Shown: piece after piece, positions 1 through 43,055 of the stretch
How positions within the stretch are numbered: position 1 is the first letter of the stretch
Layout of the letters: each line of letters opens with the position of its first letter
Source of the DNA: a virus
DNA: 43,055 nt
Direction: 5' to 3' (one strand)
IMG/VR virus record: IMGVR_UViG_3300047552_001498
Span: 1-43,055 of that record
Notes under the pieces: generated by a model
The model's database searches: none
What the model was told of the DNA's origin: nothing
What the model saw: the letters and a program-made list of their open reading frames with translations, nothing else
Program-made: the position numbers and the translations under genes

Positions 1-193
1 TTGCACGCGAGATACCAGCTCCATGTGGCCGACGTATTCACCTTTCGTGTGAACCTCGTGCGGAGCGACACGCACATCAGCGATCAGGTTGTAGGGATTG
101 ATTCGGCGGATCGCATTGCCAGCAAACAACGTCTCCGTCGGAGTGCCATGTTTGATGTCTTGCAGCGCGTTGTTTTCGACCGTGTAAACACGC
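1..193. repeat. Left copy of the terminal overlap closing the genome circle
   Basis: These bases are repeated at 42863-43055 with one difference: G at 67, A at 42929. The repeat joins the two ends in frame through the portal gene, so it is best read as the overlap of a circular assembly of a circularly permuted or terminally redundant phage genome. The difference changes a valine codon GTC to GTT on the minus strand and is therefore synonymous, which fits population variation better than random error. Confidence 0.93.
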
Positions 194-678
194 TTCTCGG
201 TCCACTCGACCTCGACAGCAAGTACGTTGTACTTGAGTCCATCGCGCATGGAAGCAAGCAACTCAGCAGCCCAGCCGAATTCAACGCCCTGCTCGCCGAT
301 CACTGTCTCCATCTGCAAGGCAGCATCTGCTTGCTGCGGCTTGCTGATGACTGGAAACAGCGGATAGCTCGTCAGGAAGATTTCCGACAAGGTCGTGAGC
401 TGCGATTCCACCTGCGGCTCGACAACAGGCAGGACCACATTCTGCACTTTGCTGGCATCGCCTGCAGCGTTTGCAGCTGCTGCTCTTTGCTGCGTCGCAG
501 TGAGATCTGTTTCGCGAATGTAAGCGCGATCGATCTCTTGCATTCGCGCGCGCATGTTGTAGTTCGTGCCCATGACACGCAAGACTTCGCAAGCATATCG
601 CACAAGCGACTCTTGTGATTCATGCGGAATCGGCGGAGGATTGTTGACACGGGCAGGTTTGGGACGATAGGTAGCCAC
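1..678 (-). CDS. Portal protein, N-terminal 226 residues (continues at 42862 across the circle junction)
   Basis: This is the N-terminal part of the portal, the dodecameric ring at the capsid vertex through which DNA is packaged and ejected. I place the start at a GTG at 678, preceded by AAGGA six bases upstream, and the frame then runs unbroken to the window edge. Joined through the terminal overlap to 41678-42862 it gives about 620 residues, a normal size for podoviral portals. The identification rests on its position directly after the large terminase (10-base gap) and before scaffold and capsid genes, plus a portal-like segment near residues 188-215 (NPYNLIADVRVAP, then KGEYVG). An ATG start would require losing well-formed coding sequence, so GTG is preferred. 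The gene is interrupted only by the arbitrary linear cut. Confidence 0.85.
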   Translation of the reverse strand, partial: MATYRPKPARVNNPPPIPHESQESLVRYACEVLRVMGTNYNMRARMQEIDRAYIRETDLTATQQRAAAANAAGDASKVQNVVLPVVEPQVESQLTTLSEIFLTSYPLFPVISKPQQADAALQMETVIGEQGVEFGWAAELLASMRDGLKYNVLAVEVEWTEKRVYTVENNALQDIKHGTPTETLFAGNAIRRINPYNLIADVRVAPHEVHTKGEYVGHMELVSRVQ

Positions 679-687
679 AATGGTTCC

Positions 688-2184
688 TTAAAAAGCAACA
701 GAAAGATCAGAAGCAAAAGCTGCCAGCACCTGCTCGACAGCTCCAGAAGATAACGGCCGCTGCAAGGCGAGTCCAAACTCTTGTATTGCAGGATAGATGT
801 AAGCTAAAATGTCTAGCAGATCATCGACGTTCTTTGTGCGCAGCGGATTCCAGTGAGTAATCTGATGCACGATGCGAGCGTAAACCTCTTGATGCACGCT
901 AAGATGCCCGCCATCGGACGTAAGCAGCTTCAGTGCATTGATGATTCGAGAATTCTTGGTATTGGTACCAGGATAAATCTCGTGCACCTGTACAGCATGC
1001 ATACCATGCCGCTCTTTGGCCTGGTGAATCCAAAAAGCCAGTGTTGCCTGATAAGCAACAGACTCCACCAAGATAGCTGTCAGCCCGTACTTGAGGCAAA
1101 GCTTCAAGCACATGTCAACCTGCTGTGCCGGATTGAATGCATCGACAGCAACTTCTCGCAAGACTGGCTTGCCATCGAAAATGAGAACAGCTCCGATAGC
1201 AACGCTGTCACCTTTACGTTTGCCGGCAGAAGGATCGATAAGCACGAAGCCTGCTTCAGGCTCTTGCGGCAGTCCATCGAATTCGTCTTCTTTGAAGACA
1301 TTGATTTTAGTTATGTCGATGCCTGCCTTGTTCCCTGCTTCGTCATCGTTCATGACTTCGGAGTAGAAAATCTCAGGATGCCCCATGGAGGTATCATTCT
1401 CCAGTTCATCCATGATGTCTTCTACTGATCGCAGTTCAGGCCAGATAGACTGACCGTCGGCAAGAATAGCTCCGCAGATGAAAGAATACCAGGCAGGATT
1501 GCTGCGCAACTTCTTCAGGATAGACCCATCGAACGGATACATGTTCCCGACGAAGATGAATTGGCAGCGCGTCTTGTTGTTAGCTTTCAGCAGCGTGCCG
1601 AGCATCCAGGTAAGAGTCTTAGCTGCTTCGATATGAGACTCAGCTTCTTCGCGAGATTGCATGTCATCCATGATAATGCAATCAGGACGCACGAATTTGA
1701 TGTTAAGGCCGCGAAGAGAGCTACCGGAACCCAGAGCTGCCAGGATAACAGGACGACCAGCAAAAGCAAATTTCTTGAGAGGCTGGGTATCTTTCTCCAG
1801 CCCAATTCTCCAGTCACCAAAAAGACGCTTGATGTTAGGAGAATCTAGAATGTCAACAACGTCTGCAACGAAGTTCTCAGCCAACGCAGCTGTGTTGCAG
1901 ACAACCAGGATGAATCGACGATCGCTGAAGAGGACCAGCCAGACAACATAGAGTTTCAGCAGGATTGTCTTGCCGAATCCGCGAGGAAGCCCGATAGCTA
2001 ACTTATCCTGTCCTTGTTGCTTCTTCGCTCCGTCAGTGAGCAACTGCCAGATAGCAAGAAAGACAGGAGGAAAGAGATAGACAAAAACGTCAGGCAAGCA
2101 GAGAGCCCCAAAGAAGTTGAGATCTTCTTTGGCGGCAGAGATCGCTTCATCTCTGCTTACACCGACAGTGGTAAGTTCTTGCAT
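688..2184 (-). CDS. terL: Terminase large subunit (packaging ATPase and nuclease)
   Basis: This is the motor that drives DNA into the prohead and cuts the concatemer. The predicted protein is 498 residues. A Walker A motif, PRGFGKT, lies at about 67-73 and a Walker B, CIIMDD, at about 169-174, with D in the place of the usual catalytic E in DE. The C-terminal RNase H-like nuclease shows an acidic residue in VLIDPSAG (about 317), E in ILVES (about 374) and D in VDDLLDILAY (about 454-458). I choose the ATG at 2184, which overlaps the stop of the upstream gene as TAATG. A longer reading to 2217 would begin inside that gene. The RGFGKT type is common in podoviruses. Confidence in family is high; cohesive-end versus headful cutting cannot be read from it. 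Confidence 0.95.
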   Translation of the reverse strand: MQELTTVGVSRDEAISAAKEDLNFFGALCLPDVFVYLFPPVFLAIWQLLTDGAKKQQGQDKLAIGLPRGFGKTILLKLYVVWLVLFSDRRFILVVCNTAALAENFVADVVDILDSPNIKRLFGDWRIGLEKDTQPLKKFAFAGRPVILAALGSGSSLRGLNIKFVRPDCIIMDDMQSREEAESHIEAAKTLTWMLGTLLKANNKTRCQFIFVGNMYPFDGSILKKLRSNPAWYSFICGAILADGQSIWPELRSVEDIMDELENDTSMGHPEIFYSEVMNDDEAGNKAGIDITKINVFKEDEFDGLPQEPEAGFVLIDPSAGKRKGDSVAIGAVLIFDGKPVLREVAVDAFNPAQQVDMCLKLCLKYGLTAILVESVAYQATLAFWIHQAKERHGMHAVQVHEIYPGTNTKNSRIINALKLLTSDGGHLSVHQEVYARIVHQITHWNPLRTKNVDDLLDILAYIYPAIQEFGLALQRPLSSGAVEQVLAAFASDLSVAF

Positions 2185-2744
2185 TACTTGACAGAAGTGC
2201 CGCGAGAGACAAACCAATAGCCGAGCACGGCCGATGCTTGACCTGTGAGCCAGGCGAATGCTTGCATGGAAATCTCGAACTGCTGAGCCGTAGTCAGCTG
2301 CGACCAGTTAGCAGTGAAATACTGCAACAGCAGGTGATTGATGTAGATAGCCGATCCGGCCAGCAGGACTGTTGCCAACGGGCGAATCAACCGATTGCTG
2401 GCAGCAGCAAAGACAAGCAGAGGACGCATACCACCAGCTGCCTTGAGCTCAGCAGGAGAAATCTGATCAGCAAGCTGAGTAGCTGCGATAGCCTTCATGC
2501 GCTCAGCTTCAACGATGCCATCAGTTTCGATGATTGCAACTTCCTTGCGGCCCTGCGCTTCTTGCTTTGCGATCTCGAGATCTTTCTCCCGCAAAGCAAG
2601 CTGATGCTGAGCCATCGCCAGTTCGTGCTGATTATCGACCAGCTTAGCTTCCCGATCTGCTTTCCGATTCAGCAACGCGAAGATGCCGCCGAGCAGAGAG
2701 CCGACAGTAGAGCTTCCGAGAATTGCGAGGATTGCAGAGATCAT
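2184..2744 (-). CDS. Three-TM holin-like membrane protein with central coiled coil
   Basis: This 186-residue protein has one hydrophobic segment at the N-terminus (about residues 1-25), a charged Gln/Glu/Lys-rich coiled-coil stretch (about 28-85), and two hydrophobic segments near the C-terminus (about 108-140 and 160-182). That layout resembles the three-TM holin family described for phages and gene transfer agents, which permeabilise the inner membrane to release or activate a muralytic enzyme. The ATG at 2744 overlaps the upstream stop as ATGA and its own stop overlaps terL as TAATG, so it is translationally coupled on both sides. The neighbour at 2741-3160 may be the enzyme partner. A structural membrane role is possible; the holin call is inference from topology and context. 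Confidence 0.6.
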   Translation of the reverse strand: MISAILAILGSSTVGSLLGGIFALLNRKADREAKLVDNQHELAMAQHQLALREKDLEIAKQEAQGRKEVAIIETDGIVEAERMKAIAATQLADQISPAELKAAGGMRPLLVFAAASNRLIRPLATVLLAGSAIYINHLLLQYFTANWSQLTTAQQFEISMQAFAWLTGQASAVLGYWFVSRGTSVK

Positions 2745-3160
2745 GATATTTCCAGTTCAAGAGATTCGCCAGCAGCCCAGGCATGAAATGCTGATACGGC
2801 CGGACGACTTACTAAGCCAGCGAGTTGCATCACGCCACGCGAGTTCCGCAGCCGACCAAGCCGCATGCAAGGAGCAATGCAGCCATGAAGCTCTGTGTCA
2901 AAGCCGGAGCCTCCAGCAAAATTCGCCGGATGGATGAGAATTGAAGAGCGAGCAGGAACAGCAAGAACGTGATAGACGAGACCAAACTTCGGAGAGCGCT
3001 TCCAAGCAAGCTGGTAGGTTCCAGCAGGAATGCAAGAGAGCCTCTTGGCATTGTTGAGCCAGGGCAGCTCAAGCGAGAAGACCGAAGTGCTACCAAAAGA
3101 GAAGACACCTGGAGTGCCTTGCTCTGTTGATTGCATTCTTCGAAGAGATACTTTCTTCAC
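2741..3160 (-). CDS. DUF5675-like protein, possible L,D-transpeptidase-like cell-wall enzyme
   Basis: This 139-residue protein shows the features I associate with DUF5675: ELPWLNNAKR (31-40), SCIPAGTYQ, SPKFGLVYHV, then SILIHPANFAG and LHGCIAPC (91-98). The last part looks like the active site of YkuD-type L,D-transpeptidases, which have a histidine followed 14-17 residues later by [S/T]HGC. Here H77 is followed by LHGC with H92 and C94. The gene sits between the probable small terminase and the holin-like gene, with 4-base ATGA overlaps on both sides, a typical lysis-cassette setting. No other free endolysin is recognisable in the genome. The family name is fairly secure, but an enzymatic role in lysis is inference. 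Confidence 0.7.
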   Translation of the reverse strand: MKKVSLRRMQSTEQGTPGVFSFGSTSVFSLELPWLNNAKRLSCIPAGTYQLAWKRSPKFGLVYHVLAVPARSSILIHPANFAGGSGFDTELHGCIAPCMRLGRLRNSRGVMQLAGLVSRPAVSAFHAWAAGESLELEIS

Positions 3161-3714
3161 AGCTTCTCGACCAGCGGAACATCGCCGACGTTGGTGACAG
3201 TGAAAGGCAGCGAAGCAGGAATTTCGCTCGTCAGCAGGCGCGCAGCATTCCGCTGCTCCAGGCGAGCTGCCAACGATTTGGCTGGCAAGGTAGCCATGCT
3301 TCGCCCTTCGATCTCGATGACCTGCTTGTCTTGCGTGAGAGTAAATCGCACACGAGCCGCAGCTGGCAACTCGAGTGAGACAGTCTGAGCAACTGCTTGC
3401 GAGTTCGAAGCAGCATCAGCTGTTCGCCGCTTGGCAGCATTGAGCACCGAGAAGACACGAACAGCTTCTGAAGGCTTCGTGATGAAGGGAACAAGACCGA
3501 CGACCTTCTTCAGCGCTGCTTCTTCGGCTGCGTTGATGTCATTATCGTGAGCAATGAAGGCGGAGAAGTTCTTTGCCTTTGCTTCCGAGACTTGCTGCGA
3601 GACCTCTTCGCTCGCCAGGAGCTGCGAGATGTAAGAGTCATCGCAACCAACAGCCGCCGCTACTTGCGTAGCTGGGATGCCGCGGCCAAGCATTTCAATG
3701 ATCTGGTCTTTCAT
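3157..3714 (-). CDS. terS: Probable terminase small subunit
   Basis: This 185-residue protein begins with a helix-turn-helix-like segment (about residues 1-36: a helix, GIPATQVAAAVGCDDSYISQLL) and continues with helical sequence and a beta-rich C-terminal third. As the first gene of the late operon, two genes ahead of terL, it fits the small terminase, which recognises the packaging site and loads the large subunit. Size and N-terminal DNA-binding motif agree with the family, but no specific signature is present. There is no Shine-Dalgarno sequence before the ATG at 3714. Instead a TATACT box ends six bases upstream, which would give a leaderless mRNA. It overlaps the next gene by 4 bases (ATGA). 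A transcription regulator is the alternative. Confidence 0.6.
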   Translation of the reverse strand: MKDQIIEMLGRGIPATQVAAAVGCDDSYISQLLASEEVSQQVSEAKAKNFSAFIAHDNDINAAEEAALKKVVGLVPFITKPSEAVRVFSVLNAAKRRTADAASNSQAVAQTVSLELPAAARVRFTLTQDKQVIEIEGRSMATLPAKSLAARLEQRNAARLLTSEIPASLPFTVTNVGDVPLVEKL

Positions 3715-3720
3715 GCTTGC

Positions 3721-3726
3721 AGTATA
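3721..3726 (-). promoter_or_regulatory. Candidate -10 box directly before terS
   Basis: On the minus strand TATACT ends six bases before the terS ATG at 3714. This is a good sigma70 -10 box (5 of 6), but 17 bases further upstream I find only TTCCAT, a poor -35. If used, transcription would start at or next to the ATG. An activator binding to the AAGCATCT repeats just upstream could replace the missing -35. Confidence 0.35.
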
Positions 3727-3732
3727 AAGGGG

Positions 3733-3779
3733 AGATGCTTGTAATGGAAGATGCTTAGGCAGCTAGGATGTAGATGCTT
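3733..3779. repeat. Three AGATGCTT direct repeats upstream of terS
   Basis: The octamer AGATGCTT (AAGCATCT on the minus strand) occurs at 3733-3740, 3749-3756 and 3772-3779, and its core ATGCTT appears again at 3713-3718 over the terS start. The spacings are 16 and 23 bases. Position next to the -10-like box suggests operator or activator sites for late genes. Another AGATGCTT lies at about 4071-4078. Confidence 0.6.
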
Positions 3780-4025
3780 AAAAAGTTTAGAAAAATTTTG
3801 CAGGTCTCTTAGATGAACAGCCGTCGTGAGCAGTCAAAAAGGGTTAGTACCCCCCAGGTATCAGACTGGATCTTGCTGGAGTTTGCAGAGCTCTTGTTTA
3901 GAGACGCGGCCAAATGAAGAAGAATCCCCATCAGCGAAGCGAGAAGCGAAGAGAAGCGGAGAAAGATGATCCGCCGAAGCGAAGAGAAGCGAAGCGAAGA
4001 GAGAAAGAAGCGAAGATTCTCAGGA

Positions 4026-4042
4026 GAAAATCGAAGATTTTC
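4026..4042. repeat. Perfect 7-bp hairpin with GAA triloop
   Basis: GAAAATC and GATTTTC are exact inverted repeats separated by GAA, closed by a C-G pair. C(GNA)G triloops are known to form unusually stable single-stranded DNA minihairpins. The sequence lies in the purine-rich non-coding region. Confidence 0.8.
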
Positions 4043-4141
4043 GTAGAGAATCGTAGCGAGCGAGAGCTGAGATGCTTGTTAATGAGCTGAAGCTAAGCGC
4101 ATCCGGGGCTGAATTGTTGGGAGAAGAGAGAAAGAAGCGGA

Positions 4142-4158
4142 GAGAATCGCAGATTCTC
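4142..4158. repeat. Perfect 7-bp hairpin with GCA triloop
   Basis: GAGAATC and GATTCTC are exact inverted repeats separated by GCA, again closed by a C-G pair. It has the same stem length and loop class (GNA) as the hairpin at 4026 but a different stem sequence, which suggests the structure rather than the sequence is kept. Confidence 0.8.
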
Positions 4159-4348
4159 GTAGCGAAGAGAAGCAGAAATGCTCGCAAGAGTGAGCGAGAA
4201 GCGAAGAAAGAAGAGAAAAGACAGCGAGAAGCGAGAGAAAAGAAGCGAGAAAGCGAGAAGAAAGCTGCTAGTTTAGGCTGAGAGATGGCAAAATCGCAGT
4301 AAGGAAGCGAGAGATTTTTGCAGCAGCCGAGGTTTCGCAGCGTGATGA

Positions 4349-4401
4349 GAAATAGAAATAATCGGAATGAAGCAAAGCGTAATGGAGATTGTTTCTATTT
4401 C
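4349..4401. repeat. Long 15-bp hairpin with one wobble position
   Basis: Left arm 4349-4363 (GAAATAGAAATAATC) pairs with right arm 4387-4401 over 15 positions, 14 Watson-Crick plus one G-T. The loop is 23 bases and purine-rich. There is no T-run on either side, so it does not look like a terminator. Confidence 0.75.
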
Positions 4402-4424
4402 TACAGCACGATGCTTCCTCTTCA

Positions 4425-4501
4425 TCTTAGCTTCTCTTAGCGTAGTGGAGAATTGCAGAGCGAAGCAAAGCGAAGCGGAGCAATTTGGAAAGAAGCTAAG
4501 A
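4425..4501. repeat. Nested hairpin: 11-bp outer and 6-bp inner stem
   Basis: TCTTAGCTTCT (4425-4435) pairs exactly with AGAAGCTAAGA (4491-4501). Inside it AATTGC (4451-4456) pairs with GCAATT (4480-4485), enclosing two copies of AGCGAAGC. The arrangement suggests a folded single-stranded structure in DNA or leader RNA. Confidence 0.65.
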
Positions 4502-4508
4502 GTAGCGA

Positions 4509-4578
4509 TCTGCGAAGCAGACTAGATAAATAAATCAATGCCTTTGTGCGAAGCACACTGTTAAGCTGCGAAGCAGCT
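4509..4578. repeat. Three tandem GCGAAGC minihairpins
   Basis: Three perfect stems with GAA loops follow one another: TCTGC-GAA-GCAGA at 4509-4521 (5 bp), TGTGC-GAA-GCACA at 4545-4557 (5 bp) and AGCTGC-GAA-GCAGCT at 4564-4578 (6 bp). All share the core GCGAAGC, a heptamer known for forming an exceptionally stable DNA hairpin. The outer stem bases differ between copies but remain complementary, which is compensatory variation. Confidence 0.85.
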
Positions 4579-4621
4579 AATTTCGGAACGGAGCGAAGCG
4601 GAGTGGAGAAATTTTTTTTTG

Positions 4622-4647
4622 GCTTATATAAGGAGTTGCTTATATAA
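4622..4647. repeat. GCTTATATAA direct repeat pair, 16-bp period
   Basis: GCTTATATAA occurs at 4622-4631 and 4638-4647. Each contains the palindrome TTATATAA. The pair lies immediately beyond the minus-strand terminator at 4650-4682, where a promoter for the late operon could be expected. No standard -35/-10 pair can be assigned. Confidence 0.5.
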
Positions 4648-4649
4648 CG

Positions 4650-4682
4650 GGAAAGAAAAAAGCCAGTTGGTTAGACTGGCTT
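4650..4682 (-). terminator. Rho-independent terminator of the 5735-4691 operon
   Basis: On the minus strand the 8-bp stem AAGCCAGT / ACTGGCTT with a 7-base loop is followed by TTTTCTTT. It starts eight bases after the stop codon of the gene at 4691. It closes the small minus-strand operon and separates it from terS. Confidence 0.88.
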
Positions 4683-4690
4683 CGTAGTGT

Positions 4691-5110
4691 TTAGAAGTAA
4701 ACGTGTGACTTCCAGATGAATTTCGTGAACTCCATCCGTTGCGGTCCTTGCTCCTTCTCAAGTTGCGCGATTGCCTCTTCGCGCTGAGAGAAGAAACACG
4801 GGAAAGATGCTACTTGCACATTAACCGGCTTTCCGGTGATCGGGTGCTTTGCAGTTACGATCATCTTTAGATAACCGTCAACGTCTGCAATACTGGGCTC
4901 CGGCTTCTGTGCGGTCGCTTGCAGCAGAGTTCGCAGGGTGTAATATGTTTCGGTGTATCCTGCGAGATCGCTCCCTGCAGGCAGTGGTGTTGATATTCCC
5001 ACGCTACCGTCGGGGTAGTAAATAACATGTCCGAGATCGTCAGGGCTTGCGCCGTCTGCGATTCTCAACGCTGCAAGTCTTGCGGCTTCTCGTGCTTGGT
5101 GATTGTTCAT
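4691..5110 (-). CDS. Unknown protein, second gene of the isolated minus-strand operon
   Basis: I do not recognise this 139-residue protein. I place the start at the ATG at 5110 (MNNHQAREAARLAALRIADG) because AGGAG lies nine bases upstream; the frame stays open further back without a better site. The N-terminal half is helical and alanine-rich, the middle contains DLGHVIYYPDGSVGIST (beta-like), and the C-terminal half is basic with QREEAIAQLEKEQGPQRMEF. No membrane segment or catalytic motif is visible. It lies 25 bases after the gene at 5136 and just before a strong terminator, so the two form one transcription unit divergent from the early genes. Gene-expression or host-takeover roles are possible but unsupported. 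Confidence 0.75.
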   Translation of the reverse strand: MNNHQAREAARLAALRIADGASPDDLGHVIYYPDGSVGISTPLPAGSDLAGYTETYYTLRTLLQATAQKPEPSIADVDGYLKMIVTAKHPITGKPVNVQVASFPCFFSQREEAIAQLEKEQGPQRMEFTKFIWKSHVYF

Positions 5111-5135
5111 GATTGGATGCTCCTGCTTTGGTTGT

Positions 5136-5735
5136 TTAGAATTCGTCCTCTTGAGATACTTTCGAGATGATCGCATTGCATCTTGTCAGGATAAATTCGC
5201 CGATGTCTGAGTCTGCATCGCCAGCAGTGAAGCGTGCAACGATGGCGGCGGCTTCGCCTTGGGTGAAGATTCCAGCGTAAGAAGGTGCTGCGATCTTTGG
5301 AAGTTTCGTTTTCCAGGTCAGTTGTTGACGCTCAGTCAAAATGCCGAATGTTTCCGAAGACAAAAGCCATTCGAGGATTTTTGCTCCATCAATGGCAGCG
5401 GCGTCTTGTTTCTGTTTGTAGAATGCCATTACGGCGTGAATATCGATTTCCTCGGCTTCCACGCTTTTCAGGTCCGGGCTTTCCTCGATCATGCTTTGAA
5501 ACTTCTCATTCGCCAGCTGATAGATTGTCGCCTGCAGTAGTGCATCAAAGGGGCGTACTCGAACAGCTTCTGGGATTCTCAACAGATCAGCGGGGATGAC
5601 CACTCCGCGAAATGCGTTCTCCGGCTTCACAGGGTTCTGCTTCGTGGACCGGCGGCGCCAAAAAACACAATGCTGGTCGTTCTCCAGCTTTGCCGGCTGA
5701 ACGGTGAGAACTTGAAAAGCGGTAACAGTCGTCAT
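5136..5735 (-). CDS. Unknown protein, first gene of the isolated minus-strand operon
   Basis: This 199-residue protein is not recognised. I start it at the ATG at 5735 because GGAG is positioned eight bases upstream (TAGGAG); the frame extends upstream but would overlap the promoter. Residues about 20-35 contain a basic stretch (FWRRRSTKQNPVK) and the rest looks helical and acidic. Its order of segments loosely resembles the abundant unknown protein at 11655-12314 (an ALLQATIYQL-type helix, then an IDIHAVMAF-type segment, then a Trp-containing helix), but I cannot show homology by eye. A TATAAT box precedes it at 5796-5801. It may be an early or constitutive phage protein. Confidence 0.75.
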   Translation of the reverse strand: MTTVTAFQVLTVQPAKLENDQHCVFWRRRSTKQNPVKPENAFRGVVIPADLLRIPEAVRVRPFDALLQATIYQLANEKFQSMIEESPDLKSVEAEEIDIHAVMAFYKQKQDAAAIDGAKILEWLLSSETFGILTERQQLTWKTKLPKIAAPSYAGIFTQGEAAAIVARFTAGDADSDIGEFILTRCNAIISKVSQEDEF

Positions 5736-5795
5736 GATCGAAACTCCTAGATTTAACCGGACTTTAAAATCGGCGCCGGTTTGTGCCGTGCTTGT

Positions 5796-5801
5796 ATTAT
5801 A
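5796..5801 (-). promoter_or_regulatory. Minus-strand promoter (-10 TATAAT) of the isolated operon
   Basis: A perfect TATAAT on the minus strand would start transcription near 5789, giving a leader of about 54 bases before the ATG at 5735. The -35 region is poor (TCTGGA or similar at 16-17 bases), and two TAACAG sites lie just upstream at 5833-5850, so regulation by a bound protein is plausible. The leader contains the palindrome CGGCGCCG. Confidence 0.55.
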
Positions 5802-5831
5802 AGGGAAAAGCAAGCTCTCCAGATAAGAAAG

Positions 5832-5850
5832 TTGTAACAGTTGGTAACAG
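5832..5850. repeat. Pair of TAACAG repeats beside the minus-strand promoter
   Basis: TTGTAACAG and TTGGTAACAG are adjacent and followed by GGAGCTCCCCT. The same order, TAACAG repeats then GGGGCCTCCC, recurs at 6404-6437. This looks like a diverged copy of the main array and may be an operator for the minus-strand promoter. Confidence 0.5.
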
Positions 5851-5969
5851 GAGCTCCCCTCTTGATAAACAGTGGGGCCCCGGCAGTAGTAGAGAGAGTT
5901 GACCGCTTGTTAAGGCACGCGTTGCTAGAGAGAGGAGATGCTAGTAGAAGCTATCGCCGGGGGCTGGGG

Positions 5970-5992
5970 CTTGGGGGCGCAGCATCCCCAAG
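5970..5992. repeat. CTTGGGG/CCCCAAG hairpin
   Basis: A perfect 7-bp inverted repeat with a 9-base loop (GCGCAGCAT). There is no T-run on either strand, so it is not an obvious terminator. Function unknown. Confidence 0.6.
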
Positions 5993-6064
5993 TTGAAGTA
6001 TCAGCATTGGAGTGCCCTTTGTTTCGAGACAGGAAGTTAGTGAAGCACTGATTTTCGTTGCCCT

Positions 6065-6077
6065 TTTGCGAAGCAAA
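6065..6077. repeat. GCGAAGC minihairpin, second region
   Basis: TTTGC-GAA-GCAAA forms a perfect 5-bp stem with a GAA loop. The segment GCGAAGCARACTAGATAAA is shared with the hairpin at 4509-4521, linking the two non-coding regions. Only one position differs over 19 bases. Confidence 0.75.
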
Positions 6078-6096
6078 CTAGATAAAAGCAGCTTAA

Positions 6097-6135
6097 TAAG
6101 AAGCTCTCCTGTTAAGAAGCTCTCGTATTAGAGAG
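6097..6135. repeat. TAAGAAGCTCTC direct repeat pair plus small hairpin
   Basis: TAAGAAGCTCTC occurs at 6097-6108 and 6113-6124, a 16-base period. The second copy runs into a CTCTC/GAGAG inverted repeat (6120-6124 with 6131-6135). Possible protein-binding sites; nothing more can be said. Confidence 0.5.
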
Positions 6136-6291
6136 TAGAAGAGCAAGCAAGGCTCGAAGCAGCAAGCATCATCGCTAATCGCGGCCCAGCTGTCTGAAGT
6201 GTTCTTAATTGGAAGATGGAAGATAAGAGACTTGGTAATTAAAAAGGACAACCTGAGCAGTTTCGCAATCCGGTGCTAGAACCATTCCTCG

Positions 6292-6335
6292 TTAGCTGCT
6301 TTCTCTCTCTTCCCCGTCTTAGCTGCTTTCTCTCT
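6292..6335. repeat. Pyrimidine-rich direct repeat
   Basis: TTAGCTGCTTTCTCTCT occurs at 6292-6308 and 6319-6335, 27 bases apart, inside a long pyrimidine tract. The complement (GAGAGAAAGCAGC) resembles the purine-rich units of the first non-coding region. Confidence 0.55.
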
Positions 6336-6390
6336 CCTTTTCTCTCTTAGCTTGATTGATTGGAGACAAAAGAGATGCTAAGATGAGATT

Positions 6391-6683
6391 CGTTGCCTGA
6401 GTCTGTAACAGTGTAACAGTGTAACAGGGGCCTCCCTTGGGGCATCGGTCAATTATCTTAGTATCTAGTCTGCAATCTGGCCCTCTTAGCTGCCTGCTTA
6501 GTTATCACCTTATAGGGGGTATTTATAATTTATTATTAAAAAATTAAATACCCCTTCTTATGTATATCAATCATAGCCCCCCTCTCCTGCGCTGGCTTTT
6601 GCAAAAAAGATACTAAGAAAATCGACCCTTCGGGCGAGGGACGGGGGTGTTACAGTGTTACAGTGTTACAAGCTCAGGCTCCG
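6391..6683. other. Candidate replication origin: inverted iteron arrays around an AT-rich hairpin
   Basis: Three direct TGTAACAG units (6404-6427) face three TGTTACAG/A units (6648-6671) in inverted orientation. The inverted similarity continues outward through CCTGAG (left) and CTCAGG (right). Midway lies a hairpin, GGGGTATTTA (6516-6525) with TAAATACCCC (6545-6554), whose 19-base loop is entirely A and T. The gaps from hairpin to arrays are 88 and 93 bases, nearly symmetrical. Repeated initiator sites flanking an AT-rich unwinding element are usual in replication origins. An alternative is an operator complex that controls both divergent promoters. No phage initiator gene of known type is recognised. 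Confidence 0.5.
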
Positions 6684-6734
6684 ATTATGAAGTTAGCATC
6701 TCATCTCTCTAATTAATGAAGCTAAGATTTAATC

Positions 6735-6750
6735 TAGGGGAAAACCCCTA
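6735..6750. repeat. TAGGGG-AAAA-CCCCTA inverted repeat
   Basis: A perfect 6-bp inverted repeat directly abuts the -35 box of the early promoter. Its position suggests an operator, though a weak terminator for readthrough from upstream is also possible. Confidence 0.55.
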
Positions 6751-6779
6751 TTGACTTTTTTCTCAGAAACGATTAACAT
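6751..6779 (+). promoter_or_regulatory. Early promoter of the plus-strand operon
   Basis: TTGACT (6751-6756) is separated by exactly 17 bases from TAACAT (6774-6779), a good sigma70 match. Transcription would start near 6786 and give a leader of about 90 bases before the ATG at 6877. The box lies downstream of the iteron region and next to a perfect inverted repeat. It should be read by host RNA polymerase right after infection. Confidence 0.75.
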
Positions 6780-6811
6780 AGAAAAGCCTAGGGAATCTCT
6801 TGGGCGCTTAA

Positions 6812-6842
6812 TTAAGAAGTGAATAGCTAGATAGCTTCTTAA
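6812..6842 (+). repeat. Leader hairpin of the early transcript
   Basis: TTAAGAAG (6812-6819) pairs with CTTCTTAA (6835-6842) over 8 bp in the 5' leader of the early mRNA. It ends 34 bases before the first start codon. It may stabilise the transcript or be a processing site. Confidence 0.5.
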
Positions 6843-6876
6843 TCTCTTAACCTCTAGCTGATGGAGTTAGTTAATC

Positions 6877-7476
6877 ATGAAACTCGGAGATTCGATCATC
6901 TGGATTCGCTCGAATGAGATTGCTTCTGGAGTTATCTCAAGAATCGGCGCATCCATGCAGGATGGAAAGATTGAGAAGCTGTGGGTCAATCAAGATCTTC
7001 GGCCGGAAGATTTCATTGCTTTCGAGAATGCTCTCCCAGATACTGAAGAGAACAGAACGCTCCTTCACACGATGATCCATCATCCTGAAGGCGTTACTGA
7101 GAGCTTCTTCAAGAATCTGATGCGACAGATTCGAGAAGGCTTTATCCAAGAAGAAACTACCCTAATCGGTGGCTGCGAGAAGTGCATCTTCGATCATCCC
7201 GGCAAAGGATGCATCGCTCTTGGAGCGCCTGATTGCGTCTCTGAAGAAGGCATAAAGTTCTTTAACTTTGTGCCAATCAAGAAGCAAGAAGCTGCTCCTG
7301 CTTTAACGGCGGAATTGACCTTGCAGCGAGTTCCTGAGCTGGGGAGTGAAAGCTGTGTTGGTTGCTTCTTCGAATCTAACGAAGATGCTGGACAGCCCGG
7401 ATGCTTTTCTTTTACCGCTTCGCAGCTCCCTTGCGTCGAAGAGGGTAAAAGATTCATCTGGATCAAGGCAGTCTAA
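6877..7476 (+). CDS. First early protein, with two cysteine-knuckle modules
   Basis: This 199-residue protein has an N-terminal domain of about 95 residues and two four-cysteine clusters: CEKCIFDHPGKGC with a following C (C-x2-C-x8-C-x7-C, about 100-120) and CVGCFF with later cysteines (C-x2-C-x13-C-x9-C, about 160-187). The final segment is RFIWIKAV. Such spacing suggests small zinc-binding knuckles. The same C-x2-C-F module, ending in IWVK, forms the C-terminal half of the protein at 7565. The ATG at 6877 is preceded by TGGAG. It is the first gene after the early promoter, so it is likely made immediately. Function unknown; host takeover or anti-defence is a reasonable guess only. Confidence 0.85.
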   Translation: MKLGDSIIWIRSNEIASGVISRIGASMQDGKIEKLWVNQDLRPEDFIAFENALPDTEENRTLLHTMIHHPEGVTESFFKNLMRQIREGFIQEETTLIGGCEKCIFDHPGKGCIALGAPDCVSEEGIKFFNFVPIKKQEAAPALTAELTLQRVPELGSESCVGCFFESNEDAGQPGCFSFTASQLPCVEEGKRFIWIKAV

Positions 7477-7563
7477 ATGAAAAAAGCAATTGATTTCCTT
7501 CTCTCTCTTGCTGGAGCAATCCTCTTGCTCTGGCTTTGTTTCTTCCTTATCTCAGGAGCCTGA
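7477..7563 (+). CDS. 28-residue single-TM peptide
   Basis: A small frame starts with ATG immediately after the stop of the previous gene (TAAATG) and encodes MKKAID followed by about 20 hydrophobic residues and SGA at the end. It is a probable inner-membrane peptide. Its last codons (TCAGGAGCC) contain the Shine-Dalgarno sequence of the next gene. A second peptide of the same type lies at 7861-7932. Length is below normal gene-calling limits, but tight packing between two genes and a clean membrane segment support it. Confidence 0.65.
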   Translation: MKKAIDFLLSLAGAILLLWLCFFLISGA

Positions 7564-7564
7564 A

Positions 7565-7864
7565 ATGAAAATCAAAGCAGATTATCAAGGCACGCCAGTA
7601 ACTGTCGCTGGCTTCAGCGGCAGGTTTGCAGTTCTCGATTCGGGCGAGCGAGTTCCGCATGCAGAAGTCTTTCAATTTGAAGGAACCTGCATCCAAGAGA
7701 GATTCTCTGACGGAGAATCTCAATACAAAGCAGTTCCGCTGCAAGAAGCTGAGTACCTTTGTACTGGCTGTGCGTTTCGGATCCAGCTTTGCGGAGCCTT
7801 GGCACCATCCTGCATTCAAGCGCAGCGAGCAGACAAGCAAGACATAATCTGGGTGAAAGAATGA
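7565..7864 (+). CDS. Cysteine-knuckle protein related to the first early protein
   Basis: This 99-residue protein has a beta-rich N-terminal half (MKIKADYQGTPVTVAGFSG) and a C-terminal module CTGCAF followed by two more cysteines (C-x2-C-x7-C-x6-C, about 67-83), ending in DIIWVKE. The knuckle and the aromatic end match the modules in the protein at 6877, so the two are probably paralogous in part. I start at ATG 7565, six bases after AGGAG; an earlier ATG in frame would overlap the membrane peptide. It likely binds zinc. Function not known. Confidence 0.8.
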   Translation: MKIKADYQGTPVTVAGFSGRFAVLDSGERVPHAEVFQFEGTCIQERFSDGESQYKAVPLQEAEYLCTGCAFRIQLCGALAPSCIQAQRADKQDIIWVKE

Positions 7865-7932
7865 AAGAATTCCTTCTCTTCTGCTTCATCCTCTTCTGCT
7901 TCACAATCCTTCCAGTTCTTCTAGGAGCTTAA
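7861..7932 (+). CDS. 23-residue single-TM peptide
   Basis: ATG overlaps the preceding stop as ATGA. The product is MKEF followed by a phenylalanine- and leucine-rich membrane segment with two cysteines, ending LLGA. As with the peptide at 7477, its final codons (CTAGGAGCT) carry the Shine-Dalgarno sequence of the next gene. The order knuckle protein then membrane peptide is thus present twice in a row. Small size keeps confidence moderate. Confidence 0.6.
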   Translation: MKEFLLFCFILFCFTILPVLLGA

Positions 7933-7937
7933 ATCAA

Positions 7938-8906
7938 ATGACTGCCCTTTACTGTCAAAAGACAGGACTCAAGATTGCTAATCTTGAATGCATCTCTTCC
8001 TTCGGGGCGCTGCCTTATGCAGCAGCGTGGAAAGAGAGCATCTTTTATCACCCTTGCTTCTCGCTTCCGCCCGTGCGGCTTCTTGCTTTCGCGAGAAGCG
8101 AGCAGCGAAAGCTAGCGAGAATCGAAGATCCAGATGCTACGAATCTTCGAGCAGCTTTTGTAGCAATTCTCGATCAGCTTGGAAGCATTGAGTTCAAAGC
8201 TCCTTGCCTTCCAGAGTACGAGATTGTGCAGACGAATCTTCCTGCGCTCTTCGCTCTTGCTTACTGGAAATTCCAGCTTGAAAGCAAGCGATTCAAATTC
8301 CCAACTTATCGAATAACGAAAGAGACTAGATCTCTTTCTGGCATCAAGGCTTATCTCGATCTCTGCTTCGAGATCAAGCATGAATACGAGACTAGCTCTC
8401 GCACACCGGCCGAAGCAATGGATAGCTTCATGGCTGATAACGCTCTCAAGAAGCTGCGGTCTGGCTGGGTCGCACCCATTACAAATAAAGAACTCTTCAA
8501 ATGGGTGCGAGCTTATCTGCCAGCGAAATACGAAGCAGATGCTCAAGGCTGGATGGCTACGCTCTTCCTTGGCAGCGAGAAGAAGATTCTTCTCTTCGAG
8601 AAGGAAGACATTCAGCTTCTCATCGACATCATTCTCTCTGAATGCCCTGCTGGAACTGGCATGATGAAAGCAGTAGAAGAGAGACTTAATCTCATTCAAA
8701 AGACATGGGCCGACAATAAAGAAGCCTTCTCTGTTGACTTCGAGGAGATGGATCTGGAAGAAGAGCTGATCGAAAGCAGGTCAGTCTCAGCAGCTCCAGC
8801 TTCGACTGAAGAGCCGAAAGAAAAAGACTTCCCCAATAAAGTAGCTTACATCAAAGCCAGAGCTTTCTGGTATCTGAACGAACAAAAGAAGAAGGCCGCA
8901 AAATGA
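7938..8906 (+). CDS. Unknown 322-residue early protein
   Basis: I do not recognise this protein. It begins MTALYCQKTGLKIANLECISSF, with cysteines at about 6, 18 and 40 that might bind metal, followed by a helical body (about 60-270), an acidic stretch (about 272-284) and an alanine-, proline- and lysine-rich tail. AGGAG lies ten bases before the ATG. The next gene overlaps its stop as ATGA, so it is part of the early operon leading into the helicase. No catalytic motif or membrane segment is visible. Conserved-looking early position suggests a replication-accessory role, but this is not supported by sequence. Confidence 0.85.
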   Translation: MTALYCQKTGLKIANLECISSFGALPYAAAWKESIFYHPCFSLPPVRLLAFARSEQRKLARIEDPDATNLRAAFVAILDQLGSIEFKAPCLPEYEIVQTNLPALFALAYWKFQLESKRFKFPTYRITKETRSLSGIKAYLDLCFEIKHEYETSSRTPAEAMDSFMADNALKKLRSGWVAPITNKELFKWVRAYLPAKYEADAQGWMATLFLGSEKKILLFEKEDIQLLIDIILSECPAGTGMMKAVEERLNLIQKTWADNKEAFSVDFEEMDLEEELIESRSVSAAPASTEEPKEKDFPNKVAYIKARAFWYLNEQKKKAAK

Positions 8907-9073
8907 AAAAATCTCATTACAGCGAAGAGACGATCAAAGCTGCAAAGGCTTGGTGGGCTAGCTTGCCGGGCGGCAAGAAGCGTTACCTGAAAGAGCATAA
9001 CAGATTGACGAATGATCTGGCAATCTGTCATTATTACACCGGCTGCATCAAGCCTTACGAAGGAAAGAAATGA
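8903..9073 (+). CDS. Unknown 56-residue basic protein
   Basis: A short frame overlaps both neighbours by ATGA junctions. The product begins MKKSHYSEETIKAAKAWWAS, has a basic middle (PGGKKRYLKEHNR) and two cysteines near the end. The two 4-base overlaps and the absence of another reading support it as a real coupled gene. It may be a small nucleic-acid-binding protein, judged only from charge. Confidence 0.75.
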   Translation: MKKSHYSEETIKAAKAWWASLPGGKKRYLKEHNRLTNDLAICHYYTGCIKPYEGKK

Positions 9074-10806
9074 ACCGCGAACAAATGCTCGCAAGCATCG
9101 AGCGAGCCAAAGCTCTTGTCGAAGCAGCGAAGGTTGCCAAAGCAGAGAAGCTACAAGCAGAAGAAGCAACTCGCATTGCAGCTCTTGGCTTGAAGCAAGC
9201 AGTTGCAATGCCTTCTTCTGTCAAGACAAACAGCTCGATGACATGGAATCCTGAGCAGCAGATGGCAATCGATTATGGCTTCTATGGAAGGAGCTTCAAT
9301 CTGATCGGTGCGGCCGGGACAGGAAAGACAACAACGCTGAAGGCTATTTTGCAAGGCATGATCGAAGGCCACAAGATTCCGCCATTGCATGTAGCAACCA
9401 AGCATCTTGCAGCAGGTGCTCCGGGCGTGGCTCTTATCTCTTACACGCGAAGAGCAGTCAGGAACATTGCAAAGCAGATGCCTGAATATCTCAAGCCGCA
9501 TTGCATCACCTTTCATAAGCTGGTGGAATACGAGCCAGAGTATTACACAGAATGGGATGCAGAGAAGGAGATTGAAGTTAACAAGATGCGATTCGCTCCC
9601 GGTCGTAATCGCTTCAATCCTCTTCCCGGATCTCTCAAGCTGATTGTTGTCGATGAAGCATCTATGCTGTCAATCGATTACTTCAATGAATTGCTTGCAG
9701 CTTTGCCTGATCCTTCGCAAGTGCAATTCATCTTCCTTGGTGATCTCAACCAGCTTCCGCCCGTCTATGGACAAGCTATCTTGGGGAAGATGCTTCTTCA
9801 GCTTCCGATCATCGAGCTGACTCGCGTCTATCGTCAAGCGTTGGAATCTCCAATCATCTCGCTTGCTCTGGCAGTGAAGGACAATAACTTCTCTTCCTTG
9901 CAAGCAGACATTCGAGATAAAGTCTTCACCATCGAAGGCGGTCCTATCGATCTGCTGAATGTCTCTAACAAGACTACTCTCTATCGAGAAGGCAGAGGCA
10001 AAGTTACTCTGCATCCTTGGAAGAAGGTGCTGGATAAGGAAGATGCTTTGATGGTGATGCAAAGCCAGCTTGGCAGGTGGATGGCATCAGGCGATTATGA
10101 TCCAGAGCAAGACCTTGTTCTCTGCCCTTGGAATAAGAGCTTCGGAACAGACGAACTTAATCTGGCGATTGCAAATCACATCTCCAAGACGCAAGGCAAG
10201 ATGGTGCATGAAGTGATTGCAGGCTTCAATAAATTCTACTTTGCAGTTGGCGATAAGCTGCTGGTGGACAAGCAAGAAGCGATCATCCTTGAGATCACTC
10301 GCAATCCTCGTTATCTTGGCAAGCATCCGCAACCAGCTAGCACTACAATGAATCGCTGGGGAGCAGGTGGAACTGGCGATGGGGGCTTCGGTGATGACAT
10401 CACTGATGATGACATTGATCTGATGCTTGCACATGCTGCTGAAGTAGAAGATCGGACGACGGAAGCAAGTCACTGCATCAAGGTTCTCTTCCTTGACACT
10501 GACGAAGAAGAGACGCTTACCAAATCAGCAGAGCTGAATGGAGCTTCTTTTGCCTACGCAACCACCGTGCATAAAGCGCAAGGCAGCGAGTGCCGGAGAG
10601 TCTTCATCATCACACACGATTGCCATGCAGCAATGTGCTCTCGCGAACTTATCTACACTGCAATCACGCGCGCAGCGGAAGAGCTTTACATCGTGATGCC
10701 TCCGAAGCTGCTGGCAAAGAGCGCAGCTAAGCCGCGCATCAAGGGCGATACTCTCGCTGCGAAGCTGGAGTTCTTCAATTCGAGACTTCAGGAGAAGGCA
10801 GAATGA
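9070..10806 (+). CDS. SF1 DNA helicase, RecD/Dda-like
   Basis: This 578-residue protein is a superfamily 1 helicase that would unwind DNA 5' to 3' if it follows its RecD2/Dda relatives. Motifs appear in order: Walker A GAAGTGKTTT (80-89), Walker B VVDEAS (193-198), motif III GDLNQLPPV (224-232), TRVYRQ (251-256), the 2A-domain signature TTVHKAQGSE (about 506-515) and ITRAAEELY (about 539-547). The first 55 residues are an alanine-rich charged helix, outside the core. A glycine/acid-rich insert (about 425-455) separates the two halves. It follows the gene at 8903 with an ATGA overlap and precedes a GNAT gene the same way. Role in replication or recombination is well supported by family. Confidence 0.93.
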   Translation: MNREQMLASIERAKALVEAAKVAKAEKLQAEEATRIAALGLKQAVAMPSSVKTNSSMTWNPEQQMAIDYGFYGRSFNLIGAAGTGKTTTLKAILQGMIEGHKIPPLHVATKHLAAGAPGVALISYTRRAVRNIAKQMPEYLKPHCITFHKLVEYEPEYYTEWDAEKEIEVNKMRFAPGRNRFNPLPGSLKLIVVDEASMLSIDYFNELLAALPDPSQVQFIFLGDLNQLPPVYGQAILGKMLLQLPIIELTRVYRQALESPIISLALAVKDNNFSSLQADIRDKVFTIEGGPIDLLNVSNKTTLYREGRGKVTLHPWKKVLDKEDALMVMQSQLGRWMASGDYDPEQDLVLCPWNKSFGTDELNLAIANHISKTQGKMVHEVIAGFNKFYFAVGDKLLVDKQEAIILEITRNPRYLGKHPQPASTTMNRWGAGGTGDGGFGDDITDDDIDLMLAHAAEVEDRTTEASHCIKVLFLDTDEEETLTKSAELNGASFAYATTVHKAQGSECRRVFIITHDCHAAMCSRELIYTAITRAAEELYIVMPPKLLAKSAAKPRIKGDTLAAKLEFFNSRLQEKAE

Positions 10807-11114
10807 AGCTTTGTTACAAAGTCGTCGCAGATGATGGCAGCATCGCAGGAACCGCAGATGTTATCTTTGCTGGCCACGAGTGCTATTTCGATTATTTTAT
10901 CACTGCTGTGCTCGTCAAGCCTAACATGCGAAGACGTGGTTACGGAACTAAACTACTTCAAGAAATCTGCAAGGAAGCAGACGCAATTAAAGCCTCTCTT
11001 GCTCTCGACGTTCTGAGCAGTGGAGAGATGACTAACGAAGAGCTGAAAAACTGGTACTGGAAATTCGGCTTCATCATCTCAGATGACATGATGATTAGAA
11101 AGGCAAAGAAATGA
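10803..11114 (+). CDS. GNAT-family N-acetyltransferase
   Basis: This 103-residue protein contains the acetyl-CoA binding motif A, VKPNMRRRGYGTKLLQEIC (about 38-56), with the R-x-x-G-x-G/A loop, and a C-terminal NWYWKFGF typical of motif B. It is short, close to a minimal GNAT domain. The substrate is unknown; phage GNATs can modify host proteins or small molecules. Translationally coupled to the helicase by an ATGA overlap. Confidence 0.8.
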   Translation: MKLCYKVVADDGSIAGTADVIFAGHECYFDYFITAVLVKPNMRRRGYGTKLLQEICKEADAIKASLALDVLSSGEMTNEELKNWYWKFGFIISDDMMIRKAKK

Positions 11115-11263
11115 AAGTAGCTGTTACTGTCACTGTCAAGGTCGAGCTTGATGTTGGAGAAGACTCCTTGCAGGATGTCGAAGCAGCTGTCAAGGATGAT
11201 CCCTATCTTTGGATGGAGCTTGACGCTGCAATCTGGACAATCGAGGTGAAGCCATGCGAGTAG
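11111..11263 (+). CDS. Unknown 50-residue acidic protein
   Basis: The ATG overlaps the GNAT stop (ATGA) and the frame encodes a valine-rich strand (MKVAVTVTVKVELDV) followed by an acidic helix and a C-terminal strand IWTIEVK. The beta-alpha-beta pattern suggests a small folded domain. It overlaps the next gene by 10 bases and carries that gene's GAGGTGA ribosome site. Function unknown. Confidence 0.7.
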   Translation: MKVAVTVTVKVELDVGEDSLQDVEAAVKDDPYLWMELDAAIWTIEVKPCE

Positions 11264-11553
11264 ATGAATTTATTGTCGAGACGCTCAAAGAAGCAAGCGT
11301 CTTGAAGACAATTGCTTGGCAGGTAGTTGCCTTCAAAACCGCCTTCAAGCGTCGGCCGAATCTTGTGGAAGTATCTCGATTGCTCAAGCCTGCTGTCTGC
11401 AAGGAGCTTATCCTCGATCATGGCATGTCTCCTGATGCAGCTGTTGTCGAGCCTCTTTGGCTTGATGACGTGCCTATAATCTTCACTAAATTAGAGGAAG
11501 GAACTTTTGTCGAAGTACAGGGAAGCAAAGGTCGAGCGCTAGTAGTGCTCTAA
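11254..11553 (+). CDS. Unknown 99-residue protein
   Basis: This protein is not recognised. It has an N-terminal helix (MRVDEFIVETLKEASVLKTI), a basic segment (FKTAFKRRPN) and a beta-rich C-terminus (VPIIFTKLEEGTFVEVQGSKG) that looks like a small barrel or SH3-like strand set. ATG at 11254 follows GAGG by seven bases. It is the last gene before the internal promoter at 11573. Confidence 0.75.
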   Translation: MRVDEFIVETLKEASVLKTIAWQVVAFKTAFKRRPNLVEVSRLLKPAVCKELILDHGMSPDAAVVEPLWLDDVPIIFTKLEEGTFVEVQGSKGRALVVL

Positions 11554-11572
11554 TAAGAAGCCGGGCGGGGGG

Positions 11573-11601
11573 TTGACACGCCCTCCGGTATCGTGCATAA
11601 T
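11573..11601 (+). promoter_or_regulatory. Strong internal promoter before the abundant unknown protein
   Basis: Consensus TTGACA (11573-11578), a 17-base spacer, then CATAAT (11596-11601). Transcription would start near 11608 and give a leader of about 47 bases that ends in AAGGA, seven bases before the ATG at 11655. This is the best -35 match in the genome together with the one at 16664. Confidence 0.85.
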
Positions 11602-11654
11602 ACATACTCCTAGGAAATTCTTCTTAGGGCAATCAACCAACCAAGGAAATCAAG

Positions 11655-12314
11655 ATGGAACAACCCGTCATCGCAACCGGCACCGCAAGCAACCAGCTGT
11701 TTTCGTTCTTCTTCCGTACCGACAAGGTGCGTGACGATGAAGGCAAGGTGATTGGCACCGGCCGCAAGCATCCCGATGTGAAAGCAACGCTGCCGATTCC
11801 CACCTACGCCGACATGATCGTTGCGTTGCAGCAAGGCGGCAAAGAAGCAGAGCTGCTGCTGGAAGGCGTGATCGCACTGATCGACACCGCCGCTCGCAAC
11901 CAGATCAACGACTGGCGCGAAGCCAACGGCCTTGACAAGGACTTCACTGCCAACGACTTCGATCTCAGCAAGCTGACGCTGACTGCAATTGCCAACACTC
12001 CCAAGGGTGAACGCGGCGGTCCTGCTATCAGCGATGATGACTGGACTGCCTTCTTGGAAGACTACCGTCACACGATGGTGGATCTGGTGGGCTACGATGC
12101 CAAGCGTGTCAATCTGGCCATCATGCATCTGAAGGTGCAATTCCGTCGCATCAAGAACGACAAGGCAGCAGTCCAGAAGCTGCTGGACCTGCTCAACATC
12201 TGGGCTACCAAGACCGAGAACTTGGAGGACTACGTGCAGTGCTACGAGGCGCTGTGCAACAAGGCCAAGAAGTACATCACGGCCGAAGAAAAGGATCTCA
12301 GCTCCGCGCTGTAA
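11655..12314 (+). CDS. Unknown 219-residue protein, predicted to be highly expressed
   Basis: I cannot name this protein. It is largely helical: LLLEGVIALIDTAARNQINDWREANG (about 74-98, shown here only in part as a helix), FDLSKLTLTAIA (about 105-116), DDDWTAFLEDY (about 130-140) and a lysine-rich C-terminal helix. It has its own near-consensus promoter, a good ribosome site and a hairpin after the stop, and uses CTG, CGT and ACC codons more than its neighbours. These signs suggest high abundance, as for an SSB or another stoichiometric DNA-binding or host-inhibiting protein. The early-region protein at 5136 has a vaguely similar segment order. Confidence 0.88.
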   Translation: MEQPVIATGTASNQLFSFFFRTDKVRDDEGKVIGTGRKHPDVKATLPIPTYADMIVALQQGGKEAELLLEGVIALIDTAARNQINDWREANGLDKDFTANDFDLSKLTLTAIANTPKGERGGPAISDDDWTAFLEDYRHTMVDLVGYDAKRVNLAIMHLKVQFRRIKNDKAAVQKLLDLLNIWATKTENLEDYVQCYEALCNKAKKYITAEEKDLSSAL

Positions 12315-12352
12315 ATCCGAAGGGGCTTGGCAACAGGCCCTTTTAGATTTAC
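12311..12352 (+). terminator. Hairpin after the abundant unknown gene, possible weak terminator
   Basis: GTAAATC (12311-12317) pairs with GATTTAC (12346-12352), and inside it AAGGG pairs with CCCTT (12320-12324 with 12338-12342), followed by TTTT. The stop codon lies in the left arm. The short T-run makes it a weak terminator or a 3'-end stabiliser. Confidence 0.5.
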
Positions 12353-12367
12353 CGTGGAGAAGACAAG

Positions 12368-12718
12368 ATGTTTAAGCTGAGAGAGACAGTCGAATATGCT
12401 TTCGCTGGCAAGGTGCTTGTCGGCGTCATTACTGCAATTGCACACAACAGCGTTCGCATCGATGACGGTGCTGAATGGCTTCCTGTGTCACGTTGCTTGC
12501 GTGTTCGCAGCCATCACACATCCCTGCAAGACCGCTTCCAATCGGTGCTTCAGCACATGCAAGCAGATCTTGCTATTCGGCTGGAGTATTTCTGCTTCTC
12601 TCCTACAGCCAATCAGCTTGAATCGGTAACGGAGCATCTTGAACTCTACAAGTTCACTGCTTCGATGACTGACAAGCATATGCAAGAGCAAGCCATTGCT
12701 CAGTGGCACGGTGTCTAA
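12368..12718 (+). CDS. Unknown 116-residue protein
   Basis: This protein starts at ATG 12368, eight bases after GGAG. The N-terminal 45 residues look beta-rich (TVEYAFAGKVLVGVITAIAHNSVRI) like a small barrel, and the rest is helical with two histidine pairs. The N-terminal pattern resembles short SH3-like phage domains, but no family can be named. It is the first of a run of small tightly packed genes. Confidence 0.75.
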   Translation: MFKLRETVEYAFAGKVLVGVITAIAHNSVRIDDGAEWLPVSRCLRVRSHHTSLQDRFQSVLQHMQADLAIRLEYFCFSPTANQLESVTEHLELYKFTASMTDKHMQEQAIAQWHGV

Positions 12719-12947
12719 TCCGGCCGAACTCTACAGTTCCTTATTCGCCGGCAAGAAACTTCGCATCGCTTTATCTTCACGCAGCGAATTTAACTCGCTT
12801 CGCGTGCAGCTTGCACGGTATCATCGTGAAGTGAAATCTCTCACTGATGATTCCTTGTGCGCACGCTTCGACGGAAGTAGCGGAACATTCTGGCTAGGCC
12901 CCGCAAGGAAGCATGTAGATTATACAATCATCGAGGAATCTGACTAA
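12696..12947 (+). CDS. Unknown 83-residue protein, start uncertain
   Basis: The frame may begin at TTG 12696 or GTG 12711; neither has a clear Shine-Dalgarno sequence, and both overlap the previous gene. The product has a basic helical middle (LRIALSSRSEFNSLRVQLAR) and a beta-like end. The next gene follows as TAATG, which supports translation through it. Function unknown. Confidence 0.6.
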   Translation: MLSGTVSNPAELYSSLFAGKKLRIALSSRSEFNSLRVQLARYHREVKSLTDDSLCARFDGSSGTFWLGPARKHVDYTIIEESD

Positions 12948-13198
12948 TGCGCAAGTACGAGGTGATCTGGGACAAGATCAAAGATGCTGACTCCGCTGCT
13001 GGTCAGTGGACAGTTGTCAAAGTCTCTAACAAAGACATGATCTCTACCATCGTTAACATGGTGATGCAAGAGAAATCCAATGCTCACCGGCTTCGTCTTG
13101 CCATCGGCTTGCCGGGTTATGGCAAGTTGGAAATTAAGCGAGAGCCTGAGAAACTTCAGGTATCTTTCCGTCTTCGCAACGCTGGAGCACTCCTGTGA
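12947..13198 (+). CDS. Unknown 83-residue protein
   Basis: The ATG at 12947 overlaps the previous stop as TAATG, with GAGGA nine bases upstream. The product begins MRKYEVIWDKIKDAD and has a mixed strand-helix-strand pattern ending LQVSFRLRNAG. No known motif is seen. The downstream gene starts at GTG overlapping its stop. Confidence 0.72.
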   Translation: MRKYEVIWDKIKDADSAAGQWTVVKVSNKDMISTIVNMVMQEKSNAHRLRLAIGLPGYGKLEIKREPEKLQVSFRLRNAGALL

Positions 13199-13608
13199 AA
13201 AAAGTTCTTCCCACCCGATTCGCAACAGAGCTTGATGATGCTGCGAATCTTCCGCGTCATGAAGCGCATGATTACAGCAGCGCACTGCCGGAAGATAATG
13301 AGCCCGGCAGAATGCACAAGCCTGCTGCTCCTGACGCGCACATCACGGAGAAGACTTATCTCTTCCCGGAATCTTACAATGCGCTTCGCATCGAGCTGTC
13401 ATCTTGCTGGCCGAATCTCTGGCAGCAAGTTGGCTGGGCGATGGCATTCGATTCTGTGCGATTCATTGAGCTGATGGATGCAGCACTGGATACGAAAACA
13501 ACCTTCGACTCTGCCAAGGTTGCTGCCATCTGCCACAAGTATCTCAACCTGCTGCGCAACAAGCGTGGCCTTTCTTCCATCTCTTCTAACTTTGGAGATA
13601 TTTCATGA
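13195..13608 (+). CDS. Unknown 137-residue protein (GTG start)
   Basis: The start is GTG at 13195, overlapping the previous stop as GTGA, with GGAG seven bases upstream. The first half is polar and probably extended (many His, Pro, Asp), the second half helical with tryptophans (PNLWQQVGWAM). No catalytic motif recognised. Confidence 0.75.
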   Translation: MKKVLPTRFATELDDAANLPRHEAHDYSSALPEDNEPGRMHKPAAPDAHITEKTYLFPESYNALRIELSSCWPNLWQQVGWAMAFDSVRFIELMDAALDTKTTFDSAKVAAICHKYLNLLRNKRGLSSISSNFGDIS

Positions 13609-13790
13609 AGCCTTCTCTTGCCGCACTTTGTGCAGCTTTCGGAGTAATCGCCATTCCTCAAAGCCGGCAGTCTTTTGTTCCGCCTCACAAGACGGCGAAA
13701 GCTGAACTGCAAGCAATCACGAATGCAGAAGCCAAGCGCCTGCGTCGTCAACAGCGGAATCTTCGCAATGCGCGTCTTCAAGCTGAATGA
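13605..13790 (+). CDS. Unknown 61-residue basic protein
   Basis: ATG at 13605 overlaps the previous stop (ATGA) after GGAG. A short hydrophobic N-terminus (LAALCAAFGVIAI) precedes a basic helix (AKRLRRQQRNLRNARLQ). It could be a small membrane-anchored or secreted basic peptide, or a nucleic-acid binder. Function unknown. Confidence 0.65.
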   Translation: MKPSLAALCAAFGVIAIPQSRQSFVPPHKTAKAELQAITNAEAKRLRRQQRNLRNARLQAE

Positions 13791-14025
13791 TGAGCTGTAC
13801 ATTCGCTGCATCCCAAGCAAGCGATTGTTTAACAGCACAATGGTGCATGAGGTTGTTAATCGCGGCGATGTGTTCGCACTTCGCGTTAGCGATCAGCAGC
13901 TTTGCATCATCCCCGGCACGTCAGCAGTTACGCATCACGATGCAGAACTGACTGTCGTTGAAAGCAAGATCGACACTGTTACAGTGCAAGAGTTCAAAAG
14001 GCAGGTGAAAAATGGCAAGCCCTGA
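13768..14025 (+). CDS. Unknown 85-residue protein
   Basis: I choose ATG 13768 (MRVFKLNDELYIRCIPSKRL) because the frame upstream is only a shadow of the previous gene. It overlaps that gene by 23 bases. The product is beta-rich (VFALRVSDQQLCIIPGTS) with a helical end. One TGTTACAG, the unit of the candidate origin arrays, occurs inside the gene at about 13977-13984. Not recognised. Confidence 0.65.
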   Translation: MRVFKLNDELYIRCIPSKRLFNSTMVHEVVNRGDVFALRVSDQQLCIIPGTSAVTHHDAELTVVESKIDTVTVQEFKRQVKNGKP

Positions 14026-14302
14026 ATTGGAATTCATCAAGCTCGATGTGCAAGGTCGAATCCAGCACATTCAAGAGAACCTGTTGAAGCAAGACCCTCT
14101 GCTTGCGGGGCATCTTGCTGCAATTCATTCTTCCGCTATCCAGTACGAAGAGCTGGTTCATCTGCTGTCTGATGCAGAGATCAAGAGCTGGCTTGCTGGG
14201 CAGATGAAGCATGTCGGCGTGCAGCTTACTAAGGAGATCACCGGGGCAAGCAAGGCAACAATCTCCAAGCGGATTCCCAAAGCAACGGCGGATGATTTCT
14301 AA
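14012..14302 (+). CDS. Unknown 96-residue helical protein
   Basis: ATG 14012 follows AGGTGA. The product is mostly helical with a C-terminal segment TGASKATISKRIPKA that resembles the recognition half of a helix-turn-helix, so DNA binding is possible. It overlaps the preceding gene by 14 bases and is followed directly by the next ATG. Confidence 0.72.
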   Translation: MASPELEFIKLDVQGRIQHIQENLLKQDPLLAGHLAAIHSSAIQYEELVHLLSDAEIKSWLAGQMKHVGVQLTKEITGASKATISKRIPKATADDF

Positions 14303-14599
14303 ATGCGCAAGGCGCTAGTCAACGACATTATTCGCAGCTTTGCGTACTGCTGTAGAACAGGAGAACGCAATTGGCCGTGGCCTATTCTTGGCATGTCGTT
14401 ACCAGTCTCGGGCGAAGGAGCTGTTACGAGAGCAGAGCAAGCAGCAATCATTGAAGTTGCTACTTGGCTGCAATCGAATTACATCTTGGCAATGCGTCAG
14501 ATAACATTGACCATTGCTACCTTCCGTAGCCTGTCGCAAGAAGAAAAAGATTACGCCATCTACCTTTTGAGGACCTATTATGGACTCCGCCCTTGCTAA
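14303..14599 (+). CDS. Unknown 98-residue protein
   Basis: The ATG comes directly after the preceding TAA. The product contains WPWPILGM (about 24-31) and helices with many aromatic residues. Its end overlaps the nuclease gene by 20 bases, and the nuclease ribosome site GAGG lies inside it. Function unknown. Confidence 0.72.
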   Translation: MRKALVNDIIRSFAYCCRTGERNWPWPILGMSLPVSGEGAVTRAEQAAIIEVATWLQSNYILAMRQITLTIATFRSLSQEEKDYAIYLLRTYYGLRPC

Positions 14600-15557
14600 A
14601 TTGCAGAATGTCAATCTGACATTTACCGACACCGTTGACAAGGCATACAGTGTCTTGCAAAGCTATCGCAACGTCACCAGCTATTCGATGTTGTCAGAGC
14701 TTCATGCTTGCCCTCGCAAGTTCCAGCTTATCAAGGCTCGTGCTTTGAAGGGCGGCGAAGCAAGCAACAACATTGACTTCGCGTTCGGCCATGCTGTCGG
14801 CTCCGGCGCGCAGGCTTGGCTGGCATCTGGCGGAGACATGGACGCAGCTATCTTGAATGGCTTGCTTGCGTGGCGTCTTCCTTTCGACATGTCAGCTGAC
14901 AAGGTGCGCAAATCTTTGTGGAACGCTTGCATCGCTATCGAAAAATACGCCATCTTCCATCGAGAATATCTGGAAGATTGGCGTGTCTGGACGCTGCCAA
15001 ATGGCAAGCCAGCTATCGAGCTGTCTGTCTCGATTGACTTCGAGAATGGCTACAAGCATTACATCCACATCGACGTGATTCTGGAGAACGTGCTGACTGG
15101 CCAGCTTGCTGTGCAAGAAAACAAGACGACTGGCATGAAGGCCGTCGAAGAAGCGATCTACGCAAACAGTTCGCAAGCACTCAGCTATGCTGTCGTTGTT
15201 GACATGCTGCGAGAAGACACTTCTTACGAAGTCTTCTATTGCGTCTACAGCAGCCCGGACCGTGAATGGAATCTGCTTCCTTTCACAAAGCATACATCTC
15301 TGAAAGCTGAATGGCTGAACGATGTGCGGCTGGATCATGCATCGCTGACAACGTACCATGCTATCAACTTCTATCCGAAGCGCGGAGAAAGCTGCTACGA
15401 TTTCCGTCGTCGCTGCGAGTTCTTTGGAATGTGCAATCTGACTGGCGATGCTACCACGAAAGATCTGCCAGCAGGCGAAGAAGCGGAGCGAGTTGATTAC
15501 AGTTTCACGCTGTCGCAGATTCTCGCACGTCAACATCAACGTAACCAGAAAGGCTGA
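14580..15557 (+). CDS. PD-(D/E)XK nuclease with Fe-S type cysteines, Cas4/AddB-like
   Basis: This 325-residue protein has the RecB/Cas4-type nuclease layout: a cysteine in HACPRKF (C44), histidine in FGHAVG (H71), D165 in HIDVI, E180 and K182 in QENK, and QALSY (199-203). Three further cysteines near the end (C272, C279, C285 in CYDFRRRC and GMC) complete a four-cysteine set that in Cas4 and AddB binds an iron-sulfur cluster. Such enzymes are usually exonucleases that process DNA ends. It sits two genes before a Sak4-type ATPase, so I infer that it supplies single strands for annealing-based recombination. The GAGG site seven bases before ATG 14580 fixes the start. Confidence 0.9.
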   Translation: MDSALAKLQNVNLTFTDTVDKAYSVLQSYRNVTSYSMLSELHACPRKFQLIKARALKGGEASNNIDFAFGHAVGSGAQAWLASGGDMDAAILNGLLAWRLPFDMSADKVRKSLWNACIAIEKYAIFHREYLEDWRVWTLPNGKPAIELSVSIDFENGYKHYIHIDVILENVLTGQLAVQENKTTGMKAVEEAIYANSSQALSYAVVVDMLREDTSYEVFYCVYSSPDREWNLLPFTKHTSLKAEWLNDVRLDHASLTTYHAINFYPKRGESCYDFRRRCEFFGMCNLTGDATTKDLPAGEEAERVDYSFTLSQILARQHQRNQKG

Positions 15558-15562
15558 GAAAG

Positions 15563-15862
15563 ATGACACACCAAGAATTGAATCAACTCCTCGGGCACAA
15601 GTGCTTTCGAGGGATGCCCAGCACCACAGCTGTTGAAGCTGTGATTGCTGTGCTGACAGCAGTCGATCAACCTCATTGCCTTTCTCCGAAAGAGGAAGCT
15701 GACTTGATCGCCACGTTGGAACGTGATCGCACGTTCATGATTCCAGATTACCAGCTGGTTCACATCCAGCTCTACATGCCGGAGCTTTATCAGCTCTATC
15801 AGGAAGAGTTGGCACTGAAGAACAAGATTGCAGTCTTTGCTGCGAAAGGCCCATCGCAATGA
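15563..15862 (+). CDS. Unknown 99-residue protein between nuclease and Sak4-like ATPase
   Basis: This helical protein (MTHQELNQLLGHKCFRGM, then EEADLIATLERD and a leucine-rich C-terminus) has no recognised motif. It starts five bases after the nuclease stop and overlaps the ATPase gene by ATGA. Position suggests a recombination accessory, by context only. Confidence 0.75.
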   Translation: MTHQELNQLLGHKCFRGMPSTTAVEAVIAVLTAVDQPHCLSPKEEADLIATLERDRTFMIPDYQLVHIQLYMPELYQLYQEELALKNKIAVFAAKGPSQ

Positions 15863-16653
15863 AGCTCTCTGATTACAAAGCACAAACTGCTCGGCACATC
15901 CTGATCTACGGCCCGCCGAAGTCTGGCAAGACAGCAGCTATCGGCAAGCTGGCAAGCAAGTATCGCCTTTGGTACTTCGACCTGGAAGATTCGATCAAGA
16001 CACTCCTGAATCCAGATCTCTGCGATCCTGCTACGCTTGGCAACATCGAGCTGTTCCGGATTCCAGACAAGCAAACCTACCCGATGGGCATCGAGACAAT
16101 GCTCAAGGTGCTCAAAGCTGGCAAGTCCACTGTCTGTCATGCTCACGGAAAAGTCAGCTGCCCGATTTGCAGCAAGAATCCTGAAGCCTCGCAGGCAACC
16201 ATCGATATCAACGAGCTGACTGTCGAGCGTGACATTCTTGTCATCGACAGTTATTCGCAACTTGCTGAGAGCGCAATGAACTACATTATGCGCGATCAGA
16301 TTGCCAAGGACAACTTCGATGCAAAAGCTGGCTGGGACGAGTATGGCAAGCAAGGCCGCATCTTGGAGCGCATCGGCTCTACGATTCAAGTTGCTCCTTT
16401 CAATATCATTGTTGTCTCTCACGAGACAATGGTGGAAATGGAAGACGGCAGCAAGAAGATCGTTCCAATCGGCGGAACAAGCAATGCAAGCAAGGTCTTT
16501 GCGAAATACTTCGACGATGTCGTCTACTGCGAGATCGTCAACAAGCAGCATCGGCTGGTGAGCAGTTCTGTTGCCAAGGCAAATGTCTTGGCAGGAAGTC
16601 GCAGCGGCAAAGATCTGAAGCCGGGCGACACACTTTTGAAACTCTTCGAGTAA
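15859..16653 (+). CDS. Sak4-type recombination ATPase (AAA_24-like)
   Basis: This 264-residue P-loop ATPase has Walker A GPPKSGKT (18-25) and Walker B DILVIDS (125-131), and IIVVSHE (about 184-190) in a RecA-like core. Proteins of this size and type, followed by an SSB-like gene, match Sak4 single-strand annealing proteins, which work with the phage SSB to pair complementary strands. An insert CHAHGKVSCPIC (93-104) offers four potential metal ligands (C93, H94 or H96, C101, C104) and is an unusual feature. The C-terminus is basic. Downstream, an own promoter drives the SSB-like gene. Family assignment is good; recombination activity is inferred. Confidence 0.87.
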   Translation: MKLSDYKAQTARHILIYGPPKSGKTAAIGKLASKYRLWYFDLEDSIKTLLNPDLCDPATLGNIELFRIPDKQTYPMGIETMLKVLKAGKSTVCHAHGKVSCPICSKNPEASQATIDINELTVERDILVIDSYSQLAESAMNYIMRDQIAKDNFDAKAGWDEYGKQGRILERIGSTIQVAPFNIIVVSHETMVEMEDGSKKIVPIGGTSNASKVFAKYFDDVVYCEIVNKQHRLVSSSVAKANVLAGSRSGKDLKPGDTLLKLFE

Positions 16654-16663
16654 TCGAAGGGTC

Positions 16664-16692
16664 TTGACAACCGGTAGATCTTTTGCTATGAT
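16664..16692 (+). promoter_or_regulatory. Strong promoter of the SSB-like gene
   Basis: TTGACA (16664-16669), 17-base spacer, TATGAT (16687-16692). Transcription would start near 16699, giving a leader of about 63 bases. With the terminator at 17206-17240 it makes the SSB-like gene an independent, highly expressed unit. Confidence 0.87.
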
Positions 16693-16761
16693 CTACCTTC
16701 CGAATTGTCAGCAATCCTGCTGGCATATAACCGCCAAGAAGGCAAGAAAGAGAGAAAGAAG

Positions 16762-17181
16762 ATGAACAATCTGTTGGACATGAGCATTGATGACATCGAA
16801 GATCTGGCTGGCTTTGAAGTGCCGCCGTCCGGCGTCTACACCATGAAGTTCAACACTGCTATCAAGCAGGTGAACAACAAGGACTGCGTTGAAGCGGCGT
16901 TCGAGGTGATCGAATGCAGCGAGCAGGACGATCCGAACGCAGCTCCGGCGAAAGCAGGAACCAAGTTCAGCACGCTGTACTTCCTCGACAACGAAATCAG
17001 CATGGGCAAAATGAAGGAACTGCTGATTCCGGTGGCTGCGCATTTCGGCGAACGCAATTTGCAGGTGCTGGTGACGGAAACCTGCAAAGACCTGATCGTT
17101 GCTGGCAAGGTCAAGCGCCGCGCCGACAAGCAGGACAAGGACAAGTTCTACGCCGATGTTTCCGGCCTGATGCTGGCCTGA
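16762..17181 (+). CDS. Single-stranded DNA-binding-like protein (DUF669-like)
   Basis: This 139-residue protein starts at ATG 16762 (MNNLLDMSIDDIEDLAG); the frame is open upstream but that part is the promoter leader. A beta-rich core (GVYTMKFNTAIKQVNN, CVEAAFEVIECSE, TKFSTLYFLD) suggests an OB-fold, followed by VLVTETCKDLIVAGKVKRR with basic residues. Proteins of this kind follow Sak4/AAA_24 genes in many phages and are annotated DUF669 or SSB. Own promoter, terminator and a biased codon set (CTG, CGC, AAC) point to high abundance, as expected for an SSB. The acidic C-terminal tail of bacterial SSB is not present. Role is inferred from context. Confidence 0.75.
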   Translation: MNNLLDMSIDDIEDLAGFEVPPSGVYTMKFNTAIKQVNNKDCVEAAFEVIECSEQDDPNAAPAKAGTKFSTLYFLDNEISMGKMKELLIPVAAHFGERNLQVLVTETCKDLIVAGKVKRRADKQDKDKFYADVSGLMLA

Positions 17182-17199
17182 TGCCAAGTTACTTGGCAT
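17181..17199. repeat. ATGCCAAG-TTA-CTTGGCAT perfect hairpin
   Basis: An exact 8-bp inverted repeat with a 3-base loop begins at the last base of the SSB-like stop codon. It has no T-run and lies seven bases before the true terminator. It may protect the mRNA 3' end or be a protein-binding site. Confidence 0.65.
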
Positions 17200-17205
17200 A
17201 AGCTG

Positions 17206-17240
17206 AAGGGGGAAGAGAGAAATCTTTTCCCCCTTTTTTA
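17206..17240 (+). terminator. Strong Rho-independent terminator after the SSB-like gene
   Basis: A 12-bp stem (AAGGGGGAAGAG with CTTTTCCCCCTT, one G-T) and a 6-base loop are followed by TTTTATT. This is a strong intrinsic terminator. The polymerase gene starts 16 bases later, so its expression requires readthrough. Confidence 0.9.
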
Positions 17241-17255
17241 TTATCTGGAGGACTG

Positions 17256-19484
17256 ATGAAGTTATTGTTTGTAGGTGACGAATATCTTGGTGACAAAGAG
17301 CACATGCATACGCTTGCCAGATTGCCTGCGCTTGTAGGGCATCAAGTCAGCACCACATTCAGCAAGCGTCCGAATGCAACAGAGATTGCAATGATCTGCA
17401 AGTCTAATAACATCGACGGTGTTATCTGTTCGCAGCAGACTCTCTTTGAAGCAGCTCTTCGGTCGCAAGTTGACTTCATTCCACCGCCTAATCGCAAGGC
17501 GCTGTCACTGAATGATTACGCAGGTTCGTGGCTTGATCTGCCGTACAACATTCCACTGCTTGTAGTGAATCCTCTCAATCGGCTTGTCACCGTGCCGGAA
17601 GAGCGATTCATGCTTAATCGTTATGTCTCCAAGTTGACGAAGCCTGAGCGCTGGTATCCCCAGACAGACTTCAAATGGAAGCAAGTCTTTGAGCACACAG
17701 CTGATGAAGCCTTTGCAATCATCGAAGCCAGTGACCTCTGTGCAATCGACATTGAAACAATCGGCGACGAGATGCGCTCGATTGAGCTTGTAGGCTATGC
17801 AGCTTACAGCCACACAACAAAGCAACTGCACATCTTTGTTGTCCACATGAATAGTGAATGGGCTTGGCGCTTCGTGCAGAAGGCAAATGCCAGCAGCCCT
17901 CAGAAGATTTTTCAGAACGGGCAATACGACAATACGTACTTTGCTCGCTGGAACTGTATGCCCAACAATTGGCTTTGGGATACGCTCACATTGATGCATT
18001 GCTGGTACTCTGAGCTGCCGAAGAAGCTGGACTTCATTGCCAGCTTCGCGCTCCGCAAGATGCGTTACTGGAAAGATGACGGCAAGTCCGGCAGCATGGA
18101 AGACAAGATGCGTTATAACGCGCTTGACGTGTGGGCTACCTTGAATTCTTTCTTGGCAATCATCGCTGAGATGCCAGAATACGCGATGCGGAATTATCTC
18201 ATCGAGTTCCCGATGAACTTCCCTTCGCTGAATGCTGCACTTGAAGGCATTCGAGTTGACGAAGCTCAGTTCCATAAAGTGCGAGAAGCGAAGAAGCAAG
18301 AAGCTGAGAGCCTGCTGGAGAAGGTTCGTTACTGGCTTTCCTCTCCTGATTTCAATCCTCGCAGCCCTGTGCAAATGAAGCAACTCTTCAGGCTGCTAGG
18401 TTGCGGGGCTCTTCCTGATACTGCAAAGGCTTCGCAGCTGAAAGCGCGAGCAGCTTCTCCGCTGAATGATCTGGTGCTCGGGCAAATTGCCAAGTACAAA
18501 GAAGCGGCGAAGCTCGTGTCTAGCTATCTTGATCCTGATAAACTCTGGAACGGGCGCTGGTATTATGCAATCGATCCGGCCGGCACTGACACTGGCAGGT
18601 CTGCTTCGCGAGCATCTGCTTTCTGGTGTGGTGACTCCATTCAGACTATCCCGCGCGGCGATGCAATCAAGAGCTTCATGATTGCAGATCCTGGTTATTA
18701 TCTGGCCGAAGCAGACAAGGCGCAAAGCGAAGCACGCTGCGTCGGTTATCAGGCAGGAGAGACTTCGCTCATTGAGCTGGTAGAAGGTCCGCACGATTAC
18801 CATGCTTGGAATGCTCAAGCGTTCTTCGGAGTTCCTTACGAGACAATCTACGACGAAGCCACTGGCAAGACAATCAACAAAGATTTGCGTGATCTGAGCA
18901 AGCGCACGAATCACGGTGCCAATTACAACATGGGCGCAAACGTGATGCTGGACACGATGGGCCCTAAGATGGTAGCAAAAGCTAAGAGCATTCTTGGCTT
19001 GGCTCCGAAGATGCCCTTGAAGCAAGTCTGCGCACACCTGCTGGAGACTTACGCAAAGACCTACCCTAATGTCAAAGGGCTCTTCCAAGAAGTTATTATC
19101 CGCCAGATCGAGTTGACTAACACGCTAGTCTCTCCGCTCGGATGGACTCGCTGGTTCTTCGCTAAACCTAGCAAGACGAACAAGCCTGCACTGAACGCAG
19201 CTGTAGCGCATGGCCCGCAGAATCTTTCTGTCTCGATTCTTAACATCGAATGGTACAAGATCTGGCGAATGACAGTTTATGGAGAGTTCCGCGGGCTTGT
19301 TCGCATCAAGGCTCAGATTCATGACAGCATCTTTTTCCAGTACCGCAAAGATTTCGATCCTGAGCAGGTGCTGAAGTTGATGCATACTCCTGTCACTGTC
19401 ACAGGCGCTGACGGTAAGAAGCGCACCATGCTGATTCCATCTGACATGAAGAAAGGGGCTTCTGCATGGAGCAACCTCAAGTAA
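17256..19484 (+). CDS. Family A DNA polymerase with 3'-5' exonuclease
   Basis: This 742-residue enzyme replicates the phage DNA. The proofreading domain has ExoI AIDIET (D165, E167), ExoII NGQYD (N221, D225) and ExoIII YNALD (Y287, D291). The polymerase domain has DTGRSASRAS (445-454), motif A EADKAQSEAR (485-494), motif B KRTNHGANYNMG (549-560) and motif C QIHDS (687-691), with HDS instead of the more common HDE. The N-terminal 130 residues are not related to T7 polymerase and may be a protein-interaction domain. A GGAGG site six bases before the ATG fixes the start. It overlaps the helicase gene downstream by 19 bases. Family certainty is very high. Confidence 0.97.
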   Translation: MKLLFVGDEYLGDKEHMHTLARLPALVGHQVSTTFSKRPNATEIAMICKSNNIDGVICSQQTLFEAALRSQVDFIPPPNRKALSLNDYAGSWLDLPYNIPLLVVNPLNRLVTVPEERFMLNRYVSKLTKPERWYPQTDFKWKQVFEHTADEAFAIIEASDLCAIDIETIGDEMRSIELVGYAAYSHTTKQLHIFVVHMNSEWAWRFVQKANASSPQKIFQNGQYDNTYFARWNCMPNNWLWDTLTLMHCWYSELPKKLDFIASFALRKMRYWKDDGKSGSMEDKMRYNALDVWATLNSFLAIIAEMPEYAMRNYLIEFPMNFPSLNAALEGIRVDEAQFHKVREAKKQEAESLLEKVRYWLSSPDFNPRSPVQMKQLFRLLGCGALPDTAKASQLKARAASPLNDLVLGQIAKYKEAAKLVSSYLDPDKLWNGRWYYAIDPAGTDTGRSASRASAFWCGDSIQTIPRGDAIKSFMIADPGYYLAEADKAQSEARCVGYQAGETSLIELVEGPHDYHAWNAQAFFGVPYETIYDEATGKTINKDLRDLSKRTNHGANYNMGANVMLDTMGPKMVAKAKSILGLAPKMPLKQVCAHLLETYAKTYPNVKGLFQEVIIRQIELTNTLVSPLGWTRWFFAKPSKTNKPALNAAVAHGPQNLSVSILNIEWYKIWRMTVYGEFRGLVRIKAQIHDSIFFQYRKDFDPEQVLKLMHTPVTVTGADGKKRTMLIPSDMKKGASAWSNLK

Positions 19485-20773
19485 GTCTCTTCGATCTTTA
19501 TTTCGATTATGTTGCTGGCACTGAACCTCCAGCAGCATTCCATCGCTGGAGCCTTATCGGTAGCATCGGTGCTTTGCTTGGCAGGCAGATGTGGTTTCCT
19601 TTTGGCAGATCACGGCTGTTCGCCAATCAATACATCATGTTCGTCGGCGATCCAGGAACTCGCAAGAGCACAGCAATCAAGACAGCTACACGCCTGATTG
19701 CAGCTGCTGGTTACGACAAGTTCGGCGCTCAGAAGACTTCGATGGAGAAGTTCTTGCTTGATCTGCAAGATGATGGAATCGATGTTGATGAAGTTGCAAT
19801 CGGAAATGCGCCGAAGAAAAAAGATGCGATCGATGTACTGTCAGCTTTGAATCTTCGTCTCGATGGCGATCACGTCGAAGAGTCTCCGAGAGAGATGTTT
19901 GTTGCAGCGGATGAGTTTAATAACTTCATCGGCGCAGGCAACATCTCTTTCCAGTCTCTGCTCGGAGAGCTTTGGGATTGGGATGAACCTGACAGGCATT
20001 ACAAGCAGCGGCTCAAGAACTCGAAGAGCGTCAGCATCTATCAGCCCACTATCAGCATTCTTGCTGGCAACACCCCCAGCTCTTTTGCTGAATGCTTCCC
20101 GCTTGCGTCTATTGGCCAAGGCTTTATGTCGAGACTGATCTTGATTCACGCAGAACCTAGCGGAATCAAGATCACCTTTCCGAAAGAGCCATCTAAAGAG
20201 CTGACTGAGAAGCTGGTCTCTCATTTGCGCAAGATGCGGCAAGTATGCATCGGGCCAGTAACGATGACTGAAGAAGCTGCATCAGCTTTAGATCTTATCT
20301 ACAAGAGCTGGACAGATCTGGAAGACCAGCGCTTCAAGCATTACTCGACGCGGCGATTTACGCATCTGCTGAAGCTGACGCTTATCTGCTGCGCTGCAAG
20401 ACTCTCCACAGAGTTCACAATCGCTGATGTGCTTTATGCAAATACGATTCTTGCTTACGCTGAGACTACGATGCCGAAAGCTATCGGAGAGCTTGGCAAG
20501 AGCCGTAATGCAGAAGCTGCGAACAAGATCATGCAAGCTCTTTACACTACCCGAGACGTGAAGACAGTTAACGATCTGTGGAAAATCGTGCAGAATGACC
20601 TAGAGAAGATTGGAGATTTGGCAGGCTTGCTTGTCAATCTCCAACAAGCAGACAAGATTCAAGTAGTTAACAACGCAGCAGGAAAGGCAGGTTATTTGGC
20701 CAAACAGAAACCACTTAGCAGAACACTCCCATTCACAAATTTTGAGATATTGAAAGGCAAAGAATACAAATGA
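19466..20773 (+). CDS. DUF3987-like replicative helicase/ATPase
   Basis: This 435-residue protein has Walker A GDPGTRKS (61-68), Walker B MFVAADE (144-150) and a sensor-like SILAGNTP (about 205-212), in the order of DUF3987-type P-loop proteins that often accompany phage and plasmid replication genes. It probably acts as the fork helicase. No TOPRIM or other primase domain can be recognised, so the source of primers is unclear. The C-terminal 80 residues look like a winged helix. Its ATG lies inside the end of the polymerase gene with AAAGGGG upstream, so expression is coupled. Confidence 0.82.
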   Translation: MEQPQVSLFDLYFDYVAGTEPPAAFHRWSLIGSIGALLGRQMWFPFGRSRLFANQYIMFVGDPGTRKSTAIKTATRLIAAAGYDKFGAQKTSMEKFLLDLQDDGIDVDEVAIGNAPKKKDAIDVLSALNLRLDGDHVEESPREMFVAADEFNNFIGAGNISFQSLLGELWDWDEPDRHYKQRLKNSKSVSIYQPTISILAGNTPSSFAECFPLASIGQGFMSRLILIHAEPSGIKITFPKEPSKELTEKLVSHLRKMRQVCIGPVTMTEEAASALDLIYKSWTDLEDQRFKHYSTRRFTHLLKLTLICCAARLSTEFTIADVLYANTILAYAETTMPKAIGELGKSRNAEAANKIMQALYTTRDVKTVNDLWKIVQNDLEKIGDLAGLLVNLQQADKIQVVNNAAGKAGYLAKQKPLSRTLPFTNFEILKGKEYK

Positions 20774-21261
20774 GCAAAGATTTTCACAAGCTCCTGCAGC
20801 TGGAGCGAAACAGCATGGCTTCTTACGTGCTGGACTTCATGCTGGCTTTCGACCAGCTTCCGGTTGTCGATCGCTTCCCCTCGAAAGAAGATTTCCAATT
20901 GGCGAAGACGCTGATCGAGGAAGAAGTCATCAAGGAAATGCTTCCTGGGCTGGAAGCCTACAAGAACGGCGGCGATCCTACTGCCTTCGCCGATGGTGCT
21001 ATCGATGCCATCTACGTCATCTTGTGGTCGCTGCTCAAGCTGGGCATGTCTCCTGACAAGTTGTTCGCAGAAGTGCAACGCAGCAACATGGCAAAGCTGC
21101 ATCCCGACGGCACTTACCGCAAATTTCCGGAAGGTCACGAGAAGGCTGGCAAGGTTATGAAGCCTGCTGACTGGACTGCTCCGGACATTGCAGCTGTTCT
21201 CGAAGACGGCGGCTGCTATGCTGGCTTCCACCATCGTGCTTTTGTAGGGAGAACGAAATGA
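20770..21261 (+). CDS. MazG/HisE-like nucleotide pyrophosphohydrolase
   Basis: This 163-residue all-alpha protein has LIEEEVIKEM (about 48-57) and FADGAIDAIYVILWSLLKLG (about 73-92), the E-E-x-x-E and D-x-x-D metal-binding helices of the MazG/PRA-PH superfamily, followed by FAEVQRSNMAKL. These enzymes hydrolyse NTPs or dNTPs to monophosphates; phage versions may alter nucleotide pools or counter alarmones. It lies beside the dNMP kinase, so a role in nucleotide metabolism is likely. It overlaps both neighbours by 4 bases. Confidence 0.85.
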   Translation: MSKDFHKLLQLERNSMASYVLDFMLAFDQLPVVDRFPSKEDFQLAKTLIEEEVIKEMLPGLEAYKNGGDPTAFADGAIDAIYVILWSLLKLGMSPDKLFAEVQRSNMAKLHPDGTYRKFPEGHEKAGKVMKPADWTAPDIAAVLEDGGCYAGFHHRAFVGRTK

Positions 21262-21833
21262 TTATCGGATTGACAGGGAAAGCCAAAGCTGGCAAAGACA
21301 CGGTGCGAGGAATTCTGGAACGGCACGGCCTTGTAGGTCTGGCCTTTGCTGACCCGATTCGCAAGATGTTGAAAACGCTGCTGCTGGAGGTTGAGGCATC
21401 TTCTGAATACCTTCACAGCCAGACTCTGAAAGAGCTGCCAATTCCAGGGCTTGACGCCAGCTACCGCGAACTCGGGCAAACGCTGGGAACTGAATGGGGC
21501 CGGCAGCACTTTCCAGGTATCTGGGTTCGCGTCGCCGAAGCTCGGATGCTTGCGATACAAATCGATACATTCGCTACAGTGGACTTCGTCATCAGCGACG
21601 TTCGCTTCCAGGACGAAGCTGACTGGATTCGCAGCAAAGGTGGCGTTATCTGGAAAGTGGAACGCAACGTGGAAGCTGTGCGGGAGCATATCAGCGAAGC
21701 TGGTGCGGACAGTATTGTGCCGGATGCTGTTATTGACAACAACGGCTCGCTGGAAGCGTTGCAACTGCAGGTGCATCGGCTGGTTGCGCATGTGGAGAAG
21801 ATCAATGAAGTGCTGAAAGGCGGTGCGACATGA
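21258..21833 (+). CDS. Deoxynucleoside monophosphate kinase
   Basis: This 191-residue kinase has the P-loop GLTGKAKAGKDT (4-15) and a second region, VISDVRFQDEAD (about 112-123), typical of the T4 gp1-like dNMP kinase family, plus RELGQTLGTEWGR. It would convert dNMPs to dNDPs for DNA synthesis. Together with the MazG-like gene it forms a nucleotide-supply pair. It is coupled by ATGA overlaps on both sides. Confidence 0.88.
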   Translation: MIIGLTGKAKAGKDTVRGILERHGLVGLAFADPIRKMLKTLLLEVEASSEYLHSQTLKELPIPGLDASYRELGQTLGTEWGRQHFPGIWVRVAEARMLAIQIDTFATVDFVISDVRFQDEADWIRSKGGVIWKVERNVEAVREHISEAGADSIVPDAVIDNNGSLEALQLQVHRLVAHVEKINEVLKGGAT

Positions 21834-22168
21834 GCGCTACGTTTGAAGAGCAGGTAAAAGCCGCGGCAGAGCGGGCAGTGCTCAAGCATGTAAGTGATGG
21901 GAACTGGCTGCAACCTAACTACGAGAGCCGGCTGAAGATTCCAGCTGAGTGGATGGCGGAAATGTGGAAGCTGGTTGATCCCAAGAAGCTGCAAAAGCTG
22001 TTGGCCGAGCGCATCGAAGAAGAGTTGGCCGACCGCATGGTTAACTTCATGGCCGCTGAGCTTGCAACAGACATTAAGCAGATTTTGAGTGTTCAGGAGC
22101 GTCGAGAAGCGTTGCGGTCACTTGCTCGCAAGCACATGGACGAAGTTATGAAAGGCGGTGCGGTATGA
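21830..22168 (+). CDS. Conserved-type phage protein, 112 residues
   Basis: This charged helical protein contains PAEWMAEMWKLVDPKKLQ and ERIEEELADRMVNFMA, then VQERREALRSLARKHMDE. I have seen the general pattern in hypothetical proteins of many phages, but no function is known. Its start and end share the junction GAAAGGCGGTGCG with neighbouring genes. ATGA overlaps on both sides. Confidence 0.8.
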   Translation: MSATFEEQVKAAAERAVLKHVSDGNWLQPNYESRLKIPAEWMAEMWKLVDPKKLQKLLAERIEEELADRMVNFMAAELATDIKQILSVQERREALRSLARKHMDEVMKGGAV

Positions 22169-22434
22169 TGACCCCAGAACAGCAAAGAGATTGGGACGGC
22201 TGGACCCGCTACGCTGCTGCCGATGCTGTAAGCTACTGCTATGTGCCGTCAGGGACTGTACTTGCTGTCAACGCCGAACTGACAGCGCTGCGCCAGCAAC
22301 GGGACGAGCTGCTGGCGGCTTTGAAACAAATCGTTCTTTGGTATGAATGTGATCTGGCATTGACTGCCGAACCCATCAAACAAGCCAAAGCAGCCATCGC
22401 CAAGGCTGAAGGAGTTAAAAATGCTGACACCTGA
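22165..22434 (+). CDS. Unknown 89-residue protein, paralogue of the next gene at its N-terminus
   Basis: The protein starts MMTPEQQRDWDGW and contains VLAVNAELTALRQQ followed by a helical end (AAIAKAEGVKN). The start and the VLAVNAEL segment match those of the gene at 22421, implying a tandem duplication. No function known. Confidence 0.72.
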   Translation: MMTPEQQRDWDGWTRYAAADAVSYCYVPSGTVLAVNAELTALRQQRDELLAALKQIVLWYECDLALTAEPIKQAKAAIAKAEGVKNADT

Positions 22435-22756
22435 ACAGCAAAATGAATGGGCAGTTGCACTCTGCTGTGCAAGGCTTGCACCTACAACAGGCAGCTGTCC
22501 GATTCCGGCCGACGTAGTGCTGGCGATAAATGAGGAACTCATCACTAGCCAGGATTTCACCTTGCGCGATCAATTCGCAGCTACCGCAACAGAGGAAGAT
22601 ATTGCTGCACAGAAAAGCAAGGTTCCTGTGATAGAGCGTGCAGTTATCGGAAGCGATGGCACGAATCACACGCAAAAAGTCATGCCTGCAGATTGGCGCC
22701 AGCTGGCACGCTATCTGCACGCCGACGCAATGCTCAGAGCAAGGAATCAGAAATGA
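22421..22756 (+). CDS. Unknown 111-residue protein, paralogue of the previous gene at its N-terminus
   Basis: MLTPEQQNEW and VLAINEEL correspond to the previous protein. The C-terminal part differs: TLRDQFAATATEEDI resembles a short segment common in phage hypothetical proteins. The ATG overlaps the previous gene by 14 bases. Function unknown. Confidence 0.72.
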   Translation: MLTPEQQNEWAVALCCARLAPTTGSCPIPADVVLAINEELITSQDFTLRDQFAATATEEDIAAQKSKVPVIERAVIGSDGTNHTQKVMPADWRQLARYLHADAMLRARNQK

Positions 22757-23319
22757 CCTCACAAAACATTCTCATGAAATTCGATCCTGCCACTTGCGCA
22801 GAGAAGCCTTATCCAAGCCACGCAGCGCAGTATCGGGACTACCACGGCAAGCGAGCTTGGCTTTTCAATCCTTGGACAGGAGCTGCTCGCTCGGCTGAAG
22901 ATATTGGAAGCGATATCTTCGGGAGCTTGATTCAAGCTGAAGAGGCGCAAGCTGCTGAGAAGGAAGCGACGACGGCACAAGCAACTGAGAAGGAAGAAGC
23001 TGAAGTTCCTGTGGTCTTCTGGCCGCATGGGCTTTCTCCGTCACTTGCAGGTATCTCAGGATTCAAGTATCTTGACCGCTTTTATGATGCTGAGCGGAGA
23101 CAGCAGTGGACGCAAGATCAAGTGGCTGCATGGGAAACCACAGAAAACACCGCGAAGGTGATACTACAGACAGCCCTGATCGAACCTGTCAGGTACTGGC
23201 TGCACGATACTGAGAACAAAAACGGAAGCCCCGGATGGAAGCAGGGGGATCACTTCTACAGCATTGGATTTGCAAGCTGCTGGAGCGCGTCCGATGTGAA
23301 GAAGTATGTGCCGAGGTGA
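22753..23319 (+). CDS. Unknown 188-residue protein
   Basis: I start at ATG 22753 (MTSQNILMKFDPATC), since AAGGA lies seven bases upstream and the ATG overlaps the previous stop. Segments include AWLFNPWTG (about 35-43), an alanine/glutamate-rich linker (about 60-85) and a C-terminus with several tryptophans. Not recognised; no membrane segment. Confidence 0.72.
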   Translation: MTSQNILMKFDPATCAEKPYPSHAAQYRDYHGKRAWLFNPWTGAARSAEDIGSDIFGSLIQAEEAQAAEKEATTAQATEKEEAEVPVVFWPHGLSPSLAGISGFKYLDRFYDAERRQQWTQDQVAAWETTENTAKVILQTALIEPVRYWLHDTENKNGSPGWKQGDHFYSIGFASCWSASDVKKYVPR

Positions 23320-23325
23320 GAGACA

Positions 23326-23700
23326 GTGAGACGCATTCGCACAACTCTCAGCCAGGCCATTGTCAATGCTTGCATTGCGCGACATGCACTTGGCAATGAG
23401 CCTGTGTCTTGCATGGAATTTCTTAACTGTGCAGGACGCCGACAATCTATTACTCGAAACACCGAGATAATGGATCGAGCCATCGAAGCAGGTCTTGTAG
23501 AAAGACTTGACGGGGATCTCTACAGGCTGACAGCTGACTGGAGACACCAGATGGATACTTACACCGAACGTGCCTGGGCAAAAGCTCGCGAAGCTAAGCT
23601 CGAATACGATCGCAAACGCAGAGCACCGAAGATCGATCGGCCGTGCTCTTTCATTTTCAACCTCGCTGCTCACCTAGGAGTATCTCATGAAACCACTTGA
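23326..23700 (+). CDS. Unknown 124-residue protein, possible winged helix
   Basis: GTG start at 23326, six bases after GAGGTGA. An N-terminal helical part (LSQAIVNACIARHALG, MEFLNCAGRRQSIT) followed by MDRAIEAGLVERLDGDLYRL looks like a winged helix-turn-helix. A basic C-terminus follows. It overlaps the next gene by 14 bases. A DNA-binding or regulatory role is possible. Confidence 0.7.
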   Translation: MRRIRTTLSQAIVNACIARHALGNEPVSCMEFLNCAGRRQSITRNTEIMDRAIEAGLVERLDGDLYRLTADWRHQMDTYTERAWAKAREAKLEYDRKRRAPKIDRPCSFIFNLAAHLGVSHETT

Positions 23701-23944
23701 AGATCGCGTTGCAATGCTCGAACGCCAGATGGAAATTCTGGTAGCGCACATGAATGCAAAAGCCGTCTCGGAGCCGCCAGCTGACGACACGCCAACGGTC
23801 CCGCGCGGCAAGTATGCTGGCAAGAAGCATGCTGACGTGGTGCGCATCAATCCGCAGCACATCTGCTGGCTGGCAGATAACGGGCTTGCTTACAACTTGG
23901 GCTACACAGACGCCCACATTGCGGAGGCTCGCAGCAATGTCTAA
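23687..23944 (+). CDS. Coiled coil joined to an ExoX-like C-terminal domain
   Basis: The first 30 residues (LEDRVAMLERQMEILVAHM) form a coiled coil. After a proline-rich linker comes PRGKYAGKKHADVVRINPQHICWLADN (from about 40; only part shown as motif: GKYAGK, then CWLAD), which resembles the small C-terminal domain found after ExoX-type exonucleases. No nuclease domain is present here. TAGGAG precedes the ATG by six bases. Confidence 0.7.
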   Translation: MKPLEDRVAMLERQMEILVAHMNAKAVSEPPADDTPTVPRGKYAGKKHADVVRINPQHICWLADNGLAYNLGYTDAHIAEARSNV

Positions 23945-24053
23945 GTTCTCTTACCTTTACTGGCACTGGACGCAGGCAGATGAGAGCCTTTTCGACCTGA
24001 CAGCTTTCGAGCTTGCAATGTTCCAGGATTTTGTGAGACTTGCAAGCAAATAA
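23937..24053 (+). CDS. Last plus-strand gene, 38-residue protein
   Basis: ATG 23937 follows GGAGG by nine bases and overlaps the previous gene by 8 bases. The product is MSKFSYLYWHWTQADESLFD followed by a helix, rich in aromatic residues. The stop codon abuts the bidirectional terminator. Small but with a strong ribosome site. Confidence 0.65.
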   Translation: MSKFSYLYWHWTQADESLFDLTAFELAMFQDFVRLASK

Positions 24054-24081
24054 AAAAGCCCCCAATTACGGGGGCTTTTTT
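24052..24081. terminator. Bidirectional terminator between the two arms
   Basis: AAAAAAGCCCCC and GGGGGCTTTTTT form a perfect 12-bp stem with a 6-base loop (AATTAC). It works in both directions because of the A-run on one side and the T-run on the other. It fills the 27 bases between the stop of the early operon and the stop of the late operon, and both stop codons touch it. Confidence 0.93.
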
Positions 24082-27000
24082 CATGGGTTAAAATCTTCCA
24101 GCGGATCGCCGCCCATAATTTCAATCATTCGCTGGCCAGCTGCTGTCTGCGAATGCTTCATCACTTCGTTGACAACTGAGGTGTTTGCATTCTTATCCCA
24201 GCGCCGCACTGCTTGCGTGAAATTCTGGATGCGTCCGCCAGCAGCAGCGTAACGACCTTCCAGCTCAATCCAGTCTTCTTCAGTAAGCGACTGATTGTTT
24301 CTCAGCTTCTCTTTCACTGTCACTGCCAGTGAATCGATGCGTTCTTTAGTGGCTGCTGCGTAAGCTGCCCCGCGATACATTTCAGTTACCGCAATGCTTT
24401 CGTCCATCGGCTTTGCACCAAGCAAGCGACTGGCTGTAGCGATGCTGAGCAAATCCTGATTCGCAGAAATCAAGTTACCTTTGTTCGTGGTAACTGTACC
24501 TTTAATGACTTGAGCAAGACCTGCCAGCGGGCGGTTGATGCCATTGTGCTCCAGGCCGAACAGCAGCGCACTGCTCATGTCACTGCCTTGCGAGACTTGC
24601 TTCGCCATGCCAAGCACAGAGTTAACCAGCTTGAGCGATGCCTGCACTGCAGGAACTTCCATTGGCGGCACCGGCACAATGAACATCGAGCGAGGATTCA
24701 AATCACCTCGCGTCCAGAGAGCTGGCGCTTTATCGCTCCACAAAGGGAAAGCAGAGACAGTGCCATACATCATCCAGTCGCCGATCTCTTTGCCAGCAGC
24801 TTGCGTAGCAAAGGTGTAAGCATCCTTGTGTCCGCTGTTGCTGTTCGCATTCCCGATCAGGTGCGTGTTGATAGCAGAGAACATCGGCAAACCGTTTGCT
24901 CCGAAGAGCGTTCCTTGCATCCCAGCGGCGACAGCAAGAGTCTTCAAGTCTTTGTTGCCAATATGCCGGAACAGCTGCTGGAACATGTTGAACTGGTATG
25001 TCTGGAACAGGCCGATAGCAGAGCCGATAGTTCCCTGGAACATGATAGGCCGCTGAGCAGCTACGTAGTTGCCTTGCACGCGATTGGTAAAAATCGTCAT
25101 GAACATGTTCTGCTCTTGCACGCTCATGCGACCAGCTTTGACGGCCGGATCAGTGAGCTGCCGCATCACATCACTGGTGACAAACCGTGTGAAGTCTTCT
25201 GCCTGCTCATTGAACGTGAGCTTCGCGCCGACTTCAACCCACTTGTCTACCTTCTTTGCAAATTCAGAAGGCACCAGATTCGGCACCAGCGACAGGTCAT
25301 TCAGCATCTCGTGATACATGGCAGTCTGCCCGCGCACGGTGCCGATTGCTTTGTATCGCGTCATCAGCTCCTTGCTGCCTTGTGCATCGTGGAACAGATT
25401 GTTGATTGCGTTGTAGACAAGCCGCTTGGCTGAAGGCACACGCACAGCAGTTCCTGGCACAGCTTCGGAAGTCATGCCAGTAAGGATCTTCAGCAGCTCC
25501 GGATCGTTCTTGAAAGAGTTCCGAATTGCGCTGACTTCAGTAGACAGTAGAATCGGGGTGCTGACAATGTTCAGCAAGCTGTTTGCAAAATCAAGACGCA
25601 GCATGCCGTTAGCCAGCAACATGTTGGCTTTGTTCAATGCAGTCTTGATCAGATTCCTGTCAGGAGCAGTTTGCGCAACCAGGAAGGCGTCTTCGTCTCG
25701 GAAGTGAGCGCCGAGTCCAAATTTCTCCAGTGTCTTGTTTGCCTGCTCCCAAGAGATCTTCCCATCTTTCGCATCCATGATGGCAGGAGAGACAGCTCGC
25801 CACGCAGCTGTTCCCATCGCATCGACGAATTCATTGGCACGATGCCAGAGGGTGAACTCACCTTCTTTGGTGATGTTCAGTGCAGTCTTGATAGTGTCGT
25901 CGAAGGGATCAACCACGTTACGCAGCTGGCGTGCGCCGATGCCTGCAAACTTGGAGGTCTGCACCTGCGAATAGCGAGAAGAAAGCTCTCGCAATTCTGC
26001 AATCGTCTGCGCGTAATTGACTTCGATCGCATCCCGCACGATCAGCGATTCAGCTCGCTGCGTGTATTGAATCACATCTTCGATGACAGCTTGCGGTGTC
26101 ATGTTCGGAAGATAATTTCCGAGACGATGCTTCGACTTCAGCAAGTCGTTCAAGACAGGCTCGTTCATGGTCCGGCTGAACTCGTAAGTTGCCTTCGCCT
26201 TGAACCAGTCTTCGGTGCCTTTCTTGTAGATGACCTTGAGAGTTTCATCTTTTTCGATAGCACCGACAAGCTGCTGAAGCTCTGCCGCATCGCGAGCAGT
26301 AATCATTGCAACATCGCTGTTGCCAAAGACAGCTCCATCATGCCGCTTGACAAAAGCAAAGAAAGGAACTCGCTGCGTGTCGATCGGCGGAGCATAGAGC
26401 TTGTCCGTGTCCCAGTGAAGCTCTGTGCCTTGAGCAGATGCCAACAGCTTGCGGCTAGTGATACGGCCAGTCTGCTGCGAATGGAACTCCGACACAAAAG
26501 CTCCTGCCGTGTCGCTCAGCGGAATCTGCGTGGCGAAGCCGCTCTGCTTGCCAGATACCACCTTCTTGAAGCTGTCCATGTCGACAACAAAATACTTGCC
26601 AGTCGCAGGATGCTGATAAAGAGACAACGCAGACGGATCGGTGCGCAGACGCGTAAACAGCGCAGAGACTTCAGCAGCTGCATCGGCATCTTGCAGCACG
26701 CTGGCAGCAGGACCTTGCAACCGGCTGATCTGTGCAGACACGCGATCTGTAGTCTCATTTGCAACCTGCTGGCCAGTGTATTGCGCCCACGCCTTCAGCT
26801 TGTCCGTGTAATCTGCGTTGCTTGCACCGAAGCCTGTAGCACCTGACGGCGCAGAGGTAGCAGTGAGAGTCAGATCATCGCCAAGCTCAAGCAACCGGTC
26901 ATGAAACTTCGGAGACAGCACCACGCGAGCTGCTTCGACGGCACGCTCTTTTGCTTCCTTGACGCGCGAGTGATAGGCAAGGATGCCATCAGGAAATGCT

Positions 27001-29021
27001 TCAGCAGCTTGCACCGCGGACGTGTCGTAACGAAGCAAGAGATTGTCGCGAGACAGGAATCGCTCCTGCGACATTCTCCAGCCAGCAGTGTTGTAGAGCT
27101 TGTCTGCCGTCATGCCATTCTCGACAGCATCTTGCACCCAGGCACCGGAGACATTCAGGCGATAAGCAATGTCCCGGAAATCTGTCTTGTCTCCAGCAGC
27201 TTCCAGCAGCTTAGGCAGTTGCTTGATCTTCTGCTTGAAGACGAAGGTGTCGAAATCCGCAATGGCATTGAACTCGGTAACGATGCCAGTAGCAGAATCC
27301 CGCAGCACCAGGCCATCGCCAGCTTTCAGCGGAGCTTCGCGCAAAGCGTCGAGAACTGCAATATCGTTGATGTCAACTTCACCGAAGATCTTCGGCAGCT
27401 CTTTTGCCCAGGCATGACGCGCAGTTGCTTCGATGGAATCTGCAGGCGTCTTGTATTTGCCAACTTCAAAGGCAAAAGATTTCGAGCCAGACGCAACGCC
27501 GTGGCGGTTGATAATCAAGCCGCCAGCAACGCCATTCTTGGCAGTTGCCACGTCAGCGATGGTAGGCACTGCATCAAAAGATGCTTGCATCGTGCTGACG
27601 TTGAAGAACATTGGAGAGAATTCAGCTTCGGCCGCGTCGATGTGCTGGTAAATCTTGCTGAACGGGCTGACGCTGATGCGTTTCGTGGTGGGATCGAGCA
27701 CCGTGTCGAAACCTGCCTTGAACGCAGCTTCTGCATTCCGAGCATCTCGCCCAAGCACAGCAAGAGTGACTTGAGATTCGTCGCCAACAACGCGATAGAC
27801 TTGCTGCTTGACACCGTTGGCATGAGGCACAGCAGTGAAGACATTTCGCAAGCCGCCTTCGCTGGTTTGAATCTGCTGCGCCGAAGCCAGATAACGCAGC
27901 TCACCTGACACGTCGAGCGGGCGATCGCCAATGGCTTCGACTCGGCGCAGATTGCCCAGCACGTCCATCAGCTTGTTACGAATTTCATCGTCGCCGACGC
28001 CTTCTTTGAGCCCTTGCTGCAGGTGAGCAACCAGCGCTTTCGAGAACGGCTGACCTACCGACGGATCATCTTTGACAATGTTCGTCAGGTAATTCTCGAA
28101 CTTCTGCACACCGCGCTCAACAGAAGTGCGCAGTGTTTTGTCCATCAGCTTGGAAACATCGAGACTTTGCAGCAAGTCTTTGCGACCGTGCGAAAGCTCG
28201 ACTGTAGTGCTGAGAGCTTCCTTGGGAAGAGATAGCACGGCATCAGCCAGCGAATAAGCTTCATCACCTTTGGCAACTCCAAGACCTGCCAAAGAGCCGA
28301 GTCGGTCGTAGACACGCTGCTTCGCTTCGACAGCTTTGCCAGCATCTTTCAGGATGCGGCTGCTGACAAGCCCGCTGATGCCACCGCCGATGAGACCTCC
28401 GACAAGCGCATTGGTAGTCATGTCAGCGACAACATCTTTCCAGTCCTTGTTTTCGAGGATGGGAGAAGAGCTGAGACTGGCAGCTGCCGCAACTTCAAAG
28501 GCAGCGGTTTGCAGCACGTTGTCAGCTACGCCAAAGGCAAGACTTGCCATCTTTGCACTGTTGACACGAGTGAAGACGTTGCCACCATTGGTAGCAAGAT
28601 CTGTCAGTGCCTTGTTGAGATAGTGCGTCTCCATGCGCGTCGTATAACCGAGCGCACGTCCGAAAGCTCCTGCAACATTACCTGTCTGCAGGAGCTTCAA
28701 ACCTTTCACAGCCAACGTGCCAGGAACAATAGACGCAGCAACAAATCCCACCGTGTCGATGGCATCTTTGTTTTCTGCGTAATAATCGCCCCAGTTGCGA
28801 TCCACTTTGTACAGCGTCTCAGCAACATCAAGTCGATCTGCACTGGTGCGGAAGAGCTTGTTAGACAGGTCGATGCCAGTGTTTGCAAATCCGTAAAGGC
28901 CAGAGAGGATTGCTGCGGGCGCGCCCTTGGTGACAGCATCGCTGATGCCACCAAGAAAGCTGGTTCCACCAGCAGACATATTGACGTTGTCTGCTCCAAC
29001 AATATAGTCGTATGCGCTCAT
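24081..29021 (-). CDS. Giant internal virion (ejection) protein, 1646 residues
   Basis: This is the largest protein of the phage and, by position at the end of the late operon after a transglycosylase protein, probably an internal virion protein that is ejected with the DNA to form a path through the cell envelope, as T7 gp16 is. The N-terminal part has several hydrophobic glycine-rich segments (VGFVAASIVPGTLAV at about 90-104; VGGLIGGGISGLVSS at about 205-219) that could insert into membranes. The rest is long, helical and alanine-rich, with GLFQTYQFNMFQQLFRH near 1370. I see no transglycosylase, polymerase or protease motif in it. No RNA polymerase motifs are seen, so it is not an N4-type virion polymerase. 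The function is inferred from size and context. Confidence 0.85.
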   Translation of the reverse strand: MSAYDYIVGADNVNMSAGGTSFLGGISDAVTKGAPAAILSGLYGFANTGIDLSNKLFRTSADRLDVAETLYKVDRNWGDYYAENKDAIDTVGFVAASIVPGTLAVKGLKLLQTGNVAGAFGRALGYTTRMETHYLNKALTDLATNGGNVFTRVNSAKMASLAFGVADNVLQTAAFEVAAAASLSSSPILENKDWKDVVADMTTNALVGGLIGGGISGLVSSRILKDAGKAVEAKQRVYDRLGSLAGLGVAKGDEAYSLADAVLSLPKEALSTTVELSHGRKDLLQSLDVSKLMDKTLRTSVERGVQKFENYLTNIVKDDPSVGQPFSKALVAHLQQGLKEGVGDDEIRNKLMDVLGNLRRVEAIGDRPLDVSGELRYLASAQQIQTSEGGLRNVFTAVPHANGVKQQVYRVVGDESQVTLAVLGRDARNAEAAFKAGFDTVLDPTTKRISVSPFSKIYQHIDAAEAEFSPMFFNVSTMQASFDAVPTIADVATAKNGVAGGLIINRHGVASGSKSFAFEVGKYKTPADSIEATARHAWAKELPKIFGEVDINDIAVLDALREAPLKAGDGLVLRDSATGIVTEFNAIADFDTFVFKQKIKQLPKLLEAAGDKTDFRDIAYRLNVSGAWVQDAVENGMTADKLYNTAGWRMSQERFLSRDNLLLRYDTSAVQAAEAFPDGILAYHSRVKEAKERAVEAARVVLSPKFHDRLLELGDDLTLTATSAPSGATGFGASNADYTDKLKAWAQYTGQQVANETTDRVSAQISRLQGPAASVLQDADAAAEVSALFTRLRTDPSALSLYQHPATGKYFVVDMDSFKKVVSGKQSGFATQIPLSDTAGAFVSEFHSQQTGRITSRKLLASAQGTELHWDTDKLYAPPIDTQRVPFFAFVKRHDGAVFGNSDVAMITARDAAELQQLVGAIEKDETLKVIYKKGTEDWFKAKATYEFSRTMNEPVLNDLLKSKHRLGNYLPNMTPQAVIEDVIQYTQRAESLIVRDAIEVNYAQTIAELRELSSRYSQVQTSKFAGIGARQLRNVVDPFDDTIKTALNITKEGEFTLWHRANEFVDAMGTAAWRAVSPAIMDAKDGKISWEQANKTLEKFGLGAHFRDEDAFLVAQTAPDRNLIKTALNKANMLLANGMLRLDFANSLLNIVSTPILLSTEVSAIRNSFKNDPELLKILTGMTSEAVPGTAVRVPSAKRLVYNAINNLFHDAQGSKELMTRYKAIGTVRGQTAMYHEMLNDLSLVPNLVPSEFAKKVDKWVEVGAKLTFNEQAEDFTRFVTSDVMRQLTDPAVKAGRMSVQEQNMFMTIFTNRVQGNYVAAQRPIMFQGTIGSAIGLFQTYQFNMFQQLFRHIGNKDLKTLAVAAGMQGTLFGANGLPMFSAINTHLIGNANSNSGHKDAYTFATQAAGKEIGDWMMYGTVSAFPLWSDKAPALWTRGDLNPRSMFIVPVPPMEVPAVQASLKLVNSVLGMAKQVSQGSDMSSALLFGLEHNGINRPLAGLAQVIKGTVTTNKGNLISANQDLLSIATASRLLGAKPMDESIAVTEMYRGAAYAAATKERIDSLAVTVKEKLRNNQSLTEEDWIELEGRYAAAGGRIQNFTQAVRRWDKNANTSVVNEVMKHSQTAAGQRMIEIMGGDPLEDFNP

Positions 29022-29023
29022 AC

Positions 29024-31051
29024 TTATTTCCAGTTAGGGGGATCGCCAACCCACCAGCTCATGTCGGCAGAATCTGCCATTGCCTCGACAGCCTTGCGCT
29101 TTGCCAGCATCTGACGCAAGGCATTCTCCACCTCAGAAGGCACCGCCATCTGAATTGCTTTGTCGAACTGATAGCCGAGAGATTCGCCACTGACGCCGTA
29201 GCCTTTCGGACGGACATAGCCGACTTGCCGCATGCCAGTGCGATTCCACTGCTGGTCGATGCCAACCGTGTAGAACTCGCTGAGAGCTTTAGACAGCTCA
29301 ACCAGCCTCTTCGGGTCAGCTTCGATCTTTGCAAGCACCGACTCGAAGATCATCTTGTCGGTAGCTGTCTTCTTGTCAGGAGACATGGCAATCACTTCAC
29401 CGACAACGCCAGTGATGGGGTTCTTTGCAAGCTCAGGCACCAGCGCTGCCGTAGCAGGCCGAAGCTTGTACGGATTGTCTTCCCGCAGCAGCGAGTTCTT
29501 GTTGTTCTTGTCGATTAGCTCTTTCACGTGGCTGTCGCCAAGTTCCGTAAGAGCAAGAATGCGCTGCTCGGTAAGAGACAGCTTCTCGAACTTCGGGTTC
29601 TTTTGAATTGCCAGCAGCGTCGGCTTGAATTGAGGATCTTTGTTCAGCCGAGCATAAAGATCACTGACAGCAGGGGCTGCTTCAGTAAGCAACGGCGCTG
29701 CGCCTTCGTCGATAATGTAGCGCAGAGAATCGCCAACATCTTTGCCAAGCGTATCGTAGAGAGAGTTCTCGATCAGCGCTTCCTTGGCTTTGGCAGGAAG
29801 CGCCTCGAATTGCTCCACGCTGTAAGCAGGCAGCTTCAACTGCAGACGCTTGAAGTTGACTCGCGTCAGCACAGCTTCTGCCTTCTTGTCTACCATCTCT
29901 GCACGAGCAACGCCACTGGCAGACAAGGTCATGCGAGCAAGCTCGGTGCCAGCATTGTAATTGAAGTTGTTCAGCTGAATTTCTTGCGCGGCTTGCTGAG
30001 CCATCGCGCTGGCAGACCGGAACTGCGCTTCGCTGGCTTTGGCCATCGCATCGAACTTGACAGCAGCGGCGTCGTAAGCAGCCTTATGACGAATCTGATC
30101 GGTGACGACCGCAGGATCGATTCGCTTCTGCGCTTCGACCATTGCTTGCGTTTCCATGATCTCCTTGACAGCAGCAGCTTTGGAGTGGTGAGCTGCGTTG
30201 TATTGCATCTTCAGCTTCGGCAGCGTGAACTGATTGGTAATCCAGCGCAGCGGATCATCCAGGATGCTGACCTGGTCTTCTGCGTCGATCACCGGCTTCA
30301 GTTGCTGCATTGCGGCAGAAGCTTGCTCCTTGCGCAGCAGTGCTTTGGAGATGGTGCCGTCAGGATCTCCGGTGCCGGCCTTGAACGCCTGCACAATAGC
30401 AGCTTCTTTTTCGGACTGCGCAGCTGCTTGGTCACCTTTGAGGCCAACAGACGCAGCAACAGCATCGCCACCGCCGAGCAAGGCACTTGCCATGTCGGCT
30501 GCAGCAGAGACTTGGAGTCCCGTGCTTTTGCGGAGATTCGCAATCATCTCAGCATTCCGCGCCATCGTAGCTTTCAGCTCATCGCTGACCGCAGCAAGCA
30601 CACCGCCAGAAGTGGTGGAAGCGTTCGGAGTCAGGGTAGCTCCGGTGCGCGCAAGATAATCTTGCGTCTCTTTTGCAGGAGGCAAAAAGCCTTTCAGCAC
30701 GGCGTCGCGCGCAGCAGTACCGCCGTTGTATTCGGCAATAGCTGCTTGCTCGTTTCCGCCATTACGGCTGAGATTGTCCTTCAGCACCGTGACCGCAGCT
30801 TTGACGCTGTGAGCTGCGTTTGTCGGATCATCCGTCTTGGCAAGCAGGCCCTTGTTGACAAGACTGCTCCAAGTAGTTGGCATGATTTGGCCAACGCCTG
30901 TAGCACCTTTCGGAGAAGACGCATCGGAAATTTTCGGCTTTCCGTAGTGCTCTCCTTGCAAGATGACACGCTTCACCAGATCAGGATTCACGCCCTGACG
31001 ACGAGCTTCTTCGTCAATCAGTAGCGCGATTGCGTTTGCATCATATTCCAT
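29024..31051 (-). CDS. Internal virion protein with N-terminal lytic transglycosylase domain
   Basis: This 675-residue protein starts with an SLT-type domain (about 1-130). GEHYG supplies the probable catalytic glutamate (E34), followed by SSPKGATGVGQIMPTTW (45-61) and AIAEYNGG (about 105-112), the usual order of lytic transglycosylases. The rest (about 140-675) is helical and alanine-rich. It would cut peptidoglycan locally while DNA is ejected. It begins with a TAATG-type overlap of the previous gene's stop and is followed after 2 bases by the giant protein, consistent with an ejection complex. Confidence 0.92.
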   Translation of the reverse strand: MEYDANAIALLIDEEARRQGVNPDLVKRVILQGEHYGKPKISDASSPKGATGVGQIMPTTWSSLVNKGLLAKTDDPTNAAHSVKAAVTVLKDNLSRNGGNEQAAIAEYNGGTAARDAVLKGFLPPAKETQDYLARTGATLTPNASTTSGGVLAAVSDELKATMARNAEMIANLRKSTGLQVSAAADMASALLGGGDAVAASVGLKGDQAAAQSEKEAAIVQAFKAGTGDPDGTISKALLRKEQASAAMQQLKPVIDAEDQVSILDDPLRWITNQFTLPKLKMQYNAAHHSKAAAVKEIMETQAMVEAQKRIDPAVVTDQIRHKAAYDAAAVKFDAMAKASEAQFRSASAMAQQAAQEIQLNNFNYNAGTELARMTLSASGVARAEMVDKKAEAVLTRVNFKRLQLKLPAYSVEQFEALPAKAKEALIENSLYDTLGKDVGDSLRYIIDEGAAPLLTEAAPAVSDLYARLNKDPQFKPTLLAIQKNPKFEKLSLTEQRILALTELGDSHVKELIDKNNKNSLLREDNPYKLRPATAALVPELAKNPITGVVGEVIAMSPDKKTATDKMIFESVLAKIEADPKRLVELSKALSEFYTVGIDQQWNRTGMRQVGYVRPKGYGVSGESLGYQFDKAIQMAVPSEVENALRQMLAKRKAVEAMADSADMSWWVGDPPNWK

Positions 31052-33312
31052 TACTTCTCTCCAGTGACTGCACGCTGCACAGCAGCAGGGACGTGATGTG
31101 CTGCAACAAGCTCATCGAAAGCAGATGCTCCGAACTTGGCAACAACATCGGCAGGAATGATGTACTCTCCGTCGGAGACACGAATGTTCGTGCCAACAAC
31201 AGGAATGCTGTCCGATGTGCCGGTGCCAGGCCCGACTACCTTTCCGCCGTTGGCAAAGCCGATTCCATCTTCGCCAAGCCCGAGGCCTTCCAGCCCGCCA
31301 AGTTCGCCGATAGCTGCGTTGATGCCCTCGGTTGTGCCATCATCTGCAGGAGTGCCGTTTGTGACCGCATCTGCGATGGCGTTGGCTTGAGATTGCTCGT
31401 TCATGGCAGCAATAAGCCCCTTGCCGGGGTTGATACCCATAGCATTGCCAAGCAGCCCAAGCACTCCAGAGAAGCCAAGCATACCATTCGCAACAGACCC
31501 CAGCACGCTGTCGACAAAGCCGGAAGGATTGCTGGAGACTGCGCCGGAGATAGCAGATGTGCCAAGGCCATCGCTGCCAGTAGAGATAGCAGGAGCAGAA
31601 GAAGAGGATGAAGCAGAAGAGCCGGTGCCAGCAGAAATGCTTGCCAGCAAGGCTTCCAGATCTTTGTCTTTGTTTTCTTCTGCTGCAGGTTTCTTGAACA
31701 GATCCGGCACCTCGAAGCCGCCAACCTGCCCACCATCAGCGAATCCCAGCCAGTCGAAATCGCTGGCAGAGAGATCCGGCAGTTCAATTCCGCCAGCATC
31801 GAGGATGCCGCTGAGTGTGCCATCATCCATCGGGAGCTGCCCCAGGATGGCGTCTTCCACCTGCTTGGCAGTTGCTTCAGGAAACGACATGCCACTGCCT
31901 TTCATCCAGTTTGCAAGTTGCTGGACTGTTCCGCCGAAGCCGCCGTTCTTGGCAATCTTGTAGAGCTCGATCAGCCCAACACCTGCAGCAGCGCTGCCAA
32001 CCAGATTCTTCAGCGCGCCGCTGTTGATGGTTGTTGCAACGTTCTCGACCTGCGTACCTTTTGCGACCTGCTCTTGTGCAGTATCGGATTGCGTGTTGAC
32101 GTTCGAATTGTTGGTGGTGTTGTTGATGACGTTCTGTAGCAGATTCTGCACCTGATCCGTGACGCTGGTGTTCGAAGTATCTTGCTGCGAAGTCGAGGCT
32201 TGCGTGCGATCGGTGGCGCTGTTCGATGCAGTATTCTGCTGCTGAGTATTTTGCTGCGTCTGCGATCCCGTGCTGCGATCCATTGTCGAGCCCTGCTCGA
32301 ACATGTCGGTAGAAGACGTGCCGCTGGTAGCACTGTTGCTGGTGCCGCTGACCGATTTCTGCCCGACAGTGTTCGTGATAGCGTCTTGCAGCTGCTTCAT
32401 GACAGACGTGCTAGATGACTGCGTCAGCAAATCTTGCAGCTGCTGAGAAGCAGATGCCGTTTCTTGCGAGTTCGTCGTCGTAGTATTGCGGGTGTTTGCA
32501 GCAATAGCAGCCGCAGTGTTGGCACGCTCTGTCAGCATCTGCCGATTGAGGTTCGCTGCTTTCTCGGTAAGCGATGCATTGAGGTTGTTCAAGACGCGAG
32601 CAACGGCAGTATTGCCGACACCGCGAGCGCCCATTGCATTGCTTTGAGAGGTAATGAGCTGAGGTGCAGCTTTTGCACCTTCCGTGAAGATTGCTGCCAG
32701 CATCTCAGGCGTCACTCCTTTTGCCTGCTCTGCATACACATCACGCAAGCCGGCAATGTCAGCATCCATTGTGGTGCGGGACGTGCCGGCAGTTGTCTGG
32801 GTGCCCGTAGTTCCAATACTTCCAGTTGTGCGCTGGCTGCCAGTGGTGTCAGTCGTCCCACTTGTCTGCGAACGCGTGTTGCTTTGAGAGCTGCTGGATT
32901 CTTGGGACGACGTCGAACCGGCAGTGTTCTGGTTCGTCTGGCTGGAGCTTCCTCCAGCTTTCAGGAAGCTGCTGAGCTTATCCAGCACCGAGGCAATGTC
33001 CGTAGTGCCGGTAGTGGTAGAACTTCCAGTAGCAGCAGTCGTGTCCTTGCCGGTAAGCGAGCTGCTTCCGGTGTTGCTGCCGGTTGCGACAGTTTTTCCG
33101 GTAGACGTGTTGGTACCAGTTGTTCCGGTGTTCGAGCTGCTGCTGCCGGACGTGTTCTGGCTTCCTGTCTGCGAGGTCTTCCCCGTAGTAGTCTGCTCCG
33201 ACGACTGCGTACGATCGGTCTCTTTCCCCAGCACAGCACCCAGCAAGTCTCCTACGCCCGACAGCGGGCTGGAAACATCGTAAGTGCCGTCGGCGTTGGT
33301 AGTTCCTGCCAT
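31051..33312 (-). CDS. Structural protein with long Ser/Thr/Gln-rich segments, 753 residues
   Basis: Residues about 34-185 and 265-415 consist almost only of S, T, G, Q, N and A, flanking a helical segment (about 190-260: DVYAEQAKGVTPEMLAAIFTEG). The C-terminal part contains GFANGGKVVGPGTGTSDSIP followed by SDGEYIIPADVVAKFG, a short domain often found in phage tail and virion proteins. It lies with the ejection proteins and probably enters the virion. The low-complexity parts are likely disordered and may be a flexible linker or an ejection-capable chain. AAGGA precedes the ATG. Confidence 0.82.
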   Translation of the reverse strand: MAGTTNADGTYDVSSPLSGVGDLLGAVLGKETDRTQSSEQTTTGKTSQTGSQNTSGSSSSNTGTTGTNTSTGKTVATGSNTGSSSLTGKDTTAATGSSTTTGTTDIASVLDKLSSFLKAGGSSSQTNQNTAGSTSSQESSSSQSNTRSQTSGTTDTTGSQRTTGSIGTTGTQTTAGTSRTTMDADIAGLRDVYAEQAKGVTPEMLAAIFTEGAKAAPQLITSQSNAMGARGVGNTAVARVLNNLNASLTEKAANLNRQMLTERANTAAAIAANTRNTTTTNSQETASASQQLQDLLTQSSSTSVMKQLQDAITNTVGQKSVSGTSNSATSGTSSTDMFEQGSTMDRSTGSQTQQNTQQQNTASNSATDRTQASTSQQDTSNTSVTDQVQNLLQNVINNTTNNSNVNTQSDTAQEQVAKGTQVENVATTINSGALKNLVGSAAAGVGLIELYKIAKNGGFGGTVQQLANWMKGSGMSFPEATAKQVEDAILGQLPMDDGTLSGILDAGGIELPDLSASDFDWLGFADGGQVGGFEVPDLFKKPAAEENKDKDLEALLASISAGTGSSASSSSSAPAISTGSDGLGTSAISGAVSSNPSGFVDSVLGSVANGMLGFSGVLGLLGNAMGINPGKGLIAAMNEQSQANAIADAVTNGTPADDGTTEGINAAIGELGGLEGLGLGEDGIGFANGGKVVGPGTGTSDSIPVVGTNIRVSDGEYIIPADVVAKFGASAFDELVAAHHVPAAVQRAVTGEK

Positions 33313-33336
33313 GATGTGATCCTTATCAGTTTAGCT

Positions 33337-33365
33337 ATGTTATCAGCTGTGCCGCTTGACAGCAA
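33337..33365 (-). promoter_or_regulatory. Possible weak promoter before the Ser/Thr-rich gene
   Basis: On the minus strand TTGCTG (33360-33365), 17 bases, then TAACAT (33337-33342). The -10 equals that of the early promoter, but the -35 is weak. It lies in the only gap of more than 50 bases in this part of the late operon. Confidence 0.25.
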
Positions 33366-33370
33366 TCAAC

Positions 33371-33826
33371 TCAGGGCTGCGATATGGTAACAAGCAGCTC
33401 AGTTGCAGAAAGCGTATAACCGAGGCCTTGAATCATGCCACTACCAGGTTTGACGTAGACAAGGGCTCCAGCATTCCCGAGATAGACGCTCGAATCCGCT
33501 GTCAGCGACGCAACAGCTCCAGGCGTCTGCACAATGCCGTGCCCCAGAGTAAAGGTGCAAGGCTGGCCAGCAACAGCAGCACGCCAGGAGATTCCACAAG
33601 CAGGAATGCCTACAGCTGCAGATGCCTTGCGTACAGTATTCTGGTAGACATTGACAGCGCAAAGTGCAGGAATGTCTTCTGCTGCGATCAACGTAGCTTG
33701 CCCGACAGAAAAAGACTGCTCTCGCTTGAAGTTAGCAAGAGCAGCCGCCAACCGGATCAAGTAATCAGCTTCTTGCCCAGGCGTGAAGCGATCAGCAAGT
33801 TGAAGGACGTGCTTACCGGCTGCCAT
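33371..33826 (-). CDS. Beta-rich virion protein, possible fibre or decoration protein
   Basis: This 151-residue protein contains LGHGIVQTPGAVASLTAD and VYLGNAGALVYVKPGSGMIQ (near 93-135), a glycine-rich beta pattern similar to capsid fibre or decoration proteins (DUF2190-like). The N-terminal helix is FTPGQEADYLIRLAAALANF. It overlaps the tail gene by 14 bases. Function inferred from fold impression. Confidence 0.75.
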   Translation of the reverse strand: MAAGKHVLQLADRFTPGQEADYLIRLAAALANFKREQSFSVGQATLIAAEDIPALCAVNVYQNTVRKASAAVGIPACGISWRAAVAGQPCTFTLGHGIVQTPGAVASLTADSSVYLGNAGALVYVKPGSGMIQGLGYTLSATELLVTISQP

Positions 33827-35426
33827 GGAACATCACCGTAGCGAGAAGCGAAGACAGCACGAAGGTTCCTTCGATTGCAATGTCGAAACTCTTCGCAGTT
33901 TCTCTGCAAGAGTAATGACTATAGCCAGAGGCCTGCGTCTCAGGAGCGATAACGTCACTGGAGATCTTGGTGTAGCCATCTTCAGACGCAATGACAGTGA
34001 GTTCTCCCTCGTTGCGCAAGCCATCAATTTCCACATCAAGCAACGTAGTATGACGATCATGCCGAAGCTGAAGATGCCCGAAGAGTGCAACTCCGTCAGC
34101 AACAGCTTGAGTGAAATCGAGCTTTGCGATGACAATCTCGCCAGTGCGAGTAAGCAAGGCAAAGCCATCCTTCGGAGGATTCGCTTCGAGATAGAAGATA
34201 TCCATCTCGTCGTAGCTGATTGTAAGTGCTCCGTAGCTGGTAGGGATCGTCTCGTAGGTGTAATCCCCTGTTCCAGACGGATAGGGATACGAGAACACAT
34301 CACAATGCTCGCACTGCAACTTGCCCCACCGCTTGAGCGCAGTATCGTAGACGAGCACAAACTCGTAATAACCCTCCACCTCGCCATACGAGATGGCAAG
34401 ATAACGACCAAGCACGAAAGCCAGCTTGACAGCAAAATCAGAACTGAGAGCTGTCAGATCGACTGTCTTCGTCAGAGGATTCCACCGCTCGATCTGACGA
34501 CCCGTCAAGAAATCTGTAACCTCAGGGAAGTTCTGTACAGAAGCCTGCAGAGTAACACGCTGCAAGCCATGAGTGCCATAAAGATAGTGCCCTTGCGCTT
34601 CGGCATCGACAGTGATCTTCTCGATATCAGCAACACCGCCGCAGTTGGGAATCTCCTGAAAAAGGAAGGGAGACCCGGCGTCATTGGTGAAAGACGCGCC
34701 GATTGCATTGCGAGCTGTGTAGACAATGAAGCCGCCAGCCACAGGCAGCAGCGCAACGATGTTTGCTTTGATATCGATTGGCGTCTGCTCTCCTGCTCCC
34801 ATATCGACGTTTGCGAATTCCGTCAGATTCAGCGGAGCGCACCAGAGGATGCTGAGAGTTGTGAACAACAGCAGATAATTCGCAGCACCGCCGATGCCAC
34901 GAATGTTGCTCATTGTGTAGCCCGCTGGCAGCGTCAGCACCACATCCTCGAACAAGCCTGTAGAGGCATTGTATTCGATAATCTTTGTCTGCTCGTAGCA
35001 GATGAAGGTACGACCTTCGACGTAGGCATAAGTAACCAGCCGCCCAGATGGAGTTACTGGGCTGACTGAAGACCATTCAAGAGATACCGGATCGAGAACG
35101 TAATTCTCTCCACCGGCCGGAGAGAAGGGAAACACACGCTCTTCAGGATCACGCAGCGGAATGCAGCGGTCGAAGGACGTAGCTGTTGCGTGCTCAGCAG
35201 CTTGCTGAGAGAAGCCAACGCTGAAGATGCCTTTGGCGCACGGCATCACGTTCTCAGCATAGATCAGCTGAGGTGTTCCATAATCGGCGTTTGCACTGTC
35301 TCCGTAGAAATTGCCTGGCATTCTCGGAGCAGCATCATCGTTGAGGATGGCTGTCCGCGTTGCATTCGCGTACGTCAGCGGGAAATCAGCTGCGTTAGTT
35401 AGCAGCTTTACGGTCTTGTTCGCCAT
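33813..35426 (-). CDS. Tail hub/nozzle-like beta-propeller protein
   Basis: This 537-residue protein is made of repeated beta strands with aromatic and glycine turns, in the style of the short-tail nozzle or DNA-stabilisation proteins (T7 gp12, P22 gp10 types). Segments such as YGTPQLIYAENVMPCAKGIF (about 48-67) and the blade-like FSVGF, YVLDP, LVTYAYVEGRTFICYEQ fit a propeller. It lies between fibre genes and the ejection proteins. No specific family signature is seen, so the name is provisional. It overlaps the gene at 35395 by 32 bases. Confidence 0.75.
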   Translation of the reverse strand: MANKTVKLLTNAADFPLTYANATRTAILNDDAAPRMPGNFYGDSANADYGTPQLIYAENVMPCAKGIFSVGFSQQAAEHATATSFDRCIPLRDPEERVFPFSPAGGENYVLDPVSLEWSSVSPVTPSGRLVTYAYVEGRTFICYEQTKIIEYNASTGLFEDVVLTLPAGYTMSNIRGIGGAANYLLLFTTLSILWCAPLNLTEFANVDMGAGEQTPIDIKANIVALLPVAGGFIVYTARNAIGASFTNDAGSPFLFQEIPNCGGVADIEKITVDAEAQGHYLYGTHGLQRVTLQASVQNFPEVTDFLTGRQIERWNPLTKTVDLTALSSDFAVKLAFVLGRYLAISYGEVEGYYEFVLVYDTALKRWGKLQCEHCDVFSYPYPSGTGDYTYETIPTSYGALTISYDEMDIFYLEANPPKDGFALLTRTGEIVIAKLDFTQAVADGVALFGHLQLRHDRHTTLLDVEIDGLRNEGELTVIASEDGYTKISSDVIAPETQASGYSHYSCRETAKSFDIAIEGTFVLSSLLATVMFHGSR

Positions 35427-35727
35427 CGATGTTTGCTCCTAGACGCTGCAGCGCAGCACGCAGCTGTCCATTCTCTTCACGAACAGCGATAACTTCCAGT
35501 TGCAGATCACCGACGATTTTCGCCAGTGCTGCATTCTGGACAGCAAGTCGGTTGACTTCAGCCCGCAGCAACTCGATAACATCGGAAGTTGCGCTTTCTG
35601 CATTGCCTTCCTTCAAGTCTTTTGCTGCGACCTTGCGAGTCTTTGTGTACAGCAAGATGGTTGAAGAAATGCCTGCTGCAATCCAGCCTGCGAATTCTTT
35701 TGCAACTTCGAGTGCTGCAGATGCCAT
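35395..35727 (-). CDS. Small protein with N-terminal TM and coiled coil, inner-spanin-like
   Basis: One membrane segment at about 13-29 (GWIAAGISSTILLY) is followed by a basic stretch and a long coiled coil (about 47-90: IELLRAEVNRLAVQNAALAK). This is the layout of inner-membrane spanins (Rz-like), which join inner and outer membranes at lysis. No outer spanin lipoprotein was found nested in it. A virion-associated membrane protein is an alternative. Confidence 0.65.
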   Translation of the reverse strand: MASAALEVAKEFAGWIAAGISSTILLYTKTRKVAAKDLKEGNAESATSDVIELLRAEVNRLAVQNAALAKIVGDLQLEVIAVREENGQLRAALQRLGANIDGEQDRKAAN

Positions 35728-35729
35728 GT

Positions 35730-36260
35730 TTACTCCGTCGAGTCATCACCGAAGATGGCATCAAGCTGCTCTTCTGTCAGCTTGAGCGTCGCAGTGACAA
35801 ACTCAGCCAAAGGGCTGTTGCGTGTCACTTCCGGCTGCATGTCCCAGCGCAGCTTCATCATGCGCCGCTGGCGAGGTTCAAGCGCAGTAAAAGCTGCTTC
35901 GACCGCAGGTTGCTGGTCAATCAACTTTTTGCGGAAAGCAAACAGTGGAATTGCAGCACGGCGCCGCGCTTCTTTCTGCTGCTGAAGCACTTCGACCGGC
36001 AAAGGAATGACTTCCCACTGCTGCACCCAGCTGCCATCTTGCAAGATGGGAGCGATTTGCTGACAGGCAGAGATGTTTGCATCATGATCCGGCCGTGCAG
36101 TTTCTTGACACTTCAGGAAGCCAAATTCCGAAAGATCGAGTTGCTCGAAGACTTCCTGGTCGGCAGGAAATGTGACACCTTCCGGTGCCAGGCGCTGCAA
36201 CGCAGCCGGAGACAGGCCCCAAGCCAGCAGCTCGCCGTCGACAACATGTACGTAGCTCAT
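35730..36260 (-). CDS. Unknown protein, tail-fibre-assembly-like position
   Basis: This 176-residue protein has a beta-like N-terminus (YVHVVDGELLAWGLS) and a helical, arginine-rich C-terminal half (QQKEARRRAAIPLFAFRKKLI), ending in an acidic tail. Proteins of this type next to fibre genes often act as assembly chaperones. It is coupled to the neighbour by a 4-base overlap. Confidence 0.7.
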   Translation of the reverse strand: MSYVHVVDGELLAWGLSPAALQRLAPEGVTFPADQEVFEQLDLSEFGFLKCQETARPDHDANISACQQIAPILQDGSWVQQWEVIPLPVEVLQQQKEARRRAAIPLFAFRKKLIDQQPAVEAAFTALEPRQRRMMKLRWDMQPEVTRNSPLAEFVTATLKLTEEQLDAIFGDDSTE

Positions 36261-36520
36261 TCAATGATTCCTTTCTCGCGCAGTGCCTGAGCGATCTCAG
36301 GTGTGTCAACTTGCGCAAACAGTGCTTCAAGGATCAGCTCTGCCCGAGCAAGCTGAATTTTGCTGTCAGCGATGCGCTTCTGCAGATCTTTTGCAAATGC
36401 TTCATCAGGTGTACGATTCAGCATGAACCGGAAGTTCGCCAAATCGAATTTGTAGTGGAAGATCTCTTCCCGCCGAGCAGGGATGGCTTCAGCGAGAAGT
36501 TTGATTTTGTAAGCGGTCAT
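36257..36520 (-). CDS. Unknown 87-residue helical protein
   Basis: A charged helical protein (ARREEIFHYKFDLANFRFML, DLQKRIADSKIQLARAELIL) that probably forms a helical hairpin or coiled coil. It sits between the propeller and the previous gene with ATGA overlaps on both sides, so it may be a chaperone for the propeller or fibre. No clear Shine-Dalgarno sequence precedes it. Confidence 0.7.
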   Translation of the reverse strand: MTAYKIKLLAEAIPARREEIFHYKFDLANFRFMLNRTPDEAFAKDLQKRIADSKIQLARAELILEALFAQVDTPEIAQALREKGIIE

Positions 36521-37521
36521 GATGAGAATGCAACTCCATAGAGATTGGATGAAGGAAGATCTGCAGGTGGCGAATACGCAGTACCAAAGCCTGCAGCATC
36601 TGTCCAGCGAACAGCAGCGCCAGCACTGTATGTGCCGATCAGCACAGTCTTACCTGTTGGAGAGAACGCCACTTTGTTGCCAACATAGCTCATGCCACCG
36701 TACAGTGCGTATGCTGCTCCAAAGCCGGAACTCCACGCCCATGCACGAGTATCAGGCATGTTGGTAACAGCTACCAGGGCAGCTCCTGAAGGGGACCATG
36801 AAATTCCCTGCGGTGCTGTTGAAGGAGCACTGGCAGGATCTGTATACTTGGTACCGTACGCGCCTGTCCACGGATATGCATAGATGTAAGGATAAGCGCT
36901 CCAGCTTATTGCAATAGCATCGCCTTGCGGACGCCATGCTACGCTATAGCCAACACCAGACGGCACAGTGGAAGGATTCGCAACAGCTGTACCAAATCCG
37001 GGACCCCAAGGATATGTCCGAATCCGCGGAGATCCGCCAGTGGATATTGCAATATGCGAACCACTGGGAGAAAATTTCACCTGCTTTCCTGTCGTACCTG
37101 GCAGCGTTGCAGGATTGGCGTACTTGGTGCCAAAACCTGAGCCTGACCAGGGGTAGGCCAGGATATACGGTGAAGCCGCTGCGCCCATCGCAATACTGTT
37201 GCCGTCAGGTGAAAAGGCTACACCATTGCATCCGCTTGGAGGCACCGTAGAAGGATCTGCAAACTTTGTACCAAATCCGCTAGCGCTGAACGCGTAAACA
37301 AACACATACGGAGACGTCGTAGAAGCTGCAACAGCAAGTGCTGTGTTTGTAGGGTTGAACGCAATCTCATTTACTACACCTCCTGGCAGTGTAGCAGGAT
37401 TGGCAAAAGCAGTTCCATAGCCTACCCCCTCCTGAAAGGGGTAGACTTTGATGTACGGAGAGCTTGCCAGCCCAAGAGCGGCATAACCTTTCCAGCCGCC
37501 CGTACTGCGAGGCCTACGCAT
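36517..37521 (-). CDS. Seven-bladed beta-propeller tail protein, possible receptor-binding tip
   Basis: This 334-residue protein consists of seven repeats of about 45 residues. Each has a strand around SPYIxxYPW, then GFGTKYANPATLP and VKFSPSGSHIAIS, so the repeat fits a WD40-like blade. Blade boundaries are near residues 11, 58, 106, 153, 200, 246 and 290. I start at ATG 37521, five bases after GGAGG; the frame can also begin at a GTG six bases earlier. Located between the fibre and its probable chaperones, it may bind a host sugar or protein. The function is inferred. Confidence 0.85.
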   Translation of the reverse strand: MRRPRSTGGWKGYAALGLASSPYIKVYPFQEGVGYGTAFANPATLPGGVVNEIAFNPTNTALAVAASTTSPYVFVYAFSASGFGTKFADPSTVPPSGCNGVAFSPDGNSIAMGAAASPYILAYPWSGSGFGTKYANPATLPGTTGKQVKFSPSGSHIAISTGGSPRIRTYPWGPGFGTAVANPSTVPSGVGYSVAWRPQGDAIAISWSAYPYIYAYPWTGAYGTKYTDPASAPSTAPQGISWSPSGAALVAVTNMPDTRAWAWSSGFGAAYALYGGMSYVGNKVAFSPTGKTVLIGTYSAGAAVRWTDAAGFGTAYSPPADLPSSNLYGVAFSS

Positions 37522-38458
37522 TGGCACCTCCGCTCACACCAAAGGTGTAAGAATTGTCTGTGCAATCGAACACGAACGTATCGAACTTGCCAGACACTGA
37601 TGTTGGCGTCGGAGCAGCGCCACCAGACCATTTGATGCTGGTTCCACCTGCCCACGTGAGTGTGTGAGCACCGCCGTATTCGACACGGATCAGGTAAGAT
37701 TTGCCAGCTACAGCAGCTGGCAGCGTGATCGTCGTGTTCGCATTCGTAATGAAATGCTGCACATTGCCGTTCGCCAGATCGACAGTGAAAGACGAACCAG
37801 CTGCCGGCTTGTAGGCAGTTTCCTTCTGGTTCGTCATCACCGGACGCACGAGAGATGCGTCATTCAGGGGAGCTTTGGTATCGACTTCGGCATCAAGAGC
37901 TGCGAGAGCTGCATCGGTAGTAGCCAGGTCCGAAGCAACAGCAGCAGTTGCAGCAGCAGCCGTCGCAGCTTCGGCAGCAATATCGGCGGTGAGAGCTGCA
38001 TCCAAGGCAGCAATATCTGCTGACAGGGAGGTGTCAAGGGCAGTGACCGAGGCCGCAACAGTGGCATCACCTGATGCAATGGCTGCAAGCAGTGTCGTGT
38101 TCAGCGCAGTGATGGCAGCAGCATTCACTGCATCCCCTGCAGCAATGTCTGCAGACAGCGCAGTATCGAGAGCAGTGATGCTGCCCGACAGGCTCGTGTT
38201 GACAGCAGCAATGCTTGCATTCAGCGTCGCAACAGCAGCAGCCAGGTCCGCCGAAGCCGTTGATTCGGCCGAATCGATACTTGCGTTCAGCGTTGCAACC
38301 GCAGCATCAAGTGCAGCAGTCGTTGCCTTGAGAGCCAGCACCGCAACAACGGAAGTTGCGATATAGCTCTTTAGTGCACGGAATTCTGCCGCAGCAGTTC
38401 GTGCACGTTCTTCATCGGAAGGCTCTTCGATGTTGGTCGGATCAGGAGTATAAGGCAT
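37514..38458 (-). CDS. Tail fibre protein with alanine-rich repeat stalk
   Basis: This 314-residue protein has an N-terminal attachment-like segment (PYTPDPTNIEEPSDEERART), then about 160 residues of alanine-rich repeats (variants of ITALDTALSADIAAG), which form a helical trimeric stalk, and a C-terminal beta domain (from about 205) with FITNANTTITLPAAVAGKSY and TLTWAGGTSIKW, typical of phage tip domains. It lies directly upstream of the propeller protein with a short overlap. It is the likely host-binding fibre. Confidence 0.82.
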   Translation of the reverse strand: MPYTPDPTNIEEPSDEERARTAAAEFRALKSYIATSVVAVLALKATTAALDAAVATLNASIDSAESTASADLAAAVATLNASIAAVNTSLSGSITALDTALSADIAAGDAVNAAAITALNTTLLAAIASGDATVAASVTALDTSLSADIAALDAALTADIAAEAATAAAATAAVASDLATTDAALAALDAEVDTKAPLNDASLVRPVMTNQKETAYKPAAGSSFTVDLANGNVQHFITNANTTITLPAAVAGKSYLIRVEYGGAHTLTWAGGTSIKWSGGAAPTPTSVSGKFDTFVFDCTDNSYTFGVSGGANA

Positions 38459-39039
38459 TAGCGAACCCCGGTAATAAGTTCTTCAGCAATCAGATCGTCG
38501 TAAGCAAGACGAGCAAGCCCCTCGATCCGCGTCTTGATTTCTTGTTCGCCGACAAGCGCCAGCACTGTAGCTGCTGCCCAGAGCGTAATAACGTCAGGAT
38601 GCCGCTCCGCAATCCAGCTATCAAGATTCGCAATCGGCGAAGTTGTAGGCTTGCGGTAGTAGGTGATCGTGATGTTCTCAGCAGGAGCTGCAGCACGAAT
38701 CTTCAGCTCCGAGCCGACAAGATAGTACACGTCATTACGACGATAGCCATCCGGGTCGAACAGCTCTGTCACGTCAGCTGGGGTGTAAGGCAAATCAGCT
38801 CCCGTAGCTTCGACGGTAGCAATTGCTCGCAAGTCAGGCGCCACGGCTGAAAGGTCGATTGTCTGCAACGTTTCAGCGGTAACTCCGGTGACAGGCAATG
38901 TCACCAAGTCCCGATAAAACGTGTTTGCACGATGTGCCTTACGCACAGCTTGTGCGATAGCAACATCGGTCTCAGCAGTAAGTCTCGGCCGGCTGGTCAA
39001 GACGAAAACTGCATCACGGATATCAGTATAAAGTGACAT
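38458..39039 (-). CDS. Head-to-tail adaptor-like protein
   Basis: This 193-residue protein begins MSLYTDIRDAVFVLTSRPRL, has helices (AVRKAHRANTFYRDLVTLP), then beta segments (YYLVGSELKIRAAAPAENIT) and a helical end. Size and position after the capsid genes match the adaptor (gp11-like or head completion) proteins of podoviruses. The coupling to the fibre gene is a TAATG overlap. Confidence 0.7.
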   Translation of the reverse strand: MSLYTDIRDAVFVLTSRPRLTAETDVAIAQAVRKAHRANTFYRDLVTLPVTGVTAETLQTIDLSAVAPDLRAIATVEATGADLPYTPADVTELFDPDGYRRNDVYYLVGSELKIRAAAPAENITITYYRKPTTSPIANLDSWIAERHPDVITLWAAATVLALVGEQEIKTRIEGLARLAYDDLIAEELITGVR

Positions 39040-39051
39040 TGCCTGGGGTCC

Positions 39052-39474
39052 TTACGCTGTAGGCTGGCCGGCAGCAACCATCTTGGTCTGCGCAGCGGCA
39101 GCAGCAGCAGCCACATCAGCTTTCATTTCGGCCAGGCCGGGGTCTTGCTTCAGTTCGCCGACGTAGACGTTGCAGCCGGGAGTAGCAACCATCTTGTCGA
39201 GCACGCTGATGACAGCAGGATCATCGGTTTCAAGGCGGCCGCCGACGAACTGCACGCTGTCGCACATGGCAGGACCGCGCATGATCGGCACACGCATGAA
39301 CGGCTGCGACGAGAGGTAAGCTTTCGGCTTCACCGGCTCAGAAGGTTTCTGGGTCAGGCCCATTGCCATTGCCAGCTGGGCTTGCAGCTGTGCGATGATG
39401 GCATCTTTGTCGGCATCGGGGGCAGGAGCCAATTGGGATTGCGCTTGTGCGCGGATATCGTCTGCTTTGGACAT
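39052..39474 (-). CDS. Unknown structural-region protein, 140 residues
   Basis: The protein has alanine/glutamine-rich helical ends and a middle with LSSQPFMRVPIMRGPAMCDS and GGRLETDDPAVISVLDK. It lies just after the terminator that follows the capsid gene. Possibly a decoration or head-completion protein. Not recognised. Confidence 0.75.
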   Translation of the reverse strand: MSKADDIRAQAQSQLAPAPDADKDAIIAQLQAQLAMAMGLTQKPSEPVKPKAYLSSQPFMRVPIMRGPAMCDSVQFVGGRLETDDPAVISVLDKMVATPGCNVYVGELKQDPGLAEMKADVAAAAAAAQTKMVAAGQPTA

Positions 39475-39495
39475 GTTTGATCTCTCAAGGTGGTT

Positions 39496-39530
39496 GAAAA
39501 AAGCTGGCTGCCTTTTGATGACAGCCAGCT
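39496..39530 (-). terminator. Rho-independent terminator after the major capsid gene
   Basis: On the minus strand AGCTGGCTG and CAGCCAGCT form a perfect 9-bp stem with an 11-base loop, followed by six Ts. It lies 12 bases after the capsid stop. It probably ends most transcripts there, so the tail genes downstream receive only readthrough. Confidence 0.9.
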
Positions 39531-39542
39531 ACAGGCTTGCTT

Positions 39543-40754
39543 TTAGCCTGCGGCACCGGCGGTGAAGCCGGTGATCAGCAAGTTAGCCGACGGGTTCTTC
39601 ACCAGCCCGGTGAGTTCCGTGGTCAACGTACCGCCGCGAGCGTCGATGCCATTGTCTTGCGTTTGCACGCCGTTGGCATTGAATTCCGCGTTGACGGTCT
39701 TGCGGCCCTGCATGTAGGCCAGCTGGTAGCTCGACACATCGAGGGCAACAGCCATCTTGGCCCAGGTGGTTGCAGCACCGTAGGCATTGAACAGCGGATG
39801 TTCGATGATGTTGAACGTACCGCGCGGCGTGCGGATGGTATCGAACTGCAGACCCCACTCGTTCACCTGGTTCTGGATGTAGTAGGTTGCGTTCAGCCGT
39901 GCCACGTTGTGGATGACACGACGAGCAACACCGCCCACAAACAGCGCGCGCATGTTCGGGTTCTTGGGATCGGTCACGGTGTTGAAGGCCGGATCCAGCA
40001 GCGATTCCAGCAGCGTCCAGTTGGTACTGGCGGTTGCGGCGCCGATGTTGCCAGAGGCGTAGGTCTGCAAGTTGTTGATGAGACCGTCCATCGTGTGAAT
40101 CGGCTGGTTGTTCAACGTGCCTTGGTACTTCTGGCCGTAGAACAGCGCCTTTTCGATGTCGATCGCATGCAACGACGCGCAATCAGCACGGCTTTCGGCA
40201 TCGACCATGCCACCAGCGATGACAGCGGTAGCAGCGGCAGTGCCAGAGACGGCCCAGGTGTTGCGGAAGATCTGCGTGTAGTTGGTGACGCGAGTCGGCG
40301 TGATGAGCAGCGAAGTCGGGCGCAGCGAGGATTCCTCGTAAGCATTGCCGACCATCCACAACTTGACACCGGCAGCGATGGCAACAGCCGCAACCGTACC
40401 GAAAGCACGACGCACCGTGATGGTGGTAGCATCGGGCACCGTCAGCACCAGCACGTTTTCACCCGTGGTATCGACACGCAGCACCATCCCTGCCAGGATG
40501 TTGGTGGTATCGGTCACAGTGAACGTCGTGTCGCCGATGAGCTGGCCGCCGGCACCGATGGTAACGGACGGGAAGATCATCGTCTTGCTGAAGAAGCCGT
40601 GCTCGTACTGGTAGGCAGTCTCTTCCTTCAGCATGGAAGTCATGCCAAAGAGAGGTGCCTGGCCATTCGGCATCAGCTTCGTGATGAGCGAAGAGAAGGA
40701 CTTCTTCGCCAGATCCTGCGTGAAAGCAGTGGTATTGAAAACGCCAGTGGACAT
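39543..40754 (-). CDS. Major capsid protein (SU10-type)
   Basis: This 403-residue protein is the main head subunit. I start at ATG 40754 (MSTGVFNTTAFTQDLAKKSF), where GGAG lies five bases upstream. The sequence pattern, with MTSMLKEETAYQYEH early, FRNTWAVSGTAAA (about 166-178) and a C-terminal LLITGF, resembles the SU10 major capsid family (DUF5309-like) with a HK97 fold. It follows the scaffold-like gene and has richer CTG/ACC codon use, as for an abundant protein. A terminator follows. Confidence 0.9.
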   Translation of the reverse strand: MSTGVFNTTAFTQDLAKKSFSSLITKLMPNGQAPLFGMTSMLKEETAYQYEHGFFSKTMIFPSVTIGAGGQLIGDTTFTVTDTTNILAGMVLRVDTTGENVLVLTVPDATTITVRRAFGTVAAVAIAAGVKLWMVGNAYEESSLRPTSLLITPTRVTNYTQIFRNTWAVSGTAAATAVIAGGMVDAESRADCASLHAIDIEKALFYGQKYQGTLNNQPIHTMDGLINNLQTYASGNIGAATASTNWTLLESLLDPAFNTVTDPKNPNMRALFVGGVARRVIHNVARLNATYYIQNQVNEWGLQFDTIRTPRGTFNIIEHPLFNAYGAATTWAKMAVALDVSSYQLAYMQGRKTVNAEFNANGVQTQDNGIDARGGTLTTELTGLVKNPSANLLITGFTAGAAG

Positions 40755-40782
40755 GATTTCTCCAAAAATAAAACGGTGGAAC

Positions 40783-41469
40783 TTACTTCGACACCCACGC
40801 ATCCCAGTCGGTTTCCGTCGATGCCTGTGTCGGAGCAGCTCCGGGAGCAGGCGCCGCAGAAACTTCTTTCGCGAAGTTGAGGACAGTGCTCTCAGCTTGA
40901 CGGTTGATTTCGTGCGCTGACATGTGCGGGTTTTTCATCTGCAGCTGCGAACGAACCAGCTTCAAGAACGGTTCTGCTGCTGCGTGCTGAAGTACGGCGG
41001 ACTCGGGCCGGATAGAATCCAGCTGAATCTGCGTAACGGTTGCTGGCAGAGCCTGCATCATGCGCTCGTTGTTTCGCGCCGTTGCTTGCTCCACTGTTGC
41101 TGCGCTGAGTTGCGCCGAGGTTGTGAGGGTTGTTCGTGCCACCGTGTTGAGCACTTCCATGAATGCAGCAGGGTCTTGACCAGACATGGCTTTCGCCATC
41201 AAGTCGGGAGCAATTTGACTGGTGAAGTCAATCTTGCTGGCAGCCTGCTGCAACTTGGCAGGATCGGTTTGGAGCAACGGAGCTGCAAACGGATCAACGG
41301 GGGCTTTCGATTTGTCATCAGTTTGCCACAGGGTAGCCACCGTGTCGAGCACGTTAGGCGCCGGCGTAGGAGCTGGCGTCGGTGCAGGTTGCACGTAGAT
41401 AGCTTGCTGCTGGGTAACAGCTTGCGTGGGGCGGAAGAGGTCAGCGACGGATTTGAAGATACCAGACAT
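40783..41469 (-). CDS. Scaffolding protein
   Basis: This 228-residue protein lies directly before the capsid gene. It is rich in Ala, Gln, Pro and Glu, has a PTPAPTPAP linker (about 28-38), helical segments (AKAMSGQDPAAFMEVLNTVAR) and a short C-terminal end with WDAWVSK. Helical composition, size and position are those of scaffolding proteins, which guide prohead assembly and leave afterwards. Identification is by context. Confidence 0.8.
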   Translation of the reverse strand: MSGIFKSVADLFRPTQAVTQQQAIYVQPAPTPAPTPAPNVLDTVATLWQTDDKSKAPVDPFAAPLLQTDPAKLQQAASKIDFTSQIAPDLMAKAMSGQDPAAFMEVLNTVARTTLTTSAQLSAATVEQATARNNERMMQALPATVTQIQLDSIRPESAVLQHAAAEPFLKLVRSQLQMKNPHMSAHEINRQAESTVLNFAKEVSAAPAPGAAPTQASTETDWDAWVSK

Positions 41470-41471
41470 GA

Positions 41472-41675
41472 TCAGTCCTTAGGTTGTTTGTCAGGGTTGG
41501 AGAATTCCAGCAGCTCGGTGTAGACGTCGAGCTTGCCACGAAGGTAGGCGTGCCGACGAATGGTTTGTTGGTCACTTGCAGGATCAGAGAAGTCAGCAGT
41601 AGCCAACTCGGTGAGGAGGACTTGTGCTGCTTCTCTGGCAAGATGCTGCTGGATGGGGGTCAGTGCGATTGTCAT
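41472..41675 (-). CDS. Small helical protein between portal and scaffold
   Basis: A 67-residue helical protein (IQQHLAREAAQVLLTELATADF, RHAYLRGKLDVYTELL) placed between portal and scaffold with gaps of 2 bases on each side. Similar small genes occur at this place in other podoviruses. Function unknown. Confidence 0.75.
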   Translation of the reverse strand: MTIALTPIQQHLAREAAQVLLTELATADFSDPASDQQTIRRHAYLRGKLDVYTELLEFSNPDKQPKD

Positions 41676-41677
41676 GA

Positions 41678-43055
41678 TTATTGCGGGGGTTGCTGTTGTT
41701 GAATTTTGAAGTCGTCGATCCAGGTAGCTCCTTCCAGTTTAAGCCAGTAAAAAATCATTCCCATCACATCCCACTGCTTGAGCAGATCAGGATATTGACC
41801 AACAACCTGCAACACGCTGCCGAACAGTTCCATGTTGATGTAGGCGCCTGTAGGCATCAGGCCATCTGCCATGCGGAATTCCATCGCGGTGTTCCGCAGG
41901 GTGACAGGATCAATAGTGACCTGCTTCTTGCCTGCGCGGTTGTAGAGAGTTGTTGGCGGCTGAAACTGCAGAGTGTTCAGCTTGAGAATTGTCTTCAGCG
42001 GCGTGAACAGCCGATTTTCCAGAATCAGCGCATGCATCCGCGGACGTGCGTTGGAATGCTCCATCGTATCGGAGAATTCGTGACGCGTCTTGTTGCCACG
42101 CTGGAACTGCCCACGCTGCACTCGGTTCTGACCGTTTGCAACATCTGCCATCGCAAGGCACTGCTCAGCGATGCCAAAGATCTGTGCCACGTTGTCATCG
42201 CGATACGGCATCTGGTAAACAGCTTCGCTGAGAGGCTTGCCGTAAGCAGCGCTCTTGATCGGAATGCGAGCAACGGGAGACACGTTGTCGATATCCGATT
42301 TGTTGATGCGAGAAGGATCGTAAATAAGACGATCGTAAACCTTGCGCCGCTGGCTTTCCAGCCCGGAGTTGTAGAGAGCCGAAGCAGTAGCCTGGAAAGA
42401 AGCTGCCTTGTCAGCGAAGCTCTTGCTTTGCCAGCCCAGGCCATCTTCTGTCGGCTGCGCAACAATGATCGGCAGGAAGTTATGCGCATTGCTTTGCAGC
42501 TCTGCGTAAATCAGCACCTTACGATTGACGATGATCAGCTTCCAGATTTGCGGGATGCTGTTGCCAAACTTGTAAAGCTTGTGCTCGCTTGGCATGATGC
42601 GAGCATACAGGGTAGTGACCTCGTACATGTTACTGTACTTGATCTTGTTGGAGTTTTCTTCGACCCCGGCCCAAGCGTGCCAATTGAAGCCACCTGCAAT
42701 GTTCTGCGCAGTAGCAGCATCGACGAGCGCCTTGCCATTGATCTGGGGAATGAAGAAGTACGAATCGCCAGGAGATGTCGTGTACGAAGCTTCGCCGGAC
42801 TCGAACGCAAGTTTCGCGTTCATGGTCTTCGTAGCATCGAGTTCTGCAATTCGCTGCTTCAGTTGCACGCGAGATACCAGCTCCATGTGGCCGACGTATT
42901 CACCTTTCGTGTGAACCTCGTGCGGAGCAACACGCACATCAGCGATCAGGTTGTAGGGATTGATTCGGCGGATCGCATTGCCAGCAAACAACGTCTCCGT
43001 CGGAGTGCCATGTTTGATGTCTTGCAGCGCGTTGTTTTCGACCGTGTAAACACGC
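41678..43055 (-). CDS. Portal protein, C-terminal part (starts at 678 through the circle junction)
   Basis: The open frame runs from the window end down to a TAA at 41678. The true start is the GTG at 678, reached through the overlap of 42863-43055 with 1-193. Beyond the overlap it contributes 394 residues (42862-41678), bringing the protein to about 620. This part contains SYFFIPQINGK, IWKLIIVNRKVLIY, and the helical stem-like region NGQNRVQRGQFQRGNK, with a C-terminal Gln/Pro tail. Both pieces are in frame, so the cut is an assembly boundary, not a broken gene. It is the DNA channel of the head. Confidence 0.88.
   Translation of the reverse strand, partial: RVYTVENNALQDIKHGTPTETLFAGNAIRRINPYNLIADVRVAPHEVHTKGEYVGHMELVSRVQLKQRIAELDATKTMNAKLAFESGEASYTTSPGDSYFFIPQINGKALVDAATAQNIAGGFNWHAWAGVEENSNKIKYSNMYEVTTLYARIMPSEHKLYKFGNSIPQIWKLIIVNRKVLIYAELQSNAHNFLPIIVAQPTEDGLGWQSKSFADKAASFQATASALYNSGLESQRRKVYDRLIYDPSRINKSDIDNVSPVARIPIKSAAYGKPLSEAVYQMPYRDDNVAQIFGIAEQCLAMADVANGQNRVQRGQFQRGNKTRHEFSDTMEHSNARPRMHALILENRLFTPLKTILKLNTLQFQPPTTLYNRAGKKQVTIDPVTLRNTAMEFRMADGLMPTGAYINMELFGSVLQVVGQYPDLLKQWDVMGMIFYWLKLEGATWIDDFKIQQQQPPQ
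42863..43055. repeat. Right copy of the terminal overlap
   Basis: Matches 1-193 with one synonymous difference (A at 42929, G at 67). See the left copy for interpretation. It is counted once in the circular genome of about 42,862 bases. Confidence 0.93.

Follow-up and report, generated by a model that had tools for sequence, protein, structure and literature searches.

A one-stranded array of C(GNA)G DNA hairpins beside a probable terminase cut site in uncultivated relatives of Fredfastierviridae

To our knowledge, functional hairpins are rare in natural double-stranded DNA genomes and comprise the promoters of phage N4, single-strand initiation (ssi) sites and a few more. The N4 promoters P1 (GTTGC.gaa.GCAAC) and P2 (AAGAAGC.gga.GCTTCTT) both carry a C(GNA)G loop and have it on the template strand. 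The d(GCGAAGC) minihairpin is of extraordinary stability, and tandem sheared G.A pairs as well as GNA turns are stable DNA motifs. Tailed phages also possess promoter stem-loops of the T4 PeSL type, and hairpin-primed copying of the genome end has been proposed for concatemer processing in T7. For lagging-strand initiation of pBR322, primosomal proteins were reported to be necessary, and PriA-PriB binds DNA hairpins (PMC4129139).

We analyzed a virus record of 43,055 nt (IMGVR_UViG_3300047552_001498, in its entirety referred to as the window) that carries C(GNA)G hairpins upstream of the gene for the small terminase. The ends of the record (1-193 and 42863-43055) overlap by 193 bp with one mismatch. 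The record is thus a circular assembly, despite which the virus is probably linear inside its capsid. TerL, TerS, portal, head, lytic transglycosylase and a 1646-aa virion protein are encoded leftward; helicase, nuclease, Sak4-like, DNA polymerase A and primase/helicase-like genes run rightward. The window is distantly related to Fredfastierviridae. Among isolates it comes closest to Aeromonas phage P5, EBPR podovirus 3, Polaromonas phage Tiera and Pseudomonas PaP2 (Fredfastierviridae), with which its TerL shares 32-36% identity. A search for direct nucleotide relatives among isolate phages found none, and the relatives used for comparison are metagenomic. An upstream 225-aa protein was dropped as a search anchor, being too divergent. 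The features of the window are as follows.

688-2217, minus strand: large terminase TerL (phrog_38, E 3.8e-55)
3157-3714, minus strand: small terminase TerS (phrog_16503, E 1.7e-7)
3772-3856, minus strand: cut-site-like element of about 85 bp, GGGGGG-N-CCCTTTTT-N20-ATCTA-N-AAATTTTTCTAAACTTTTT, matched by a profile HMM
3810-3814, minus strand: core of this element, ATCTA (TCCTA in most relatives), on which the record junction of Tiera and the starts of contigs L270 and L009 fall
3915-4260, plus strand: polypurine tract with many GCGAAG words and a strong G and A skew
4026-4042, plus strand: C(GAA)G hairpin GAAAATC.gaa.GATTTTC, 7-bp stem
4142-4158, plus strand: C(GCA)G hairpin GAGAATC.gca.GATTCTC, 7-bp stem
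4337-4414: large imperfect palindrome AGAAATAGAAA..TTTCTATTTCT
4509-4521, plus strand: C(GAA)G hairpin TCTGC.gaa.GCAGA
4545-4557, plus strand: C(GAA)G hairpin TGTGC.gaa.GCACA
4564-4578, plus strand: C(GAA)G hairpin AGCTGC.gaa.GCAGCT
4659-4683, minus strand: intrinsic terminator of the leftward genes at 4691-5813
6065-6077, plus strand: outlying C(GAA)G hairpin TTTGC.gaa.GCAAA, with right flank CTAGATAAA in common with the hairpin at 4509
19466-20773: primase/helicase-like protein

All six hairpins listed by the first-pass annotation are present where it placed them, and no other C(GNA)G triloop hairpin with a stem of at least 5 bp occurs on the plus strand of the entire window. By the same measure the minus strand has two, which lie elsewhere inside coding sequence and are unrelated to the array. 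The six are confined to two intergenic gaps, and five of them occupy the gap upstream of TerS (3715-4690), where 0.05 (dinucleotide shuffle) to 0.23 (order-5 Markov, a control that keeps the GA-rich words of the gap) were expected. Five hairpins were reached by 0 of 2000 controls of each kind. The array is thus well in excess of chance. The polypurine tract, the imperfect palindrome and the cut-site-like element in this gap were missing from the earlier annotation. The array sits between TerS and the terminator of two leftward genes and, because of that terminator, outside their normal transcript.

The first hairpin (4026-4042) is extended across a small internal loop by an outer 7-bp stem formed by GATTCTC (4015-4021) and GAGAATC (4046-4052). 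The units at 4509, 4545 and 6065 share the form T-N-TGCGAAGCA-N'-ACT and differ in a single stem pair, which is C-G at 4509, G-C at 4545 and T-A at 6065. This is covariation within the window itself. Three of the hairpins lie about 650-720 nt and one lies 2.2 kb from the conserved element. The exact flank of the unit at 4509 and 6065 had no match in IMG/VR, and a pattern search for the paired TGCGAAGCA returned many matches in unrelated contigs, part of them chance or coding. In bacterial genomes GCGAGCGNAGCGAGC is widespread and found chiefly within open frames, and its matches there are therefore uninformative. REP/BIME-type repeats were set aside, as the array has constant loops and variable stems and REPs show the reverse. 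Separately, a strong hairpin CTTGGGG-GCGCAGCAT-CCCCAAG with GCGCAGC inside its loop is found at 5970-5992 of the window.

The element between the array and TerS emerged from an alignment of the TerS upstream regions of TerL relatives. Its consensus on the TerL strand is GGGGG-N-CCTTTTT, about 20 nt, TCCTA and CTAAAnTTTT. A profile HMM built from 32 phages/copies matched the window copy with 49 bits (E 7e-13) and the PaP2 copy, 127 nt upstream of PaP2 TerS, with 44.6 bits. The element was present in about 60 loci of a first set of phages, PaP2 among them. A second, more distant set had it in 51 of 71 loci (E < 1e-3), which brings the related loci to more than 100 (e.g. L012, 2058-2142). The authors of Tiera used PhageTerm to look for genome ends and rearranged the genome, with no end type stated for Tiera (PMC9959647). 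The last and first bases of the Tiera record meet within the core of the element (junction piece, 3.7e-7), and the metagenomic contigs L009 and L270 both start at this core. Because all three ends coincide with the core, we infer that the element is probably a terminase cut site, cos- or pac-like. It resembles the cos/pac sites of tailed phages in being a conserved sequence that immediately precedes TerS and has putative termini at its core. We know of no cos site that features a hairpin array on its far side. Certain copies (e.g. in L022 and L044) resemble intrinsic terminators, which may represent a second function of the element. The element, which is new here, probably marks the packaging cut of a wide podovirus-like group that includes PaP2. 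The array's position beside it favors the link to packaging or priming that the first-pass annotation had proposed.

Hairpins were counted in 56 non-redundant phages over the 300 nt that flank the element on the side opposite TerS. C(GNA)G motifs with stems of at least 2 bp occurred 87 times in the plus orientation of the window and 11 times in reverse, compared with 25.1 and 13.5 in order-2 Markov controls that keep the local skew (maxima 41 and 25 in 100 runs). By strand, the counts within these 300 nt were 18 vs 0 for stems of at least 4 bp and 12 vs 0 for stems of at least 5 bp. The bias is gone beyond about 300 nt from the element and likewise on the TerS side. Counts from a single phage depend on one another, which makes the per-phage sign test the cautious measure: 22 phages vs 4 (p = 5e-4), or 21 vs 4 without the window. 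Across all TerL relatives, GNA hairpins show no general enrichment in coding sequence and a modest one in noncoding sequence, so that position relative to the element is the key. A stem of at least 4 bp or the extended motif described below was found within 300 nt in 18 of 54 first-set phages.

The motif search was tuned on this first set, which leaves the second set as the sole independent check, a weak one given the scarcity of the GNA motif there: 34 more distant phages have the element and few GNA motifs, which split 6 vs 0 by strand. Since the second set keeps the element with few GNA motifs, the module does not require the array, and since its polarity recurs there at low density only, the array is mainly a trait of the window's clade. 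Stem sequences show no relation between phages, and L053 has similarly flanked repeat units around ACTCGC/GCGAGT, GTCGC/GCGAC and GCCTGC/GCAGGC. The first-pass annotation had suggested that structure is kept while sequence varies, and this is borne out by the covariation in the window and by complementary yet unrelated stems between phages. It had also argued that a loss of stem complementarity in relatives would speak against its idea; here the outcome is split, as the motifs near the element strongly favor one strand and have complementary stems in the window's clade, but most relatives are without perfect stems of at least 5 bp. Hairpins of this kind recur in related phages with position and strand unchanged, and the structure therefore looks selected.

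Within the 300 nt beside the element, an extended motif GA-N-C(GNA)G-N'-GA was found 28 vs 0 times by orientation. Its architecture is a GNA turn on a two-pair stem with a tandem G.A step below. GA/GA is by far the most frequent dinucleotide pair in this position (30 cases; the next pair has 6). Of 35 cases, 21 had arms outside the G.A step that were complementary over 2 bp or more, vs 4.4 with shuffled partners (maximum 11 in 2000 shuffles). Selection on structure is favored because a constant G.A mismatch step is not what mutation by arm copying would produce. A 61-nt query for the ColE1-type plasmid backbone matched more than 2000 plasmid records, and this backbone contains the form GA-GC(GCA)GC-GA. 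The matching stretch is presumably the origin side of ColE1/pBR322, near mapped primosome sites.

The primosome assembly (ssi) sites of ColE1/pBR322 and phiX174 are thus one point of comparison. The likeness consists in strand-specific single-stranded DNA hairpins on what is proposed to be the lagging-strand template, and for ColE1 also in the backbone motif GA-GC(GCA)GC-GA that is shared with the extended form of the phages. As in ssi sites, the hairpins of the array are confined to a single strand. The phage array differs in that it adjoins a probable terminase cut and shows no clear enrichment of the PAS-type hexamer AAGCGG (7 on the GNA strand vs 3 on the opposite strand). The array also has the same DNA turn as the d(GCGAAGC) minihairpins, which come from oligonucleotide studies; here the turn occurs in natural polar arrays.

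We consider it likely that the array is a selected DNA structure tied to a genome-end module. According to the explanation that we regard as best overall, to which we assign a probability of roughly 0.35, the one-stranded array belongs to this module and is used as single-stranded DNA for priming. The array would be an accessory of the module, in which terminase would cut at the 85-bp element upstream of TerS. By analogy to lambda-type phages, the array side of the cut would be packaged last and be first into the next cell: if packaging starts at the TerS side, the array end would be first out of the capsid. The hairpins would act as single-stranded DNA. With a fork moving rightward from the end region to the early genes, the plus strand would be the exposed lagging-strand template, and its hairpins might serve as ssi sites or as docking sites for a primosome or primase. 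The plus strand as lagging-strand template of a rightward fork and the ColE1-type backbone motif led us to choose ssi-like replication priming as the likeliest mechanism, which we favor tentatively. Several results count against the explanation: AAGCGG lacks a clear enrichment, GNA motifs are few in the second set, only 18 of 54 first-set phages have a stem of at least 4 bp or the extended motif, and four hairpins of the window lie about 650 nt or more from the element.

A packaging signal of the cosQ or pac type, which we hold to be a possible but rather unlikely function, would be read by terminase or a partner at the last-packaged side and lead it to stop and cut. Packaging sites are directional, and the hairpins of the related phages lie within 300 nt of the probable cut with a polarity fixed relative to it. 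However, many phages keep the element without hairpins, and hairpins need single strands, in contrast to packaged DNA, which is a duplex and under tension. Somewhat less probable still is that the array has no function and is a mutational by-product, in which nascent or lagging strands fold back at GCGAAGC seeds and the stems become perfect through template-switching. Such a process accounts for perfect but unrelated stems, strand bias and a GCGAAG-rich background, and long GNA palindromes occur in many unrelated phage contigs too. It does not predict the confinement to about 300 nt from the element, nor a tandem G.A step with complementary outer arms.

We think it improbable that the hairpins function at the RNA level, where a rightward noncoding transcript from the cut region would bear them for decoy, antitermination or stability purposes. 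Strand polarity suits RNA as much as a DNA strand, a T9 run follows the array at about 4612, and folding z-scores are negative. Yet an Rfam search, low threshold included, gave nothing credible, and a promoter scan of the region found no excess over shuffles. Leftward transcription stops before the array (4659-4683), the downstream genes are convergent, and the loops are triloops, not GNRA or UUCG tetraloops, which suggests DNA.

Intergenic hairpins are also a likeness to the T4 PeSL type and to palindromic promoters of Aeromonas phage P5, which have GNA loops too, but the P5 hairpins lie between divergent TTGACA promoters and the window array is without flanking promoters of that kind. In P5 (L015), long palindromic divergent sigma70-type promoters, TGTCAAGGG..CCCTTGACA, were observed at about 5015, 12170, 18045, 38030 and 45140, and these enclose C(GNA)G hairpins. 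As further observations, two IMG/VR phage contigs (L139, 365-4892; L155, 590-5117) hold 16-17 perfect GNA-loop palindromes of 7-15 bp, plus palindromes whose loops are of the CTTTAG type, all within or around a gap of 1 kb close to a terminase gene. In a repeat-rich stretch of L196 (8591-11150), hairpins of the C(GTA)G or C(GAA)G form number 36, and CAATCCC.gta.GGGATTG is frequent among them.

Copying of the genome end primed by the hairpins during concatemer processing, on the model proposed for T7, would fit podovirus-like genes, the genome-end position and the one-strand polarity, but the Tiera record has no terminal repeat and we regard this as quite unlikely. As for N4, the comparison drawn by the first-pass annotation is correct for the type of loop, since P1 and P2 are both C(GNA)G hairpins on the template strand, and like them the array combines 5-7 bp stems and C(GNA)G triloops, here near a probable genome end. 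Its remark that no N4-type polymerase is seen also holds: phmmer with the N4 RNAP domain, which gave 2426 bits on N4 itself, found no match in the window or relatives, and a PF00940 search was silent on the window with its control equally silent. The array further differs from N4 in its many copies, its opposite strand for inward transcription and its lack of a common 5' flank. N4-type promoters, at which supercoiling would extrude the hairpins and the plus strand would be template for leftward transcription across the cut into TerS, have stem length, loop and a GNA strand that is template toward TerS in their favor, but are the least probable reading and very unlikely, as no vRNAP homologue or CCAAAA-like 5' flank was found, a sequence search of the PDB gave no match for the 1646-aa virion protein, transcripts on linear DNA would run off the presumed leading end, and for inward transcription the GNA strand would be the non-template strand if the far side leads.

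The array may tentatively be viewed as part of a new class of genome-end module, consisting of a cut site and a strand-locked single-stranded DNA hairpin array that is defined by structure (GNA turn, tandem G.A step and covarying stems), located at the presumed leading end and read by a putative phage or host factor. Next to a probable packaging cut, a clade of uncultivated phages has preserved a fold specific to DNA, and has done so with one polarity. The array raises the testable question of which enzyme reads single-stranded DNA hairpins at a genome end, and the element provides a handle on the position of genome ends in over 100 phage contigs from metagenomes.
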